From Clostridiales bacterium (GTDB lineage: Bacteria; Bacillota; Clostridia; Oscillospirales; Oscillospiraceae): a stretch of DNA of 64,000 nucleotides. The position numbers and the translations under genes were made by a program. Positions 1 to 64,000 of the stretch are shown here, in pieces (position 1 is the stretch's first letter; each line of letters starts with the position of its first letter). The DNA is taken from assembly GCA_020859945.1 (NCBI GenBank), contig JAJBVG010000003.1:1-64000 (forward strand), written 5' to 3'. The notes below the pieces were generated by a model. That model saw only the letters and a list, made by a program, of their open reading frames with translations. It was not told the origin of the DNA and made no database searches.

Positions 1-54
1 ATACGGCGGTTCATTCTTTCGCATAGCAATTATAGAGGTTCTTTGACAGACTGA
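1..54 (+). other. Possible 3' end of an upstream gene, cut by the window edge
   Basis: Two plus-strand frames are open from base 1. One stops at 44-46 and the other at 52-54, just before a terminator. The terminator placement suggests that a gene ends here, but too few codons are visible to choose the frame or name a product. Confidence 0.2.
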
Positions 55-82
55 GGGGACGCGCCCGGCGCGTCCCCTTTTT
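55..82 (+). terminator. Rho-independent terminator upstream of proS leader
   Basis: GGGGACGCGCC and GGCGCGTCCCC form a near-perfect GC-rich stem at 55-77, followed by TTTTT. It closes the transcript entering from the left and insulates the proS promoter. Confidence 0.8.
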
Positions 83-117
83 CGCCTGATTATGTGCATT
101 TCTCCCCAAACCAACGG

Positions 118-146
118 TTGACACCTCTCCCAAAACCCGATATAAT
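118..146 (+). promoter_or_regulatory. Sigma-A promoter of the proS T-box transcript
   Basis: A perfect -35 TTGACA (118-123) and perfect -10 TATAAT (141-146) are separated by 17 bp. Transcription should start near 153, at the beginning of the T-box leader. Confidence 0.85.
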
Positions 147-152
147 AGCTTC

Positions 153-534
153 AATATGCGACAGGCTGTGACGAAGAACAGTAGGCGTTTTCCAGCGGCA
201 AAGAGAGGGGCCGGACGGTGCGAGGTCCTCCAACGGGACGCCGAACCCACTTCTGAGCCACGCGGCACAGGGGCAGTCCGCCCGGAAGCCGCGTCGGGCG
301 CGCCCGTTACAGCGCAGGGTAAAGAGCTTTATTGGTTTTCCTTTGTATCAGCCCATTTGATGAGCTGTCAGCCAAAAGCCAGGCACTAACAGCTAATAGC
401 TAACGGCTAAGAGCTAAAAAGCCGACAGGCTTTTTACCCGCTAAGGCCCTCACCGCGAGGCGGGGGCAAACGCAAGGTGGTACCGCGGGACATTCGCTCC
501 CGTCCTTCGAGGACGGCAGAGGATGTCCTCTTTT
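153..534 (+). promoter_or_regulatory. T-box riboswitch (proline) controlling proS
   Basis: The leader carries the T-box signature AAGGTGGTACCGCGG at 473-487. Its TGGT would pair with the ACCA end of an uncharged tRNA whose discriminator is A, as in tRNA-Pro. A Stem I-like region begins near 170, and CCC at 246-248 followed by A is a plausible proline specifier codon. The competing terminator is GAGGAC (509-514) with GTCCTC (525-530) and a T-run at 531-534. T-boxes transcribe through when the cognate tRNA is uncharged. The leader is long because a dispersed repeat sits between Stem I and the antiterminator. The specifier is inferred; the T-box itself is clear. Confidence 0.9.
386..420 (+). repeat. 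Dispersed AGCTAA-type repeat inside the T-box leader
   Basis: The motif ACAGCTAATAGCTAACGG with further GCTAA units recurs at 7220-7245, 51190-51213 and, inverted, at 54355-54400. The other copies lie in ordinary intergenic DNA; this one is within the proS leader. Confidence 0.6.
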
Positions 535-585
535 CATTGCCAAACGCCCCATATTTGGGGAATCAGAGGAAAGGATGAACGAGAA

Positions 586-2025
586 ATGGCGAAAAACAAG
601 AAACAGGTGAAGGCGATCACCTCCATGAGCGAGGACTTCGCCCAGTGGTATACGGACATCTGCCTGAAGGCGGAGCTGGTGGACTACGCCAGCGTCAAGG
701 GCTTTATGATCCTGCGGCCCTACGGCTACGCCATCTGGGAGAACATGACCAACATCCTGGACGGAAAGTTCAAGGAGACCGGCCACCAGAACGTGGCTAT
801 GCCGGTGCTGATCCCCGAAAGCCTGCTGAAAAAAGAGGGCGAGCTGGTGGAGGGCTTCGCGCCGGAGGCCGCCTGGGTCACCATGGGCGGCAGCGACCAG
901 TTGGAGGAGCGGATGGCGATTCGCCCCACCTCTGAGACCATGTTCTGCGACCACTGGGCGCACACCCTTCACTCTTGGCGGGAGCTGCCCATGCTGTACA
1001 ACCAGTGGTGCAGCGTGGTGCGCTGGGAGAAGAGCACCCGTCCCTTCCTGCGCTCCCGTGAGTTCTGGTGGCAGGAGGGCCACACCATCCACGAGACTGC
1101 CGCCGAAGCCGAGGTCGAGACCGAGCAGCAGCTGAACTGCTACGCCGACTTCTGCCGGGACGCCCTGGCTATGCCGGTGCTGAAAGGCCGCAAGACGGAC
1201 AAGGAGAAGTTCGCCGGGGCCGAGGCCACCTACACCATCGAGGCCATGATGAAGGACGGCAAAGCCCTCCAGTCCGGCACCAGCCACTACTTTGGGGACA
1301 AGTTCTCCCGGGCCTATGACGTGACCTTCACCGGGCGGGACAACACCCTGCAATACCCCTACCAGACCTCCTGGGGCGCGTCCACCCGGCTCATCGGCGC
1401 GGTTATCATGACCCACGGCGACGACAACGGCCTGGTGCTGCCCCCCGCCATCGCCCCCATCCAGGTGGTGGTCATCCCCGTGGCCCAGCACAAGGAGGGC
1501 GTGTTGGACGCCGCCTATGCCCTGGAGCAGCGCATCAAGGCCCTGGGCCTGCGGGTGAAAACCGACGACTCCGACCAGTCCAACGGCTGGAAGTATGCCG
1601 AGTACGAGATGAAGGGCGTCCCCCTGCGGGTGGAGATCGGCCCCAAGGATATGGAGAAGAACCAGTGCGTCATCGCCCGGCGGGACACCGGCGAGAAATA
1701 CTTCGTCCCCCTGGAGCAGCTGGAGGAGAAAGTACAGGCCCTGCTGGTGGAGGTCCACGACAACCTGTACGAGTCCGCCAAACAGCGGCTGGAGGAGAAC
1801 ACCTTTGCTTTCACCAAGGTGGAGGACGTGAAAGCCGCCATGGAGAAGCACACCTGCTTCGCCAAGACCATGTGGTGCGGCGACGAAGCCTGTGAAATCG
1901 CCATGAAGGAGCTGGCGGGCGTGTCCAGCCGCTGCATCCCCTTCGAGCAGGAGCATTTGAGCGATGTCTGCCCCGTCTGCGGCAAACCCGCCAAGAAGAT
2001 GGTGGTCTGGGGCGTAGCGTACTAA
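586..2025 (+). CDS. proS: Prolyl-tRNA synthetase, archaeal/eukaryotic-type (ProS type 3)
   Basis: Charges tRNA-Pro with proline in the cytoplasm. The 479-residue length matches the short ProS type 3 found in many Clostridia, which lacks the editing insertion of the E. coli type. Class II features visible include the motif 2 region RPTSETMFCDHWAHTLHSW with the following RWEKSTRPFLRSREFWWQEG, and the C-terminal zinc-binding-like segment with CGDEACE and CPVCGKP. The ATG at 586 is chosen because AGAGGAAAGG lies about 10 bases upstream and the MAKNKKQ start fits the family; an in-frame ATG at 523 lies inside the terminator hairpin. A proline T-box directly upstream agrees with the assignment. Confidence 0.96.
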   Translation: MAKNKKQVKAITSMSEDFAQWYTDICLKAELVDYASVKGFMILRPYGYAIWENMTNILDGKFKETGHQNVAMPVLIPESLLKKEGELVEGFAPEAAWVTMGGSDQLEERMAIRPTSETMFCDHWAHTLHSWRELPMLYNQWCSVVRWEKSTRPFLRSREFWWQEGHTIHETAAEAEVETEQQLNCYADFCRDALAMPVLKGRKTDKEKFAGAEATYTIEAMMKDGKALQSGTSHYFGDKFSRAYDVTFTGRDNTLQYPYQTSWGASTRLIGAVIMTHGDDNGLVLPPAIAPIQVVVIPVAQHKEGVLDAAYALEQRIKALGLRVKTDDSDQSNGWKYAEYEMKGVPLRVEIGPKDMEKNQCVIARRDTGEKYFVPLEQLEEKVQALLVEVHDNLYESAKQRLEENTFAFTKVEDVKAAMEKHTCFAKTMWCGDEACEIAMKELAGVSSRCIPFEQEHLSDVCPVCGKPAKKMVVWGVAY

Positions 2026-2047
2026 TTCGCAATTTGCAATGTGCAAT
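2024..2047 (+). repeat. AATTTGCAATGTGCAATT-type dispersed repeat
   Basis: GCAATTTGCAATGTGCAATT lies directly after the proS stop. Related copies lie just downstream of other genes at 11195-11228 and, inverted, at 11586-11617. Confidence 0.55.
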
Positions 2048-2125
2048 TCTGCGCGGGCGGAGACGCTCTGCCCCCTGCACAGCGCACAGCTTCCCCCTGA
2101 AAAACCACCGCTAAAGCACAAAAAC

Positions 2126-2161
2126 AAGGCGTCCTGTGGAAAAGTCCTCGGGACGCCTTTG
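2126..2161 (+). terminator. Terminator of proS, repeat-family member
   Basis: AAGGCGTCC (2126-2134) pairs with GGACGCCTT (2151-2159), followed by a short T-run. The sequence closely resembles the reverse complement of the hairpin at 11506-11545, so it appears to belong to a small family of mobile or duplicated terminators. Confidence 0.75.
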
Positions 2162-2306
2162 CTGTCAGTTATGACACGATGCCGAGTAGGTTACTGACCC
2201 AACAGTCCCAATCCGCAGCCGCAGGACAGGACAAAATGCGTGTTTTGGGGACAAAACGGTCTCATTCCGTGCAAAAAGAAAGATACAAAAACAGTACAGA
2301 AAAAGC

Positions 2307-2335
2307 TTGTCAATTCTCCCACATTCTGTTATACT
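2307..2335 (+). promoter_or_regulatory. Promoter of a putative noncoding RNA
   Basis: TTGTCA (2307-2312) and TATACT (2330-2335) with a 17-bp spacer. No convincing gene follows on this strand before the terminator at 2700, so the product may be an untranslated RNA. Confidence 0.55.
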
Positions 2336-2341
2336 GAACGT

Positions 2342-2600
2342 TGGAAAAACAAAATAGTGCGATAGCTGCCGGGTGTTGCCGCGCCCGGCAGCCTATGCAG
2401 GTGAACCGACCACCATACATAACGACAAAACCGCATCGCACCTTACTCATTATAGGTGTAATCTGCCCTTTTCGCAAGGGGAGAATTGTGCTTGTATGGG
2501 CTGGGTACAGATGGTTGTTGCCCCAAACGCACCTCCTGACCGATGTGTCTGTGCGCCGTGTATGGAAGAAATTCTCTGCCCGGCGCTTTTTGTTTTTTCC
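2342..2600 (+). ncRNA. Candidate standalone structured RNA (identity unknown, 6S-like possible)
   Basis: This 560-bp interval between proS and pflA holds no supported gene. From the predicted start, a perfect 9-bp hairpin forms (2365-2373 with 2384-2392). CCATACAT near 2412 can pair with GTGTATGG near 2558. A local hairpin with CCCTT and AAGGG arms surrounds 2466-2480. The segment ends in CCCGGC followed by a T-rich run at 2586-2598. Promoter, about 250 nt of foldable sequence and a T-run is the layout of a small RNA gene. It lacks recognisable SRP, tmRNA or RNase P signatures; 6S RNA is only a guess from size and extended shape. Confidence 0.4.
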
Positions 2601-2699
2601 GGCGGCAGTCCGGGGCCGCGGCCTCGGCTGCCGTTCGGAGCGTGGAAATCCAACGGGCCAATGGCAAAAAACGCGGCTTTCCCATTCATATCAACCTAA

Positions 2700-2736
2700 A
2701 AACACCCCCATCCTAACCACAGATGGGGGTGTTTTC
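2700..2736. terminator. Bidirectional terminator between RNA candidate and pflA
   Basis: ACACCCCCAT and ATGGGGGTGT form a 10-bp stem with A-run before and T-run after, so it can stop the plus-strand RNA and the minus-strand pfl operon. Confidence 0.85.
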
Positions 2737-2762
2737 ATATTCAAAACGAAGTTTTAGCGGCG

Positions 2763-3512
2763 TCAGTCTTTTTCGATGCCCAACAGCGCCTCCGCCTGGG
2801 CCACCTGCTCCGCGGTGGGGGTGGGAACACCCTCCAGTGGGTAAGGGATACCCAGGTTGTCCCACTTGAAGGTCCCCAACGTGTGGTAGGGCAAAATTTC
2901 CACCCGCTCCACGGTGTTCAGGCTGTCGAGAAAGATTTTGAGCCGGGCCAGCTCCGCCGGGTCGTCGGTCAGGCCGGGCACCAGCACCCGGCGCACCCAC
3001 ATGGGCTTGCCGATGTGGGAGAGATACCGGGCCATGTCCAGAATGTTGCCGTTGTCCCAGCCGGTCAGACGTTTGTGGGCGGCGGGGTCGGTGTGTTTCA
3101 GGTCCAGCATGACCAGGTCTGTGACCTCCATCAGTTGTTGGAACCGGCTGAAAAAGGGTCCTTCTCTGGTGAAGGGGTTCCCGGCGGTGTCCAGCACCGT
3201 ATGGACCCCCTTCTCTTTCGCCAGAGTGAAAAACGCGGTGAGGAAGTCCAGCTGCAACAGCGGCTCTCCGCCGCTGACGGTGACGCCTCCCTGTTTGCCC
3301 CAGTAATTCCGGTAGCGCCACACCCGCTGGAACAGCGCCTGTGCCGTCCACTCGGTGCCGCCGCTGATGGCCCAGGTCTCTGGGTTGTGGCAGTATTGGC
3401 ACCGCATCCGGCAGCCCTGTAAAAAGACCACAAAGCGCACGCCGGGGCCGTCTACCAGGCCGAAGGTTTCTAACGAGTGAACGTGACCGATGATTTGCGG
3501 GTCGATTGCCAT
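2763..3512 (-). CDS. pflA: Pyruvate formate-lyase activating enzyme (radical SAM)
   Basis: Generates the glycyl radical on PflB using S-adenosylmethionine and a 4Fe-4S cluster. The cluster motif CRMRCQYC places its cysteines at residues 34, 38 and 41, and TVSGGEPLLQ follows at about residue 77. The 249-residue length is normal. It lies 120 bp downstream of pflB on the same strand, the usual pflBA order, and its start is preceded by GAGAGGAATCC. Activity is expected only under strict anaerobiosis because both the cluster and the glycyl radical are oxygen-sensitive. Confidence 0.96.
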   Translation of the reverse strand: MAIDPQIIGHVHSLETFGLVDGPGVRFVVFLQGCRMRCQYCHNPETWAISGGTEWTAQALFQRVWRYRNYWGKQGGVTVSGGEPLLQLDFLTAFFTLAKEKGVHTVLDTAGNPFTREGPFFSRFQQLMEVTDLVMLDLKHTDPAAHKRLTGWDNGNILDMARYLSHIGKPMWVRRVLVPGLTDDPAELARLKIFLDSLNTVERVEILPYHTLGTFKWDNLGIPYPLEGVPTPTAEQVAQAEALLGIEKD

Positions 3513-3543
3513 AAAAAAGGATTCCTCTCGAAAATAGATAGGC

Positions 3544-3568
3544 GCAGAGGCGCGAAATGCGCCTCTGC
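3544..3568 (-). promoter_or_regulatory. Perfect 10-bp hairpin in the pflB-pflA spacer
   Basis: GCAGAGGCGC (3544-3553) and GCGCCTCTGC (3559-3568) form an uninterrupted stem with a 5-base loop. No strong T-run follows on the minus strand. It may stabilise or process the pflB message, or reduce pflA expression; the role is inferred. Confidence 0.55.
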
Positions 3569-3632
3569 GGTGGGGCGTGGGTCGTCTCTGTGGGACAGGC
3601 GGAGATTCCCGCCCGTCCGCAGGAGCATTTTT

Positions 3633-5885
3633 TTACAGCGAACCGTGGCAGGTCCGGGCAATCACGTCCAGCTGCTGCTTCCGGGTCAGGTCGATGAACT
3701 TGACGGCGTAGCCGGAGACGCGGATGGTGAAGTTGGCGTACTCCTCCTTCTCCGGGTGCTCCATGGCGTCCAGCAGCTTTTCCTTACCAAAGACGTTGAC
3801 GTTCAGGTGGTGCGCCCCCTGGTCAAAGTAGCCGTCCAGCACCTGCACCAGGTTGCCGGTGCGCTCCTGGGCGGAGTGGCCCAGCGCGTCGGGGTTGATG
3901 GTCTGGGTGTTGGAAATGCCGTCCAGGGACCAGTGATAGGGGATTTTGGCGACGCTGTTCAGGGAGGCCAGCAGGCCGTTCTCCTCCGCGCCGTAGGAGG
4001 GCGAAGCGCCGGGGGCAAAGGGGGTGTAGGCGGCGCGTCCGTTGGGCATGGCCCCGGTGGCCTCGCCGTAGACCACGTTGGAGGTGATGGTCAGGATGGA
4101 GGTGGTGGGTTCGCTGTCCCGGTAGGTGTGGCGGCGCTTGATCTTCTCCAGGAAGGTTTTCAGCACCCAGATGCCGATTTCATCTGCCCGGTCGTCGTCG
4201 TTGCCGTACTTGGGGAAGCTGCCCTCGATTTCAAAATCCTTGGAGATGCCGTCCTCGTCCCGGATGACCTTCACCTTGGCGTACTTAATGGCGCTGAGGG
4301 AGTCGATGACGTGGGAGAATCCGGCGATACCCGTGGCGAAGGTGCGGCGCACATCGGTGTCGATGAGGGCCATTTGGCTGGCCTCGTAATAATATTTGTC
4401 GTGCATATAGTGGATGAGGTTCAGCACGTTGACGTAGATATCCGCCAACCAGTCCAGCCAGAACTCATACTTTTCGATGACCTCGTCATAGTCCAGGTAT
4501 TCGCTGGTGATGGGCGCGGTCTTGGGACCCACCTGAATACGATGCTTCTCGTCGAAGCCGCCGTTGATGGCGTAGAGGAGCGTTTTCCCCAGGTTGGCGC
4601 GGGCGCCGAAGAACTGAATTTCCTTGCCGGTCTGGGTGGCGGAGACGCAGCAGCAGATGGAGTAGTCGTCGCCCCACACCGGCTTCATCACGTCGTCGTT
4701 TTCATACTGGATGGAGCTGGTGTTGACGGAGATCTTAGCGGCGTACTTCTTGAAGTTCTCATTCAGCTGGGAGGAGTACAGCACCGTCAGGTTGGGTTCC
4801 GGGGAGGGGCCCATGTTCTCCAGAGTGTGCAGGAAACGGTAGTCGGTCTTGGTGACCATGCTGCGGCCGTCCATGCCGATGCCGCCCACCTCCAGGGTGG
4901 CCCAGGTGGGGTCGCCGGAGAAGAGCTGGTTGTAGGAGGGGATGCGGGCGAACTTGACCATGCGGAACTTCATGGTCATATGGTCGATGATCTCCTGGGC
5001 TTCGCTCTCGGTGAGCACGCCGTTTTTCAGGTCCCGCTCGAAGTAGATGTCCAGGAAGGTGGAGATGCGGCCCACGCTCATGGCCGCGCCGTTCTGGGTC
5101 TTGACGGCGGCCAGGTAGCCGAAGTACAGCCACTGGCAGGCTTCCCTGGCGTTGGCGGCGGGCTGGGAGATGTCGAAGCCGTAGAGCTTGGCCATTTCCT
5201 TCATGCCTTTCAGGGCGTTGATTTGCTTCTGAATTTCCTCCCGCAGGCGGATGACCTCGTCATACATGTTGCCGCAGCCGCAGTTCAGCTTGTCCCGCTC
5301 TTTCTCTTTGATGAGGTAGTCGATGCCGTAGAGGGCGATGCGGCGGTAGTCGCCCACGATGCGTCCACGGCCATAGGTGTCGGGCAGACCGGTGACTACG
5401 TGGGTCTTGCGGGCGGCGCGCATTTCCGGGGTGTAGGCGGAGAAAACCGCGTCGTTGTGGGTGGTCATATACTGGGTGAAGATTTTTTTCAGCTCCGGGT
5501 TGACGGTGTAGCCGTAGGTCTCGGCGGCCTGGACCGCCATCTTGATGCCGCCGTAAGGCATGAAGGCCCGTTTCAGGGGCTTGTCGGTCTGGATGCCCAC
5601 CACCTGCTCCAGGTCCTTCAAGGACTCGTCAATGTAGCCGGGGCCGTAGGCGGTCAGGCTGGAGACCACTTCGGTCTCGCAGTCCAGCACGCCGCCCTTG
5701 GCGCGCTCGGCCTTCTGGAGCTTCTGGAGCGCGCCCCAGAGCTTGTCGGTGGCCTCGGTAGGTCCGGCGAGGAACGCCTCGTCGCCGTCGTAGGGGACGT
5801 AGTTCTTCTGGATGAAGTCGCGGACGTTGACCTCTTCCTTCCAAATACGGCCTTCAAAGCCTTCCCACTGTTTGAAATCAGTCAT
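3633..5885 (-). CDS. pflB: Formate acetyltransferase (pyruvate formate-lyase)
   Basis: Converts pyruvate and CoA to acetyl-CoA and formate by a glycyl-radical mechanism. The 750-residue protein has the active-site cysteine pair in SICCCVSA (C412-C413, with an extra Cys at 411) and the C-terminal glycyl-radical loop RVSGYAVKF with Gly725. Family length is about 750-760. It is the first gene of pflBA, with a promoter about 220 bp upstream. Together with the Oad pump it suggests mixed-acid or acetate/formate fermentation. Confidence 0.97.
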
Positions 5886-6049
5886 TTTTACACTCCTTTT
5901 TGATGTTTGGAACGAAATAGGATTAATGTGACAGAAAAGCAGGGTTTCTTGCGTAAGGGTTGCTGTGATTCGTGGTTTGTCGCCCCGTTGTTATGAGAGC
6001 GACATTTCCGAAAGTTAAGTTAGCAAAAACTAACTATGGTGGAAACGGA

Positions 6050-6102
6050 TGACCGGTTTTTGAAAAAACAGGGGGATGTGGTGCTTTTCCGCGTACCGGT
6101 CA
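6050..6102 (-). promoter_or_regulatory. Inverted repeat at the 5' end of the pflB transcript
   Basis: TGACCGGT (6050-6057) and ACCGGTCA (6095-6102) are perfect 8-bp arms. The outer arm coincides with the predicted transcription start, so the message would begin with a stem-loop. It could be an operator or a 5'-end stabiliser. A second small hairpin (GTTAG/CTAAC) lies near 6020-6035. The remaining gene-free DNA between pflB and 6336 holds only the two promoters listed. Confidence 0.4.
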
Positions 6103-6107
6103 AGTTG

Positions 6108-6136
6108 AATATAGCATATCCTATTTCGCTTGTCAA
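6108..6136 (-). promoter_or_regulatory. Promoter of pflBA
   Basis: On the minus strand TTGACA (6136-6131) and TATATT (6113-6108) are 17 bp apart. This predicts a 5' untranslated region of about 215 nt before pflB. Confidence 0.8.
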
Positions 6137-6273
6137 GAATTTATCAAAGAGATTTCTTGGAAAATGTTCAAAAAAATCGGAAAATAGGCAAATCTATAGA
6201 ACAAATAAATTGGTTGAGCCAATTTAAAAGAAAACATCTATGGAATTTTGGAAAAAGCAGGGCGAAAAAGGGC

Positions 6274-6302
6274 TTGCGCGGCGGCGGCAGGGGTGTTATA
6301 GT
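6274..6302 (+). promoter_or_regulatory. Probable promoter of the TraX-family gene
   Basis: TTGCGC (6274-6279), a 17-bp spacer and TATAGT (6297-6302) lie 33 bp upstream of the chosen start codon. Confidence 0.55.
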
Positions 6303-6335
6303 AGTGCTAGTTCAATCGTGAATGGAGAGAGACAG

Positions 6336-7145
6336 ATGGAAGCAGCCCTACAGAGCCGAAGGTGTGTCAACGGTTTTACCCTCAAGCTCATCGCCCTGAT
6401 TACCATGACCATCGACCACACCGCCGCCGTGCTGGGCTGCGGCGCACTCTATACGCCTATGCGCATCATCGGGCGCATTGCCTTCCCCATCTACTGCTTT
6501 CTGCTGGTGGAGGGCTATTTCCACACCCACAGCGTCAGGAGGTACACCCTCCGGCTGCTGATCGCGGCGGTGGCGTCGGACCTCCCCTTTGACCTGGCCT
6601 TCTCCGGCGTTTGGCCCAACCGGTACTACCAAAACGTCATGCTCACCCTTGCCATCGGCCTGGTGGCGGTTTATTTGGTTGACCACAGCCGGGGCTGGGT
6701 GCTGGCACTGTGGAACCGGGGGCAAGAGGCCCCGGCGGGGACGCAGGAGGGGGAACGCCCCGCCCTAACTGTGGGGCAGAAGGTACTGGCGGGCGTGCTG
6801 ATGGTGGTCTTTTCCCTGGCGGGCATCTGGCTGGCGGATTTCTGCTGTACGGATTATTCCGGCGGCGGCGTGCTGCTGATTTTGCTGTTCTACTTTTTCC
6901 GCAACAAGCCCGTTGACCTGTGCATCGCCGTGCTGGTGGAGCTGACGGGATACTTTGGCGGCATTGAAATTTGGGGCGTCGTGGCGATGGTTCCCATCTT
7001 GCTCTACAACGGCCAGCGGGGTCCGAACCCCGGCGGCAAGTGGGGACAGTGGTTCTTCTACGCCTATTATCCCCTGCATCTGGGGGTTTTAGTACTCGTA
7101 CACATCGTTTTGTTTGGGAACGGCTGGTATAGGTTGCTGCCCTGA
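6336..7145 (+). CDS. TraX family membrane protein
   Basis: A 269-residue polytopic membrane protein. The N-terminal LKLIALITMTIDHTAAV, followed by MRIIGRIAFPIYCFLLVEG, is the hallmark of the TraX family, named for the F-pilin acetylase, which shares the fold of membrane acyltransferases. Here it is chromosomal with no conjugation genes nearby, so the substrate is unknown. About eight hydrophobic segments are visible, with a soluble Gly/Glu-rich loop near residues 130-150. The ATG at 6336 with upstream GGAGAGAGAC is preferred over the in-frame ATG at 6240, which precedes the promoter. Confidence 0.85.
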   Translation: MEAALQSRRCVNGFTLKLIALITMTIDHTAAVLGCGALYTPMRIIGRIAFPIYCFLLVEGYFHTHSVRRYTLRLLIAAVASDLPFDLAFSGVWPNRYYQNVMLTLAIGLVAVYLVDHSRGWVLALWNRGQEAPAGTQEGERPALTVGQKVLAGVLMVVFSLAGIWLADFCCTDYSGGGVLLILLFYFFRNKPVDLCIAVLVELTGYFGGIEIWGVVAMVPILLYNGQRGPNPGGKWGQWFFYAYYPLHLGVLVLVHIVLFGNGWYRLLP

Positions 7146-7217
7146 GCGGGTGCGCGGGAATACCCCTGCCGTCAAGCGGCGCTGCTTTTTAAGCTCCGCG
7201 TTTTGACTTGCAGCACC

Positions 7218-7267
7218 TGACTAACAGCTAATAGCTAACAGCTCATCAACGGGGCTGATTCAAAGGG
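7218..7267 (+). repeat. AGCTAA-type repeat plus GATTCAAAGGGAT boundary motif
   Basis: CTAACAGCTAATAGCTAACA at 7221-7240 matches the copy in the proS leader. GATTCAAAGGGAT at 7258-7270 also borders the larger repeats at 11345-11475, 32688-32785 and 54420-54515. Confidence 0.55.
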
Positions 7268-7294
7268 ATACCCAATTACAAAAAGGAGGCTCCT

Positions 7295-7582
7295 ATGCTG
7301 CTCTTTTCATTCTTTTTCGGCCTGTTGGCCTGGGTCCTTGCCGGGCTGGGTATTGCGGGCAAGCTCCCATCGAAGGGCCTCGCGGCGGGGGCCAGCCTGA
7401 CCGCCTGCTCTCTGGCGGTGCTGGCCCAGTTCTTCGAGGTCCGGCTGCGGCTGGGGGCAAATGATATCGCGGGTCTGCTGGACACCATCGACGTGACCAT
7501 CTTTGGCGTAGCGGTGCTGCTGCTGGTGACGATTCTGCTCAACGCCGCCCTCTGCGGCCTCCGGCGGGAGGTGCAGCCATGA
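7295..7582 (+). CDS. Small hypothetical membrane protein
   Basis: A 95-residue protein with three hydrophobic stretches (about residues 3-22, 29-47 and 66-88) and no recognised domain. It starts after AAAAGGAGGC and overlaps the next gene by an ATGA stop-start, so the two are co-translated. The tight coupling suggests it assists or partners the downstream DUF4886 lipoprotein, but no function can be read from the sequence. Confidence 0.7.
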   Translation: MLLFSFFFGLLAWVLAGLGIAGKLPSKGLAAGASLTACSLAVLAQFFEVRLRLGANDIAGLLDTIDVTIFGVAVLLLVTILLNAALCGLRREVQP

Positions 7583-8856
7583 AGCGGGCCGTTTCACTGC
7601 TGCTGCTCCTTGCTTTGCTGCTGACCGGCTGCGCCGGGGGACAGGCGGATTCTTCCGCGTCTACAGACAACAGCGGAGACAGCTCCGCCCAGCCGGTGGT
7701 TTTTGCGGCGGAATCCTCTGCCCAAGAAGCGGAGCCGGAGGAAAAGCCGGACGAAGGCAGCCTCTACCGTCTCGCTGCCGCCGACCCGGATACCCTGTTG
7801 AAAATCCTGGTGGTGGGCAACAGCTTTAGCGTGGATTCCTCCGAGTTCCTCTACGAAGTGGCCACAGACGCCGGGTATCAGGTGCTGGTGGGCAACCTGA
7901 ACCGCAGCAGCACCCCGCTGGCCGACCACTGGGGCTTCGCCAAAAATGATGAGGCGGTGTACACCTACCGGAAAAACGGGGACGGTAGCTGGGAGACCCT
8001 GGCGAAGAAGAACGCCACCATGTCCGAAGCGCTGGAGGATGAGGACTGGGACATCATCCTGTTCCAGCAGCAGAGCTATCAAGCGGGGGTGGCCTCCACC
8101 TACCGCCACGGGGAGACCAGCTATGTGACGCAGCTGGCGGACTTCGCCCGGGAGCATTGCTCCAACGAGGCGGTCAAAATCGGCTGGCAGATGACCTGGT
8201 CCCTGCGGGAGTGTACCGAGCGGTACTACGTGAAGCGGTTCACCGGGGAACTGGACCTGTACGAAAAAATCTGCGCCGCCGTCCAGACCGAGGTAGAGGA
8301 CATCGACGCGGCAGACTTCATCATTGCCACCGGCACCGCCATCCAGAACGCCCGCAGCAGTTATCTGGGGGACACCCTGGACCGGGACGGCAAGCACCTC
8401 TCCTATGACCTGGGCCGTTACCTGGCGGCCATGAGCGTGGCCTCCGCCTGTGGGATGGATTTGTCTGGAGTGGATAAGCTGGATACGTCTGTCTCGTCCA
8501 AGTCCCAGACCACCCTCTCCACCCTGCACCTGCCGCTGCTGTGCCAGTGCGTGGCGGATTCCGAGCAGACCCCCTATGCCATCACTCAGCAGAGCGAGAC
8601 CGCCCCAGCGTTGGAGCAGACCACTTTGACTGTCGCGGCAGCGGAAAACGGCCAGACCCTGACCTGGACGGCGGTGGAGGGAGCCACCGGCTACGAAGTC
8701 ACCGACGGCAACGATGAAGTGTTGGCAGTCCTGGATGTGGAGACCACCACCTACACGGTTGAAGCGGGGACAGGCCGCACAAAATACCGGGTCGCCGCCC
8801 TGGGGGACGACTATCTCGCCAGCGCCTCCAGCCCGTGGGTGAATGGCGAGGGATAA
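7579..8856 (+). CDS. DUF4886 lipoprotein with SGNH-hydrolase-like motif
   Basis: A 425-residue surface lipoprotein. The signal sequence ends in the lipobox LLTGC with Cys18 as the lipidation site, followed by a Ser/Glu-rich linker to about residue 62. ILVVGNSFSVDS at about residues 76-87 resembles block I of SGNH/GDSL esterases and marks DUF4886, whose biological substrate is unknown (polysaccharide deacetylation is often suggested). Residues 345-420 look like a fibronectin type III-like beta domain (AVEGATGYEVTDGN). It is translationally coupled to the small membrane protein before it. Confidence 0.85.
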   Translation: MKRAVSLLLLLALLLTGCAGGQADSSASTDNSGDSSAQPVVFAAESSAQEAEPEEKPDEGSLYRLAAADPDTLLKILVVGNSFSVDSSEFLYEVATDAGYQVLVGNLNRSSTPLADHWGFAKNDEAVYTYRKNGDGSWETLAKKNATMSEALEDEDWDIILFQQQSYQAGVASTYRHGETSYVTQLADFAREHCSNEAVKIGWQMTWSLRECTERYYVKRFTGELDLYEKICAAVQTEVEDIDAADFIIATGTAIQNARSSYLGDTLDRDGKHLSYDLGRYLAAMSVASACGMDLSGVDKLDTSVSSKSQTTLSTLHLPLLCQCVADSEQTPYAITQQSETAPALEQTTLTVAAAENGQTLTWTAVEGATGYEVTDGNDEVLAVLDVETTTYTVEAGTGRTKYRVAALGDDYLASASSPWVNGEG

Positions 8857-8915
8857 GTCCCCAAAATCGCTAAAACAGGCGGGTTTTTCCGGGAGAAAAA
8901 TCGGCAAAAATGCGT

Positions 8916-8944
8916 TTGACAAATTTCCTTCGCCTTGCTACAAT
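8916..8944 (+). promoter_or_regulatory. Promoter of the MATE transporter leader
   Basis: TTGACA (8916-8921) and TACAAT (8939-8944), 17-bp spacing. The predicted start near 8951 gives a leader of about 210 nt. Confidence 0.8.
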
Positions 8945-8951
8945 AATCATG

Positions 8952-9150
8952 CAGCGTGTAGTGTTCAACTCGTAAATCCGGTTGTGCGTTACACGCTGTT
9001 CTTTTTTGACCTGTGTTTCCCCTTGCGGGGAAATCAGGCGGACAATTTTATACCTGCTTCGCCCGGTTGCTTCGTCCGGGCGGGGTCTCTTTCTGCGTGT
9101 TGCGTAAAGCGTAAGTCCGGCTTTGCGTAGGCGCATTTTATTTTTTGAGG
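8952..9150 (+). promoter_or_regulatory. Structured leader with two related hairpins; attenuator or riboswitch candidate
   Basis: Hairpin 1 pairs 8952-8969 with 8981-8998 (18 positions, one mismatch) and is followed by T6, the form of a terminator. Hairpin 2 pairs 9101-9110 with 9120-9129 and is followed by a T-rich run overlapping the ribosome-binding site region. Both loops contain GTAA, then A or G, then TCCG, and the flanking stems are similar, so the unit looks duplicated. Between them lie a CCCC/GGGG hairpin (9019-9032) and CGCCCGG/CCGGGCG (9060-9082). This resembles a tandem attenuation device ahead of an efflux gene. It fits no riboswitch class I can name. Confidence 0.5.
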
Positions 9151-9161
9151 AGGAAACCAAA

Positions 9162-10556
9162 ATGGAGCAAAAATCCAACGCCTTTCTGGAAACGGAAAAG
9201 GTAGGCACCCTGATTCGGAAATACTCCGTCCCCTGCATTATTTCCCTGCTGGTTGCCGCGCTGTACAACATCGTAGACCAAATTTTCATCGCCAACGCCA
9301 GTTACCTTGGCTCCTACGGCAACGCCGCCAACACGGTGGTGTTCCCGCTGACGGTGGTGGCCCTGTCCCTGGCCGTGATGATCGGCGACGGCTGCTGTGC
9401 CTTCGTCAGCATCAGCCTGGGTTCCAACAACAAGCAGAACGCCCACAAGAGCATCGGCAACGCCGTGGTGCTGTGCATCCTGGTCAGTATCTTACTGACC
9501 GCGGCCTATCTGGTGTTCCAGGAGCCGATTTTGACCCTGTTCGGCGGTCGGGTCAACGACAACACCTTTGCCCTGTCCAAGGAATACTTTTTCTGGATTA
9601 CCCTGGGCGTGCCGTTCTATATGTTCGGCCAGGCCATGAACCCCATCATCCGGTCCGACGGCAGCCCCACCTTCGCCATGGCCTCCACCCTGGCGGGCGC
9701 GGCGTTCAACATCGTTTTTGACCCCATCTGCATCTACGTCCTCAAGTGGGGCATGATGGGCGCGGCGATTGCCACCATCACCGGCCAAATCATCACCGCC
9801 ATCCTGTCCGTGTGGTATCTGTTCCACATGAAGGCGGTGAAGCTGGAGCGGAGCAGCTTTGGCCTGTTCCCCAGCCTGATGAAGCGCTTCCTCCCCCTGG
9901 GCATCACCAGCTTTTTGTCTCAGATCTCGCTGGTGGTCTCCATGGCGGCGGTGCAGAATATGTGTACCAAATACGGCGCGCTGGACCCGGTCTTTGGACA
10001 GGAGGAGTACGCTCAGATCCCTCTGGCGGTGCTGGGCATCGTGATGAAGTTCTTCCAGATCGTCATCTCCATCGCCGTGGGCCTCTCCGCCGGGTGCATC
10101 CCCGTGGTGGGCTACAACATCGGCGCCGGGCGCAAGGACCGGGCCAAGAGCTTCTTCACCCACCTGCTGGCGCTGGAGGCCATCGTGGGCTTTGTGGCGC
10201 TGCTCATCGTGGAGCTGTTCCCCCGGCAGCTCATCGGCATCTTCGGCGCAGCCAACGAGAGCGAGTATTACACCACCTTCGCCATCAAGTGCTTCCGCAC
10301 CTACTTGTGCATGATGGTGCTGGCTACGGTGAACAAGGGCACCTTTATCTATCTGCAATCCATTGGCAAGGCGCTGGCCTCCACCGTTATCTCCCTTGTG
10401 CGTGAAATCGTGTTCGGCGTGGGCTTCGCCCTGCTGCTGCCCATGTTCTTCGGGCTGGACGGCCTGCTGTACTCCTTCCCGGCGGCGGACATTTTGACCT
10501 TCCTCATCGCGGCGGTGGTCATTCGGCGCACTTATCGGGAGTTGAGTACCGACTGA
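9162..10556 (+). CDS. MATE family efflux transporter
   Basis: A 464-residue, 12-segment membrane antiporter that should export a cationic or drug-like substrate using a Na+ or H+ gradient. The N-terminal region IRKYSVPCIISLLVAALYNIVDQIF and the repeated PILTLFGG-type loops in both halves mark the MepA/DinF-like branch. The ATG at 9162 has TGAGGAGGAAACC immediately upstream; an upstream in-frame ATG at 9123 lies inside leader hairpin 2. The structured leader suggests expression is controlled by a signal related to its substrate. Confidence 0.93.
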   Translation: MEQKSNAFLETEKVGTLIRKYSVPCIISLLVAALYNIVDQIFIANASYLGSYGNAANTVVFPLTVVALSLAVMIGDGCCAFVSISLGSNNKQNAHKSIGNAVVLCILVSILLTAAYLVFQEPILTLFGGRVNDNTFALSKEYFFWITLGVPFYMFGQAMNPIIRSDGSPTFAMASTLAGAAFNIVFDPICIYVLKWGMMGAAIATITGQIITAILSVWYLFHMKAVKLERSSFGLFPSLMKRFLPLGITSFLSQISLVVSMAAVQNMCTKYGALDPVFGQEEYAQIPLAVLGIVMKFFQIVISIAVGLSAGCIPVVGYNIGAGRKDRAKSFFTHLLALEAIVGFVALLIVELFPRQLIGIFGAANESEYYTTFAIKCFRTYLCMMVLATVNKGTFIYLQSIGKALASTVISLVREIVFGVGFALLLPMFFGLDGLLYSFPAADILTFLIAAVVIRRTYRELSTD

Positions 10557-10570
10557 TTTTCGTGTATAAT
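10542..10570 (+). promoter_or_regulatory. Promoter of the cytidylate-kinase-like gene
   Basis: TTGAGT (10542-10547), 17-bp spacer and perfect TATAAT (10565-10570), overlapping the end of the MATE gene. Confidence 0.75.
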
Positions 10571-10610
10571 GAAACTACCGATACACACATCAAATAAAGG
10601 AGGCAGAACT

Positions 10611-11192
10611 ATGAACAGAATCATCACCATCAGCCGGGAGTTCGGCAGCGGCGGGCGCACCGTGGGCAAGCTGACCGCCGAAAAGCTGGGCATCCCCTGC
10701 TACGACCAGGAGCTGCTGGAGAAAATCGAGGAGAAGTCCGGCTTTAGCAAGGAGTATATCCAGGATCGGGGCGAGTATACCGCCCACGGCAGCTGGTTCA
10801 TCAACGCCTTTGCCGGGCGGGACACCACCGGCAAGTCCACCCAGGATTACCTGTGGAACCACCAGCGGGACGTAATTTTGGAGCTGGCGGAGGAAGGCCC
10901 CTGCGTCATCGTGGGCCGCTGCGCGGATTACATCCTGCGTGGCTCGGCGGACTGCCTGCGGGTGTTTATCCACGCCAGCATGGGCAAGCGGGCCGCGCGC
11001 ATCGTCCAGGTCTACGGCCAGCGGGAGGAGTCCCCGGAGAAGCGGCTGAAGGACAAGGACCAGCGCCGCCGGGCTTACTACCAGTATTACACCGATACCG
11101 AGTGGGGCGTGGCCCGGAACTACCACATCGCCTTGGACAGCGGCGAGCTGGGCATCGAGCGGTGTGTGGAGCTGATTTCCAGCCTGTACTGA
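10611..11192 (+). CDS. Cytidylate kinase-like family protein
   Basis: A 193-residue P-loop protein of the family often named cytidylate kinase-like. The N-terminal ITISREFGSGGRTVGKL carries the glycine-rich nucleotide-binding loop, and IVGRCADYIL at about residues 90-100 is family-typical. RRAYYQYYTDTEWG lies in the region of the lid. Members are common in gut Firmicutes and Bacteroidetes beside MATE or membrane proteins, and their true substrate is not established. The ATG at 10611 follows AAAGGAGGC; it has its own promoter. Confidence 0.88.
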   Translation: MNRIITISREFGSGGRTVGKLTAEKLGIPCYDQELLEKIEEKSGFSKEYIQDRGEYTAHGSWFINAFAGRDTTGKSTQDYLWNHQRDVILELAEEGPCVIVGRCADYILRGSADCLRVFIHASMGKRAARIVQVYGQREESPEKRLKDKDQRRRAYYQYYTDTEWGVARNYHIALDSGELGIERCVELISSLY

Positions 11193-11194
11193 TT

Positions 11195-11228
11195 CAATTA
11201 GCAATTTGCAATGAGCAATGTGCAATTA
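11195..11228 (+). repeat. GCAATTTGCAATG-type repeat, direct copy
   Basis: AATTAGCAATTTGCAATGAG with a second GCAATGTGCAATTA lies 3 bp after the preceding stop. It is the same family as 2024-2047 and is inverted relative to the copy at 11586-11617. The 430-bp gap 11193-11622 consists almost entirely of repeat modules. Confidence 0.6.
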
Positions 11229-11344
11229 TGGTTGTCCCTGCGAATCAACTGCTTTTTTAGAGTTAATGGTTCGTGGCTAGAGAGAGTGGTTCTCAGCTGA
11301 AAATTCCACTTCTTTGGAATAAAACTGACATCAGATGATAAGCA

Positions 11345-11475
11345 CCATCCCCCCCTTGCCTCCCCTGAAAGGGGAGGAGGGCCGCCGCCTTTAGGCGGTG
11401 GCGCAGGGAGGGGCAAAGCCCCGGAAGTGCCGCTTGACGGCGGAGGGGTTTCTGGCACGAGGCGGATTCAAAGGG
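11345..11475 (+). repeat. MITE-like element, about 130 bp
   Basis: Contains the core TTGCCTCCCCTGAAAGGGGA, a GCCGCC/GGCGG hairpin, GGAGGGGTTT and a terminal GATTCAAAGGGA. The same modules in the same order recur at 55343-55425 and inverted at 32688-32785 and 54420-54515. The core is itself an inverted repeat (CCCCT/AGGGG). It has no coding capacity. Confidence 0.65.
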
Positions 11476-11505
11476 AAATCAATTTGCCAAACAAACAGAT
11501 AAAGC

Positions 11506-11545
11506 AAGGCGTCCCGTGGAGCTTTTCCACAGGACGCCTTTGTTT
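11506..11545. terminator. Terminator hairpin, inverted sibling of the proS terminator
   Basis: AAGGCGTCC (11506-11514) pairs with GGACGCCTT (11532-11540), and GTGGA with TCCAC inside it. TTTG follows on the plus strand. Its reverse complement closely resembles 2126-2161. It lies between converging transcripts. Confidence 0.7.
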
Positions 11546-11585
11546 TGGACAAAACCGCGCCTTTGGGCAGCGGCCTTTGTCACGT

Positions 11586-11617
11586 TAATTGCACATTGCA
11601 CATTGCTAATTGCACAT
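11586..11617 (-). repeat. GCAATTTGCAATG-type repeat, inverted copy
   Basis: ATTGCACATTGCACATTGC followed by TAATTGCACA is the reverse complement of the 11195 copy and sits just past the stop codon of the minus-strand gene at 11623. Confidence 0.6.
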
Positions 11618-11622
11618 TTTAC

Positions 11623-12387
11623 TTACGTTTTCCGTCCGGCGGGTTCCATCCCCCCGGCCAGCCGGGTCAGCTGCACCGTCAGGCAAAACACCTGGGCCAG
11701 CAGCAGCAGCCGGGTAAAGAGGGCGCCCTCGTCCGCCAGGGCCACCAGAGACAGCATCACCGCCGTCAGCGACCAGAAGAGGGCGGTTTTGCCCTTGCCA
11801 ATGCCCAGGGAGAACCCCGCCAGATAGTACCAGGCGGCGACAGAGGCCACCGCCGCCAGCAGCTGCCAGACAAAGACCTGTACCACCGGGTTGTTGGCGT
11901 TGTTGTGGTAGATTTGGATCAGCCAGAAGCAGCTGCAAAACCCCGGCGCCATGGCCGCCAGCGGTTCCACAGCGCCCCGCCGGGCCAGGAGGCAGACGGA
12001 CACCCCGGAGAGAAACAGCGCCGCTCCCAGCAACACCGGCAGCACCACGTTGATGGCCTGAAAAACCGAGCTGGCCGGGTCAGCCTGCCTGGTCCAGAGG
12101 ACATAAGCGGCTCCGGCGGCCAGATAGAGCGCTCCGCCGGGCAGCAGCTCCGGGCGCGGCCCCGTCCCGAGGGCTCCCGCCCAGTCTCTGGCCGCCGTCC
12201 GCCGGGTCTGAGACAGCAGCAGGAAGCACACCGCCCCGCCCACCGCCAGGGCGATGAGCAGACCTGTGGCCGTGCCTGCCACCGGCAGGCCGTTTTCATC
12301 GAAGCAGGTGGCCAGCTGCCACCGGCGCAGGGCGCAGCCCGCTCCACCCAGGAGCAGGCCGAGACAGGGATAAAGATAATTTCTCAT
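11623..12387 (-). CDS. Hypothetical polytopic membrane protein
   Basis: A 254-residue protein with about seven hydrophobic segments (near residues 5-20, 42-58, 84-98, 112-132, 142-156, 170-190 and 205-240). There is no motif I can tie to a family, and the loops are short and Arg/Gly-rich. The start ATG at 12387 is preceded by GAGGGTG. It has no close neighbour on its strand, so context does not help. It may be a lineage-specific protein of Oscillospiraceae. Confidence 0.7.
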   Translation of the reverse strand: MRNYLYPCLGLLLGGAGCALRRWQLATCFDENGLPVAGTATGLLIALAVGGAVCFLLLSQTRRTAARDWAGALGTGPRPELLPGGALYLAAGAAYVLWTRQADPASSVFQAINVVLPVLLGAALFLSGVSVCLLARRGAVEPLAAMAPGFCSCFWLIQIYHNNANNPVVQVFVWQLLAAVASVAAWYYLAGFSLGIGKGKTALFWSLTAVMLSLVALADEGALFTRLLLLAQVFCLTVQLTRLAGGMEPAGRKT

Positions 12388-12439
12388 AGGCGCACCCTCT
12401 TGTATTTCTGCAATGATACGGTTGGTTCAGTGGTTACTA

Positions 12440-12797
12440 TGATAATGCCTGCTGGATAAACCGCCGTGCGGTTTATTGGCGCGGCGAAGGCCGCGTAATT
12501 TCATAAAACCAGCAGCTGGTTTTATGAAATGCAGTCATTATCACAATGCGTATCTCCGTTGGCACAGCTTGCTGTGTCAACGGAGGGTGCAAGTTTTTTC
12601 ACTTGTCTGCGAAAAAACTTTGCACTTGAACAAAGCTGACCGGCATGAAAGGTCTTGCCTTTCAATGCGAATGGCTTTGTTCAGTACGCATTATTGTACC
12701 GCATTTTCTCGCGATTGTCAGCGGATTGGAGAAAAATTTTTTCAGAGGGGATTTTCCCGCATCGTCCGATTATTGGGACTTTCTCTGAAAAATTCCT
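12440..12797. repeat. Large foldback region: three multi-hairpin domains
   Basis: Domain 1 is closed by 12440-12452 with 12531-12543 and contains perfect hairpins at 12456-12476, 12480-12495 and 12498-12530 (16-base arms, 1-base spacer). Domain 2 is closed by 12544-12552 with 12685-12696 and contains hairpins at 12554-12585, 12587-12625 and 12627-12683, the last with an inner arm. Domain 3 is 12736-12747 with 12783-12793 and two inner hairpins. Arms differ mostly by G-U pairs or single bulges. No ORF fits. It could be a structured RNA, a cruciform-forming mobile element or a replication/recombination site; the sequence does not decide. Confidence 0.75.
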
Positions 12798-12798
12798 C

Positions 12799-12827
12799 TT
12801 GACATTTCTCGAACATCCGTTCATAAT
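12799..12827 (+). promoter_or_regulatory. Promoter of the 85-residue membrane protein gene
   Basis: TTGACA (12799-12804), 17-bp spacer, CATAAT (12822-12827), directly after the foldback region. Confidence 0.65.
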
Positions 12828-12896
12828 TAGAACAGAAGTTCGATGGAGGCCGCCGCAGCGTTTGTCCGGCGGCGCGGACCAAAGGAGGCGTCTGTG

Positions 12897-13154
12897 ATGG
12901 AGACCATTTATTTTACCACCCGCCGGTTTGTCAAAACCGAAGGAAACGTCATTGATTTTCAGGATTACAAGCGCAAAATGGAGCGGGGCGACCTGCCCGC
13001 CTACGACGCGCCGGAGGACCTGCCTGAACTGAGCCAGGAGCGGCCCCGGCAGGAGCGCCGCACTCCGCTCCAGCGGGCGGGGGACGCGTTGGACCTGGCC
13101 GCTTCGCTGGCCCTGACCGTCAGCGCGCTGGCAGCGGTGTTCCTGCTGTTTTAA
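12897..13154 (+). CDS. Small hypothetical protein with C-terminal membrane anchor
   Basis: An 85-residue protein with a charged, Arg/Glu/Pro-rich N-terminal part (residues 1-62) and one hydrophobic segment at the very end (LDLAASLALTVSALAAVFLL). The start ATG follows AAAGGAGGCGTC. It has no recognised domain. It lies between two foldback regions with its own promoter, so it is expressed alone. Confidence 0.65.
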   Translation: METIYFTTRRFVKTEGNVIDFQDYKRKMERGDLPAYDAPEDLPELSQERPRQERRTPLQRAGDALDLAASLALTVSALAAVFLLF

Positions 13155-13212
13155 AAGATGCGCGAAAGCGGGCAAGTTTTTGGAAAAGGGCGGCAGATCG
13201 CGCCGAAAAAAT

Positions 13213-13246
13213 AACAAAGCGTCTGAGCGGCGGCTCAGGCGCTTTG
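13213..13246. terminator. Hairpin after the small membrane protein gene
   Basis: AAAGCGTCTGAGC (13216-13228) pairs with GCTCAGGCGCTTT (13233-13245) with one G-U. The T-run is on the minus-strand side (complement of AAAAAATAA at 13206-13214), so termination may be stronger for minus-strand transcripts. Confidence 0.6.
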
Positions 13247-13367
13247 GAATAAGACTAACACGCTCGCTTTCTGGCAACGCTACTGCAAAGCCCGGCCAAC
13301 GGTCAGTCTCACTGTGATTACTTTAACACCAATAAGGCCCCAAATGCAACCCTTTTCCCGAAAAAAA

Positions 13368-13505
13368 TGCGACAAAAATTGAAATTATTCACAGGTCAAA
13401 TTCTTGTCTTTCGACAAATTTACAATTCCCTGTACGCTCGCAATGTACAACCGTCCGTTTTGGCGGGAAAACCACGTTTGGGAAGATTTTTCGCCTTTTG
13501 TCGTA
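13368..13505. repeat. Second foldback region
   Basis: Outer arms TGCGACAAAA (from 13368) and TTTTGTCGTA (13496-13505) pair with one G-U. Inside are ACAGG/CCTGT and a hairpin with AAATT, TTGTC and GACAA arms, plus TGTAC/GTACA. It lies in the otherwise empty stretch 13155-13570 and is AT-richer than its surroundings. Confidence 0.5.
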
Positions 13506-13516
13506 AAATCAGAGAA

Positions 13517-13551
13517 GCCCTGCCCGTTGTGGTTCACACACTGGGCAGGGC
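13517..13551. terminator. Hairpin downstream of the 13571 gene
   Basis: GCCCTGCCC (13517-13525) pairs perfectly with GGGCAGGGC (13543-13551). The flanking T content is modest on both strands, so it is a probable but not strong terminator for the minus-strand gene. Confidence 0.5.
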
Positions 13552-13570
13552 CTGTTTGCGCCGGGACGGT

Positions 13571-13984
13571 TTACACGTCCCGCTCCACCTGCACGTTGTC
13601 GGTGCCGTGCAGCTCAAATTCCGCCATATACTCGTCGATGCGGCGGTTCAGCTCGTCGTAGTTGTTCTCATCGATGGGAGCGTCGTCCATGTCCCGGCGG
13701 GCCAGCTCCTCGGCCAGGATGTCGAAGAACACCGAGTCCTCGTAGTCGGCGATGGCCTCGTGGATGCCGCCGTTGACGAACGCCTGGCTGGGAACCACGT
13801 GACCGGCCCAGCGCTGGCTCAGGTCGTTCATCCCCATGGAGGGCGCCTTGGAGAAGAGGAGCGACTCCACCTCGTCGTAGTCGGTGAAGCGGTCCGCGCC
13901 CCGGGCGGAGTTCAGCACCCAGTTGCCGATATAGGCCATATCCAAAAGACGGCGATACTGTTTGGGGGTCAATTCGATTTGCAT
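13571..13984 (-). CDS. Hypothetical acidic protein
   Basis: A 137-residue soluble protein, strongly acidic in its C-terminal half (DMDDAPIDENNYDELNRR). It has no signal peptide, membrane segment or known motif. It is a single-gene transcript with its own promoter on the minus strand about 90 bp upstream. Its function is unknown; good start spacing and protein-like composition support it being real. Confidence 0.7.
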   Translation of the reverse strand: MQIELTPKQYRRLLDMAYIGNWVLNSARGADRFTDYDEVESLLFSKAPSMGMNDLSQRWAGHVVPSQAFVNGGIHEAIADYEDSVFFDILAEELARRDMDDAPIDENNYDELNRRIDEYMAEFELHGTDNVQVERDV

Positions 13985-14074
13985 AACGATTCCGTCCTTT
14001 CAGAGAGATACAGCAAATCCTTACACAGGAAGCGTGTCCGGCAGCAACACGGATGATACTGCCTTTAAGCATAT

Positions 14075-14102
14075 AGTATATGCAAAATCCCGCCTTTGTC
14101 AA
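14075..14102 (-). promoter_or_regulatory. Promoter of the acidic hypothetical protein gene
   Basis: Minus-strand TTGACA (14102-14097), 16-bp spacer, TATACT (14080-14075). Confidence 0.75.
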
Positions 14103-14241
14103 ATGGATTCTTGCGCCAGCGGGGGGACAAAACCAAAGTTGTGAGAAATTTCTCTTGTTTTTACCTCCCGTGTATTATATGATTACAAGAACAGAGGATA
14201 AACACAAAATCACACTGAAACCGTGAAAGGAGGCCGCCGTT

Positions 14242-15057
14242 ATGGACAACAGACCCATTGGCGTGTTCGACTCCGGCATGGGCGGGCTGACCACCGTCCG
14301 CGCCCTGGCCAAGCAGATGCCGGCGGAGGACATCGTCTATTTTGGCGACACAGGGCGGGTGCCCTATGGAGGCCGCTCCCAGGAGACCATCGTGCGCTAT
14401 GCCCGGCAGGACGTGGCATTTCTGCGGACCTTTGACTTGAAGGCGGTGGTTATCGCCTGCGGCACCGTCTCCAGCGCGGCGCTGGGAGTGCTCTCCGCCG
14501 AGCAGGACATCCCCATCTTTGGCGTGGTGGGGCCTACCGCTCTCCGGGCGGCCCAGGTCACCCGCAACGACAAGATCGGTCTCATCGCCACCGCCGCCAC
14601 CGTCCGCACCGGGGCCTATGAGCGCATCATGCGCCACGCCAACCCCATGGCGGAGATCACCTCCCTGGCCTGCCCCCTGTTCGTGCCGCTGGTGGAAAAC
14701 GGGCGCACCCAGCCGGGGGACATCGTCATCGAGACGGTGGTGCGGGAGTACCTGACCCCCCTGAAGGAAAAGGGCATCGACACCCTGGTGCTGGGGTGTA
14801 CCCACTACCCTCTGCTGAAGGATGTCATCGGCAACTTTATGGGGCCGGAGGTGACGCTGCTGGATTCCGGCGCGGAGGTGGTCCGCCAGGTGGCCGAACG
14901 GCTCAGCGCCAGCGGCCAGGAGGCCGACCCACAGCGGGAGGGCCGCTGCCGCTGGTACGTCAGCGACTCCACCGAGGGGTTCCAGAACCTGGCTTCCCTG
15001 TTCCTGGGGCGTCCGGTGACGGAGCCGGTGGAGCAAATCAGCATCGAGGACTATTGA
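14242..15057 (+). CDS. murI: Glutamate racemase
   Basis: Interconverts L- and D-glutamate for peptidoglycan synthesis using two catalytic cysteines. FDSGMGGLTTVRAL at residues 9-22 and GDTGRVPYG are family signatures. Cys186 lies in the expected LGCTHYPLL. The first cysteine, Cys73, lies in IACGTVSSA, where most family members have ACNTA. The 271-residue length is typical. The start follows GAAAGGAGGCC. The Asn-to-Gly change leaves the catalytic thiol in place, so the enzyme is probably active. Confidence 0.94.
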   Translation: MDNRPIGVFDSGMGGLTTVRALAKQMPAEDIVYFGDTGRVPYGGRSQETIVRYARQDVAFLRTFDLKAVVIACGTVSSAALGVLSAEQDIPIFGVVGPTALRAAQVTRNDKIGLIATAATVRTGAYERIMRHANPMAEITSLACPLFVPLVENGRTQPGDIVIETVVREYLTPLKEKGIDTLVLGCTHYPLLKDVIGNFMGPEVTLLDSGAEVVRQVAERLSASGQEADPQREGRCRWYVSDSTEGFQNLASLFLGRPVTEPVEQISIEDY

Positions 15058-15114
15058 GGCCCTTTACCTGCGACCCGCTCTGAACAACCAGCCAACGGAA
15101 TAGGAGGAAGCAGT

Positions 15115-15519
15115 ATGCTTAACAGAACAGTCGACAAATCCGTGGAACGGGATTTCGGCAAAGGATTTCTCTTTTCCGAAAAGACGCTCAGCGTGACCGA
15201 AGAAACGCTGGAAACCTACAAAACTGGCACGCTGCAAAAGCCGTATGCGCAATATCAGACCGGAGAATACAAATACGACAAATGCGATGTGCTGGTGTAT
15301 ACCGGCGGGCAGTATCCAAAGGTGGTGCGTCTCTGCAAGGATATGCCTACCTTCGACTCCGGGGACCGGGAGTACGACTCCTGGCACGACCTGTATCTGG
15401 TGCAGGAGCAAAGCGGAACCATCCACGCCGTTTACTGCACGGGCGGGTATCGCATTGCCACGATTCGGGGATATGCCAAGGTGTATCAATACCCCCATGA
15501 ACTGAAACAATACTTTTAA
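15115..15519 (+). CDS. Hypothetical protein
   Basis: A 134-residue soluble protein rich in Tyr and Lys with no signal or membrane segment. It starts after AGGAGGAAGCAG, a near-ideal ribosome-binding site, and lies in a run of plus-strand genes between murI and a DUF1934 gene. Its codon use is AT-richer than the neighbours, suggesting a different history. No family recognised. Confidence 0.7.
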   Translation: MLNRTVDKSVERDFGKGFLFSEKTLSVTEETLETYKTGTLQKPYAQYQTGEYKYDKCDVLVYTGGQYPKVVRLCKDMPTFDSGDREYDSWHDLYLVQEQSGTIHAVYCTGGYRIATIRGYAKVYQYPHELKQYF

Positions 15520-15548
15520 CGGATAAAAACCGGAAAGGGCATCCATCT

Positions 15549-15995
15549 ATGACAGAGAAACAGACAAAAGACGTATTTATCTCCATCCTGGGCCTCCAGG
15601 ACTACGAGGGCACCGACGGGGACAGCGTGGAGCTGACCACCACCGGCAAGCTGACCCGGACGGCCCAGGGCTACCACCTGAGCTATCAGGAGAGCGCCCT
15701 GACCGGTATGGAGGGGACCCAGACCAACATCGAAATTTTCCCCCGCTCGGTGGTGCTGACCCGGACGGGGCAGGTCTGCTCGGAGATGGTCTTTGAGCAG
15801 GGCGTGCGGCACCTCTCCCTCTACAACACCCCCTATGGCAGCCTGGAGGTGGGAGTGGCCGCCCGGAAGATCCACTCCACCATCGGCGACCGGGGCGGAG
15901 AGCTGGAGGTCAACTACTCCATCGACATCGACCACCGACTGGCCGGGGAGAACTCCTTCTCCCTGAAGGTGCGGGAGGCCAAGGTGACCCAGTGA
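15549..15995 (+). CDS. DUF1934 family protein (YwiB-like)
   Basis: A 148-residue, mostly beta protein. The pattern VELTTTGKLTRTAQGYHLSYQES with a later LEVNYSIDIDHRLAGENSFSL fits DUF1934, a small calycin-like barrel of unknown ligand. In Bacillus the homologue ywiB lies next to argS. Here the next gene, overlapping by GTGA, is an ArgS-like fragment, so the classical gene pair is kept although its partner has lost the catalytic core. Confidence 0.85.
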   Translation: MTEKQTKDVFISILGLQDYEGTDGDSVELTTTGKLTRTAQGYHLSYQESALTGMEGTQTNIEIFPRSVVLTRTGQVCSEMVFEQGVRHLSLYNTPYGSLEVGVAARKIHSTIGDRGGELEVNYSIDIDHRLAGENSFSLKVREAKVTQ

Positions 15996-16687
15996 ATCCC
16001 CTGCTGGCGAAAGCCATTTCGCAGGCAGACGACCTGACCCGCGCCGCTCTGGGGGGCGACTGTCCGGTAAAGAGCCGCCCATCAAAACGGCGAACTGTGG
16101 CTAACGCCGCGCCCCGAGCGCTGGGGCTGGAAGGAGCAGAGCTGGTCGAGCGTATCGACCTGACGAGCAGCTGGTTCCAAAAGGTGGAGGCAGAGGGCGG
16201 TTATCTGAACTTTTTCCCCGCTTTGGCGTGGTACAATGCCGCCGTGGAGCAACTGCCCCCGGTGGGGCCGGAGGAGGCTCTGCCGACCATGAATGTGGAG
16301 TTTCCAGCCACTCTCCACCCGGCGGACTGGAGATTTTGGCAGGCCCTCCGGGGGACAGACCCTGACCCGGCGCTGATGTCCCGGCAGGACGCCGCCAACC
16401 CCGGCTGGCTGGTGCGGTACACCGCCCGGCGGCTGGCCGACCTGGAGCCGCGGGCAAGTGCGGCGCTGGACTGGACGGCGGAGCGACGGCAGCTGCTGTG
16501 GACGCTGGTTCAGTTTCCGCAGCAGGGGAACCGGCGGCGCGTGGCGGGGTATCTGCTGGCGCTGGCCGGGGAGATTTGGGACGTCGGCCCACAGGCCCTC
16601 CCGCTGGCGCTGAACCGGCACGGTCAGGCGGCGTTGAACGCCGGACTGAGGCGGGTTTTGGCGGAAAATCAGTGCAGGACGCAATAA
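15992..16687 (+). CDS. ArgS-like protein retaining only terminal tRNA-binding domains
   Basis: A 231-residue protein. Residues about 45-90 (VERIDLTSSWFQKVEAEGGY, then LNFFPALAWYN) resemble the N-terminal additional domain of arginyl-tRNA synthetase ('GPGFINF' region). Residues about 140-225 resemble the DALR anticodon-binding domain (LLWTLVQFPQQ, then a YLLALAGEIWD helix). The Rossmann catalytic core with HIGH and KMSK motifs is absent, and a full ArgS is about 560 residues. The frame is intact with no stop, and the GTG start overlaps the DUF1934 stop, so it looks like a maintained gene rather than debris. It may bind tRNA-Arg without charging it; a genuine ArgS must be elsewhere. Confidence 0.65.
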   Translation: MNPLLAKAISQADDLTRAALGGDCPVKSRPSKRRTVANAAPRALGLEGAELVERIDLTSSWFQKVEAEGGYLNFFPALAWYNAAVEQLPPVGPEEALPTMNVEFPATLHPADWRFWQALRGTDPDPALMSRQDAANPGWLVRYTARRLADLEPRASAALDWTAERRQLLWTLVQFPQQGNRRRVAGYLLALAGEIWDVGPQALPLALNRHGQAALNAGLRRVLAENQCRTQ

Positions 16688-16822
16688 AATCTTGCCTTTT
16701 ACAAAAAATTCACTCAAAGTGCGACAAAATCCCTTATACTGAAAGCAATAAGCGGCCTCTTTTGGGCCGCCGCAGAATTTTCCCAGGATACTCCTGAGCA
16801 AGAGGAGAGCGAGGTTATACCT

Positions 16823-17506
16823 ATGGCACTGAAAGTTTTGATCGTAGAGGACGACAGCAATATCGCCCAGCTGCTCCAGCTGTATCTGGAGAAGGAGGGC
16901 TTTGAGACTCAGGTGGCGGAGGACGGCAGCAAGGGCCTGAACCTGTTCCACGAGGGCAGCCCCGACCTGGTGCTGCTGGACATCATGCTGCCCGGCATGG
17001 ACGGGTGGACCGTCTGCAAAAAGATCCGGGAGACCTCCAAGGTCCCCATCATCATGATGACCGCCAAGGGGGAGACCATGGACAAGGTCAACGGCCTGGA
17101 GATGGGCGCGGACGACTACATCGTCAAGCCCTTCGAGATAAAAGAGGTGCTGGCCCGCATCCACGCGGTGCTGCGCCGCTACGGGTCCAAGGAGACCGCC
17201 GAAAAGAAGCTGACCTTTGACAAGCTGGTCATCAACATGGACTCCTACGAACTGCTGGTGGACGGCAAGCGGGTGGACACGCCCCCCAAGGAGATGGAGT
17301 TGCTGTTCCACCTGGCGTCCTCCCCCAACCGGGTGTTCACCCGGAACCAACTGCTGGACGAGGTGTGGGGCTTTGACTACTTTGGCGACAGCCGCACCGT
17401 GGACGTCCACATCAAACGCCTGCGGGAGAAGCTGGAGGGCGTCTCCCCCAAGTGGGGTCTGAAAACCGTCTGGGGCGTGGGCTATAAGTTCGAGCTGGAG
17501 ACCTGA
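16823..17506 (+). CDS. OmpR-family response regulator
   Basis: A 227-residue transcription factor. The receiver domain (1-115) has acidic residues at 10-11, phospho-acceptor Asp53, Thr80 and Lys102. The winged-helix DNA-binding domain spans about 130-225 (PPKEMELLFHLASSPNRVFTR, then TVDVHIKRLREKLE). It lies 13 bp upstream of a histidine kinase, forming a standard pair. Overall it resembles PhoP/RegX3-type regulators. The signal and targets are not visible. Confidence 0.95.
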   Translation: MALKVLIVEDDSNIAQLLQLYLEKEGFETQVAEDGSKGLNLFHEGSPDLVLLDIMLPGMDGWTVCKKIRETSKVPIIMMTAKGETMDKVNGLEMGADDYIVKPFEIKEVLARIHAVLRRYGSKETAEKKLTFDKLVINMDSYELLVDGKRVDTPPKEMELLFHLASSPNRVFTRNQLLDEVWGFDYFGDSRTVDVHIKRLREKLEGVSPKWGLKTVWGVGYKFELET

Positions 17507-17519
17507 CCGGAGGCGAGCC

Positions 17520-18956
17520 ATGAATAAGCGGATCGGTTCCATTTATCAACAGCATTTCCTGCTGACGGCGGGGGTGATCCTGCTGGCCTTCGCCATGCTG
17601 GGGGTTTCCTTTATGGTGCTGACCTATCGCTACGCCATCGGGGAGAAAAAGGACTCCATGAACAACAGCGCCACTTACATCACCAACATCGTGGGTATCT
17701 TCCTGGAGGACGGCAGAGACCTGGGGGACAGGCAGCTGGCGGAAAACCTGGTCTATGTGACCTCGGTGCCCGATGTGGACGTGCTGATCTGCCAGACCAG
17801 CGGCGCTGTCATCTACAGCTACGACGGCGACCAGAGCGGCGATGAGCTGAAAAGCGACACCGTCAGCCAGAGCATCCTGGAGGAGACTCTGGGGGGCGAC
17901 AACGGATACCAGGGCATGAGCGACCTGGGAGTGTATGACTCCTCCAAATTCGTCGTGGGCGCGCCGGTGGTGGTCTTGGACCAGCTGGCGGGGTTTGTGT
18001 TCGTCACCGCCAGCACGGAAAACCTGACCTCTTTGTGGCGGACCTTCGGTATCCTGTTCCTCGTCACGGCGGTGGTGGTGTTGCTGCTGGCGTTCCTCTC
18101 CAGCTTTTTCACCACCCGGCGGCAGTCCCGTCCCTTGCAGGAGATGACCGACGTGGTCAACCGCTTCGGCATGGGAGAGTATGACCTGCGGGTGAAGGAT
18201 TACCACCGGAGAGACGAGGTCGGCCAGTTGGCAACGGCATTCAACACCATGGCAGACTCCATCGCCAGTGCCGAGGCGAGGCGGCAGGAATTCGTGGCCA
18301 ACATCTCCCACGAGCTGAAAACCCCCATGACCACCATCGCGGGGTTCAGCGACGGTATTCTGGACGGCACCATTCCGCCGGAGAAGCAGCGGGAGTGCCT
18401 CCAGGTCATCTCGGACGAGACCCGGCGGTTGAGCCGCCTGGTGCGGCGGATGCTGGACATGAGCCAGCTCTCCGCGAAAGAGCAGGGGGACATCTGCCAG
18501 TCCCAGTTCAACGGGGTGGAGACCTTCGCCCAGGTGCTCATCAGCCTGGAGCGGAAGATCACCAGCCGGGGACTGGACGTGGACGTGAATTTCCCGGACC
18601 AGGACGTGATGGTGTGGGGCGACCCGGACTCCATTACCCAGGTGTGCTACAACCTGATGGACAACGCCATCAAGTTTGCTACTCCCGGCACCGCCATCGG
18701 CGTGTCCATCGTCCCCAAGGGGAACAAGGCGTGGTTCTCGGTGCGCAACACCGGCGAGACCATCCCGCCGGAGGAGCTGGGCATGATTTTTGACCGGTTC
18801 CACAAGAGCGACCGCTCCCGCAGCCTGGACAAGGAGGGCGTGGGCCTGGGCCTCTATATCGTCAAGACGATTTTGAACAACCACAAGGAGACCATCACCG
18901 TCACCAGCGAGAACGGGGTCACGGAGTTCAAATTCAGCCTGACCCTGGCGGAATGA
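17520..18956 (+). CDS. Membrane sensor histidine kinase (HisKA)
   Basis: A 478-residue sensor. TM1 is at about 13-36, the extracytoplasmic sensor at 37-172 (acidic, with a PDC/CACHE-like pattern) and TM2 at about 173-197. A HAMP domain follows at 200-252. HisKA has phospho-acceptor His264 in NISHELKTP, and HATPase has NLMDNAIKFA and GVGLGLYIVK. It pairs with the response regulator immediately upstream. The ligand is unknown. Confidence 0.95.
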   Translation: MNKRIGSIYQQHFLLTAGVILLAFAMLGVSFMVLTYRYAIGEKKDSMNNSATYITNIVGIFLEDGRDLGDRQLAENLVYVTSVPDVDVLICQTSGAVIYSYDGDQSGDELKSDTVSQSILEETLGGDNGYQGMSDLGVYDSSKFVVGAPVVVLDQLAGFVFVTASTENLTSLWRTFGILFLVTAVVVLLLAFLSSFFTTRRQSRPLQEMTDVVNRFGMGEYDLRVKDYHRRDEVGQLATAFNTMADSIASAEARRQEFVANISHELKTPMTTIAGFSDGILDGTIPPEKQRECLQVISDETRRLSRLVRRMLDMSQLSAKEQGDICQSQFNGVETFAQVLISLERKITSRGLDVDVNFPDQDVMVWGDPDSITQVCYNLMDNAIKFATPGTAIGVSIVPKGNKAWFSVRNTGETIPPEELGMIFDRFHKSDRSRSLDKEGVGLGLYIVKTILNNHKETITVTSENGVTEFKFSLTLAE

Positions 18957-18966
18957 GGTGTTGCGA

Positions 18967-19350
18967 ATGAGACCCTGTGTGTTGTTCTTCGGCGCAAAGG
19001 CGCTGGAAGGCCCCATGGTGCAAAACGCTCTGTCTCCGCTGGGGCTGGAGGTGCGCGTGCCGGAGCGGGCCAGGTACAGCCAGCCCATCGGCCTGCTGGC
19101 CGGAGACGGGCCGCTGTCGCCGGTGAAACAGGGCGGCGCGCAGACCTTGGCCGCGCCGGTGCTGGTGTTCTGCGGCGTGCCGGAGGAGACAGTAGACCGG
19201 GCGCTGGACGCCCTCCGGGGTGCGGGACTGTGTACCGGCGCGCTGAAAGCCGTCCTGACCCCCGCCAACCAGTATTGGAACGCGCCCATGCTGGCCCGGG
19301 AACTGGTGAAGGAACACCGGAAGTTTGAACAGCGGGCAAAAAAGCGGTGA
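18967..19350 (+). CDS. DUF3783 family protein
   Basis: A 127-residue protein. The segment VLVFCGVPEETVDRALDALR, followed by LKAVLTPANQYW and a final basic EHRKFEQRAKKR, matches the DUF3783 pattern. Its function is unknown. The ATG at 18967 is chosen because GAGGTG lies six bases upstream; an in-frame GTG at 18958 is less well placed. It sits 10 bp after the kinase stop, so it is likely the third gene of the two-component operon. Confidence 0.8.
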   Translation: MRPCVLFFGAKALEGPMVQNALSPLGLEVRVPERARYSQPIGLLAGDGPLSPVKQGGAQTLAAPVLVFCGVPEETVDRALDALRGAGLCTGALKAVLTPANQYWNAPMLARELVKEHRKFEQRAKKR

Positions 19351-19393
19351 GACTGCGGTTTTCTGCCCAAATAAAAGCATATTTGCCCGAAAG

Positions 19394-19426
19394 CGGCTCT
19401 CTCCAAAGGGAGGGAGCCGTTTTTTA
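19394..19426 (+). terminator. Terminator of the two-component operon
   Basis: CGGCTCTCTCC and GGGAGGGAGCCG form the stem, followed by T6 at 19420-19425. The rest of 19427-19540 carries a GGCGGAGGGGTTTTCG module also found in the MITE-like repeats. Confidence 0.85.
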
Positions 19427-19540
19427 TGGTAGGATCGTCCTGCGGGGAAACCCCTTCGTCGCGGCTGACGCGGTGGCGGAGGGGTTTTCGACACGTGGCT
19501 GCCACAAAGAGTCAGAGCCAACCAAAAGAATTTTTATTTT

Positions 19541-19583
19541 ACCCTATTTACCTATTGACTTTATAGGGTTATTGTGCTATGAT
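19541..19583 (+). promoter_or_regulatory. cysK promoter with overlapping inverted-repeat operator
   Basis: TTGACT (19555-19560), 17-bp spacer, TATGAT (19578-19583). ACCCTAT (19541-19547) and ATAGGGT (19563-19569) flank and overlap the -35, and CCTAT (19551-19555) also mirrors ATAGG. A repressor bound here would block RNA polymerase. By analogy with cysteine-responsive Rrf2 regulators such as CymR, this may be a sulfur-control operator; that is inference, and no Rrf2 gene is in the window. Confidence 0.6.
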
Positions 19584-19746
19584 ACCCTCATCCGGTTTCC
19601 AGAGGGCCGGCACTTCACGGAAAGAATGTGTTACAATGAAGCGTTTTTCCTTTTCCCGATGTCGGGCGCGCTGAACAAACCCCGAACGGAAGAATGTTGA
19701 ATAATAATCGCAAAATCGTGTTTTACCGCTGAAAGGAGCGTTTCTT

Positions 19747-20679
19747 ATGGCAATTTATCACTCTGTCATTGATTTGGTGGGCAACACCCCTCTGCTGGAG
19801 CTGACCAACTACGAGGCCAAAAACAATCTCCAAGCCACTCTGCTGGCCAAGCTGGAGTATTTCAACCCCGCCGGGTCCGTCAAGGACCGCATTGCCAAGG
19901 CCATGATCGAGGACGCGGAGGCCAAGGGCCTGCTGACCCCCGACTCCGTCATCATCGAACCCACTTCTGGCAACACCGGCATTGGCCTGGCCGCCGTCGC
20001 CACCGCCAAGGGCTACCGCATCATCATCGTCATGCCGGAGACCATGAGCATCGAGCGGCGGAACCTAATGAAAGCCTACGGCGCGGAGCTGGTGCTGACC
20101 GAGGGGGCCAAGGGCATGAAGGGGGCCATCGCCAAGGCCGATGAGCTGGCGCAGGAAATTCCCAACGCCTTCATCCCCGGCCAGTTCGTCAACCCAGCCA
20201 ACCCCGCCGCTCACAAAGCCACCACCGGCCCGGAGATTTGGGCCGACACTGAGGGCAAGGTGGACATCTTTGTGGCAGGCGTGGGCACCGGCGGCACCAT
20301 CACCGGCGTGGGTTCCTACCTGAAAGAGCAGAACCCCAACGTGAAAATCGTCGCCGTGGAGCCGCTTAGTTCCCCCGTCCTGTCCCAGGGCAAGGGCGGC
20401 AGCCACAAGATCCAAGGCATCGGCGCGGGCTTCGTCCCCGACACGCTGGATACCTCCATCTACGACGAGATTATCCCCGTCTCCAACGAGGACGCTTTCC
20501 ACACCGGAAACGCCGTGGCAAAGACCGAGGGCGTGCTTGTGGGCATCTCCTCCGGCGCGGCGGTGTGGGCTGCCACCCAGCTGGCCCAGCGCCCGGAGAA
20601 CAAGGGTAAGGTCATCGTGGTGTTGCTGCCCGACACCGGCGACCGCTATCTCTCTACCCCCCTGTTCCAGGACGAATAA
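19747..20679 (+). CDS. cysK: Cysteine synthase A (O-acetylserine sulfhydrylase)
   Basis: PLP enzyme forming cysteine from O-acetylserine and sulfide. Lys46 in [11 protein letters not shown] is the cofactor lysine, [11 protein letters not shown] (about residues 72-82) binds substrate and phosphate, and [12 protein letters not shown] binds the PLP phosphate. The 310-residue length is standard. It starts after GAAAGGAGCG. It is followed within 130 bp by an O-acetylhomoserine sulfhydrylase, making a sulfur-assimilation operon. Confidence 0.96.
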
Positions 20680-20690
20680 AGGAGTTTCCC

Positions 20691-20756
20691 ATGACTGTTT
20701 CCTTCCCCCGGCTGCTGCGGCACAACTTCCGCTTTGGGCGAATGTGTACTGGATGA
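20691..20756 (+). CDS. Possible 21-residue peptide between cysK and metY
   Basis: An ATG at 20691 follows AAAGGAG with good spacing and reads a 21-residue Arg/Phe-rich peptide ending in RMCTG before TGA. The peptide is not recognised. It could be a translated spacer ORF or a leader peptide affecting metY. The strong ribosome-binding site is the main support; the position just after a stop codon could be coincidence. Confidence 0.35.
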   Translation: MTVSFPRLLRHNFRFGRMCTG

Positions 20757-20808
20757 ACTTTGAGGCAACACCAACAATTTCATCTTAATTCAGAAAGAGG
20801 TACACATC

Positions 20809-22104
20809 ATGGCAAAAATTACTGATACTTCCAAATGGGCATTCGAGACCAAGCAGCTCCACATCGGCCAGGAGGACTACGACCACACCTCCGATGCCCG
20901 GGCCGTCCCCATCTACCAGACCACTTCCTATGTCTTTCGGGACTGCGACCACGCCGCCGCCCGCTTCGGCCTGGCCGATTCCGGCAACATCTATGGCCGC
21001 CTGACCAACTCCACCCAGGGGGTGTTTGAGGACCGCATCGCCGCTCTGGAGGGCGGTGTGGCGGGTCTGGCTGTGGCCACCGGCGCCGCCGCCATCACCT
21101 ACAGCATTCAGGCGCTGGCCAAAGAGGGCGAGCACATCGTTGCCCAAAAGACCATCTACGGCGGCAGCTACAACCTGCTGGAGCACACCTTGCCCCTGTA
21201 CGGCATTTCCACCACCTTTGTGGACGCCCACAATCTGACCGAGCTGGAAAACGCCATTCAGCCCAACACCAAGGCGGTCTACATCGAGACCCTGGGCAAT
21301 CCCAACTCTGACATCCCGGACATCGACGCCATCGCGGACATCGCCCACAAGCACGGCCTGCCTTTGGTCATCGACAACACCTTCGGCACCCCCTACCTCA
21401 TCCGTCCCATCGAGCACGGCGCGGACATCGTGGTCCACTCTGCCACCAAGTTCATCGGCGGCCACGGTACCACCCTGGGCGGCGTCATCGTGGACGGCGG
21501 CACCTTCGATTGGGCTGCCAGCGGGCGCTATCCCTGGATCTCCGAACCCAACCCCAGTTACCACGGGGTCAAATTCACCGAGGCCGCAGGCCCGGCCGCT
21601 TTCGCCACCTATATTCGGGCCATTCTCCTGCGGGACACCGGCTCCACCATCTCCCCCTTTGCCGCGTTCCTGCTGCTCCAGGGTACCGAGACCCTGTCCC
21701 TGCGGCTGGAGCGCCACGCGGAGAACACCAAGAAGGTGGTGGAGTACCTGGTCAACCATCCCAAGGTGGAGCACGTCAATCACCCTTCTCTGCCTGACCA
21801 CCCCGACTACGCCCTGTATGAGAAATACTTCCCTAACGGCGGCGCGTCCATCTTCACCTTTGAAATCAAGGGCGGCCAGAAAGAGGCGTTTGAATTCATT
21901 GACCGGCTCCAAATCTTCTCCCTGCTGGCAAACGTGGCCGACGTGAAGAGCTTGGTCATCCACCCGGCCACCACCACCCACTCCCAGCTCAGCCCGGAGG
22001 AGCTGCTGGACCAGGGCATCAAGCCCAACACCATCCGCCTCTCCATTGGCACCGAGAACATCAATGACATCATTGCCGATTTGGACCAGGCATTTGGTGA
22101 CTGA
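20809..22104 (+). CDS. metY: O-acetylhomoserine aminocarboxypropyltransferase (sulfhydrylase)
   Basis: Cys/Met-metabolism PLP enzyme, 431 residues. It makes homocysteine from O-acetylhomoserine and sulfide. The PLP lysine is Lys214 in SATKFIGGHG, and YGRLTNSTQ with LEGGVAGLA are family motifs. The length of about 430 separates it from cystathionine gamma-synthase/lyase (about 380). It begins after AGAAAGAGG and is the last gene of the cysK operon. Confidence 0.93.
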   Translation: MAKITDTSKWAFETKQLHIGQEDYDHTSDARAVPIYQTTSYVFRDCDHAAARFGLADSGNIYGRLTNSTQGVFEDRIAALEGGVAGLAVATGAAAITYSIQALAKEGEHIVAQKTIYGGSYNLLEHTLPLYGISTTFVDAHNLTELENAIQPNTKAVYIETLGNPNSDIPDIDAIADIAHKHGLPLVIDNTFGTPYLIRPIEHGADIVVHSATKFIGGHGTTLGGVIVDGGTFDWAASGRYPWISEPNPSYHGVKFTEAAGPAAFATYIRAILLRDTGSTISPFAAFLLLQGTETLSLRLERHAENTKKVVEYLVNHPKVEHVNHPSLPDHPDYALYEKYFPNGGASIFTFEIKGGQKEAFEFIDRLQIFSLLANVADVKSLVIHPATTTHSQLSPEELLDQGIKPNTIRLSIGTENINDIIADLDQAFGD

Positions 22105-22142
22105 CCGGCCATACGGCGCAGGAAAAGAACATAAGAGTACAA

Positions 22143-22183
22143 AAACGCTCGAATCCAACTTTTCAGTCTGGATTCGAGCGTTT
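22143..22183. terminator. Bidirectional terminator between metY and UPF0210 gene
   Basis: A perfect 15-bp stem (22143-22157 with 22169-22183), A-run on one side and TTTAC on the other; it serves converging transcripts. Confidence 0.9.
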
Positions 22184-22201
22184 ACTTGTGATAAAAGCCA
22201 A

Positions 22202-23560
22202 TCAGTTCTTCAAACTGTTCAGCGGCGCGGGAATACGTCCCCCACGGGCGATGAAATCCGCCGAACTCTCCTTGTGGACGGGCATCACCGGGGCGGTCCC
22301 CAGTAGGCCGCCCATTTCCACGGTGTCGCCTACGCCCTTGCCGGGGGCGGGGATGACCCGGACGGCGGTGGTCTTGTTGTTGATCATGCCAATGGCGGCC
22401 TCGTCCGCGATGATGGCGGCGATGGTCTCCGCAGGAGTGTCGCCGGGAATGGCAATCATGTCCAGTCCCACGGAACAGACGCAGGTCATGGCCTCCAGCT
22501 TGTCAATGCCCAGCGCGCCGGAGCGGGCGGCGGCGATCATTCCCTCGTCCTCAGAGACGGGGATAAACGCGCCGGAGAGCCCCCCTACGCTGCTGGACGC
22601 CATCACGCCGCCCTTTTTCACCGCGTCGTTCAGCAGAGCCAGGGCCGCGGTGGTGCCGTGGGTGCCGCAGGTCTCCAGACCCATCTCCTCCAGGATGCGG
22701 GCCACAGAATCCCCTACCGCCGGGGTGGGTGCCAGGGACAGGTCTACGATACCAAAGGGTACGTCCAGCCGCTGGCTGGCTTCGCGGGCCACCAGCTGGC
22801 CCATACGGGTGACCCGGAAAGCGGTCTTTTTCACCGTCTCCGCCACTTCGTCGAAGGGCTGGCCCTTGACGGACTGGAGGGCGTGATACACCACGCCGGG
22901 GCCGGAGACCCCCACGTTGATGATGCTCTCCGCCTCGCCTACGCCGTGGAAGGCGCCCGCCATGAAGGGGTTGTCCTCCACGGCGTTGCAGAACACCACC
23001 AGCTTGGCGCAGCCGAAGCCGTCCCGGTCAGCGGTGCGCAGGGCGGTCTTTTTCACCGTCTCGCCCATCAGCCGCACCGCGTCCATGTTGATGCCCGCTC
23101 TTGTAGACCCCACGTTGACGGAGGAGCAGACGAAGTCGGTCTCCGCCAGGGCCTCCGGGATGGAGGCGATGAGCTTGCGGTCCGCGGCGGTCATGCCCTT
23201 CTGCACCAGAGCGGAGTAACCGCCAATGAAGTTGACGCCGCAGGTCTTGGCGGCCCGGTCCAGGGCCTTAGCGAAGGGGACGTAGTCGCTGGTCTCGCTG
23301 GCGGCGGCCACCAGCGCCATGGGGGTGACGGAAATGCGCTTGTTGACGATGGGGATGCCGAATTCCCGCTCGATTTGCTCACCGGTTTTCACCAGATTCT
23401 CCGCCGTGCGGCAGATTTTGTCGTAAATTTTCCGACAGGCGGCCTCCGGGTCGGGGTCGCAGCAGCTGAGCAGCGAGATGCCCATGGTGATGGTGCGGAT
23501 GTCCAGGTGCTGCTGGTCGATCATGTCGATGGTTTCTAAAATTTCGTTTCTGCTGAGCAT
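22202..23560 (-). CDS. UPF0210 (DUF711) family protein
   Basis: A 452-residue cytoplasmic protein of the UPF0210 family, distantly related by fold to PFL-like proteins; its activity is unknown. Family hallmarks are [12 protein letters not shown] near residue 24 and [20 protein letters not shown] in the middle. It follows an ACT-domain gene of the UPF0237 family by 13 bp on the same strand, the conserved arrangement in Firmicutes, suggesting an amino-acid-sensing partner. Confidence 0.92.
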
Positions 23561-23573
23561 CTGTCCACCCCCG

Positions 23574-23843
23574 TCAGATGCGGTGCATGGCGTTGAAGAT
23601 GTCCTCCCGCTGGGCGCGGATGGTCAGATTCAGGCTCTTGCCCTCCTCCTCCAGCAGCTTCACCAGCTCAGCGAAGGGCAGCTCCGCGTCGGTGACATCC
23701 ACCATCATGATCATGGTGAAGTATTCCTGCATGACGGTCTGGCTGATGTCCAGCACGTTGACCCTCTGCTGGGACAGCAGGGCGCACACGTCGGCGATGA
23801 TGCCCACCCGGTCCTTGCCGATGACGGTAACGATTGCGTGCAT
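23574..23843 (-). CDS. ACT domain protein (UPF0237)
   Basis: An 89-residue single ACT domain. It begins [19 protein letters not shown], with the DRVGI(I/V)A ligand-loop signature. ACT domains bind small ligands, often amino acids. It is co-transcribed with the UPF0210 gene and probably regulates it. Confidence 0.93.
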
Positions 23844-23883
23844 AAAGCGCTCTCCTTTTCTCTGTCGTGCCGGTGGTTCCGGT

Positions 23884-24147
23884 TTAGGCTTCTTCCGCGT
23901 CCCCCTGGACCTCTTTCACGGTCAGGAACGGCGCGACGTTCTTTTGGAACAGCACACCCTCCTCGTCGTCGTGGACGCGGACGGTGACGGGCCGGTTCAG
24001 GTCGATGGAGAAGAGGGCCATAATGCTCTTGCCGTCCACCACGTAGCGGCCGGAGAGTACGTCGATGTCGCAGCGCAGCACCGTGGTAACGTCCACGAAC
24101 TTTTTCACGCTGTCGATGGAATTTAAAGTGACCTGATAGAATTTCAT
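23884..24147 (-). CDS. HPr-fold protein lacking the phospho-histidine
   Basis: An 87-residue HPr-like protein. The segment SGRYVVDGKSIMALFSIDL (residues 32-50) matches the HPr region around regulatory Ser46, with Ser41 at that place. The N-terminal region, where HPr has His15 in a GIHARP motif, reads NSIDSVKKFVDV and has no histidine. It therefore cannot act as a normal PTS phosphocarrier. Comparable proteins are widespread in Clostridia without known function. The start at 24147 is preceded by TGGAGGTCTGC. Confidence 0.8.
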   Translation of the reverse strand: MKFYQVTLNSIDSVKKFVDVTTVLRCDIDVLSGRYVVDGKSIMALFSIDLNRPVTVRVHDDEEGVLFQKNVAPFLTVKEVQGDAEEA

Positions 24148-24203
24148 AATGCAGACCTCCAGTGCAAGCGGTCCTTTTCCAACGGATATCCGGGGAAAAA
24201 GAC

Positions 24204-24232
24204 TGTACAAGATGTGAGAAATCCGGTATAAT
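24204..24232 (+). promoter_or_regulatory. Promoter of mtaB
   Basis: TGTACA (24204-24209), 17-bp spacer and perfect TATAAT (24227-24232). The TGTACA is weak as a -35. Confidence 0.55.
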
Positions 24233-24345
24233 ACCCCTGTACTGTTGCGTACAGGCAGCCGGGCGGCCCAAGAGCAGGGTTCGCCTTGTTGTCATTATAG
24301 CGTACCTGCCCGCCAAAAACAAGCTGTAGAAAGCCGGTTCTCTTT

Positions 24346-25635
24346 ATGCGTTTTGCCATCTATACCCTCGGCTGCAAGGTCAACCAATACGAAACCCAGG
24401 CCATGGAGACCCTGCTCACCGGGCGGGGCCACACGCTGGTCCCCTTCGACGGGGAGGCCGACGTGTACCTCGTCAACACCTGCTCCGTCACCGCTGTCAG
24501 CGACAAAAAGTGCCGCAACATCATCCGCCGCGCCCGCCGGGACCACCCTCTGGCGGTGGTGGGGGTCTGCGGCTGCTACGCCCAGGCCAGCCCACAGGAG
24601 GTGCAGGCTCTGGGGGTGGACGTCATCTCCGGCACCGGGCGGCGGACAGACTTTCTGGATCAGGTGGAGAATTGCGCCCTGACGAGGGAACCCTCCCTCT
24701 CGGTGGACGACGCCCTGCGCCGGAAGGAACCCTTCGAGACGCTGCCCGCCGGGGGCTTGCCGGGGCGCACCCGGGCCATGCTCAAGGTGGAGGACGGCTG
24801 CGCCAACTTCTGCACTTACTGCATCATCCCTTACACCCGCGGGCCGGTGCGGTCCGTCTCCCTCCAGGGGGCGGCGGAGCAGGCCAGAGGGCTGGCCCAG
24901 GCGGGGTATCAGGAGCTGGTGCTCACCGGCATTGAAATTTCCAGCTGGGGCAGGGACCTGAAAACCGGCCAGACCCTCATCGATCTGGTGGAGGCGGTCT
25001 GTGCCGCCGCCCCCGGCTTGCGGGTGCGGCTGGGCAGTCTGGAGCCGAGGACGGTGACGGAGGACTTCTGCCGTCGGGCTGCGGCGCTGCCCAACCTGTG
25101 TCCCCACTTCCACCTGTCCCTCCAGTCGGGCTGCGACGAGACGCTGGCGCGGATGCACCGGCGATACGACACCGCCCGGTTCCTGGAGTCCTGCCGCCTG
25201 CTGCGGCAATATTTTGACCGCCCCGCTATCACCACCGATTTAATTTGCGGCTTTCCCGGCGAGACGGAGGAGGAATTTGCCCGGACGTTGGCCTTCTTGC
25301 AGGAGGCCCAGTTCTCCGCCATGCACATCTTCCCCTACTCCCGGCGGCCCGGCACCGTGGCGGACAAGCTGCCCGGTCAGCTGTCCAATGCCGCGAAAGA
25401 GGCCCGCTGCCACCGGGCCGCAGACGTGGCGGCGGAGATGGAGCGGGCCTATCTGTCCCTCTGGGTGGGCGAGACGCTGGAAGTCCTCTTTGAGGAGACG
25501 GCGGAGGGCCTGTGGCGGGGTCACGCTCCCAACTATGTGGAGGTCTACGCGCCGGGAGAGAATTTGCACAACGTCCTGCGGACAGTGCGCGTCACCAGCG
25601 TTCGGGGCAGCGCCCTGGAGGGAGTGATTTTATGA
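24346..25635 (+). CDS. mtaB: tRNA t6A37 methylthiotransferase MtaB
   Basis: Radical SAM enzyme that converts t6A37 to ms2t6A in tRNAs reading ANN codons. The N-terminal UPF0004 cysteines are Cys10 (TLGCKVN), Cys46 (NTCSVT) and Cys77 (CGCYAQ), and the SAM cluster is Cys152, Cys156 and Cys159 in CANFCTYC. A C-terminal TRAM-like domain covers about 365-429. The 429-residue length is normal. It overlaps the next gene by ATGA. Confidence 0.95.
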   Translation: MRFAIYTLGCKVNQYETQAMETLLTGRGHTLVPFDGEADVYLVNTCSVTAVSDKKCRNIIRRARRDHPLAVVGVCGCYAQASPQEVQALGVDVISGTGRRTDFLDQVENCALTREPSLSVDDALRRKEPFETLPAGGLPGRTRAMLKVEDGCANFCTYCIIPYTRGPVRSVSLQGAAEQARGLAQAGYQELVLTGIEISSWGRDLKTGQTLIDLVEAVCAAAPGLRVRLGSLEPRTVTEDFCRRAAALPNLCPHFHLSLQSGCDETLARMHRRYDTARFLESCRLLRQYFDRPAITTDLICGFPGETEEEFARTLAFLQEAQFSAMHIFPYSRRPGTVADKLPGQLSNAAKEARCHRAADVAAEMERAYLSLWVGETLEVLFEETAEGLWRGHAPNYVEVYAPGENLHNVLRTVRVTSVRGSALEGVIL

Positions 25636-26390
25636 CTACCGAATCGACCGGCCGTCCCCGCTACGCCCTGCTGGACACCCTGCGGGGCTTCGCCTTGGTG
25701 AACATGATCGCTTACCACGGCCTCTGGGATTTGATTTACCTGGCGGGGTTCACCCCCGGCTGGTACAACGAAGGCGGGGCCTTCTACTGGCAGCAGGGCA
25801 TTTGCTGGACCTTTATCCTGCTCTCCGGCTTCTGCTGGAGCATGAGCCGACACCCGGTCTGCCACGGCGTCGTGGTGTTCGCCTGCGGCCTGTTGGTGAC
25901 GGCGGTGACGGCGCTGGTGGAACCCACCGCCCTGATTTGGTGGGGGGTGCTTTCCCTGCTGGGTGCGGCGGGGCTGCTGCTGACGGCGCTGGAGCCGCTG
26001 CTGCGGAAGCTCCACCCGGCGGCGGGGCTGGTGCTCAGCGCCCTGCTCTTCGCCCTGACCCGCAGCATTGCCAGCGGAACGGTGGGCCTCCCCGGACTGG
26101 GAACGCTGGCGCTGCCTCGCGTCCTCTACCGAAACCTGGCTACCGCCTTCTTCGGGTTTCCCCCGGCGGGGTTCTATTCCGCCGACTACTTCCCCCTGCT
26201 GCCCTGGTTTTTCCTGTTCTGCGTGGGGTATTTCGCCCATCGGCTGTGGTGGGACCGCTGGAAGGAGCTGCCCCTGCTGCGCCGGGGCGTGCCCGGCCTG
26301 AGCTGGCTGGGGCGGCACTCGCTGGTGGTCTATCTGCTGCACCAGCCGGTGCTGTACGGGCTGTTGGAGCTTTATTGGATGTTGACGTGA
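25632..26390 (+). CDS. DUF1624 / heparan-alpha-glucosaminide N-acetyltransferase-like membrane protein
   Basis: A 252-residue polytopic membrane protein. RYALLDTLRGFALVNMIAYH at the start is typical of the DUF1624/HGSNAT-like acyltransferase fold; His30 corresponds to a conserved position near the first membrane segment. HSLVVYLLHQPVLYGLL near the C-terminus is also family-like. The start overlaps the mtaB stop. The substrate is unknown; cell-envelope glycan acetylation is possible. Confidence 0.85.
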   Translation: MTTESTGRPRYALLDTLRGFALVNMIAYHGLWDLIYLAGFTPGWYNEGGAFYWQQGICWTFILLSGFCWSMSRHPVCHGVVVFACGLLVTAVTALVEPTALIWWGVLSLLGAAGLLLTALEPLLRKLHPAAGLVLSALLFALTRSIASGTVGLPGLGTLALPRVLYRNLATAFFGFPPAGFYSADYFPLLPWFFLFCVGYFAHRLWWDRWKELPLLRRGVPGLSWLGRHSLVVYLLHQPVLYGLLELYWMLT

Positions 26391-26394
26391 GCCG

Positions 26395-26598
26395 TCATTC
26401 CTCGGCGGTCACTTCACCGCCCCGGTTCTTCCGGGACTTCCCCAGGTTGATAGCGCCCAGGCACAGGTTCATGCTGCCGATGCACAGCCACTGTGCGCCC
26501 AGGGACTTTTTGCCGTCCAGCAGCCAGGAGATGGCCGCCAGGATGTCCGCCACGCCGGTGACGAACCAGGCGAGGGCCAGGAATTTGTTTGTGTTCAT
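26395..26598 (-). CDS. Small two-segment membrane protein
   Basis: A 67-residue protein with two hydrophobic helices (about 6-27 and 34-52) and a basic then acidic tail. The ATG at 26598 follows GGAGGTATCAC; the longer open frame upstream runs through a repeat and is not credible. It is convergent with the previous gene, with only 4 bp between stops. Function unknown. Confidence 0.7.
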   Translation of the reverse strand: MNTNKFLALAWFVTGVADILAAISWLLDGKKSLGAQWLCIGSMNLCLGAINLGKSRKNRGGEVTAEE

Positions 26599-26675
26599 TG
26601 TGATACCTCCGTTTTTGGGTTTGTGGTGTTCCCTTTGAAGCGGTCCCCCAAATTTAGCTCGGAGTGTTACGACAC

Positions 26676-26755
26676 ACCTGTAGGGGCGGCCCGCGGCCGC
26701 CCGGAAAGCCGCACATTTCCCTGCGGGCGGCCGAGGGCCGCCCCTACACATACGG
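26676..26755. repeat. TGTAGGGGCGGCC palindromic repeat
   Basis: TGTAGGGGCGGCCCGCGG (from 26680) and its inverse GGCCGCCCCTACA flank a 25-bp GC-rich centre. A compact version occurs at 53617-53645. It is a noncoding dispersed palindrome in the promoter-side spacer 26599-26830. Confidence 0.65.
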
Positions 26756-26830
26756 CAGCAAAAAGCGGAACCGAAAAAAGGAATAAACAAATTTACTTTG
26801 ATGGATAGAGCGGTCTTTGCCGCTCTATTT

Positions 26831-27463
26831 TTACACTTTGGGCAGCTTTTTCCAGAGCCAACGCTCTGCCGCCACGCACGCCGCCCCGTAGGACAACCAG
26901 CACAGCGCATAGGTGATGTAGGAGTTCCCCAGCTCTGGGATGGGCGACAGCCTCCACCAGAATCCGCCGAAGGTGCCGTCCAGCGCGTTGAACACGCAGG
27001 AGATGGGCATCAGCGCCAGCATCCACACGTTGACCAGCCAGAACCATCTGCTGGCGGTTTGGGCGTTCTCCCCCAGGAGCTGGCCCACGGCGAACACCGC
27101 GCAGCCCGCCGCCATGAGGACGAATCCCACCACTACGGATAATTGCGTGTACCAAATCACCCAAATGCCAATGGCTGTCACCAGCCCGATGAAGTTCAGG
27201 GCGGTGCCAATTACGGTGAAAATGCGGGCGTCCGGTTTTCCCTTCGCGGGCTGCTCCGGCAGCGGCTCAATGCCTTTGAGCAGATAATCCGTAGTCACGC
27301 CGAAGTAGTCGCTGAGCAGGATGATTTTGTTCAGGTCGGGAACGCTCTGCTCGCTCTCCCACTTGCTGACCGCCTGGCGGGAAACGCCCACCCGGTCCGC
27401 CAGCTCCTCCTGGGAGATTCCCTTTGCCTTTCTCAACTGCTGGATTCTGTCTGCAATGTTCAT
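26831..27463 (-). CDS. XRE-family regulator with membrane domain
   Basis: A 210-residue protein. The N-terminal helix-turn-helix (about 5-60; [21 protein letters not shown]) is followed by four or so hydrophobic segments from residue 80. Such membrane-tethered XRE regulators are common in Firmicutes. The start at 27463 is preceded by AGGAGGCATTTC. The ligand and targets are unknown. Confidence 0.9.
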
Positions 27464-27595
27464 GTCGAAATGCCTCCTTGTTTTGGTGGCTCCATTGTAC
27501 GAAAAACAGCGGTTGCGGCGCAACCATTCCGGCCTTGCAGTTTGTCAACCGGCGGTTGCATGGGGGATTTGGGGCGGTTTTTCTGTCGTTCGGTT

Positions 27596-27628
27596 GTAAA
27601 ATGGGGCTGCGCCCAACGGCACAGCCCC
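27596..27628 (-). terminator. Terminator of the Oad operon
   Basis: On the minus strand GGGGCTGTGCC pairs with GGCGCAGCCCC around a GTTG loop, followed by ATTTTA. It lies 20 bp beyond the oadB stop. Confidence 0.8.
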
Positions 27629-27648
27629 GAAGGTTGTTTATGCGGTTA

Positions 27649-28848
27649 TCAGCCGAACACAGCCAGCAGGAAGCCAGCGGCCACGGCGGAACCGATGACG
27701 CCGGACACGTTGGGGCCCATGGCGTGCATCAGCAGGAAGTTGGAGGGGTTGTCCTTCTGGCCCTGGACCTGAGCAACACGGGCCGCCATCGGCACAGCGG
27801 ACACGCCGGCGGAGCCGATGATGGGGTTGATCTTGCCATGGGTCAGGGTGCACATAATCTGACCCACCAGCAGGCCGCCGCAGGTGGCGAAGCAGAAGGC
27901 CAGCAGGCCCAGCACGATGATCAGCAGAGTTCTGACGGACAGGAACTGCTCGGCGGTGGCGGTGGCGCCAACGGAGATGCCCAGGAAGATGGTGATGATG
28001 TTCATCAAGGCGTTCTGGACGGTGTCAGACAGACGGTCGCACACGCCGCAGTTGGCCCACAGGTTGCCCAGCATCAGGCAGCCCAGCAGCGCAGCCACGG
28101 AGGGCAGGATCAGGCAGCAGACGATGGTGACCATGATGGGGAACACGATCTTCTCGGTCTGGGACACGGGGCGCAGCTGCTCCATCTTGATGGAGCGGCG
28201 CTCCTTGGATACCAGCAGTTTCATAAAGGGCGGCTGAATCAGAGGAATCAGCGCCATGTAGGAGTAAGCGGCCACGGCGATGGGGCCAAGCAGGTCGGGG
28301 GCCAGCTGGCTGGTCAGCCAGATAGCGGTAGGACCGTCGGCGCCGCCGATGATGCCGATGGAAGCGGCCTCAGGGCCGGAGAAGCCCAGAGCGATGGCCA
28401 TCAGCAGGGCGGCGTACACGCCGAACTGGGCGGCAGCGCCCAGAATCATGCTCTTGGGATTGGCCATCATGGGGCCGAAGTCGGTCATAGCGCCCACGCC
28501 CATGAAGATGATGGAGGGGTAAAGCCCCAGCTTGACGCCCAGATAGAGGATGTCCAGGAACCCGCCCTCGTGGAGGACGGCTCCAAAGTCGATGTTGGCG
28601 CCTGCGCCTGCATACCACAGCTCCGCGTGGTAGATGCCGGAACCGGGCAGGTTGGTCAGCAGCATACCGAAGGCAATGCCCACCAACAACAGCGGCTCAT
28701 ACTTTTTGGCAATGCCCATGTACAGGAGCAGACAGGCAATGCAAATCATGATGATGGTCTTCAGCGCAGCGACAGGACCATCGGCAAACATATTGACAAA
28801 GCCGGTTTGGGCCGCCAAGTTGGTAAAAATTCTACCGATAAATTCCAT
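27649..28848 (-). CDS. oadB: Na+-translocating decarboxylase beta subunit
   Basis: A 399-residue integral membrane subunit with about nine to eleven segments that decarboxylates carboxybiotin and exports Na+. The motif GIIGGADGPTAIW contains Asp171, matching the essential Asp of the Klebsiella enzyme, and MNIITIFLGISVGATA is another conserved stretch. It is the last of four genes transcribed together (oadA, oadG, biotin carrier, oadB). The family also serves glutaconyl-CoA and methylmalonyl-CoA decarboxylases; the alpha subunit decides in favour of oxaloacetate. Confidence 0.95.
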   Translation of the reverse strand: MEFIGRIFTNLAAQTGFVNMFADGPVAALKTIIMICIACLLLYMGIAKKYEPLLLVGIAFGMLLTNLPGSGIYHAELWYAGAGANIDFGAVLHEGGFLDILYLGVKLGLYPSIIFMGVGAMTDFGPMMANPKSMILGAAAQFGVYAALLMAIALGFSGPEAASIGIIGGADGPTAIWLTSQLAPDLLGPIAVAAYSYMALIPLIQPPFMKLLVSKERRSIKMEQLRPVSQTEKIVFPIMVTIVCCLILPSVAALLGCLMLGNLWANCGVCDRLSDTVQNALMNIITIFLGISVGATATAEQFLSVRTLLIIVLGLLAFCFATCGGLLVGQIMCTLTHGKINPIIGSAGVSAVPMAARVAQVQGQKDNPSNFLLMHAMGPNVSGVIGSAVAAGFLLAVFG

Positions 28849-28860
28849 GTTGGTTCCTCC

Positions 28861-29259
28861 TTAGGACAGGATCACCAGAGGATCACCAGTCTTGACAGCA
28901 GTACCCTGACCGGCAACGACCTGCGCGACGGTGCCGTCCCGGGGAGCGAGAACTTCGTTTTCCATCTTCATGGCCTCGATGATGGCCACGATGTCGCCGC
29001 TCTTGATGGTCTGGCCGGCGCTGACCTTCATGGAGACAACGGTGCCGGGCAGCGGAGCGGTGACAGGCTCACCGGCAGCGGTGGGCGCGGCGGCGGCAGG
29101 AGCGGGTGCGGCGGCGGGAGCAGCGGCGGGTGCGGCAGCAGGGGCAGCGGGCGCGGCGGCGGCGGGAGCCAGAGCGTCGTACTCGTCGGCCAGGATCGCC
29201 TGACCCTTTTCGACAATGACCTCATAGGTCTTGTCGTTCAGTGTGATTTTATATTTCAT
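28861..29259 (-). CDS. Biotin carrier subunit with Ala/Pro linker
   Basis: A 132-residue biotinyl protein. Residues 1-27 form a short N-terminal region, residues 30-62 are almost entirely Ala and Pro (a flexible swinging linker), and residues 64-132 are the biotinyl domain with Lys98 in EAMKMEN as the biotinylation site. In Klebsiella OadA this domain is fused to the alpha subunit; here it is separate, as in glutaconyl-CoA decarboxylase (GcdC). It shuttles carboxybiotin from the cytosolic carboxyltransferase to OadB. Confidence 0.95.
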   Translation of the reverse strand: MKYKITLNDKTYEVIVEKGQAILADEYDALAPAAAAPAAPAAAPAAAPAAAPAPAAAAPTAAGEPVTAPLPGTVVSMKVSAGQTIKSGDIVAIIEAMKMENEVLAPRDGTVAQVVAGQGTAVKTGDPLVILS

Positions 29260-29260
29260 C

Positions 29261-29599
29261 TCACTTTACCTCCTTGATGGAAATAAATCTCAGCTCATTC
29301 AGCGGGGTTTTCAGCTCGTCGGCGACGATGGCCATAATCATGGCGGCGGTGCGGTCGGGCACGTCATGCAGCATGACGCCGCCGCAGGACCCCTTGGCCA
29401 GAGGCGCGGGGGTGGCGGCAGGAGCGGGAGCATCGGGAACGGAGTTGGGAGCGGCGTTTGCCTTTCCGCGGTTCTCGATGCTGGCGATGACCTTGCTCTC
29501 GATGATAATGATCGCCATCAGCAGCACCAGCACGCCGAACACGACGGCCATGCCCAGTACAGTGACGCCCAGGCCTTCAACAATCGTAATTTCTTCCAT
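29261..29599 (-). CDS. oadG: OadG-family membrane-anchor subunit
   Basis: A 112-residue subunit with one N-terminal membrane helix (about 8-35; VTVLGMAVVFGVLVLLMAIII), an Ala/Pro linker and a small C-terminal domain ending in NELRFISIKEVK. OadG-type subunits hold the alpha and beta subunits together. The stop and the biotin carrier start are one base apart, so they are co-translated. Confidence 0.88.
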   Translation of the reverse strand: MEEITIVEGLGVTVLGMAVVFGVLVLLMAIIIIESKVIASIENRGKANAAPNSVPDAPAPAATPAPLAKGSCGGVMLHDVPDRTAAMIMAIVADELKTPLNELRFISIKEVK

Positions 29600-29617
29600 A
29601 GAATATACCTCCTGCGC

Positions 29618-31024
29618 TTATTCCTCGTCGAGGGTTTCCATGGTGTACTTGCAGGTGCGCTCTTCCTTCTCCTTGCGGGCCTCGAAGTAGTCCTTGGCCT
29701 GCTTGGGGAAGCAGATGTAGCTCATGATGTCCTCTTCGCTGCGGGCCAGGTCGCCCAGATCCTTCTTGGCCTGCTCGAAGTCCTCGCCGGTGCGCTTGGA
29801 GTCCTCGATGCGGCAGTCGATGGGCTTGCCGCCCTCGCCCAGGATCTTCTTCTCCAGGTCGGGGTTCACGGGAGCGGGCGCGATGCCGTACTCACCCTTA
29901 AAGTAGTTCTTGACCTCGTTGGAGATGTTCTTGTAGCGCTCGCCCACCAGCACGTTGGTGACGGCCTGGTTGCCCACCATCTGGGACAGGGGAGTGACCA
30001 GAGGAGGATAGCCCATGTCGGCCCGGACAGTGGGGATCTCGGCCAGAGCCTCGTCGAACTTGTCCATAGCGTCCATGTCGGTCAGGTTGGCGATCATGTT
30101 GGACAGCATACCGCCGGGGACCTTGTAGACCAGAGCCTGGGAATCGGTAGCCATGCTCTTGGGGTTCAGCAGACCGTTGTCGATGTACTTCTGCTTGACG
30201 GGCTTGAAGAAGTCGTTGACCTCGTTGATGGCCTTCTCGTTCAGGCCGGTCTCGATGCCGTACTGAGACAGGGCATAGAACATGGTCTCGGTGGCGGGCT
30301 GAGAGGTGCCGTTGGAGAAGCAGGAGGTGGCGGTGTCGATGACGTCGATACCGGACTCGATGGCCTTGGTGACAGTCTGGTAAGCCATGCCGGTGGTGCA
30401 GTGGGTGTGGAGGATCAGGGGCATGTCGCCCACGGCGTCCTTGATGCCCTTGATGAGGTGCTCAGCCTCATAGGGGCTCATGGTGCCGGCCATATCCTTC
30501 AGGCAGATGGTGTCGAAGCCCATCTTCTGCAGCTCCTTGCACATCTCCACGTACTTATCCACCGTGTGGACGGGGGACTGGGTGTAGGAGATACAGCCGG
30601 AGGCCACGGTGTTGGCGGTGGCGTACTTCTTGGTGGCGTCCAGGGCGGTGCCCAGGTTGCGGAAGTCGTTCAGCGCGTCGAAGATACGCAGGATGTCGAT
30701 GCCGTTCTTGATGGACAGCTCGACGAACTTCTCCACCACGTCGTCGTGGTAATGTTTGTAGCCCAGCAGGTTCTGGCCCCGCAGCAGCATTTGCAGCTTG
30801 GTGTTGGGCATATTCTTGCGGATGCCCCGCAGACGCTCCCAGGGATCTTCGTCCAGATAACGCAGGCAGGAGTCGAACGTGGCGCCGCCCCAGCACTCCA
30901 CTGAATAATAGCCGGCCTTGTCCATTGTGGAGAGGATCGGCTCGTAATCAGAATAAGGAAGGCGGGTAGCCATCAGGGACTGGTTTGCATCACGCAATAC
31001 GGTTTCAGTGAATTGAACTCGCAT
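29618..31024 (-). CDS. oadA: Oxaloacetate decarboxylase alpha / pyruvate carboxylase subunit B carboxyltransferase
   Basis: A 468-residue HMGL-like carboxyltransferase without its own biotin domain. FTETVLRDANQSLMATRL and ECWGGATFDSCLRYL near the start, and LHTHCTTGMAYQT in the barrel, bind the metal and carboxylate. CLKDMAGTM carries the lysine region expected for carboxybiotin transfer. It transfers the oxaloacetate carboxyl group to biotin, giving pyruvate. The start at 31024 follows GGAGGTGTAACGTT. It heads the four-gene sodium-pump operon. Confidence 0.95.
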   Translation of the reverse strand: MRVQFTETVLRDANQSLMATRLPYSDYEPILSTMDKAGYYSVECWGGATFDSCLRYLDEDPWERLRGIRKNMPNTKLQMLLRGQNLLGYKHYHDDVVEKFVELSIKNGIDILRIFDALNDFRNLGTALDATKKYATANTVASGCISYTQSPVHTVDKYVEMCKELQKMGFDTICLKDMAGTMSPYEAEHLIKGIKDAVGDMPLILHTHCTTGMAYQTVTKAIESGIDVIDTATSCFSNGTSQPATETMFYALSQYGIETGLNEKAINEVNDFFKPVKQKYIDNGLLNPKSMATDSQALVYKVPGGMLSNMIANLTDMDAMDKFDEALAEIPTVRADMGYPPLVTPLSQMVGNQAVTNVLVGERYKNISNEVKNYFKGEYGIAPAPVNPDLEKKILGEGGKPIDCRIEDSKRTGEDFEQAKKDLGDLARSEEDIMSYICFPKQAKDYFEARKEKEERTCKYTMETLDEE

Positions 31025-31148
31025 AACGTTACACCTCCATTTTTTCTTTTCGCGGTTGCTTTTTTGTGGTTGTCCTTTCATCGGCAACATCTGTCGTCAC
31101 AGAGAAGCACTGGCAGAAAGAACAAACGCTAACTTTGTTCCAAGTGTA

Positions 31149-31176
31149 ATTATAACAAAAACACGGAGAAAGTAAA
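31149..31176 (-). promoter_or_regulatory. Promoter of the Oad operon
   Basis: Minus-strand TTTACT (31176-31171), 16-bp spacer and perfect TATAAT (31154-31149). Apart from this and the tRNA promoter, nothing else was recognised in 31025-31409. Confidence 0.75.
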
Positions 31177-31348
31177 GAGGAAAAGTAAAAAAACAACCAT
31201 TTTAAAAGACTTATGAAAAATATCTTATCTTCCGCCCCCTGTCCGTCCGGGAACTGCCGCCCGGCGGCGGCGCGCTGGGAAAAATTCCTCTGTCTCCGGC
31301 CCTCCGCACCCCGGAACAGTCGGATTTGCGAATTTCCTGAAATAATGC

Positions 31349-31377
31349 TTGACTTTTCTCCGCCGGGTCAGTATAAT
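31349..31377 (+). promoter_or_regulatory. Promoter of the tRNA-Val pair
   Basis: TTGACT (31349-31354), 17-bp spacer and perfect TATAAT (31372-31377), 33 bp before the first tRNA. Confidence 0.85.
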
Positions 31378-31409
31378 ATCATACGTTGGGAATGTGCCAA
31401 CGACAACTT

Positions 31410-31486
31410 GGACGATTAGCTCAGCTGGCTAGAGCATTCGCTTGACGTGCGAAGGGTCAGGAGTTCAAATCTCTTATCGTCCACCA
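31410..31486 (+). tRNA. tRNA-Val (GAC), copy 1
   Basis: The 77-nt gene folds into a cloverleaf: acceptor GGACGAT with ATCGTCC, anticodon arm TTCGC/GCGAA with loop TTGACGT (anticodon GAC at 31444-31446) and T-loop TTCAAAT. CCA is encoded at the 3' end. Confidence 0.95.
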
Positions 31487-31517
31487 TAGTTCCCCTGGGA
31501 AGGCGGCCGTGCCACCC

Positions 31518-31594
31518 GGACGATTAGCTCAGCTGGCTAGAGCATTCGCTTGACGTGCGAAGGGTCAGGAGTTCAAATCTCTTATCGTCCACCA
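31518..31594 (+). tRNA. tRNA-Val (GAC), copy 2
   Basis: Identical over all 77 nt to copy 1, anticodon GAC at 31552-31554, CCA encoded. The 31-bp spacer between the copies is short, so both come from one transcript. Confidence 0.95.
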
Positions 31595-31599
31595 TTTGG

Positions 31600-31621
31600 T
31601 CCCCCTCCCAGGGGATTTTTT
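31600..31621 (+). terminator. Terminator after the tRNA pair
   Basis: TCCCC and GGGGA arms around a CTCCCA loop, followed by T6. Confidence 0.75.
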
Positions 31622-31628
31622 GTTTGCG

Positions 31629-31699
31629 TAACAACAGGACACAACGATTTTTCCAGATTTTGAGTTGTTAAAATCCACAAAAAACCGGCGAAAATCGTT
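31629..31699. repeat. Small inverted-repeat cluster upstream of the peptide gene
   Basis: TAACAAC (31629-31635) with GTTGTTA (31665-31671), and AACGATTTT (31644-31652) with AAAATCGTT (31691-31699), interleave. The interval 31622-31878 otherwise holds only the direct repeats and promoter listed next. Confidence 0.4.
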
Positions 31700-31717
31700 C
31701 ATTTTTTAAGCTCCGAT

Positions 31718-31786
31718 GACCGTTCACGCAGAATTTTGACCGTTCACGCAAAACCTATTGAAAAAAATGAGGTAAAATGATAAAGT
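31718..31786 (+). promoter_or_regulatory. Direct repeats and promoter of the 41-residue peptide gene
   Basis: GACCGTTCACGCA occurs at 31718-31730 and again at 31738-31750, exactly 20 bp apart (two helical turns), with a looser ATCGTTCAT at 31694. The second copy ends 7 bp before a weak promoter, TTGAAA (31758-31763), 17 bp, TAAAGT (31781-31786). Two direct repeats on one helix face just upstream of a poor -35 is the layout used by LytTR-type activators. The core ACCGTTCA resembles LytTR half-sites. A LytTR regulator is encoded at 40259-40972. Confidence 0.55.
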
Positions 31787-31878
31787 ATAAGAGCGCATAG
31801 GTGATTCACAGCGTTAGTGGGCTGCGCCACAGCAGCGGCATGAAATAACACATTTACCTGAAAAGGAGAGGAACAGCA

Positions 31879-32004
31879 ATGAAGAAAACATTTGTAGAAC
31901 CGAAAATCGAACTTGTTCAGTTTACATCGGATGATGTCATGTGTGATGAGAGCAGCAGTATCATCGTGTTCAGCGGAAGGGACACCACTGTCTCGGATAA
32001 GTAA
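31879..32004 (+). CDS. 41-residue peptide, possible secreted or signalling peptide precursor
   Basis: The ORF begins MKKTFVEPKIELVQFTSDDV and ends SGRDTTVSDK, after AAAAGGAGAGG. It resembles short 'KKxYxxPxxEVxxFxxxDV' peptides frequent in gut Firmicutes, whose roles are unknown; some are suspected precursor peptides. There is one cysteine (residue 22) and a Ser-rich hydrophobic patch SSSIIVFSG. A strong terminator follows 20 bp later, so the gene is monocistronic. No maturation enzyme or exporter is adjacent. Confidence 0.65.
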   Translation: MKKTFVEPKIELVQFTSDDVMCDESSSIIVFSGRDTTVSDK

Positions 32005-32022
32005 CGATTTTGCGAAACAAAG

Positions 32023-32051
32023 GGGACCGGCCTGCTGGCCGGTCCCTTTTT
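32023..32051 (+). terminator. Terminator of the peptide gene
   Basis: A perfect GGGACCGGCC/GGCCGGTCCC stem with TGCT loop, followed by T5. Confidence 0.92.
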
Positions 32052-32076
32052 CGTTTTCTGTTTGTTGTTGAGAGAA

Positions 32077-32643
32077 TTACTTCCGCTTGCCGAAATTCTC
32101 TGCGAAGATGATCTTGTTCAGCACGAAGAACACCACCATGGACACGCCGCCGTTGAGGACGATGGTCACGATGTTGTAGATGGCCGCCGGGACAAGATAG
32201 CTGGCAACGCCCACCCACACGCTGTTGATGGAGTTGACGATGAGGGTGATGACCACCCAGCCCAGGAAGTAGATGGGGATTTGCAACACCAGAGGACCGT
32301 GGCTCTTGAAGGTCACGTTGCGCTGGAGGGGGAAGTTGATGCACTCGCCCAGGAAGCTGGACACCAGGTAGGCGTACAGATAGGCCAGGCCGCCGTCCTC
32401 CACGGCGTAACCGATGACGTTGAAGGTGAAGCTAATGCCGAACAGGTTGCCCTGGATGGAGGGCCAGCCCCAGCCGATGGTGGCGTAGGCGGCGAACAGC
32501 GCCGGCAGGAACATCAGCATCAGGTACTTCAAAAAGGTGACTACATAGCTGAAAATGACGAACAGGCCACCCTCCCGCAGCCAACGGGCCGCGCCGGGAT
32601 GGGAGTTTTCAAAGGATTCCCAAAAGTTTTTCAAAGCATTCAT
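32077..32643 (-). CDS. GtrA-like family membrane protein
   Basis: A 188-residue protein with four hydrophobic segments (about residues 23-50, 75-95, 120-140 and 150-175). FLGECINFPLQRNVTFKSH contains the N-x-x-x-F/T-F element typical of GtrA/DPMS-like proteins, which assist in moving lipid-linked sugars across the membrane. The ATG at 32643 follows AAAGGGGAAC. No glycosyltransferase is adjacent. Confidence 0.8.
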   Translation of the reverse strand: MNALKNFWESFENSHPGAARWLREGGLFVIFSYVVTFLKYLMLMFLPALFAAYATIGWGWPSIQGNLFGISFTFNVIGYAVEDGGLAYLYAYLVSSFLGECINFPLQRNVTFKSHGPLVLQIPIYFLGWVVITLIVNSINSVWVGVASYLVPAAIYNIVTIVLNGGVSMVVFFVLNKIIFAENFGKRK

Positions 32644-32687
32644 GGAACAGTTCCCCTTTCGTTGGATTTTTCTCTTTTCTCGGTATC

Positions 32688-32785
32688 CCTTTGATTCAGC
32701 CCTATCATTTATTCCGGCGGAAAACCCCTCCACCATGCTTCGCATGGTCCCCCTCCCCTTTCAGGGGAGGCAAGGGGGATAGTGC
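32688..32785 (-). repeat. MITE-like element, inverted copy
   Basis: Begins TCCCTTTGATTCAG (complement of the GATTCAAAGGGA boundary), then TTCCGGCGGAAAACCCCTCC, CCCCTTTCAGGGGAGGCAAG and a final GGGATAGT. It aligns module by module with 54420-54515. Confidence 0.65.
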
Positions 32786-32809
32786 TTGACATTTGCCCTT
32801 GCTTTTTCT

Positions 32810-32945
32810 AGCCACTTATCACTATCCACTAAAAATGCGGCTGAATGAACGGAATACCAATTTCCTTTCTTTTGCCCGCCGGAGGTCCACCGTCAAGCGG
32901 CACTTCTGGGGCTTCGCCCCTCCCTGCCTGTGGAGGACCCCCGGC
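32810..32945 (-). repeat. Further repeat modules before GH3
   Basis: TAGCCACTTATCACTATCCA (32810-32829) belongs to a TAGTGGCTA family also at 43722-43748 and 55268-55288. GTCAAGCGGCACTTCTGGGG (32893-32912) with the following GCTTCGCCCCTCCC is the inverse of 11411-11440. Together with the element before it, repeats fill 32644-32962. Confidence 0.55.
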
Positions 32946-32962
32946 GGTAATAAAGGAGGAGG

Positions 32963-35380
32963 TTACTTCATTTCATTGGCGTGCTTGGTCACCTTTCTCT
33001 GCTTGAAGAAGCCGGAGATGAACTGGCCCACCCCGGCGAAGAAATGGCCGTTGGCGGCTTTCAGCAGGCCCTCCACCATGTACTGGCTGACCATGCCGCC
33101 GGTCATCTTGCCGATGCCCCGGAAGGGCATGTTATAGACAAAGATGATGTTCAGGTCGGGCTTGCCTTTGGACATGCTCTTGTCCAGCATATTGGTCATG
33201 ATTTTGTAAATCAGCCGGGCCACGCCGCTCTTGGCGTAATAGAGCTGGCACAGGGCGTCGTTGGCCTCCAGGGTGCCGCTCCAGCTGCCGTCAGGGATGG
33301 GATGCCCCAACAGGGTGGTCCACTCCGCGTCGGAGACCGCCAGAATGTTGCCGGAGGCGTAGCTGGGCAGCTGGCTCATATCGTAGGGCAGCGGGGCGTC
33401 GGTGCCGGTGACGGTGACGGCGGCGCGGAGCTTGATGTCCGCCACGGACGCGCCGATGAGGATGTCATACGCCCCGCCGTCGATTTCAAACTGATTGGTT
33501 TTGGTATTGAAATACCGGAACGCCTTGTCATCCAGGGTGATGGTGACGGTCTTGCGCTCCCCGGCCTTCAAAAACACCTTCTGGAAGCCTTTCAGCTCCT
33601 TCGCCGGGCGGTAGATGGAGGGGTTCTTGGCGCTGACGTAGAGCTGGGCCACCTCCGCGCCGTCCACCTTGCCGGTGTTGGTCAGGGTGAAGGTCACGTT
33701 GTTGCCGTCCACCTTCAAGTCGCTGTAAGCGAAGGTGGTGTAGCTCAGGCCGAAGCCGAAGGGGAACAGCACGGGCTTTTGCACCGTCTCAAAGTAGCGG
33801 TAGCCCACATACAGACCCTCCCGGTACTCCGCGTTCCGCTGCTTGGCGGGGAAGTAGGGGGCGGAGGGGGTGTTCTCGTAGGCGATGGGGTAGGTCTCGG
33901 ACAGCTTGCCGGAGGGGTTGATTTGCCCGGTGACGGCTTTCAGCAGAGCGGCGGCACCCGCCTGCCCGCAGAGGTAGCCGTGGAGCAGACCCTTGCACTT
34001 GTCCAGCCAGGGCATTTCGATGGAGGAACCGGCGGCCATAACGACCACCACATTGGGGTTGACCTCTGCCACGGCACACAGCAGATCCACCTGGCTCTGG
34101 GGCAGCTTCATGTTGCCACGGTCCAGGCCCTCGGACTCGGAAATTTCGTCCAGGCCCAGGTACAGCAGCGCCACGTCCGCCTTCTTCGCCAGCTCTACCG
34201 CGGCGGCCTGCATGGAGGCGTCGCCCGCGCCCACACGGGGGTAGCCCTTCTCGAAGCCCACCACGTTCAAATCGAACTGGCCCATGACCTGGTTGGCGGA
34301 ATCCAGCTTGGTGCAGTTGACCACGGAGGAACCGGCACCCTGATAGCGGGGGGTCTCCGCGAAGTCGCCGATGACAGCCACCCTGGTTCCGGCGGCCAGA
34401 GGCAGGATGTTGCCCTCGTTTTTCAGCAGGACGATGCTTTCCTCGCTGGCTTTCTGCGCCATGGCGTGGTGCGCGTCCTGGTCGAAGGACTGGCCCTTGG
34501 TCTTGTCCACGGCGGCGCGGGTGGCGAACACCACGTCCAGCAGCTCGTCCACCCGGCGATCCACCAGAGATTCCTCGATGCGCCCGTCCTTGACGGCCTG
34601 AATCAGCTCCTCGTCGCTGTCGCCGCCGGTAGTGGGCATTTCCAGGTGGGAACCGGCCCGGACGCCCTCCACGTGGTCGTTGGAGCCGCCCCAGTCGGAG
34701 ACCACGAAGCCGTCGAAGCCCCATTCGTCCCGCAAAATCTCCTGCAAGGTGTGAGGGTTTTCGTTGGCATAGACCCCGTTGACCCGGTTGTAGGAGGACA
34801 TCAGGCTCTTGGGATGGGCCTCTTTCACGGCGATTTCAAACCCGGTCAGATAAATCTCCCGCAGGGTGCGCTCGTCCACCACGGAGTCAGACGCCATGCG
34901 GCGCAGCTCGGTGTTGTTGGCGGCGAAGTGCTTGGGGCAGGCGGAGACGCCGTTTGCCTGGATACCCCGGATGTATCCGGCGCAGATTTTGCCCGCCAGA
35001 TAGGGGTCCTCACTGAAATACTCAAAGTTCCGGCCACAGAGGGGGCTGCGCTTGATGTTCATGCCCGGCCCCAACAGGACGTTGACATCCTGACTGGCGG
35101 CTTCCTCGCCCAGACAGCGGCCAATGGCTTCGCCCAGGTCGGGGTCCCAGCTGTTGGCGATGGTGGCGGCGGTAGGGAAGCAGGTGGCGGGCAGCGACCC
35201 GTTCAGGCCCAGCTGGTCCCCGGCCCCTTCCTGCTTGCGGACCCCGTGGGGGCCGTCAGAGAGGGTGATGCTGGGGATGCCCACCCGCTCCACGCTGCGG
35301 GTCTGCCAGAAGTCCTTGCCGGAGAGCAGGTAACACTTCTCCTCCAGGGTCAGCTGGCTGATGATGTCCTGATGTTTCAA
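32963..35380 (-). CDS. GH3 family beta-glucosidase-like glycosidase
   Basis: An 805-residue intracellular glycoside hydrolase (no signal peptide). The catalytic barrel occupies about residues 1-300 with nucleophile Asp229 in GFVVSDWGG, and SPLCGRNFEYFSEDP and CPKHFAANN are substrate-pocket motifs. The alpha/beta sandwich covers about 310-560 (IVLLKNEGNILPL) and the fibronectin-III-like domain about 570-680. A C-terminal extension of about 120 residues lies beyond the usual GH3 end and is unassigned. It probably hydrolyses beta-linked gluco- or xylo-oligosaccharides. Confidence 0.93.
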   Translation of the reverse strand: MKHQDIISQLTLEEKCYLLSGKDFWQTRSVERVGIPSITLSDGPHGVRKQEGAGDQLGLNGSLPATCFPTAATIANSWDPDLGEAIGRCLGEEAASQDVNVLLGPGMNIKRSPLCGRNFEYFSEDPYLAGKICAGYIRGIQANGVSACPKHFAANNTELRRMASDSVVDERTLREIYLTGFEIAVKEAHPKSLMSSYNRVNGVYANENPHTLQEILRDEWGFDGFVVSDWGGSNDHVEGVRAGSHLEMPTTGGDSDEELIQAVKDGRIEESLVDRRVDELLDVVFATRAAVDKTKGQSFDQDAHHAMAQKASEESIVLLKNEGNILPLAAGTRVAVIGDFAETPRYQGAGSSVVNCTKLDSANQVMGQFDLNVVGFEKGYPRVGAGDASMQAAAVELAKKADVALLYLGLDEISESEGLDRGNMKLPQSQVDLLCAVAEVNPNVVVVMAAGSSIEMPWLDKCKGLLHGYLCGQAGAAALLKAVTGQINPSGKLSETYPIAYENTPSAPYFPAKQRNAEYREGLYVGYRYFETVQKPVLFPFGFGLSYTTFAYSDLKVDGNNVTFTLTNTGKVDGAEVAQLYVSAKNPSIYRPAKELKGFQKVFLKAGERKTVTITLDDKAFRYFNTKTNQFEIDGGAYDILIGASVADIKLRAAVTVTGTDAPLPYDMSQLPSYASGNILAVSDAEWTTLLGHPIPDGSWSGTLEANDALCQLYYAKSGVARLIYKIMTNMLDKSMSKGKPDLNIIFVYNMPFRGIGKMTGGMVSQYMVEGLLKAANGHFFAGVGQFISGFFKQRKVTKHANEMK

Positions 35381-35435
35381 ATGTAACTCCTCCTTTTCTC
35401 ACATTACTGCAAACCTATATGCTCTTTTCATTCCA

Positions 35436-35658
35436 TTTAAGGCTGATTTCAAAATCATCGGTGCAATCCCTTTGGGAACCTCTGATTGAATAACTCCTGG
35501 CGTCTGGACGGCTTATTTTGTGCAACTTTTCGTTGCAAAATCTTGAAATCCACAAAGGATTCCTGCGATTTTGCGCCTCGATTTGCGCAAAATCTGCTCG
35601 CCCAGCCATCCAAGGCCATTTAATCAGAGCTTCCCTTGATGCTCAAATCGGCCTTAAA
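35436..35658. repeat. Third foldback region, nested stems over 223 bp
   Basis: Outer arms 35436-35449 and 35645-35658 are 14-base complements with one G-U. Nested inside, 35474-35490 pairs with 35619-35635 (one mismatch, one G-U). Hairpins GATTTTGCGC/GCGCAAAATC (35567-35576 with 35585-35594) and TTTTG..CAAC with GTTGCAAAA (near 35516-35540) lie at the centre. It occupies the 356-bp gene-free gap between the two GH3 genes. The architecture recalls 12440-12797. Confidence 0.7.
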
Positions 35659-35671
35659 GCTTCGCCCCGCC

Positions 35672-35697
35672 GGGCCTCCCGGCGAACCGGGAGGCCC
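35672..35697 (-). terminator. Strong hairpin after the permuted GH3 gene
   Basis: GGGCCTCCCGG and CCGGGAGGCCC form a perfect 11-bp stem with a 4-base loop. It lies 40 bp past the stop of the minus-strand gene. No T-run follows, so it may protect the message end rather than terminate alone. Confidence 0.5.
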
Positions 35698-35736
35698 TTT
35701 GGGAAAGGGTAAAAATGGGGGTTAGCAGGGAAAGAA

Positions 35737-38700
35737 TTAAGCGTTGACAGCCTTGCGCTTCCGGGTCCAGCGGATGAGGACAATGGCCTCGATTGCCAGC
35801 AGTACCACGCCGCCGGCGATGTCGATGGTCAGGAACATCTTCATCATGTTGCTCAGGCCGCCGGAGGTGGACTCGTTGGTGTAATAGCCGCTGTTGCCCA
35901 CCACGTAGAGGATGTTCTTGCTGGCCTGGCGCAGGGCCTGGACCATGGTGGCGCTCAGGTTGGTGAACTCGTTGTCACCGGTGTTGACGGTGAAGCCCAG
36001 CATCAGGTCGTTGCCGTTGCGGACGCTGTGGTCAGCGATCATGTAGCCATAGCCGCCGTCATAGTCGGTCTCCACGAAGCCCACGAAGCCCCATTCGTCC
36101 CGGAGGACGTTGTTCAGCAGGTTGCCGTTGGCGCCGCAGGGCACGGTGCCGATCCAGTTGAAGGAGGACATAACGGCCAGGCCGGTGCCCTCATAGTTCT
36201 TGACGCACAGCTCGAAGGGCTTCAGGTAGATTTCACGGATGGCCTGCTCGTTGGAGTAGGTCAGCAGCACCGCGCAGCGGTTGGTTTCCTGGTCGTTCAG
36301 GGCGAAGTGCTTGATGTAGGCGTAAACGCCCTTGGAGGCCGCGCCGTTGACCTGGGCGGCGGTGAAGTAACCGGCCAGCACACCGTCCTCGGAGTAATAC
36401 TCGAAGTTCCGGCCAGCGAAGGCGGAGCGGTGGGTGTTCATGGCGGGGCCGTACCAGCCGTAGTTGTCCACTTCGGCGTACTCAGTGCCCATGGCCTCGC
36501 CGATGCGGTAGGCAAGTTCGGTGTTCCAGGTCTGGGCCATCAGCACCTCGGTGCCGAAGGCGGTGCCCTGCGCGCCGGTCAGGAAGTTGTTCACACCGGC
36601 GGGGCCGTCGCAGTCGTTGGTGGCGACCTTGCCCACGGAGGTGATCTCAGCCGTCTGCCAACCGCCCAGGCAGACCAGGGTGATCATCTCATCTACAGAC
36701 ATCTGATCCAGCAGGGAATCCCAGGTCTCGTCGTCGTAGGCCAGGCCGGTCAGGTCGGACAGGGTCAGGCCGTTGTCAGCCTCGGTGGTGGGCATTTCGT
36801 CGCTGTCGTCATCATAGAGGGTGGAATCGTAGGTGGCGACCAGGCTCAACTCCACAGCGGCCTTGGTGTTGTCGTCCATCTCGTAATCTTCCTCGGTGGG
36901 GGCGGCGGTGACTTCATCGTAGTTGGCGAAGCCACCCGCGCGGGAGAGGTAGGTCACGTCACCGGCGGAGTAGTCTTCGAACTGGTTGATGGCCACAGTG
37001 CCGTCGGATTCACGGCCGGTCACGCTGTAGTCGATGTCCTCGTCCAGAGTGAAGGTCTCCTCGGCCAGGACGGTGTGAGAGTCGGAGCGGATGGAGATGG
37101 TGTAGTCACCGGCCTCCAGGATGTAGCCGCCGTTCTCGGTCTTGATGCAGGAGGAGTCATAGGAGGCCAGCTCTTCCAGGTCGATGGAGAAGGAGATGGT
37201 CTGGGAGGCTCCGGCGTCCAGACTGTCGGTCTTGGCGTACTGCACCAGGTTGACGGAAGCCTTCTCGATGCCGCCGTCGGTGTAAGGCGGAGTGTAGTAG
37301 ACCTCCACCACGTCCTTACCGGCCACGGTGCCAGTGTTGGTGACAGTCACGTCGAAGGTGATGGTGGTGTCGCTGACGGAGAAGTTCTCCATGACCTGTT
37401 CAAAGGTGGTGTAGCTCAGGCCATAGCCGAAGGGATACTGTACCTTGGCGTCGTAGTCGATGACCCCGTCGTCAGAGGCGGTCTCATAGTACTTGTAGCC
37501 CACATAGATGCTCTCCACATAGTCCACAAAGGCAGCGGTGCCCTGATAGGCGGTATCCGCGGCGGTGTTAGCCTCCTGGATGTCGGAGATGTTGGTGTAG
37601 TTGTAAGCGCCGGCGTTGTTCCAGGTGGGGGTGTCGGTCAGGTCCTTGACGAAGGTATCAGCGGTCTTACCGGAGGGGTTGACAGTGCCGTTGAGGATTT
37701 CGCCCAGGGCGGCGAAGCCGGAAGCGCCCGCGCCGGGGGCCAGCAGGACGGCGCTGATGTTGTCATACTCGTCGGTCCAGCCCAGCTCCATGGTGTTGTT
37801 GGCGTTGACAATGACGATGACGTTGTCAAAGTTGGAGCAGACCAGCTCCACCATGGCCTCTTCGGTGTTGGACAGCTCCAGATAGTGGTCGCCCTCGTCG
37901 AAGTCGTCATAGTCGCCGTTGTTGGTGTAAGAAGCGTTGGTGTAGCCGTAGCTGTCGGGTACGGTGGAGACCTCGCTGGCAATGTTGTAGGTGCCGTGGA
38001 TGACGGCGTACATGTCGGTGGGCAGGTCAGCGCCCTCGCCGCCGCTGCGGCCGATGACGATAACGGCGGTGTCGGAGAATTCCTTGGCCTCGCTCATGAT
38101 CTCGTCGGTGTAGTAGTCGGTGGTAGGCTCAGGCAGGGTCCAGTCCTGGGTGCTCATGCCGACCTCAGGCCGCTCGGCGCAGTAGTCGGTGTACATCTGG
38201 GTCAGGGTCTCGTTGGTGGTGAAGCCCGCGTCAGCCAGGGACTGGAGAATGCTGACGTTGCTCTCGGTGCTGGAGGAACCGGAGCCGGTGCCGCCATAGA
38301 TGGGATTGGTGGAGGCCCAGCCGAACACGTTCAGGTTGGTGGTGCCGTCCAGAGGCAGGGCGCCGTCGTTCTTAGCCAGGACGATGCCCTCCTCGCCCAG
38401 CTCCTGCACGATGGCGGTGCTGGCTTCCACCGTCTCGTCAGAAAGCTCCACGGAGCCGTTCAGGACGGGGGAAAGGGTGCTGTACATGGGGCCGAAGCAG
38501 ATGACGTTGGCCAGGATGCCGATGACCAGCACCACGGCCACCACTGCGGACCAGCGGACCACATGGCGGGTGCCTTTCTTGACCCAGTGGGCCGCGATCA
38601 GCACCACGATGAGGGCGACGATCAGCGCGAAAATGGCGTAGATGTAGCTGCTCAGCGTGTTGGCGTAGGTCTGCACGTCAGCTGCGCTGACGCCCATGCT

Positions 38701-38742
38701 GGTGAACAGGGGTGTCAGCAGGTTGATGAGTAACTGTAACAT
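35737..38742 (-). CDS. Membrane-anchored GH3 glycosidase with permuted domain order
   Basis: A 1001-residue protein. Two membrane helices at about 33-52 and 64-83 precede a GH3 C-terminal-type sandwich (about 105-445; IVLAKNDGALPLDG, ending GYGLSYTTF) and a fibronectin-III-like domain (about 450-590). Only then comes the GH3 catalytic barrel (about 690-960; HRSAFAGRNFEYYSEDG, IKHFALND, nucleophile candidate Asp893 in FVETDYDGG). A last membrane helix is at about 975-993. Canonical GH3 enzymes have barrel first; reversed order is known in a few rumen bacteria. It is acidic and low in Lys between helices, consistent with an extracytoplasmic catalytic part. Confidence 0.9.
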   Translation of the reverse strand: MLQLLINLLTPLFTSMGVSAADVQTYANTLSSYIYAIFALIVALIVVLIAAHWVKKGTRHVVRWSAVVAVVLVIGILANVICFGPMYSTLSPVLNGSVELSDETVEASTAIVQELGEEGIVLAKNDGALPLDGTTNLNVFGWASTNPIYGGTGSGSSSTESNVSILQSLADAGFTTNETLTQMYTDYCAERPEVGMSTQDWTLPEPTTDYYTDEIMSEAKEFSDTAVIVIGRSGGEGADLPTDMYAVIHGTYNIASEVSTVPDSYGYTNASYTNNGDYDDFDEGDHYLELSNTEEAMVELVCSNFDNVIVIVNANNTMELGWTDEYDNISAVLLAPGAGASGFAALGEILNGTVNPSGKTADTFVKDLTDTPTWNNAGAYNYTNISDIQEANTAADTAYQGTAAFVDYVESIYVGYKYYETASDDGVIDYDAKVQYPFGYGLSYTTFEQVMENFSVSDTTITFDVTVTNTGTVAGKDVVEVYYTPPYTDGGIEKASVNLVQYAKTDSLDAGASQTISFSIDLEELASYDSSCIKTENGGYILEAGDYTISIRSDSHTVLAEETFTLDEDIDYSVTGRESDGTVAINQFEDYSAGDVTYLSRAGGFANYDEVTAAPTEEDYEMDDNTKAAVELSLVATYDSTLYDDDSDEMPTTEADNGLTLSDLTGLAYDDETWDSLLDQMSVDEMITLVCLGGWQTAEITSVGKVATNDCDGPAGVNNFLTGAQGTAFGTEVLMAQTWNTELAYRIGEAMGTEYAEVDNYGWYGPAMNTHRSAFAGRNFEYYSEDGVLAGYFTAAQVNGAASKGVYAYIKHFALNDQETNRCAVLLTYSNEQAIREIYLKPFELCVKNYEGTGLAVMSSFNWIGTVPCGANGNLLNNVLRDEWGFVGFVETDYDGGYGYMIADHSVRNGNDLMLGFTVNTGDNEFTNLSATMVQALRQASKNILYVVGNSGYYTNESTSGGLSNMMKMFLTIDIAGGVVLLAIEAIVLIRWTRKRKAVNA

Positions 38743-38817
38743 TTTTCTTCCTCCTTACAAAATGATACGTACAGGCACTTTCTTTAACGAAGTGCTATTA
38801 CATAAAAGAGTATAACA

Positions 38818-38863
38818 AAAAAGAGACACTTGGACATAAAAAATTCACAAGTAGTCTCTTTTT
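38818..38863 (-). terminator. Terminator of the LytTR two-component operon
   Basis: AAAAAGAGAC with GTCTCTTTTT, plus CTTG with CAAG inside, form a long stem; on the minus strand T6 follows. Just beyond it a minus-strand TATACT (38815-38810) may be the -10 of the permuted GH3 gene, with no good -35. Confidence 0.8.
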
Positions 38864-38933
38864 CTTCCTAAATTGCAAAACAGTTCGTTGTTTTATACAA
38901 ATTTTCGAGTTTAAAATTGTAAGGTTTGACGAA

Positions 38934-40262
38934 TCAACTGGCTTTGCCCTCCGGCAGAGGGATCAGCAGCTTGAGCCGGAACCAGCCGTTGTCGGTGGAG
39001 ATGGTCATAGCCCCGTTGTACTGCTCCACCGAGCGCTTGATGCTCTTGACGCCGAAGCCGTGGTAATCCTTGTCGGTTTTGGTGGTGACGGGCAGGCCGT
39101 CCTCAAAGGTCAGGCTGCCGCCGAAGTAGTTCTCCACCCGGATGAGCAGAAACCCCTTCTGGGGGCCGACGGTGACGCGGATGAGCCGCTGCTCCTTGTC
39201 CTCCAACTGGAGGGCGCTCTCGATGGCGTTGTCCAGGGCGTTGCCGAAGATGGAGCAGATGTCCATCACCCGCATGAAGTCCAGCTTCTCTGCGTCGGCT
39301 ACGCAGGTCAGGCTGATGCCGTGCTTCTGGCAGTAAAGGCTCTTACCAGTGAGAACGGTGTCCAGCACGGGGTTGCCTGTCTTGTTCTGAGCCTCGTACT
39401 GGCGGATGTCGCTCTCCATCTCGTCCAGCCACTGGTTCCGGCGCTGGGGGTCCGGCTCCGCCCGAAGCGCGGCGATCTGGTGTTTCAGGTCGTGGTACTT
39501 CCGGTTGATAAGCTCGATGCTCTCCCGCGAGGTGCAATACTGGTCGTACTGGTTTTTCAGGGTGGTGTTGATGGCGGTCAGCTCATAGCGCATATAGGTC
39601 TCTACCCGCTGGATGTGGTAGGCGTAGAGGATGGCTACGCCAGCCAGGTCAACCAGCGTTCGGATATAGAGGATGTCGGAGCTGTCGCTGGTGCTGAACG
39701 GGGTGTTGGTGGCCACATAGCTCAGGTTGCTCAGGGCGAAGGCCCCCGCCCCGATGAGGAAGGCGATCATCAGCTCGTTGGGGTTGACCTTTAAGCCGGT
39801 GCTGTCCATGTGCCGCCGGTCCAGCTGCCACATGGTCACGTAGATGACGGCGTAGACCGCCGCCAGGAACACCACGGAAAGCACCGGGCCGCCGCCGGGG
39901 TTGTAGCCCAGCCGGGCGCAGCAGTAATAGTAGAGCTGCCACTCCAGACTGGCGGCGAACTCTGCCAGCAGAAAGGCCCGGATGCAGCAGAAGCCCACGT
40001 TGATGAGGGGCATGTCGGTACACAGGTACAGCAGCAGGAACATCAGCCCAATGGCGAACAGCATACACGGCACCCACAGCACAAAGGGTGCGTCGTCGGT
40101 CAGCACCAGAAAGGCGCTCTGCACCACCAGCGACCCGGCGCAGAGCAGCGTCAGGGGCAGCGGGGCAAACCGCCGCTTGGGGGCCAAACCGATGTAAGTC
40201 ACGCAGGCCAGCCACTCCGCCAGGGCGGTGTAGATGCGGGGGATGTCAGGAATATTGCTCAT
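38934..40262 (-). CDS. AgrC-like sensor histidine kinase (GHKL type)
   Basis: A 442-residue sensor. About six to seven membrane segments occupy residues 10-218, and a coiled linker follows at 225-255. The phospho-acceptor region is KYHDLKHQI with His257, and a GHKL ATPase domain carries FGNALDNAIESA (about 339-350) and FGVKSIKRSV. The HxxxH-type box and short dimerisation helix are typical of the AgrC/BlpH class that senses peptides. The ATG at 40262 overlaps the regulator's stop, and the longer upstream frame is not needed. No agrB or agrD lies adjacent. Confidence 0.92.
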   Translation of the reverse strand: MSNIPDIPRIYTALAEWLACVTYIGLAPKRRFAPLPLTLLCAGSLVVQSAFLVLTDDAPFVLWVPCMLFAIGLMFLLLYLCTDMPLINVGFCCIRAFLLAEFAASLEWQLYYYCCARLGYNPGGGPVLSVVFLAAVYAVIYVTMWQLDRRHMDSTGLKVNPNELMIAFLIGAGAFALSNLSYVATNTPFSTSDSSDILYIRTLVDLAGVAILYAYHIQRVETYMRYELTAINTTLKNQYDQYCTSRESIELINRKYHDLKHQIAALRAEPDPQRRNQWLDEMESDIRQYEAQNKTGNPVLDTVLTGKSLYCQKHGISLTCVADAEKLDFMRVMDICSIFGNALDNAIESALQLEDKEQRLIRVTVGPQKGFLLIRVENYFGGSLTFEDGLPVTTKTDKDYHGFGVKSIKRSVEQYNGAMTISTDNGWFRLKLLIPLPEGKAS

Positions 40263-40972
40263 GGCGTCACCCCGTTCACGTAGTCGGTCAGGGCCTTCAT
40301 CATAGGGCCCTTTTTGCCCCGGCTGATGGGCAGAGCCGCGCCGTTCACCAAGGCGCAATTGTCCCGAATCACGTCCACGTGCTCCAGGTTGACCAGGCAG
40401 CCCTTGTTGCACCGGAAAAACGCGCCGCTGGAGGCCAGGCTCTTTTCCGTCTGCTGCATGGTGCCGGAGGAGACGAAATCCCCCTCCTGGGTGTGGAAGG
40501 TCAGGGAGTGGCCCTGGCTCTCCACATAGAAGATATGGGAGACGTCCAGCTTCCGGGTCTCTCCGGCGGTGGAGACGACCAGGTAACGCTTTTCCCGCCG
40601 GTGGACGGCGGCGATGGCTTTGTCCAGCTGCTGGGAGAAGGCGAAGTAGGTGACAGGCTTGAGGACGTAGTCCATGGCGCCCACGGCGTAGCCCCGGATG
40701 GCGTACTGGGGCATATTGGTCACGAAGATGAGAACCACCTCCGGGTCTGTCCGGCGGATCAACTCCGCCGCCGTCATGCCGTCCAGGTACTTCATCTGCA
40801 CGTCCATAAAGATGATGTCGCAGTCCCCGCTGTACTGCTCCACCAGCTCGGTGCCGTCGGTGTAGACCGTGACCCGGAGGCTCTCCCCTCGCTCCCGCTG
40901 GTAGCGGGCCGCGTAGTCCTCCATCTGTTTGACAAAGGCGGTCTCATCCTCCACAATGGCGATCCGTATCAT
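40259..40972 (-). CDS. LytTR-family response regulator
   Basis: A 237-residue regulator. The receiver domain (1-120) has Asp57 in FMDVQM and Lys108 in LKPVTY. The LytTR DNA-binding domain (about 135-235; HIFYVESQGHSLTFHT, FFRCNKGCLVNLEHV) follows. LytTR proteins bind direct repeats about 20-21 bp apart, often upstream of peptide or surface-protein genes. The ATG at 40972 follows GAGAGGAGCGG. It is transcribed with the AgrC-like kinase. Confidence 0.94.
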   Translation of the reverse strand: MIRIAIVEDETAFVKQMEDYAARYQRERGESLRVTVYTDGTELVEQYSGDCDIIFMDVQMKYLDGMTAAELIRRTDPEVVLIFVTNMPQYAIRGYAVGAMDYVLKPVTYFAFSQQLDKAIAAVHRREKRYLVVSTAGETRKLDVSHIFYVESQGHSLTFHTQEGDFVSSGTMQQTEKSLASSGAFFRCNKGCLVNLEHVDVIRDNCALVNGAALPISRGKKGPMMKALTDYVNGVTP

Positions 40973-41020
40973 TTCCGCTCCTCTCTGCAAGACAATTTCC
41001 GTACATATTCCTAATTATTT

Positions 41021-41049
41021 ATAATAGCGAATGGACGGCGGCGCGTCAA
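41021..41049 (-). promoter_or_regulatory. Promoter of the LytTR operon
   Basis: Minus-strand TTGACG (41049-41044), 17-bp spacer, TATTAT (41026-41021). Confidence 0.7.
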
Positions 41050-41063
41050 GGGCAGGGACGAAG

Positions 41064-41097
41064 AAAAGCGGCCCGGAACGAAAAGGCTCCGGGCCGC
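41064..41097 (-). terminator. Terminator of kdgK
   Basis: GCGGCCCGGA (41068-41077) and TCCGGGCCGC (41088-41097); the minus-strand T-run is the complement of AAAA at 41064-41067. Confidence 0.85.
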
Positions 41098-41117
41098 AGG
41101 TCAATGGAAAAACAGGC

Positions 41118-42206
41118 TCACCGCTTGATGTCGTAATTCATGTTCATCAGGTTGCGGATGCTCTGCACGTCGTCGGTGATGTTGGCGTCGCCGTGGATGG
41201 TGTGCTTGATGACGCTGCTGGCTACGGCGAAGTTGACCAGGTCCATAGGCTTGTAGTTGTGCATCATGGCGTAGATCATACCGCTGGCGAAGGCGTCGCC
41301 GCCGCCCACCCGATCCAGGATGTTGAAGGTGAACAGCTTGCTCTCGAAGGTGTGGCCCTGATACCACATGTACGCCTTGAGGCTGTTCTCGCTGCCGGAA
41401 TGAGCGTAGCGGACGTGGCGGCCAATGCACTTGAGGTTGGGATACCGCTCCACAAAGTGCTGGAACACCTCGTCCTGTTCCTCGTAGCTGGGCTGGAGGG
41501 GCACGCCGTCTTTCCAGTCGCCCTTGCTGTGGTCGTTTTCGTCCTTCCACAGGTGATACGGTTCGATGCCGAACAGCACGTCCACATAGGGCAGACACTG
41601 GGTACAGTAGTCCCGCGCCTCCTCCCAGGTCCACAGGCGGCTGCGGAAGTTGCCGTCAAAGCTGACAGTCATGCCCTTTTCCTTGGCGGTTTTCAGGCAG
41701 TCCAGGATGAAGTCGGCGCAGCTGGGGGACAGGGCGGGGGTGATGCCGCTGAGATGCAGCCAGTCATAGCCTTCCAACAGGGTGTTCAGGTCCACCAGGG
41801 AGAAGTCGAACTCGGTGATGGCGCTGTGCTTCCGGTCATAAGTGACCTTGCTGGGACGGATGCCGAAGCCGGTCTCCAGGTAGTAGGTCCCCAGACGGAA
41901 GGAAGGGGTCTCCTCCGGGGAGGAGAGGATCATGGGGGTGCAGTGAACGTCGTTGGTGCGCAGCAGGCGGATGGCGCTCTTGCCCAGGCTGTTGTTGGGC
42001 ACCACACTGAAAAAGGTGCTGTCCACCCCCAAATTGGCCAGGGCCATGGCGATGTTGGCCTCGCTGCCGCCGTAGCTGGCCTCAAAGCTGGAGGCCATAC
42101 GGATCTTCGCGTAGTTGGGCGGGGTCAGCCGGAGCATGATCTCGCCGATGGTGATGAACTTCTGGGGACTTTTGCTGTTCCTCAGCAGCGGGTTATAGGT
42201 TTCCAT
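41118..42206 (-). CDS. kdgK: 2-dehydro-3-deoxygluconokinase-like PfkB sugar kinase
   Basis: A 362-residue ribokinase-family enzyme. TIGEIMLRLTPP at the start, the substrate region GGSEANIAMALANLG and the catalytic RVGGGDAFASGMIYA are PfkB signatures; the MLRLTPP variant is typical of KDG kinases. It phosphorylates 2-keto-3-deoxygluconate to KDPG. UxuA and UxuB in this window make its substrate. The start at 42206 follows AAAGGAGGTCCC. Other keto-sugar kinases cannot be excluded. Confidence 0.88.
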   Translation of the reverse strand: METYNPLLRNSKSPQKFITIGEIMLRLTPPNYAKIRMASSFEASYGGSEANIAMALANLGVDSTFFSVVPNNSLGKSAIRLLRTNDVHCTPMILSSPEETPSFRLGTYYLETGFGIRPSKVTYDRKHSAITEFDFSLVDLNTLLEGYDWLHLSGITPALSPSCADFILDCLKTAKEKGMTVSFDGNFRSRLWTWEEARDYCTQCLPYVDVLFGIEPYHLWKDENDHSKGDWKDGVPLQPSYEEQDEVFQHFVERYPNLKCIGRHVRYAHSGSENSLKAYMWYQGHTFESKLFTFNILDRVGGGDAFASGMIYAMMHNYKPMDLVNFAVASSVIKHTIHGDANITDDVQSIRNLMNMNYDIKR

Positions 42207-42254
42207 AGGGACCTCCTTTGTCGCTTTGGCGGAACGGTTTGCTACATTGGTTTT

Positions 42255-42283
42255 ATTGTACTCCACCGCCGCTGTTTTTGCAA
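42255..42283 (-). promoter_or_regulatory. Promoter of kdgK
   Basis: Minus-strand TTGCAA (42283-42278), 17-bp spacer, TACAAT (42260-42255). Confidence 0.7.
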
Positions 42284-42334
42284 CACTTTTCGCAAAGAAG
42301 GTTTGATTTTCTTCCGAAGGAACTGCCGCTTTTC

Positions 42335-42366
42335 CGCTTGCAGCGCAAGCGTTTGTCAGGTATAAT
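42335..42366 (+). promoter_or_regulatory. Plus-strand promoter with a perfect palindrome over the -35
   Basis: TTGCAG (42338-42343), 17-bp spacer and perfect TATAAT (42361-42366). CGCTTGC (42335-42341) and GCAAGCG (42345-42351) form a perfect 7-bp inverted repeat centred on the -35, a strong operator candidate for a LacI- or GntR-like repressor. Confidence 0.65.
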
Positions 42367-42386
42367 ATTATCCGCCGCAAAAAAAG

Positions 42387-42527
42387 CGCGCCCTGAAAGT
42401 TCAGGGCGCGGTCTGTGCAGACGCTGCACAAAGGGAGAATGAAGTCAAACGGCCTTGGGGCCGCCCGCCGCACGGCTGGCGCGGCGGTGCATTGGATGAG
42501 CTGCAAGTATAGAATACCAGAACTTCT
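42387..42527 (+). promoter_or_regulatory. Hairpin-rich leader before the amidohydrolase gene
   Basis: From the promoter above, the transcript contains CGCGCCCTGA/TCAGGGCGCG, TGTGCAG/CTGCACA, CGGCC/GGCCG and CGCCGC/GCGGCG hairpins. GGGAGAA near 42435 and TTCTCCC near 42521 could close the last ones into one domain. Around 200 nt separate the start site from the gene. It may be a riboswitch-like leader or a separate small RNA; no known class was recognised. Confidence 0.4.
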
Positions 42528-42568
42528 CCCATGTGTCAAACACTACTTTTGTCAAAAAGGAGCGAATT

Positions 42569-43723
42569 ATGCTGATTTTTAACGCAAATGTCCATTCAAT
42601 GGACAAAAAAGTGATTGAAAACGGATTTGTTCGGCTGGAGGACGGCAAGGTGGCCGCTCTGGGTCCCATGGAGGACTGCCCGCCCATTGCCCCAGGCGAC
42701 GTGGACGCACAGGGCGGTCAACTCTACCCCGGCTGGGTGGACGCCCACTGTCACCTTGGACTGCTGGCCGACGGTCAGACCTACGACCAGGACGACTGCA
42801 ACGAGGAGAGCGACCCAGTCACCCCCCACCTGCGGGCCATTGACGCCCTCTATCCCCTGGACAACTGTTTTAAGGAGGCCAGAGAAGGGGGCGTGACCAC
42901 GGTGCTGACCGGCCCCGGCAGCGCCAACGCCATTGGCGGGCAGTTCGCCGCCGTCAAGACCGCTGGGCGCTGGATCGACGACATGGTGGTAAAGGCTCCC
43001 GTCGCCATGAAATTCGCCCTGGGCGAGAACCCCAAAGGGGTGTACAGCGAGAAAAAGGAAAGTCCCATGACCCGCATGGCCACCGCCGCTCTGATCCGGG
43101 AGAATCTGGCACAGGCGGCGGAGTACCTGCGCAAAAAGCAGGCCGCGGCGGAGGACGAGGACAAGGACCCGCCCGACTTCGACGCCAAGCTGGAGGCCCT
43201 GGCCCCGGTGCTGGAGAAAAAGCTGCCCGCCCACTTCCACGCGCACCGGGCGGACGACATCGCCACCGCCGTCCGCATCGCTAAAGAGTTTGATTTGGAT
43301 TATGTCATCATCCACGGCACAGAGGGCCATTTGGTGGCCGACCTGCTGGCGGCAGAGGGCGCTCGTGTAGTCACTGGCCCCATCATTGGGGACCGGAGCA
43401 AGCCGGAGCTGTCCCGCCAGACCCTGGGCAACACGGCGGCGCTGGCAAAGGCCGGGGTCAAGGTGGCTATCTGCACCGACCACCCGGAAAACCCGGTGCA
43501 GTACCTGCCCCTGGCGGCGGCGATTGCCGCCAAAAATGGCCTGGACCCGGAGCAGGCGCTGCGGGCTATTTCCATCGACGCGGCGGAAATTGCGGGTATT
43601 GCCGACCGGGTGGGGTCCATCACGCCGGGGAAAGACGCAGACCTGGTGCTGTACAGCGGCCACCCCTTCGATTTGCAGTCTCAGATATTAGGGGTGTGGA
43701 TTGACGGCGAGCGGGTAAAATAG
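42569..43723 (+). CDS. Amidohydrolase family protein (imidazolonepropionase-like)
   Basis: A 384-residue metal-dependent hydrolase. WVDAHCHLG (about residues 56-64) supplies the first metal pair, HFHAHR and IIHGTEG the middle histidines and CTDHPENP the catalytic Asp, all in order for the amidohydrolase barrel. The substrate is not evident; cyclic amide or ureido compounds are plausible. The ATG at 42569 follows AAAAAGGAGCG. It has no metabolic neighbour. Confidence 0.85.
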   Translation: MLIFNANVHSMDKKVIENGFVRLEDGKVAALGPMEDCPPIAPGDVDAQGGQLYPGWVDAHCHLGLLADGQTYDQDDCNEESDPVTPHLRAIDALYPLDNCFKEAREGGVTTVLTGPGSANAIGGQFAAVKTAGRWIDDMVVKAPVAMKFALGENPKGVYSEKKESPMTRMATAALIRENLAQAAEYLRKKQAAAEDEDKDPPDFDAKLEALAPVLEKKLPAHFHAHRADDIATAVRIAKEFDLDYVIIHGTEGHLVADLLAAEGARVVTGPIIGDRSKPELSRQTLGNTAALAKAGVKVAICTDHPENPVQYLPLAAAIAAKNGLDPEQALRAISIDAAEIAGIADRVGSITPGKDADLVLYSGHPFDLQSQILGVWIDGERVK

Positions 43724-43748
43724 TGGCTAGCAGCTAGTGATTAGTGGG
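43722..43748 (+). repeat. TAGTGGCTA-type dispersed repeat
   Basis: TAGTGGCTAGCAGCTAGTGA directly overlaps and follows the amidohydrolase stop. Relatives lie at 55268-55288 and, inverted, at 32810-32832. Confidence 0.5.
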
Positions 43749-43777
43749 GATAACAGTAAATTTGATACGCAACCAGC

Positions 43778-43809
43778 AAAAAACGGGAGCGCCGAAAACC
43801 GGCGCTCCC
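43778..43809 (-). terminator. Terminator of the hydratase gene
   Basis: GGGAGCGCCG and CGGCGCTCCC around an AAAAC loop; T6 follows on the minus strand. Confidence 0.88.
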
Positions 43810-43827
43810 AAATGTTTTCTCGGTTGA

Positions 43828-46077
43828 TTATTCCGCGGCGTAATAGTTGATGAGGCACCCGGCCAGCACGATGTCCCGCTCCTCGCGGGTCATAGCGGGC
43901 AGCTTGAGGGTGACGGGGGTTTCCGCGCCGTTCTGGATGAGAGTGGCGTTCAGTTCCTCGCCGTCCCCTTCCAGCAGGGCCTTGATACCGGGCAGATAGA
44001 CCTGGTCGCCGGGCTGGATGTTCAGCTCTGCCAGACCATCGGCGATGAAGGGCAGCATTCCCCAGTTGACCACGTTGGAGCGGTAACGCTTGGTGGCGTA
44101 CTCAGCGGCGATGTTCGCCACGCCGCCCAGCACCCGCTGGCAAGAGGCGGCCTGTTCCCGGGCGGAGCCGTCGCCGGGCTTCAGCGCCATGACGAAGGAA
44201 CCTAGGCCGGTGGTGGCGGGGTCGCAGCCCCGCAGGGCGGACAGCACTTCCTCGTCGTAGTTCCCCTCCCGGCGCTTGCGCTCCACGGCCTGGATGGACT
44301 TGGCCCGGCCCACATAGGCGGGGTCCTTCCGGCTCAGGGCGAACTCGGAGAGCTTCAGCGGGTTGGAGCGGTAGGACGAGGTCTCGCCGGAGGGGATCAG
44401 CTCGTCGGTGGTGGTGACGGGGTCGTAGATGGCGGAGGCGGCGGTCATCAGCAGGTTCTCCGGCAGGGCGATTTGCTCCGGCCAGTCTGCGATGTTGGGG
44501 CCAAAGACCAGCTCGGTCTCCGGTTGGGGCTTGCCCACACCGAAGTAGACCCGGTTCTTATAGGCGGAGTCGTCGTAGTCGTAAGGCTCATAGGCGGGGT
44601 CTGCGGGCACATCGGGCAGTTCGGTGGCGGCGGTCAGCGCGCCGCCGTTCAGGACGGTGGCGGTGATGGAGCGAGCGTCCATCAGGGCCACATAGCTCAG
44701 CTGGCCGTCGGCGGGCTTGGAGCCTTCCCGGTTGGGGAAGTTCCGGGTGGAGTGGCGGATGGAGAACGCGCCGTTGGCGGGCACGTCTCCCGCGCCGAAG
44801 CAGGGGCCGCAGAAACAGGAGCGGACGGAAGCGCCCGCCGCCAGCAGGTTGGTGATAGCGCCGTTCTTGGAAAGGGCCAGGAACGCGGGCATGGAGCCGG
44901 GGTAGCAGCTGAGCCACAGGGCCTTGTCCCCCAGGCTCTTGCCGGCCAGCATCTCGGACACCCGCATCAGGTTCTGATAGGTGCCGCCGGAGCAGCCCGC
45001 GATGACCGCCTGGTCCACGTAGAATTTGCCGTCCCGAATCTTTTCGGTCAGGGAGGCGGGAGGTGTTTTCAGCTGGAACTGGCGGGCGGTGGCCTCGTCC
45101 ACCTGGTGGAGGATGTCGGTCATATTGGCCTTGAAGTCCGCGATGGTGTAGGCGTTGGAGGGGTGGAAGGGCAGCGCGATCATCGGCTCGATTTTGGACA
45201 AATCCACCTCGATAACGTCGTCGTAATACGCGCCGTCGGCGGGGTTCAGCTCTTTATACTCGTCTCCCCGGCCCAGGGCGGTCATGTACCGCTTCACCGT
45301 CTCGTCGGTGGACCAGACGGAGGACAGGCAGGAGGTCTCAGTGGTCATCACGTCGATGCCACAGCGGTAATCCATCGCCATAGACGCCACGCCGGGGCCA
45401 AAGAACTCCATCACGGCATTTTTCACAATGCCCTTGGTGAAGGTCGCGCCGATGAGGGCCAGGGCCACGTCCTGGGGACCCACGCCGGGGCGGGGCGCGC
45501 CAGTCAGGTAGATGGCCACCACCCGGGGATAGGCGATGTCATAGGTCTTGCCCAGCAGCTGTTTGACCAGCTCTGGGCCGCCCTCGCCCATTGCCATGGT
45601 GCCGAACGCGCCGTAGCGGGTGTGGGAGTCGGAACCGAGGAGCATTTTGCCGCCGCCCGCGTACCGCTCCCGCATATAGGAGTGGATGACGGACTGGTGG
45701 GCGGGGACGAACTCGCCGCCGTACTTCTTCGCGGCGGAGAGGCCGAATACGTGGTCGTCCTCGTTGATGGTGCCGCCCACGGCGCAGAGGCTGTTGTGGC
45801 AGTTGGTCAGCACATAGGGCAGGGGGAACTCCTTGAGGCCGGAGGCTCTGGCGGTCTGGATGATGCCCACGTAAGTGATGTCGTGGGAGGCCATGGCGTC
45901 GAACTTGATTTTCAAATCCGACATATCGCCGCTGGTGTTGTGGCTGGCCAGGATGGAATAGGCCATGGTGCCTTTTTTGGCGGTCTCGGCGGAGGGCAGA
46001 CCGGCGGCGGAGGCGTCCGCGGCGGGGATGAACCGTCCGCCGGAGTAGTACGCGCCGGAGTGAAGAATGTTCAGCAT
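43828..46077 (-). CDS. Aconitase-family hydratase (YbhJ-like)
   Basis: A 749-residue protein of the aconitase superfamily. [18 protein letters not shown] and [11 protein letters not shown] contain the first cluster-region cysteine, and [13 protein letters not shown] carries the pair near the centre. Length and layout match E. coli YbhJ, a paralogue of unknown substrate, rather than AcnA/B or LeuCD. Start at 46077 after GGAGGTATCTCC. It stands alone with a long leader. Confidence 0.82.
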
Positions 46078-46148
46078 GGGAGATACCTCCAGTACAGTTG
46101 GGGTCGCCGCACACCTGCGACGTTTTTGCATTTGTTCCGTTCTGACAA

Positions 46149-46183
46149 CACCGCACAATCCGCCTGTGCAGGACTGTGCGGTG
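46149..46183 (-). promoter_or_regulatory. Hairpin in the hydratase leader
   Basis: CACCGCACA and TGTGCGGTG are perfect 9-bp arms enclosing 17 bases, within the untranslated leader. Possible regulator or protein site; no class recognised. Confidence 0.4.
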
Positions 46184-46205
46184 CCGCCTTTGGTTACCAG
46201 AGAAT

Positions 46206-46235
46206 AGTATAGCACAAAAGCGGCGGGACGCGCAA
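46206..46235 (-). promoter_or_regulatory. Promoter of the hydratase gene
   Basis: Minus-strand TTGCGC (46235-46230), 18-bp spacer, TATACT (46211-46206). Confidence 0.6.
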
Positions 46236-46328
46236 CCGATTTGCGCCGCCGATTGACAAAAATATCGCTGACCGGAAATGAAATTTTGTGAAATGAGACT
46301 TGCAAAAGCGTTCAAAACGTCGTAACAG

Positions 46329-46356
46329 TTGCATTTGCCCAAAGTTGTGATACAAT
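46329..46356 (+). promoter_or_regulatory. Promoter of the DMT transporter / mrnC / rqcH genes
   Basis: TTGCAT (46329-46334), 16-bp spacer, TACAAT (46351-46356). Confidence 0.65.
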
Positions 46357-46409
46357 AAGGAATACCCAGCCGCCCAGAGAAGTCGGCTGGGATTGAAAGG
46401 GTGAAAGAA

Positions 46410-47291
46410 ATGTCCCGCAAAGGAAAAGCTGTCTGTTATATCATCTGTTCTGCGTTCTGCTTCACCTGGATGAACATCTTCGTCCGGCTGTCCGGCGACC
46501 TGCCCAGCATCGAGAAGAGTTTCTTCCGCAACTTTATCGCCATGCTGATGGCGGCGGTCATGATTCTGCGTAGCGGGGAGGGCTTCCACCTGAACCCCAA
46601 AAACCTGCCCTGGTTTGTGTGCCGGGCGGCCTTCGGTACCCTGGGCATCCTCTGCAACTTCTACGCGGTGGACCATCTGGTGCTGGCAAACGCCTCCATG
46701 CTCAACAAAATGTCCCCCTTCTTCGTGCTGGTCTTTTCTTACCTGATTTTGAAGGAAAAGCTGACCCCCTTTCAGGCGGGCGCAGTGGCGGTGGCCTTCT
46801 GCGGCAGCCTGTTCATCGTCAAGCCCAACCTGTCCAATCTGGATTTGGTCCCCTCGATGATCGGGCTGCTGGGCGGCCTGGGCGCAGGCATCGCGCTGAC
46901 CTTCGTGCGAATGCTGGGCCTGAAGGGAGAGCGGGGCACGATGATCGTGCTGTTTTTCTCGGCGTTCTCCTGCCTGTGTGTGCTGCCGTGGATGATTTTC
47001 AACTTCCAGCCCATGACCGGGGTGCAGTTGGCATACCTCATCATGGCTGGTGTGGCCGCCGCCGGTGGGCAGTTCTCCATCACCGCCGCTTACACCCACG
47101 CGCCGGGGCGGGAGGTGTCGGTCTACGACTACTCCCAGATCATCTTCTCCGCCGTGTTCGGCTACTTCCTCTTTGGCGACGTGCCGGACGGCTGGAGCTT
47201 TTTGGGCTACGTCCTCATCATCGGGGCGGCGGTGTCCATCTTCTTCTATGATAACCGGCCTCAGCACGACCTGAAAGGCCGCGAGGCGTAA
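46410..47291 (+). CDS. EamA/DMT family transporter
   Basis: A 293-residue transporter with ten membrane helices in two EamA repeats (FFRNFIAMLMAAVMILR in the first; VSVYDYSQIIFSAVFGYFLF in the second). Members export amino acids or other metabolites. ATG 46410 is preferred; an in-frame GTG at 46401 lies too near the AAAGG site. It precedes mrnC by 21 bp. Confidence 0.9.
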   Translation: MSRKGKAVCYIICSAFCFTWMNIFVRLSGDLPSIEKSFFRNFIAMLMAAVMILRSGEGFHLNPKNLPWFVCRAAFGTLGILCNFYAVDHLVLANASMLNKMSPFFVLVFSYLILKEKLTPFQAGAVAVAFCGSLFIVKPNLSNLDLVPSMIGLLGGLGAGIALTFVRMLGLKGERGTMIVLFFSAFSCLCVLPWMIFNFQPMTGVQLAYLIMAGVAAAGGQFSITAAYTHAPGREVSVYDYSQIIFSAVFGYFLFGDVPDGWSFLGYVLIIGAAVSIFFYDNRPQHDLKGREA

Positions 47292-47312
47292 CTTGCAGAA
47301 CAGGAACAGATT

Positions 47313-47726
47313 ATGAAGGATTATTTTACCCCGCAGCTCACCCCCAGCCAGCTGACCGGCCGGAACGTGCTGGCCCTGGCCCACATGGGGGACGCCGTGT
47401 ATGAAATCCTCTGCCGGGGCTGGCTGTGCAGCCAAGAGGAGACCATCGGCAACCTCCACCGGGCCACGGTGGACATGGTGAAGGCCCCCGCCCAGGCCGC
47501 CAGCGTGAAAAAACTGCTGCCCTATCTCACCGACGAGGAAAAGGCGGTTTACCGCCGGGGCCGGAACGCCAACGTGCATCAAATCCCCAAAAACGCTAGC
47601 CGGGGGGAGTACGCCCAGGCCACCGGCCTGGAGGCCCTGTTTGGCTGGCTGTACCTCCAGGGGGACAAGGACCGACTGAACCGGCTGTTTGCCGTCATTG
47701 TGGACGAAATCGACGAAGAGGAGTGA
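47313..47726 (+). CDS. mrnC: Mini-ribonuclease 3
   Basis: A 137-residue RNase III catalytic domain without the dsRNA-binding domain. ALAHMGDAVYEILCR contains the catalytic acidic residue region and RGRNANVHQIPKNAS is the Mini-III signature. It processes 23S rRNA ends in Firmicutes. It lies 6 bp upstream of rqcH. Confidence 0.94.
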   Translation: MKDYFTPQLTPSQLTGRNVLALAHMGDAVYEILCRGWLCSQEETIGNLHRATVDMVKAPAQAASVKKLLPYLTDEEKAVYRRGRNANVHQIPKNASRGEYAQATGLEALFGWLYLQGDKDRLNRLFAVIVDEIDEEE

Positions 47727-47732
47727 CGAATC

Positions 47733-49499
47733 ATGCCGCTTGACGCCGCCACCCTGACCGGCGTGGTCAGTGAACTGCGCCCGGTGCTGGAGGGTGCCAA
47801 ACTGGACAAAATTTTTCAGCCCGCCAAGGACGAACTGCTCTTTCAGCTGCGCACCCGGCAGGGCAACTGCCGACTGCTCATCACCGCCAACCCCGCCCAT
47901 CCCCGGCTCCAGCTGACCGAGAGCCGCCGGGAGAACCCCGCCGCGCCCCCCATGTTCTGTATGCTGCTGCGCAAGCATTTGACCGGCGGGCGCATCGTCG
48001 CCATCACCCAGCCCCCCATGGAGCGACTGGTGGATTTGACCATGGAGGCGCTGAACGAGCTGGGGGACCGGGTGGAGCTGCACTTGATTCTGGAGGCCAT
48101 GGGCCGCCGCTCCAACCTGATTCTGACGGCGGAGGACGGGCGGGTCATCGACTGCATCCACCGCATCGACCCGGAGATGTCCGAGCGTCCGGTGCTGCCC
48201 GGCCTGTACTACCGCCTGCCGCCGGTGCGGGGGGACCGGGTGAACCCCCTGGACCTGACCTGGGAGGAACTGCAAACGATGTTCCTCCAGGCCCCGCCGG
48301 AACGCAAGCTCACCGACTGGATGCTGGACCACTTCGCGGGCTTTTCGCCGCTGCTGTGCCGGGAGCTGGTGTGTCAGTCCACCGATGGGGTGGACACCCG
48401 GGTCTGTCAGCTGTCCCTCTGCGCCCAGGGCAGCTTCTTGGACACGTTCTGGCAGATGCTGGAGAACATCCGACAGGAGCGGCTCATCCCCTGCGCCCTG
48501 TACCAGGAGGGCAAGCCCAAGGACTTCTCCTGCCTGCGCATTTATCAGTACGGCCTGTCCATGGAGTGCCGCCAGTACCCCAGCTTCTCCCAGATGCTGG
48601 ACGAGTTCTACGCCGACCAGGAGCGGACCGAGCGGGTGCGGGCCAGGGGGCAGGAACTGATTAAGACCCTGACCAACGCCCGGAACCGGGCCGCCCGGAA
48701 AATCGCCAACCAGGAGCGGGAGCGCGCCGCCGCCGCAGACCGGGACAAGTACCGGATTTACGGCGACCTCATCACCTCCAACCTCTACCAGATGGAAAAG
48801 GGCATGGACAAGCTGGTCTGTGAAAACTACTACGACCCGGATTATGCCACCGTCACCGTCCCTCTCGACCCACTGCTGACCCCCCAGCAGAACGCCGCCC
48901 GGTACTACAAAAAGTACACCAAGGCCAAGACCGCCGACCAGGTGCTGTCCCAGCAGCTGGACAAGGGCCGGAAGGAGTTGGATTACCTGGAGAGCGTGCT
49001 GGAGGCCCTGTCCCGGGCCGAGGGGGAAAAGGACCTGGCCGAGATTCGCCAGGAGTTGGAGGACACCGGTTATCTCCGCAAAAAGAAGGCTGCGGGCCGC
49101 AAGGCCCCCAAGCGGGTGCGCTCCGGGCCGATGGAGTTCCGCAGCACCACCGGGATGCGCATTTCTGTGGGCCGCAACAACACCCAGAACGACGCCCTGA
49201 CCTGCAAGCAGGCCGGGCGAAACGACCTGTGGTTCCACACCCAGAAAATCCACGGGGCGCACGTCATCCTCTGGTGTGAGGGGGGGCAGCCCGATTTGCA
49301 GTCCGTCACCGAGGCGGCGATTCTCGCCGCCACCTACTCCCAGAGCGGGGAGGGCAGTCACGTGCCGGTGGACTACACCCAGGTCCGGTACGTGAAAAAG
49401 CCCGGCGGCGCGCGGCCCGGCATGGTCATCTACACCACCTACCAGACCGCCTATGTGGACCCGGACAAAAAGCTGGCCCAGCAGCTCCGCGTCAAGTAA
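47733..49499 (+). CDS. rqcH: Rqc2-type NFACT protein (RqcH)
   Basis: A 588-residue ribosome quality-control factor. The NFACT-N domain (about 1-250; LRPVLEGAKLDKIFQP, LEAMGRRSNLIL), a long charged coiled-coil (about 270-440) and NFACT-R (about 465-560; RISVGRNNTQNDAL, then DLWFHTQKIHGAHV) are in the standard order. RqcH adds alanine tails to stalled chains on 50S subunits; older names are FbpA and fibronectin-binding protein. Confidence 0.94.
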   Translation: MPLDAATLTGVVSELRPVLEGAKLDKIFQPAKDELLFQLRTRQGNCRLLITANPAHPRLQLTESRRENPAAPPMFCMLLRKHLTGGRIVAITQPPMERLVDLTMEALNELGDRVELHLILEAMGRRSNLILTAEDGRVIDCIHRIDPEMSERPVLPGLYYRLPPVRGDRVNPLDLTWEELQTMFLQAPPERKLTDWMLDHFAGFSPLLCRELVCQSTDGVDTRVCQLSLCAQGSFLDTFWQMLENIRQERLIPCALYQEGKPKDFSCLRIYQYGLSMECRQYPSFSQMLDEFYADQERTERVRARGQELIKTLTNARNRAARKIANQERERAAAADRDKYRIYGDLITSNLYQMEKGMDKLVCENYYDPDYATVTVPLDPLLTPQQNAARYYKKYTKAKTADQVLSQQLDKGRKELDYLESVLEALSRAEGEKDLAEIRQELEDTGYLRKKKAAGRKAPKRVRSGPMEFRSTTGMRISVGRNNTQNDALTCKQAGRNDLWFHTQKIHGAHVILWCEGGQPDLQSVTEAAILAATYSQSGEGSHVPVDYTQVRYVKKPGGARPGMVIYTTYQTAYVDPDKKLAQQLRVK

Positions 49500-49512
49500 C
49501 AACAGAATGGAA

Positions 49513-49554
49513 AACCGGCGCATATCCCTAACCAGGATAGTACGCCGGTTTTTT
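49513..49554 (+). terminator. Terminator after rqcH
   Basis: AACCGGCG (49513-49520) pairs with CGCCGGTT (49543-49550), with CCTA/AGG-type inner pairing, followed by T6. Confidence 0.85.
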
Positions 49555-49654
49555 ATGGTGGAAAGAACGTAAAGTTTTATCAAGATTTTCGTAAAGTTTA
49601 TTTGTCCAAAGTGTAAACAATTCCGCAGGGAGAGCGTCAAGACCGCCGGTTGCC

Positions 49655-49683
49655 TTGACAAATAAATTTGGTTGAGCTATGAT
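49655..49683 (+). promoter_or_regulatory. Promoter of the MarR-type gene
   Basis: Perfect TTGACA (49655-49660), 17-bp spacer, TATGAT (49678-49683). Confidence 0.8.
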
Positions 49684-49727
49684 TGATACTGGTACATGTG
49701 GGGAATCTTGACTGAGGAAGTGATGGT

Positions 49728-50270
49728 ATGGAGAACCTGAACCGCCGACTGATGAACAGCCTCCGGCTCACATACAACCTGCTGCGCAGGCGGCGCATCC
49801 AGGGGGTCCTGCTGGATGGCAGCGAAGACCAGGGAGCGATCACCTGGCAACCAAGAACGAAAGGCGCGGCGGATATGGAAAAGAAACAACTGCTCAAAAT
49901 GAAAGAGGAACGCTCCGCGCTGCTCCAGGAAATGATCCTGGAGGCGGCCAGTCAGGAGGGGAAACCGGTCAGCCAGCGGCAGCTGGCAAATCAGCTCTCC
50001 ATGTCTCCCCAGGCGATGACGGACGAGGTGAGCAGGCTGGAGCGAAAGGGCTACTTGACCCGGTCCCGCAGCAAGGACAGCCTGCGGGAGCCCTGTGTCT
50101 CCCTGACCAAACAGGGGGAGGAACGGGCCGCCGAGCTGCGGCAAATCAAAAACCGGCAGAACGCGGAGTTCTTCAAACCCCTGACCGAGGAGGAGAAGGA
50201 GACCCTGCTCACCCTGCTGGACAAGCTGAACCTGGCCGAGGAGATGGGGCTGAAGGAGAACGGCCTATAA
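49728..50270 (+). CDS. MarR-family winged-helix regulator
   Basis: A 180-residue protein. Residues about 60-130 form a winged helix (SQRQLANQLSMSPQAMTDEV, then RLERKGYLTRSRSKDSLREP), and the C-terminal helices continue to 180. The first 60 residues, basic and with a loop LLDGSEDQGAI, are longer than in typical MarR proteins. It is expressed alone from its own promoter; no divergent target gene is apparent. Confidence 0.85.
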   Translation: MENLNRRLMNSLRLTYNLLRRRRIQGVLLDGSEDQGAITWQPRTKGAADMEKKQLLKMKEERSALLQEMILEAASQEGKPVSQRQLANQLSMSPQAMTDEVSRLERKGYLTRSRSKDSLREPCVSLTKQGEERAAELRQIKNRQNAEFFKPLTEEEKETLLTLLDKLNLAEEMGLKENGL

Positions 50271-50289
50271 GGTGAAATTGGATAAGAAC

Positions 50290-50330
50290 AGAGGAAAACG
50301 CCGGAATAGGGCGGTTTTCCTCTTTATTTT
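50290..50330 (+). terminator. Terminator of the MarR-type gene
   Basis: AGAGGAAAACGCC and GGCGGTTTTCCTCT pair with one bulge, followed by a T-rich run that overlaps the end of the convergent gene. Confidence 0.8.
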
Positions 50331-51169
50331 TGCTTTTTTTTGTTTTTTAACGCCAAATTCCGCCGCAGCACCCCCGGCCCCCGCCAGGCGAAGGCCCGGT
50401 CTCCGTATTTTTCCCGAAAGGTCCGGTTGCTCAGCCCCTCCAAGTCCTCCGGGGCCAGGGAGGGCAGATAGGGCTGGGCCGCGTCCTGCCCGGTCAGGTC
50501 GGACAGGGGCGAGAGGGCAGCGCCCCGGTTGTAGGGGCAGACCTGCTGGCAGAGGTCACAGCCCCAGATCAGCGGGTGAGCGGCCAGCAGCGCTTCCTCG
50601 TCTGCGGTGAGCTGGCCCTTCTTCTGTGTCAGGGCGGAGAGGCATTTGCTCTCGTCGAAGGGAAGTTCCTCCAGCGCACCGCCGGGACAGGCCCGGACGC
50701 AGGCCCCGCAGCCGATGCAGTCCGGCGCGGGCGCGGCGGCGGAAGGCAGCGGCAGGTCAGTGAGGATGGTCCCCAAAAAGACCCAGCTGCCGTAAGGCTC
50801 CACGATGACCAGCCCGTTGCGGCCCAGCACGCCCACTCCCGCCAGCCTTGCGCACTGGCGCTCGTCCAGAGGGGAGCTGTCGGTTCCGGGGAAGAACCGG
50901 TGTTCCGGGTGGTTTTGGGCCAGCTGTTCCGCCACACCCCGGAGCCGCCGGAGCAGGCTCTGGTGGTAGTCCGCGCCCCGGGCGTAGAGGGAGAGGTTGC
51001 CGGGCCGGTCCCCGGCGAAGTAGGGATAGGCCGCCACATAGACCCCCCGGGCCTCCGGGCAGAGGGCCAGCGCCTTTTGACGGCTTTCCGGGGGCAGACG
51101 CAGGTCAGAGAAGGTGCAGGTCCCCCACGCCGCCGCGCCGGACTGCGCGAAAAGTTCCGCCGTGGTCAT
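50324..51169 (-). CDS. Epoxyqueuosine-reductase-like double-cluster ferredoxin protein
   Basis: A 281-residue protein. CIGCGACVRACPGGALE and CDLCQQVCPYN bind two 4Fe-4S clusters as in QueG, and ARGADYHQSLLRRL in the N-terminal half is shared with that family. QueG is about 380 residues with a C-terminal repeat domain absent here, so cobalamin-dependent epoxyqueuosine reduction is possible but not certain. ATG 51169 follows GAGAGGGGGCGAC. It lies in line with tadA, another tRNA-modifying gene. Confidence 0.8.
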   Translation of the reverse strand: MTTAELFAQSGAAAWGTCTFSDLRLPPESRQKALALCPEARGVYVAAYPYFAGDRPGNLSLYARGADYHQSLLRRLRGVAEQLAQNHPEHRFFPGTDSSPLDERQCARLAGVGVLGRNGLVIVEPYGSWVFLGTILTDLPLPSAAAPAPDCIGCGACVRACPGGALEELPFDESKCLSALTQKKGQLTADEEALLAAHPLIWGCDLCQQVCPYNRGAALSPLSDLTGQDAAQPYLPSLAPEDLEGLSNRTFREKYGDRAFAWRGPGVLRRNLALKNKKKQK

Positions 51170-51189
51170 GAAGTCGCCCCCTCTCCGCA

Positions 51190-51211
51190 CTAACAGATAA
51201 CAGCTAACAGC

Positions 51212-51213
<2 letters not shown>
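51190..51213 (+). repeat. AGCTAA-type dispersed repeat
   Basis: TAACAGATAACAGCTAACAG followed by CTCA lies between tadA and the QueG-like gene and touches the tadA stop. Confidence 0.5.
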
Positions 51214-51799
<586 letters not shown>

Positions 51800-52183
51800 C
51801 TATTTTTGGTCGCTGTAGTCCACCAGAAATCCACCTTCGGGGAGGTAGAGCGTCTCCTTCAAAGGTTCCAACAAAGCGTAATCCCCGTACTCGTCCTGCT
51901 CAAAGAAAACGTCCTTGTCCACGACACCGGCAATGGCGTACACGCCTTGGTTTTTGCTGCTGTCTGTGTAAAGGATCATGCACCAGTTGTAGTTGTGCAT
52001 CATTACATAGTTGAAATACCAGTCCGCCAGGCTTTCTACCGTCGCATCAATGGAGGACACGTAAATGATGGAGTATTCCCCGAGCTTTTTGGTGCGCTCG
52101 TCGTTTATGACATCCCGTATAACAGCACTGTCATAAATGTGCCGTTCTGTCCGTTTTTCTTCGCCAAGTCCCTTTTCGTTCAT
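51800..52183 (-). CDS. Hypothetical protein in an AT-richer island
   Basis: A 127-residue soluble, acidic protein rich in Tyr and Asp (YFNYVMMHNYNWCMILYTD). No domain recognised. Its base composition is clearly lower in GC than neighbours, as is the divergent ribbon-helix-helix gene 145 bp away, suggesting joint acquisition. The ATG at 52183 follows GGAGGCGGC. Confidence 0.65.
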   Translation of the reverse strand: MNEKGLGEEKRTERHIYDSAVIRDVINDERTKKLGEYSIIYVSSIDATVESLADWYFNYVMMHNYNWCMILYTDSSKNQGVYAIAGVVDKDVFFEQDEYGDYALLEPLKETLYLPEGGFLVDYSDQK

Positions 52184-52327
52184 AATGCCGCCTCCAATTA
52201 TGTATCGGGTAGATGATACCATTTTGTAACACAAAAGTAAAGTAAATAATTACACCGTTTTATGTTATAGATTTGCCTCGCTGTTTCACTCTATAATGTA
52301 GTCAGGCTCAGCGAAGGAGTGCGCACT

Positions 52328-52510
52328 ATGGAAAAGTTCATCATAACCCCAAAGGAAGATAAATCCGTGACCATGACGATTCGGATAGACAAAAAATTAC
52401 AGGAAAAATACAATGAGTTATCGGCAAAAACGAACCGTTCACGAAACGAACTGATTAGTATGGCGCTTCAATATGCGTTGGATCACATGGAAATCAAAGA
52501 GAAACCGTAA
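52328..52510 (+). CDS. Ribbon-helix-helix (CopG-like) protein
   Basis: A 60-residue protein. SVTMTIRIDKKLQEKYNELS forms the beta strand and first helix, then TNRSRNELISMALQYAL the second helix. Such proteins are DNA-binding antitoxins or plasmid-type repressors. ATG 52328 is preferred over GTG 52319, which directly abuts the AAGGAG site. It is divergent from the AT-rich hypothetical gene, which could be its target or partner. Confidence 0.8.
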   Translation: MEKFIITPKEDKSVTMTIRIDKKLQEKYNELSAKTNRSRNELISMALQYALDHMEIKEKP

Positions 52511-52529
52511 AAGGCAAAAATGACATAAA

Positions 52530-52570
52530 AACAGCTTTTCAGTGCAATAAAGCCTGAAAAGCTGTTCTTT
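52530..52570. terminator. Bidirectional terminator between RHH gene and prmA
   Basis: AACAGCTTTTCAG and CTGAAAAGCTGTT form a perfect 13-bp stem, with A-rich sequence before and CTTTTG after. Confidence 0.88.
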
Positions 52571-52585
52571 TGTTCGATAGAAGTT

Positions 52586-53560
52586 TTACCCCTTCCGGCA
52601 GACGTAGGCCACCCAACCCTCCCGCCGGTGCGTTTCCTCAATGACGAAGCCGTTGTCCGTCAGGGCGCGGGCCACGTCCTCCGCCCGGTGTTCGATGATA
52701 CCGGAGGTCAGAAAGAGACCGTCCTCCTTCAAAAAGTCCCCCACTACCCCGGCCAGGGGAATGATGACATCAGCGATGATGTTGGCCAGCACCAGGTCAT
52801 ATTTCCCGGCCAGGGATCGGCGCAAGGCGGCATCCCCCACCACGTCGCCGGTGTAGACCCGGAAGCTCTCCGGCCCGATGCCGTTGTAGGCGGCGTTTTC
52901 CGCCGCAACGCGGGCGGCCTTGGGGTCGATGTCGCAGCCCACCGCGCTTTTTGCCCCCAGACACAGGGCGGCAATGGCTAAAATACCACTCCCCGTCCCC
53001 AAATCCAAAACGTTTTCATCAGTTTCCACAAACTTTTCCACAGCCTCCAGGCACAGGCGGGTGGTGCCGTGGCTGCCGGTGCCGAAGATCAGGCCGGGGT
53101 TCAGATAAATGGGGGTGCGGCCCTCCGGGACCGGCTCTCCCCGCATCCATTCGGGAACCACATACAGTCGCTCCCCCACCGGGAAGGGCTGGTAATACTT
53201 CTTCCAGTTGTTGGACCAGTCCTCCTCCCGCAGGGAGACGGTGGACACCGCCAGAGTACCGGCGTCCCGGCCCACACGGGCGCGGAAGTCCTCCAGTCCG
53301 GCGGTGACTTCGTCCAACCGGTACTGTCCCTCCTCGTCCTGGGTGACGTAGAACTTGACCCGGCTGACCCCCCGGCGGCTCTCCACCAGGCTCTCGTCCA
53401 CCTCGTCCCAGAAGGGGCGGCGCTCGTCCTGGAAGTCCGCCAGGTCGCTCTCGTCCTCCAGCACCAGGCCCACGATGCCGCAGGCGGTCAGGTAGGCCGC
53501 CAGCTCGTCCAGGCAGCCGGGGGCGGTGTCAATGGAGACTTCCAGCCAGTATTGATCCAT
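52586..53560 (-). CDS. prmA: Ribosomal protein L11 methyltransferase
   Basis: A 324-residue SAM-dependent methyltransferase that trimethylates L11. An N-terminal substrate-recognition domain (about 1-100) is followed by LNPGLIFGTGSHGTTRL and the SAM loop VLDLGTGSGILAIAA; DLVLANIIADVI is the catalytic post-I region. Length is slightly above the usual 290-315. It is monocistronic here; family neighbours such as the RsmE gene are not present. Confidence 0.94.
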   Translation of the reverse strand: MDQYWLEVSIDTAPGCLDELAAYLTACGIVGLVLEDESDLADFQDERRPFWDEVDESLVESRRGVSRVKFYVTQDEEGQYRLDEVTAGLEDFRARVGRDAGTLAVSTVSLREEDWSNNWKKYYQPFPVGERLYVVPEWMRGEPVPEGRTPIYLNPGLIFGTGSHGTTRLCLEAVEKFVETDENVLDLGTGSGILAIAALCLGAKSAVGCDIDPKAARVAAENAAYNGIGPESFRVYTGDVVGDAALRRSLAGKYDLVLANIIADVIIPLAGVVGDFLKEDGLFLTSGIIEHRAEDVARALTDNGFVIEETHRREGWVAYVCRKG

Positions 53561-53616
53561 AATATATTCCTCCTGCGGCGGTTATGTGGATGGTTGCACT
53601 TTTCTACAACCGTATG

Positions 53617-53645
53617 TGTAGGGGCGGCCACGGGCCGCCCCTACA
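53617..53645. repeat. Compact TGTAGGGGCGGCC palindrome
   Basis: TGTAGGGGCGGCC and GGCCGCCCCTACA with a 3-base centre. Same ends as 26676-26755. The rest of 53561-53840 holds no gene. Confidence 0.65.
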
Positions 53646-53840
53646 GGTGTACAGCAATATTTTGAGGCGTAGCGATATAAAGTTGATACAAAAGGATAAC
53701 CCAAAACCCTTACCATGGGTATCATATCCGATTTCCCGCAAAATTGCAACCACGAAAAAAACGGCGTGAGGGAATAAAACGCCCGGTTTGGCGCAACCTA
53801 TCCTCAAACCCGCCGCAGTGCGCACAATGGAGGCATTACT

Positions 53841-54311
53841 ATGGAACTGACCAACGAATCCGCTCTTTTGCAGGAGGTTTACCAAGGCGCGGCCATGGGC
53901 GCGGACGCCATCCGCTACCTGCTGCCCAAGGTGGACAATCCCCGCTTCCGCTCCGACTTACAGACCCAGCAGAAGCAGTACAGGCAGACCGCTGCCAACG
54001 CGGAGAAGCAGATGAAGGCCCTGGGGGACTGTCCCAGAGACCTGGGCAGCGGGCAGCAGTCCATGCTCTGGGCCTGCGTCCAGGGCAAGACCCTCTGCAA
54101 CAAGGAGACCAGCCACCTGGCGGAGCTGATGATCCAGGGCAGCAGCATGGGCATCGTCAACCTGACCAAGGTGCTGAACAGCTACACCCCCGCCGACCCG
54201 CTGGACGACCCCGCCGGGCAGCAGGCCCAGCAACAGGCCAGGGAGCTGGCCCAGACCGCGATCCAGGCGGAGGAGGACAACATCAACCGGCTGAAAACCT
54301 ATTTGCAGTAA
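53841..54311 (+). CDS. Putative four-helix-bundle (DUF2383/ferritin-like) protein
   Basis: A 156-residue all-helical protein with Gln/Ala-rich helices and no signal peptide. The spacing of four long helices (about 5-28, 36-62, 75-105 and 125-155), with MGADAIRYLLPKV in the first, resembles PA2169/DUF2383-type bundles, but clear metal ligands are missing. Start follows AATGGAGGCATTACT. The function is unknown. Confidence 0.65.
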   Translation: MELTNESALLQEVYQGAAMGADAIRYLLPKVDNPRFRSDLQTQQKQYRQTAANAEKQMKALGDCPRDLGSGQQSMLWACVQGKTLCNKETSHLAELMIQGSSMGIVNLTKVLNSYTPADPLDDPAGQQAQQQARELAQTAIQAEEDNINRLKTYLQ

Positions 54312-54354
54312 AACAAGGGACAGGGGAGGATTTTTGCGCCTCTCCTGTCCTAAT

Positions 54355-54412
54355 TTAGCTATTAGCCGTTAGCTCTTAGCCGTTAGCTCTTAGCCTGTAA
54401 TTGCTAAATTCC
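54355..54412 (-). repeat. AGCTAA-type repeat, inverted long copy
   Basis: TTAGCCGTTAGCTCTTAGCC followed by further GTTAGCTCTTAGCC units is the reverse complement of the proS-leader copy, extended by one more unit. Confidence 0.6.
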
Positions 54413-54419
54413 GCGGTTA

Positions 54420-54515
54420 TCCCTTTGAATCAGTCGTGTCGGTGATTCCGGCGAAAACCCCTCCGTCGCGGCTTGCGCCGCGCCACCTCCCCTTTCAGGG
54501 GCGGCAAGAGGGGCA
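54420..54515 (-). repeat. MITE-like element, inverted copy
   Basis: ATCCCTTTGAATCAG, TTCCGGCGAAAACCCCTCC, CTCCCCTTTCAGGGGCGGCA and GGGGCAGT in the same order as 32688-32785. With flanking repeat fragments it fills 54312-54663. Confidence 0.65.
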
Positions 54516-54663
54516 GTCGGTTGCCAGATGATAGTTCTTTGTAGGAACCTTGTACTATGTTGGGCAAAGCCACTGACCAAACAGCAAGCACTATCCCAGC
54601 TAACAGCTCATGCCGCAGGCATACCCCTTGTCCCCGCCGCATATCCTCCCATGAGGTGATGCT

Positions 54664-55221
54664 GTGGTTTCCGTATGTCTGATTGCGCTGAGCCTGGCGG
54701 TGGACGCCGCCGCCGCCTCTGTCTGCTGCGGCCTGTCCTCCCCCGGATTCCGTCGCCGGGACGGGGTGCGGCTGGGGCTGTGGTTTGGGGGATTCCAGTT
54801 TGGAATGACCCTCTTGGGCGGCATGGCTGGGGGCGAGCTGAACGAACACTGCCGTCTCATCGGCGGTATGGTGGCCTTTGGTCTGCTGACGTACTTAGGG
54901 GGGCGGATGCTGCTGGACGCGCTGGCGCCGGTGGCCGGGGAGCCGCCGGTCTACGCCCTGACCACCCCCGCTGTGGCGGCGCTGGCCCTGGCCACCAGCC
55001 TGGACGCCCTGGCGGTGGGAGTTTCCGTGGCCTTTCTGGAGGTGGGGCTGTGGAAGTCTGCCGCCGTCATCGGCGCGGTGGCCTTCGTTCTGTCGCTGCT
55101 GGGGAGCCTGCTGGGGAAGCAGATCGGGCAGCGGGTCCAGCGGTGGGCCAGCGCGGGAGGCGGTCTGGCCCTGGCCTGCATCGGCGCAAAAATCCTGTGG
55201 GGCGTGCTGGCCGGGCAGTAA
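54664..55221 (+). CDS. MntP-like manganese efflux pump
   Basis: A 185-residue, six-segment membrane protein. LSLAVDAAAASVCCGL and ATSLDALAVGVSVAF are the two internal-repeat motifs with the acidic residues of MntP. GTG 54664 after GAGGTGATGCT is the only start available, because an in-frame stop lies 12 bases upstream. No manganese riboswitch of the yybP-ykoY type was seen. Confidence 0.85.
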   Translation: MVSVCLIALSLAVDAAAASVCCGLSSPGFRRRDGVRLGLWFGGFQFGMTLLGGMAGGELNEHCRLIGGMVAFGLLTYLGGRMLLDALAPVAGEPPVYALTTPAVAALALATSLDALAVGVSVAFLEVGLWKSAAVIGAVAFVLSLLGSLLGKQIGQRVQRWASAGGGLALACIGAKILWGVLAGQ

Positions 55222-55264
55222 AGGAGACTCTCTTTTATTAGTCATCCCCTTGAAGCAGCCCAGT

Positions 55265-55290
55265 TTAGTGGCTGGTGAATAGTGGCTAGA
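55265..55290 (+). repeat. TAGTGGCTA-type repeat
   Basis: TAGTGGCTGGTGAATAGTGG followed by CTAGAA, related to 43722-43748. Confidence 0.5.
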
Positions 55291-55342
55291 AAGTAGGCGT
55301 TTCTGCTAAAAATCCAATATTTATGGGAGAAAACCGACACCA

Positions 55343-55425
55343 GACGACAAGCACTATCCCCTCTTGCCTCCCCTGAAAGGGGAGGAGGGCCGCCGCCTTT
55401 TGGCGGTGGCGGAGGGGTTTCAAAA
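55343..55425 (+). repeat. MITE-like element, direct copy
   Basis: GCACTATCCCC, then CTTGCCTCCCCTGAAAGGGG, GCCGCC/GGCGG and GGAGGGGTTTC follow the order seen at 11345-11475, but the GATTCAAAGGGA end is missing. Confidence 0.6.
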
Positions 55426-55482
55426 CTCGACAAAAAAACAAGATCTCAGAAAAGAATAACGGATACCGCGAGACAACACACG

Positions 55483-55509
55483 GGGCTGCGCCGCATGGCG
55501 CAGCCCCGG
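55483..55509. terminator. GC-rich hairpin in the uxuA-distal spacer
   Basis: GGGGCTGCGCC and GGCGCAGCCCC around GCAT, without a T-run. It lies 150 bp past uxuA. The remainder of 55222-55661 shows repeats and no supported gene. Confidence 0.5.
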
Positions 55510-55661
55510 CTTCAAATAAACGGCGGACCCGCTGGAAAACAGGAGGGTAAATCTCATTTTAGAAGGGATCATGAAAAACTTGCAGCCAAGCCAGCCACAA
55601 ACAAGGAAAGGAAGGCCGCGGGTCTGCCGCATTTGACGAAAGGGGTTAAGACCACGGGAGA

Positions 55662-56732
55662 TTAAATCTTGCCGTCCAGCCGGTCCAGCATATCCCAGCA
55701 GCCCAGCAGGTACATGATGCCCAGCGCCCGGTCGTACAGGCCGTAACCGGGTCGGCAGACCTCGCCCCAGATGTGGCGGCCATGGTCGGGCCGGATGTAG
55801 CCGTCAAAGCCGCAGTCGTGGTAGGCCCGCATGATTTCCAAAATCTGCGTGTCGCCGTCGCAGTCCCGGTGAGAGGCTTCGGAGAAGTCGCCGTTGGGGA
55901 AGTGCTTCACGTTGCGGATGTGGGCAAAGGCGATGCGGTCGCAGTAGGTGCGGATGATGTCGGGAATGTCGTTGTCCTTATTGGCCCCCAGCGAGCCGGA
56001 GCAGAGACACAGGCAGTTGTACTCGTCGTCCACCATGGACAGGAACCGCCCGATGGACTCCTTGTCCACCAGCAGGCGGGGCAGGCCGAAGATGTCCCAT
56101 GGGGGATCGTCCGGGTGAATAGCCATTTTGATACCAGTCTCCCGGCAGGTGGGCATAATGGCCTCCAGGAAGTATTTCAGGTTCTCCCAGAGCTTTTCCT
56201 TGGTGACGGGGCGGTACATCTCAAACAGCTCGTCCAGCTTGGCCATGCGCTCCGGCTCCCAGCCGGGGAAGGTCATGCCGTGGAGGTTCTCCAGGATGTA
56301 GTTGGCCATCTCCTTGTAGTCCTGCTGGATTTTCGCCGCCTCATAGTACAGGGCGGTGGAGCCGTCCCCCATGGGGTGGAACAGGTCGGTGCGGGTCCAG
56401 TCGAAGATGGGCATAAAGTTATAGGTGACGACCTTGACGCCGAACTTGGACAGGTTCCGCAGGGTGGTCTTGTAGTTCTCGATGTACTTGTCCCGGGTGG
56501 GCAGGCCCACCTTGATGTCGTCGTGGACGTTGACGGACTCCACCACGTCCATGTTGAAGCCGTAGCCCTCGATCTGCTGGCGGGCGACCTCGATTTCGTC
56601 CACTTCCCAGACCTCGCCGGGCTGTTTGTCGTGCAAGGCCCAGACCAGGCCGGTCACGCCGGGAATCTGCTTGATCTGCTCCTGGGTGATGCTGTCGTTG
56701 CCCTCGCCGTACCAGCGAAATGTCATTTGCAT
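55662..56732 (-). CDS. uxuA: Mannonate dehydratase
   Basis: Dehydrates D-mannonate to 2-keto-3-deoxygluconate. A 356-residue TIM-barrel protein with MAIHPDDPPWDIFGLPR, LCLCSGSLG, FAHIRNVK and IRPDHGRHIWGE, the metal and substrate motifs of UxuA. Start at 56732 after AGGAGGAAACTC. It is the second gene of uxuBA; its product is the substrate of KdgK. Confidence 0.96.
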   Translation of the reverse strand: MQMTFRWYGEGNDSITQEQIKQIPGVTGLVWALHDKQPGEVWEVDEIEVARQQIEGYGFNMDVVESVNVHDDIKVGLPTRDKYIENYKTTLRNLSKFGVKVVTYNFMPIFDWTRTDLFHPMGDGSTALYYEAAKIQQDYKEMANYILENLHGMTFPGWEPERMAKLDELFEMYRPVTKEKLWENLKYFLEAIMPTCRETGIKMAIHPDDPPWDIFGLPRLLVDKESIGRFLSMVDDEYNCLCLCSGSLGANKDNDIPDIIRTYCDRIAFAHIRNVKHFPNGDFSEASHRDCDGDTQILEIMRAYHDCGFDGYIRPDHGRHIWGEVCRPGYGLYDRALGIMYLLGCWDMLDRLDGKI

Positions 56733-56828
56733 AGAGTTTCCTCCTCTTTTTGGTGTGGGGGACTGCCGTTCACGCTTGGGGCCTGGGGGCGGCAGTCCCG
56801 CCAATGGTGATTTGGTCAGGGTACGCAA

Positions 56829-58439
56829 TTAGCCTACATATTTGTGCAGGGTGGCGCGGACCGCGCCGGGTCCCGCCAGTTCCTCTTTCAGATAGCCCTC
56901 GACCTTGGCCGCCAGAGGGGTCTCCGTCAGGTCGGAGCCGAAAATGGCGGTGTTGGAGAGGATGGGCTGGAGCTTGCCCGCGACGCTCTCCGGGTCGCCC
57001 AGCTCTACCCCGGCGAGCATGGCCTGCATATCCGCCTTCATGGGGTCGGCGGAGACCTCCATGGGCGCGCCGTTGTCATCCACTGCCAGCAGGTAGCGCA
57101 GCCAGCCCGCGATGGCCAGGGGAATGGCCACCAGCTGGTCCAAATCCTTGCCCTCGCTGCGGTAGCTCTTGATGGTCTCGCCGTAGCGGACGGGAATCTT
57201 CTGGGAGGTATCGGTGGCGATGCGCTGGGGCGTGTCGGGCATGTAGGGGTTGGGCAGACGCTCGTTGACCACCTCGTCGATGAACGCCTTGGGGGAGAGA
57301 ATTTCCGGGTCCACCACCACGGGCAGTCCCTCCTGATAGCCCAGCCGCTTGACGAGATTGGACAAATCCTCGTCCTTCATCTCGTCGCAGATGAGGGTAT
57401 ACCCCAGCAGACAGCCGTAAACGGCCAGCGCCGTGTGCAGGGGGTTCAGGCAGGTAGTGACCTTCATGGTCTCGGACTTGTTGACGGTAGCGCGGGTGCC
57501 GAAGTAGACCCCCGCCTTCTCCAGCGGCGGACGGCCATTGGGGAAGGTGTCCTCGATGACCAGATACTGGGGCCGCTCCGCGTTGACGAAGGGGGCGATG
57601 AAGGTGCCCTTGGCGGTTTTCACCGGGGCGATGTCCTCGATTCCGGCCTCCTCCAGCGCCTTTTGCACAGCGGGAGCGGGTCGGGGAGTGATTTTGTCGA
57701 TCATGGACCAGGGAAAGGCGATGGTTTTCTCGTCGGTCAGGTAATCCATGAAGCCCTGGTCCACAAAGCCTTTCTCCAGCCAGGCTTTGGCAATCTCCAT
57801 CACGGAAGCCTGGAGTTTTTCGCCGTTGTGGGAGCAGTTGTCCATGGACACCACGGCCAGGGGATACTTTCCGGCCTTGTACCGCTCCAGCAGCAGGGCG
57901 CAGACGATGCTCATGGCGTGGCGGGCGGCGGCGGGGCCTTCCTCCATGTCGGCCACGACAACAGGCATCAGGGAGCCGTCCACCCGCCGCAGGGCGTAGC
58001 CCTTCTCGGTGATGGTGAAGGAGATCATCTGGAGGCCAGGGTCGGTGAAAATTTCCTTCATCCGGGCCATGTTCGCGGGGTTGGTGCTGTCCACCGCGAT
58101 GCCCTCCACAATGCCCGCCTGAATCTCACGGTCAAAGGAGCCGTCGGCGTTCAGGGTGACGTTGAGGGTCAGGTTGTCGAAGGGGTCGTAGATGTCGGAG
58201 ATAATGCCGTAGTCGAAGGTCTCCGCGGCGATGATGCCCCGGTCGCAGACCCCCGCGTTCAGCATCCGCTGGGCCAGGGAGCCGATGAAGCCCCGGAAGA
58301 TGTTGCCCGCTCCGAAGTGGACCCACATGGGGTTGGCTTTGGTGCGGGTCGCCACCTGCTCCGCGTCATACTGGGGCAGGGTGACGCCCGCGGCGGCCCA
58401 GCCCGCTTTGTCCTGTAAGGAAGCAAGGTTCAGTTTCAT
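56829..58439 (-). CDS. uxuB: Fructuronate reductase / mannitol dehydrogenase family
   Basis: A 536-residue NAD-dependent polyol dehydrogenase. VHFGAGNIFRGFIG is the nucleotide-binding loop, and VVSMDNCSHNGEKL and NLVKRLGYQEGLPVV fit the family. Next to uxuA it should reduce fructuronate to mannonate. Start at 58439 after AGAAGGAGCG. It is transcribed away from a GntR regulator. Confidence 0.93.
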   Translation of the reverse strand: MKLNLASLQDKAGWAAAGVTLPQYDAEQVATRTKANPMWVHFGAGNIFRGFIGSLAQRMLNAGVCDRGIIAAETFDYGIISDIYDPFDNLTLNVTLNADGSFDREIQAGIVEGIAVDSTNPANMARMKEIFTDPGLQMISFTITEKGYALRRVDGSLMPVVVADMEEGPAAARHAMSIVCALLLERYKAGKYPLAVVSMDNCSHNGEKLQASVMEIAKAWLEKGFVDQGFMDYLTDEKTIAFPWSMIDKITPRPAPAVQKALEEAGIEDIAPVKTAKGTFIAPFVNAERPQYLVIEDTFPNGRPPLEKAGVYFGTRATVNKSETMKVTTCLNPLHTALAVYGCLLGYTLICDEMKDEDLSNLVKRLGYQEGLPVVVDPEILSPKAFIDEVVNERLPNPYMPDTPQRIATDTSQKIPVRYGETIKSYRSEGKDLDQLVAIPLAIAGWLRYLLAVDDNGAPMEVSADPMKADMQAMLAGVELGDPESVAGKLQPILSNTAIFGSDLTETPLAAKVEGYLKEELAGPGAVRATLHKYVG

Positions 58440-58568
58440 AGCAAACGCTCCTTCTCTGCCGCTTGGGTGGTTCACGCACGCTCCAGCGGCAGCGGAACGT
58501 GCGGATGGTTCAATTTTTGGGAAATCTGTAAAATTTTTTGATTGTTTTTCATTCAGAGAAAATGCCCA

Positions 58569-58620
58569 TTGACCTTTTCGCCAAAAGTCATTACAATAGG
58601 GTTGCCATGTTTGTGACAAC
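58569..58620 (+). promoter_or_regulatory. Promoter of the GntR gene with operator-like inverted repeat
   Basis: TTGACC (58569-58574), 17-bp spacer, TACAAT (58592-58597). GTTGCCA (58601-58607) and TGACAAC (58614-58620) form an inverted repeat with one mismatch at the transcription start, a possible autoregulatory site. Confidence 0.6.
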
Positions 58621-58663
58621 TGCCGCCTACCATATACACATAAATGAGGTGAGTACCATCAAA

Positions 58664-59344
58664 GTGACAGAACGCTTTCCCCAGGAGACCGGGCGCTCCT
58701 ACGCTTACCGCATGATCCGTGAAAATATCATCTCCACCGAGTTGGCTCCAGGCAGTCTGGTCAGCGAAAAGGAGCTGGCCCAGCAACTGAACTTGTCCCG
58801 CACCCCCGTCCGGGAGTCGCTGATCGACCTGGCCCAGGTGGGAATTGTAGAGGTGTTTCCCCAGCGCGGCAGCCGCATTTCCTACATCAACTGCGAAATG
58901 GTGGAAGAGGCCCAGTTTGCGCGTTTCGCTCTGGAACACGCCGCCTGCCACCGCCTTTGTTCGGAGGAGACCCTGCCCGACCTGTCGGTGCTGGCGGAGA
59001 ATATCAACGCCCAGCAGCAGGCTTTGGCCGAGGGCGACAACGCCGCGTTCCTCAAGCTGGACGATGAATTTCACCAGTCCCTTTTTCAGCTGGCGGGGCT
59101 GTCCCACATCTTCCAGCTCATCAGCAGCTTTGCCATCCACTTCGACCGGATGCGCAGCCTGTCCCTCGGCGTGGCAGACGTGAACAAGCTGGTAGCCGAC
59201 CACATAGAGCTGGCGGACTGCCTCGCCGCACAGGACGAGGTTTCCATCAACCAGGTGTTGGAACGCCACCTGAACCGCTACAAAATTGACGAGGAAGCCA
59301 TTCGCCGCGCGCACCCCACCTTTTTCCCGGAGGGAGACCGCTGA
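58664..59344 (+). CDS. GntR-family (FCD) regulator, probable uxu repressor
   Basis: A 226-residue regulator if started at GTG 58664, which follows GAGGTGAG; ATG 58607 is nearly at the transcription start and gives a 19-residue extension. The winged helix is near the N-terminus (LVSEKELAQQLNLSRTPVRE), and the FCD ligand domain has Asp and His metal-site residues in LDDEFHQSLF and later DHIELADCL and ERHLNRY. Divergent from uxuB, so it likely senses a hexuronate intermediate. Confidence 0.88.
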   Translation: MTERFPQETGRSYAYRMIRENIISTELAPGSLVSEKELAQQLNLSRTPVRESLIDLAQVGIVEVFPQRGSRISYINCEMVEEAQFARFALEHAACHRLCSEETLPDLSVLAENINAQQQALAEGDNAAFLKLDDEFHQSLFQLAGLSHIFQLISSFAIHFDRMRSLSLGVADVNKLVADHIELADCLAAQDEVSINQVLERHLNRYKIDEEAIRRAHPTFFPEGDR

Positions 59345-59366
59345 CGCGGCCAAAACTGCCCTTCCC

Positions 59367-59398
59367 GCCCCGAACCGTTTTCGGTTCGGGGCTTTTTT
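59367..59398 (+). terminator. Terminator of the GntR gene
   Basis: GCCCCGAACCG and CGGTTCGGGGC with a TTTT loop, followed by T6. Confidence 0.92.
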
Positions 59399-59402
59399 GA
59401 CG

Positions 59403-61916
59403 TTATTCGTCCTCGGCCATGCCGATCAGGTCGAACTTCTCCGTGCTGACCACGATTTGGAAGTCCTCCTTTTGCGGCATGGCGCACTTGACCTGGATGC
59501 AGCGGTCAGACAGGTTGTAGAACCAGCCCTCGTCCGCCCCGTCGTAGGCGTCCCGCACGATGTAACGGGTGACGGGCCTGCCGTCCACCGTGACCCAGAA
59601 GGCCCCCTTCTCCTTGCTGACCACCCGAAGGGTGATGTACTCCACGGTGGGGACATAGCTGCCCTCCCGGTGGAAGGAGATGACCTTCCGCTCCCCGGCC
59701 TGGACGGAGATGGTGGTTTTGGCGTAAACCCCCCGCTCAAAGTCCTGGGTGTGGCCGTCGTCGTCGTAAAAGACGTGGGTGCAGTCGCTCTCTGCGCCGA
59801 TGACGAAGTCCAGGTTCCGCAGCACGTCGGTGGACGCCTGGTGGATGTCCTCGCTGGTGTAGTAAATGGCGCTGCCCCGCAGGAACATGGGGATAGAGCT
59901 GAGGGTGACGGGCACCTCGATGGTCTGGCCCCCCGCATAGGCCCGCATGTTGTCGTTCATGTCGTACCAGGTGGCCCCGGCGGGCAGGTAGACCTGACGG
60001 GTTTTCGCCCCTTCCTCCAGCACGTTGGCTACCAGCACCGAGCTGCCGAACAAAAAGGTCAGCAGCTTGTCGTTGTAGCAGTTCTTGTCGTGGGGGAACT
60101 CCAGGAACAGGGGCCGCATGGCGGGCATTCCGTTGGTGTGGGCCTCGTACATCAGGGAGTAGAGGTAGGGCATCATCCGGTAGCGCTGGGCGTAGGCCGC
60201 CTGCACGTCTGCCAAATGCTCCTCGTACATCCAGGGCTGGGTGACGGTGTTGTCGTTGTTGGCGGAGTTCATACAGAACCGGGGCTGGAACGCGCCGCTC
60301 TGGATCCACCGCAGCAGCAGCTCACCGCTGGGGGCCGGCCCGGCGAAGCCGCCGATGTCGCACCCCATGTTGGGGCAGCCGGACAGCCCCATGCCGATGA
60401 TGGTGGCCACGTTGAATTTCAGCGTCCGCCAGTCGGTCAGGTTGTCGCCGCCCCACACCTGGGCGTACCGCTGGATACCCGCGAACCCGGCCCGGTTGAT
60501 GATGTAGGGCCGCTCGTTGGGGTAGACCTCCGCGATGGCCTCCTTCGCCAGGTACGCCATCATATTGCTGTGGATGATTTTCAGCTGAGCCATGTCGCCT
60601 CCCATGCCCTCAAAGGAGCAGTAGGCGGTGCGGTCCTCCACGCCGTCCAGCTCGCAGTTGTCGTTCCAGACGGTTTTGGTGCCCTTTTCCAAAATATTGG
60701 TTTTCAGCAGTTCCTTCCAACAGTCCCTGGCCTTGGGGTCGGTGAAGTCCACAAACCGGCCCACGCCGCCCCACCAGCGTCCATAGTAGTCCTCTTTGCC
60801 GTCGGGGGTCTTGATGAAGGCATCTGCCTCCTTGAACCGGTCCATATAGGGGTGGTTTTGCAGGATGCCGGGCTTCAGATTGGGGATGACGTTGATGCCC
60901 CGCTCGTTCATGTGGGCGAAGAAGCCCTCCGGGTCTGGGAAACGGCGCTTGTTCCAGTTGAATACATAGCGCAGATTGTCCTCCTCGCCGGAGGAATAGC
61001 CGCTGGCCAGCCAGAAGTTGTCGATGTAGATTTTCTCGGCAAAGTGCTTGTCGATGACCTTGTAGATCTCCTGGTCGCAGTCCTTTTCCAGCTCGGCATA
61101 GTACATGGTGCTGGCAGTGAAGCCCAACGACTGCTTGGTGGGCATGGCGCAGCGTCCGGTCAGCTGAGTGTACCGGTCCAGCACGGCGGACATCTCCGGC
61201 CCGTTGATGAGGAACAGGTCGATGTCGCCGCCGTCGGTCTGGTAGTAGCAGTAGCGCTCCCAGTAGCCGCTGATCTCGTTGCACATGTCAAAGGCCGCGT
61301 CATAGCTGTTGTTGTAGAACAGGCCCACAGCCTTCTGCACGTCCTCGTTGACGCGGATGTAAAAGGGGATGTGCTTATAGAGGGGGTCGCCAAACTCCGG
61401 GTCGTGGCCGATGGCGTCCTTGGGGCACATCCGCATGTGGCGGCCCTTTTTGTCCAGGTGGCCGGTCTTTTCGCCAAAGCCATAGAAGTGGTCCTTGTCC
61501 CGGTCCACCTTGGAGTAGTGGGTCAGGCGGCCCAGCTGGTCCCGGTCAAAGGCCCGCTCCGCCAAGTCGGAGTAGAGCAGCGTTCCCTCGCTGTCGTAGA
61601 GGCGGAAGTGGAAGGGCCGCTTGTTCAGCACCAGCCGCAGGGTGGCGGTGCGGAAGGTCAGCGCCTTGTCCGTCTCCTCATAGGGGACGGACAGAGCGGT
61701 GATGCGCTGGCGTTCGTCCTTTAACAGCTCATCCAGGTCGTCGTCCCAGGCGGTGGTGACCAGGGCGTAGGACGCCTCCTGGAACCGCTTGTCGAAGCTG
61801 ACGCGGATGCGCAAAATGTCGTCGGTCAGGAAAATCAGCTTCACGTCCGCCGCGTCGCCGTGGACCAGATAGCCGTTGTCCAGTTTTTCGATGGATTGAT
61901 AACTTCTCAGCAGCAT
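59403..61916 (-). CDS. GH31 family alpha-glycosidase
   Basis: An 837-residue cytoplasmic glycoside hydrolase (no signal peptide). The catalytic barrel includes WWGGVGRFVDFTDP and the nucleophile region VWNDNCE with Asp419; the acid/base is probably in GGDNLTDW (about residues 489-496). GGFAGPAPSGELLLRW lies in the barrel, and C-terminal beta domains carry the GATWYDMNDNMR segment. The NDNCE variant of the usual NDMNE places it in a subgroup not readily assigned to glucosidase, xylosidase or galactosidase. Confidence 0.92.
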   Translation of the reverse strand: MLLRSYQSIEKLDNGYLVHGDAADVKLIFLTDDILRIRVSFDKRFQEASYALVTTAWDDDLDELLKDERQRITALSVPYEETDKALTFRTATLRLVLNKRPFHFRLYDSEGTLLYSDLAERAFDRDQLGRLTHYSKVDRDKDHFYGFGEKTGHLDKKGRHMRMCPKDAIGHDPEFGDPLYKHIPFYIRVNEDVQKAVGLFYNNSYDAAFDMCNEISGYWERYCYYQTDGGDIDLFLINGPEMSAVLDRYTQLTGRCAMPTKQSLGFTASTMYYAELEKDCDQEIYKVIDKHFAEKIYIDNFWLASGYSSGEEDNLRYVFNWNKRRFPDPEGFFAHMNERGINVIPNLKPGILQNHPYMDRFKEADAFIKTPDGKEDYYGRWWGGVGRFVDFTDPKARDCWKELLKTNILEKGTKTVWNDNCELDGVEDRTAYCSFEGMGGDMAQLKIIHSNMMAYLAKEAIAEVYPNERPYIINRAGFAGIQRYAQVWGGDNLTDWRTLKFNVATIIGMGLSGCPNMGCDIGGFAGPAPSGELLLRWIQSGAFQPRFCMNSANNDNTVTQPWMYEEHLADVQAAYAQRYRMMPYLYSLMYEAHTNGMPAMRPLFLEFPHDKNCYNDKLLTFLFGSSVLVANVLEEGAKTRQVYLPAGATWYDMNDNMRAYAGGQTIEVPVTLSSIPMFLRGSAIYYTSEDIHQASTDVLRNLDFVIGAESDCTHVFYDDDGHTQDFERGVYAKTTISVQAGERKVISFHREGSYVPTVEYITLRVVSKEKGAFWVTVDGRPVTRYIVRDAYDGADEGWFYNLSDRCIQVKCAMPQKEDFQIVVSTEKFDLIGMAEDE

Positions 61917-61953
61917 GGCAGACTTCCCTTTCTTGTGTCACGCACCTCCCTGG

Positions 61954-61989
61954 GGAGCGCCGGGGTGAAATGCCCCGGCGCTCCTTTTT
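61954..61989 (+). terminator. GC-rich hairpin between the two GH31 genes
   Basis: GGAGCGCCGGGG and CCCCGGCGCTCC form a perfect 12-bp stem; T5 follows only on the plus strand, opposite to the genes. On the minus strand it may act as a 3' stabiliser between the genes. Confidence 0.55.
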
Positions 61990-62017
61990 GGGAGGAAATC
62001 TTTCGGTTACATACCGA

Positions 62018-64000
62018 TTACATACCGATCAGGTCAAACTGCTCGAAGGAGACCGTCAGGGTCACGTCCTTCCTGGGGTTGGGGTACTTGACCAGCACGG
62101 CCTTCTTGGTCTGGCTGTAATACCAGCCGGACTCGGCGGCCTCGAACTTGCGGCGGTTCAGGAAGTGCTCCAGCTGGGTGTCGCCCAGGCTGACCCAGAA
62201 GGGGCTCTTGTCCTTGCGGATCATCTCCACCACAACGCTCTCCACGTGGTCGGTGTAGCTGCCCTCGGCGGTGAAGTTCACCTTGACCACGTCCGCGCCG
62301 GACATCTGAATGGTGGTCTTGCGGTACACGCCCTGGGTGTAGTCGTTGCTGTCGCCGTCGTCGTCATACATGACGTAGGTGCTGGCTTCCTTGCCGGGGG
62401 CCAGGGTCAGGTGCAGGGCGGTGGTGTGGTCCTGGCACATGCTCATCAGCTGATTGTCGGCCATGGGCACGATGGCGCCCTCCCGCAGGAACATGGGGAT
62501 GGACTTCATGGTGACGGGGATCTCCACCGTCTGGCCGCCCTCGTAGCAGGTGAAGTTGTTGCCCCAGTCGTACCACTTGCACCCGGCGGGCAGATAGACC
62601 TTCTTGGTCTTGGCGCCCTTCTCGATGACGTTGGCCACCAGGATGTCCCGGCCAAAGGTGAACTCGAAGCTCTCGTCATAGACCTTGGGGTCGTCCTGGA
62701 ACTCATAGACCAGGGCGCGCATGATGGGTGCGCCGGTCTGGGTGGCCTCGTACTCGGCGGAGTAGAGGTAGGGGGTCATGCGGTAACGCAGCAGAATGGC
62801 GTCCCGGATGATGTCGGCGCTGCCCCGGAACATCCACGGCTCGGTAACGGTGTTGTCGTTGCTGGCGGAGTGGATGGAGAACCGGGCCTGGAAAATGCCC
62901 TGCTGTACCCAGCGGACGAACAGCTCCTCTTCGGGAGCGGGACCGGCAAAGCCGCCGATGTCCGCGCCCTCGTTGGGCTGACCGGAGAGGCCCATGCCGG
63001 TGATGATGGGGATGTTGTACTGGAGGGAGGTCCAGCTGGTGTAGTTGTCGCCGCACCAGGTCTGGGCGTACTTCTGGATGCCGGAGCTGCCGGAACGACA
63101 GACGGAGTAGGGCCGCTTGCTGGAATCATGCTCCCGGACGGCCTCGTTGCTCAGGCGGCACATCAGGGTGCTCATGATGGGCTTCAGCTGGGCGATGGTG
63201 CCGCCCTTGCCGTCGAAGTTGCAGATGGCGTCCTTGTCCATCAGGCTGTCGTACTCGCAGTTGTCGTTCCAGATGGAGTTGGTGCCCACGTCGATCAGGT
63301 TGTCGGTGACGTACTTCTTCCAGATCTCACGGGCTTCGGGCTTGGTGTAATCCCAGAAAGCGCCGTCGCCGCCCCACCACGCGCCGACCGCGTAGGTGGA
63401 GGGGTCCTCGCTGTCCCGGACGAACACGTCCTGAGAGTTGAACTCGTCGAACCAGGGGTGGCACAACAGGATGCCCGGCTTGATGTTGGGCACGTTCTCA
63501 GCGCTCTTGGCCATCATCTCGTGGAAATACTTGCTGGGGTCCTTGAACCGCTCGGTGTTCCAGTAGAACACGCAGCGCTTGTTGTTGTAGCTGGTGTAGC
63601 CGGAGGACAGGTGGAAGCCGTCGATGGGGAAGCCTTCCTCTTTGATGGTGTCAATGAAGCCCAGCACCGCGTCATCGCTGTCCTTCTCCAGCTCGGGATA
63701 GTACATGGAGGAACCCTGATAGCCCAGGGCACGCTTGGGCAGCAGAGCGGGACGGCCCGTCAGCAGGGTGTAGTTGTCCACGACCTTGGCAAGGGTGTTG
63801 CCGCCCAGCAGGTACAGGTCGATGTCGCCGCCGTCGGCCTGCCAGTAGGTGTACCGGGGCCAATAGTTGCTCTTTTCACGGCCCATGTTGAACGCGGACT
63901 CGTAGAAGTTGTGATAAAACAGGCCCACGGCCTTCTGAGTGTCCCGGTTGAGCTGAATGTAGAAGGGGATGTGCTTATAGAGGGTGTCCATCTTGGTGGG
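62018..64000 (-). CDS. GH31 family alpha-glycosidase, 5' end beyond the window
   Basis: At least 660 C-terminal residues of a second GH31 enzyme, closely similar in layout to its neighbour: AVGAWWGGDGAFWDYTKP, SIWNDNCEYDS (nucleophile), GDNYTSW, GGFAGPAPEEELFVRW and a C-terminal EQFDLIGM like the first. The frame is open to the window end, so the N-terminal domain is missing. Same strand and a 101-bp spacer suggest an operon and a gene duplication followed by divergence. Confidence 0.92.
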   Translation of the reverse strand, partial: PTKMDTLYKHIPFYIQLNRDTQKAVGLFYHNFYESAFNMGREKSNYWPRYTYWQADGGDIDLYLLGGNTLAKVVDNYTLLTGRPALLPKRALGYQGSSMYYPELEKDSDDAVLGFIDTIKEEGFPIDGFHLSSGYTSYNNKRCVFYWNTERFKDPSKYFHEMMAKSAENVPNIKPGILLCHPWFDEFNSQDVFVRDSEDPSTYAVGAWWGGDGAFWDYTKPEAREIWKKYVTDNLIDVGTNSIWNDNCEYDSLMDKDAICNFDGKGGTIAQLKPIMSTLMCRLSNEAVREHDSSKRPYSVCRSGSSGIQKYAQTWCGDNYTSWTSLQYNIPIITGMGLSGQPNEGADIGGFAGPAPEEELFVRWVQQGIFQARFSIHSASNDNTVTEPWMFRGSADIIRDAILLRYRMTPYLYSAEYEATQTGAPIMRALVYEFQDDPKVYDESFEFTFGRDILVANVIEKGAKTKKVYLPAGCKWYDWGNNFTCYEGGQTVEIPVTMKSIPMFLREGAIVPMADNQLMSMCQDHTTALHLTLAPGKEASTYVMYDDDGDSNDYTQGVYRKTTIQMSGADVVKVNFTAEGSYTDHVESVVVEMIRKDKSPFWVSLGDTQLEHFLNRRKFEAAESGWYYSQTKKAVLVKYPNPRKDVTLTVSFEQFDLIGM

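Follow-up and report, generated by a model that had tools for sequence, protein, structure and literature searches.

A dispersed, folded MITE-like element of the Oscillospiraceae associated with -10-like heptamers

Introduction

The stretch of DNA analysed here, called the window, comprises 64,000 nucleotides of a Clostridiales bacterium (assembly GCA_020859945.1, contig JAJBVG010000003.1, positions 1 to 64,000). A reading of the sequence only had drawn attention to a foldback region at 12440-12797, which was described as three-domained, free of open reading frames and unlike any familiar element. Covarying pairs were named there as support for an RNA and scattered copies as support for a mobile element. 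The locus raises the question which of these it represents.

Dispersed copies, a 7-bp target duplication, empty sites, a covarying fold and an excess of TATAATA with an orientation bias are established. Positions 12445-12691 are, in our judgement, very likely a non-autonomous MITE-like element that has spread through the Oscillospiraceae, would be inserted in trans at -10-like heptamers and is probably transcribed as a folded leader.

Structure and limits of the window copy

The foldback is genuine. Compared to dinucleotide shuffles, the region 12420-12820 yielded z-scores of -11.15 and -13.03 on the two strands, and none of 100 shuffles equalled it. Two closing stems, each enclosing three hairpins, were recovered as described, but the supposed third domain turned out to be the native promoter flank. 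This inverted repeat (12738-12792) lies outside the element, and its pairs 12738-12747/12783-12792 persist in relatives without the two-domain part (L031, L025 and L033). The folded part of the proposed span thus stands, whereas the true unit is 12445-12691 with its right limit at about 12691. A search of the own genome restricted the repeated portion to about 12437-12694. The absence of an open reading frame holds in the sense that matters, as the arms are spanned by one mechanical frame of 108 aa.

The complete copy is 247 bp long and lies on the plus strand (ATGCCTGCTGGATAAA ... GGCTTTGTTCAGTACGCAT). The left terminal inverted repeat (12445-12460, plus strand) has the consensus ATGTCTGCTGAATAAA, and the right one (12673-12691, minus strand) reads ATGCGTACTGAACAAAGCC on that strand. 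The terminal repeats are imperfect, with ATGYSTRCTGAAYAAA at both ends. All stems and hairpins are given for the plus strand. Domain 1 (12440-12543) holds three hairpins within the closing stem TGATAATG/CATTATCA, to which part of the target duplication contributes. Hairpin 1 (12456-12476) is paired in 98.1% of cells across 63 copies, hairpin 2 (12480-12495) was placed by the fold and the covariation alignment, and hairpin 3 (12498-12530) shows strong covariation and has the arms previously described as perfect, which indeed match at 16 of 16 bases (12498-12513/12515-12530). A 7-nt spacer, TATCACA (12539-12545, consensus TGTTACA), separates the CAT of domain 1 from the ATG of domain 2. Domain 2 (12545-12692) is closed by the stem AATGCGTA/TACGCATT, also around three hairpins. 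The arms of hairpin 4 (12554-12585) are 93% identical over 15 bases (12554-12568/12571-12585), and two-sided changes were found at 14 of 14 pairs of its homologue. It is followed by hairpin 5 (12587-12625) and by hairpin 6 (12627-12683), which has the right terminal repeat as its outer arm. The element does not qualify as an intrinsic terminator, as it has six hairpins and no T run after its end sequence GTACGCAT.

Several other repeats were observed in the surroundings. A separate GC-rich palindromic family (CCCC..GGGG, 'GTGCCGCTTGACGGCGG' motif) occurs in the window at 11340-11480, 32675-32927, 54357-54517 and 55349-55416, with more members in relatives. Two further small inserts, whose inverted ends are imperfect (ATCCCTTT..CAGC), are present in L031 at 1257-1500 (G023) and in L025 at 341-529 (G015); both sit in the native palindrome adjoining the site of the window element, and parts of them recur, for example at 7215-7270 and 54354-54390 of the window. 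Inverted short repeats of the 'ATTGCACATTGC' type were found downstream of the minus-strand gene (11201-11228 and 11580-11640), with similar ones in relatives.

Distribution

The scattered copies expected of a mobile element were found. In the own genome, two other copies lie on contig C12 and one on C37, with a partial copy on C96. Copies in species of the same genus are patchy, lie at different places and occur in both orientations. A search of genome contigs with a 20-base end sequence yielded 86 loci, of which the named ones belong mainly to Flavonifractor, Pseudoflavonifractor, Ca. Intestinimonas and Ca. Galloscillospira. With a covariance model of domain 1, complete or partial copies were detected in 42 of 250 genomes of the family and in 30 of 106 genera. 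By end sequences, about 35 copies were counted in Ca. I. stercorigallinarum (G103). In G126, which belongs to another genus, the number is about 20 or more, and many of these copies are near-identical with identical model scores. No match to the element was obtained in phage collections, plasmid collections or IMG/VR.

Target duplications and empty sites

Perfect 7-bp duplications of the target were found at 46 of 68 distinct complete copies. In the window, the left copy of the duplication (TATGATA, 12438-12444) is present once only in the insert-free sites of three related species (G023, G015 and G027); the empty site of G023 reads GGTTCCTATTGTACC, compared to ...TATGATA|ATG...CAT|TATTGTA... 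at the filled site of the window. Empty sites in related species were found for three loci in total, the other two being L027 (contiguous in four further genomes) and L002 (contiguous in several other genomes).

Full-length copies measure about 247-257 bp and contain no notable open reading frame, while shortened forms of 44-186 bp retain both ends, most of them with matching target duplications. The G + C content of the element (0.474) is below that of the host DNA (0.602), yet the element is not AT-rich. Two loci of G126 (L253 on C12 and L254 on C8) are 44-bp palindromes formed by two left element ends (ATGTCTGCTGAATA ... inverted). Transposase and integron genes are absent, as had been stated, but terminal inverted repeats, target duplications, and dispersed copies with empty sites are all present in a short element. 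The earlier verdict that the region fits no known element is hence too strong, because these are the features of a MITE.

Search for a mobilising enzyme

End-pair searches of the own genome, eight relatives, six copy-rich genomes and G126 revealed no autonomous partner with the same ends, and no locus of PF12762, PF01609 or PF00665 (IS1595, DDE_Tnp_1 and rve) was bounded by element ends. The copy-rich genomes have few or no matches to these three transposase families. The genomes are largely drafts, and the family searches covered these three transposase families. An autonomous relative is not defining for a MITE in all usages. Two candidates for gene-bearing versions (L026 and L151) were rejected, as their ends are more than 1 kb apart and enclose unrelated cargo or genes.

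The absence or scarcity of the searched DDE families in copy-rich genomes would also fit an element moved by a tyrosine-type site-specific recombinase, possibly encoded by the host or an ICE, with the 7-mer as the overlap region instead of a transposase stagger. The nearly fixed sequence of the 7-bp repeats points the same way, as do tandem copies in which a single 7-mer is common to both neighbours (L117/L153 and L131). However, no common core site was seen by eye outside the 7-mer, the target flanks look variable, 6- and 7-bp repeats occur within one genome (G126), and the DDE search spanned three families only. We consider this kind of movement unlikely. A likeness of the joined ends to Xer/dif sites was dropped, as the arms are spaced by 7 rather than by the about 10 that separate the arms of dif.

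Target choice and promoters

Of the 68 copies, 35 have duplicated TATAATA, the sequence of a sigma-70 -10 box, which makes up 8.3% of intergenic TANNNTA in the same DNA. The reverse heptamer, TATTATA, accounts for 5 of 68 copies vs 7.6% of intergenic TANNNTA, so that TATAATA lies mostly in the element's own direction (35 vs 5 reversed). Upstream TTGACA matches peak at exactly 17 bp (161 matches; 0/5000 permutations). TATAATA sites without an element in the same genomes show a -35 signal equal to that at element sites. The heptamer alone thus marks promoters in these genomes, and its recognition is not separable from recognition of the promoter. Degenerate remnants of the element, too, are located just behind -10 boxes. 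L002 is an exception, as its insertion follows directly after the -10 box rather than splitting it.

Recent copies carry TATAATA in 11 of 18 cases and old copies in 9 of 22. Retention over time is therefore unsupported as the cause of the bias, young copies being biased as much as old ones. Where the two copies of the duplication differ, the promoter-side copy is nearer to the consensus in 8 cases and the other copy in 5. The duplications of G126 are 6 or 7 bp long, nearly all TA..TA and almost never TATAATA (two rows of the underlying listing come from another genome, G152), and several copies there sit behind terminator-like hairpins. Targeting of -10 boxes is consequently not universal, and the claim is confined to the other lineages.

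In the window, the element splits a minus-strand promoter, CTGACA-17-TACAAT, ahead of a gene at 11623-12387 (minus strand, 254 aa, without Pfam match), whose 5' leader it would occupy. The right copy of the target duplication (TATTGTA, 12692-12698) reads TACAATA on the minus strand and is the -10 box of this gene; the -35-like hexamer CTGACA lies at 12716-12721 (minus strand), 17 bp upstream of TACAAT. From this promoter, the element is entered at its domain-2 side, which is the minority orientation.

Behind same-orientation copies, the next open reading frame on the same strand often begins 20-70 nt past the right end. The downstream genes are mutually unrelated; their products include, by eye, proteins like methionyl-tRNA synthetase, Mur ligases and ribulose-phosphate epimerase. 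Two observations concern remnants. In three species (L051, L054 and L055), hairpin 1 survives just behind the -10 box of an apparent Rrf2-type regulator gene, which suggests that the remnant may be retained there. At L017 (G026:C16, about 116762 downwards), a remnant lies, by eye, between a TATAAT promoter and a T-box-like leader (GGTGGTACCGTGGAGCAG).

Such placement could also be expected of a structured cis-regulatory RNA, akin to a riboswitch or an attenuator, that was dispersed along with its genes and whose mobility is incidental. The frequent sense position in 5' leaders, the strong covariation, the slightly better fold of the sense strand and the L017 remnant ahead of its T-box-like leader are in line with such an RNA, but copies occur in both orientations, no Rfam family gave a real match at gathering or relaxed thresholds, and an excess of G-U over A-C changes is not clear. 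This explanation is largely refuted by precise target duplications at unrelated genes, together with the empty sites, and we regard it as very improbable.

Covariation of the fold

In 63 aligned copies, the two-domain structure pairs 95.9% of cells. The covarying pairs anticipated for an RNA are present, with two-sided changes at 45 of 88 pairs. Covariation amounts to 0.227, compared to 0.107 after shuffling (0/500), and every shuffle and slid control was lower. Tree parsimony counted 95 double changes from one Watson-Crick pair to another, whereas G-U was reached by 92 single or double changes and A-C by 77. Since the latter two numbers are near equal, covariation does not prove selection on RNA; near equality is expected where pairing is kept at the DNA level or on both strands. 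Either the pairing is truly constrained or it results from the correction of palindromes, and no clear RNA-strand signature emerges.

These counts suit an origin of the covariation in DNA-level palindrome upkeep, by quasi-palindrome template switching or by a need for extruded hairpins, with no function as RNA. Either strand could form the pairs with these arms. Against this, the sense orientation prevails at promoters, and in 43 of 63 copies the sense strand has a slight advantage in stability. We give such upkeep a little less than an even chance; it and a function as RNA can both hold.

The motif CAT-7-ATG was found between the domains in 60 of 63 copies. It matches the arrangement of present tandem insertions, from which we infer descent from two units that shared a duplication. 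The 7-nt spacer is proposed as a fossil target duplication joining the two ancestral units, and the two-domain form probably arose from tandem three-hairpin units with one common target duplication.

Proposed mechanism

For the MITE-like element, we propose mobilisation in trans by an enzyme that recognises its ends and directs it into TA-rich heptamers, foremost TATAATA, which marks -10 boxes in these GC-rich genomes. Insertion into a core promoter should be lethal to it. As the duplicated target is the -10 box, however, the insertion itself would repair the hit, and the spacing between -35 and -10 would stay correct. The -10 box is probably copied on insertion, so that the element becomes the folded leader of the gene's message and the promoter remains unbroken. 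The element would then sit between the re-created -10 box and position +1, transcription would start inside it, and the whole fold would form a 5' leader in front of the original leader and the gene. With the promoter kept and the fold carried as leader, even essential genes could survive the insertion. The fold may be maintained by making the leader harmless or stable, or by hairpins that are needed or self-corrected at the DNA level. In the window, the promoter hit in this way would be that of the minus-strand gene.

A stronger version, which we put forward as a tentative possibility, is a mobile 5' leader whose insertion machinery is steered in one orientation to active promoters, for instance towards the -10 region melted by RNA polymerase, and which, by duplicating the -10 box, heads housekeeping mRNAs as folded RNA without silencing them.

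With a structured leader placed in parallel before numerous genes of numerous species, the element would offer natural replicates for leader effects on expression. Target choice and host tolerance are separable by comparison of the Flavonifractor-type lineage with G126, which has no -10 bias.

Comparison with known elements

A literature search, with coverage short of the full literature, revealed no description of such an element. BOX, RUP and SPRITE of Streptococcus pneumoniae are likewise small, dispersed, largely non-coding and highly base-paired repeats of the MITE kind (PMC3049150). RUP targets TA, with IS630-Spn1 as proposed partner (PMC2229807). BOX is modular and occurs in leaders, even adjoining T boxes (PMC3049150), a case that the compound leader of L017 resembles. 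No sequence link to the present element is apparent, and none of the three is described with -10 targeting or with two three-hairpin domains.

Correia/NEMIS and ERIC/RU-1 are also MITE-like, with folded transcripts and effects on neighbouring genes (PMC2229807, PMC10969869). In one case, a Correia copy directly follows the mtrCDE promoter (PMC2229807, PMC10969869). Unlike the present element, both families consist, as described, of long stem-loops connected at their ends, and Correia supplies promoters of its own, whereas our element would re-create the -10 box of the host (PMC2229807, PMC10969869). CIR of Caulobacter and Brucella shares the layout of two folded arms with a linker, but each of its arms is one long hairpin, compared to three hairpins under a closing stem in each domain here (PMC2229807). 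Its two three-hairpin domains and its -10 targets thus set the element apart from the published descriptions of BOX, RUP, Correia, ERIC and CIR (PMC3049150, PMC2229807, PMC10969869).
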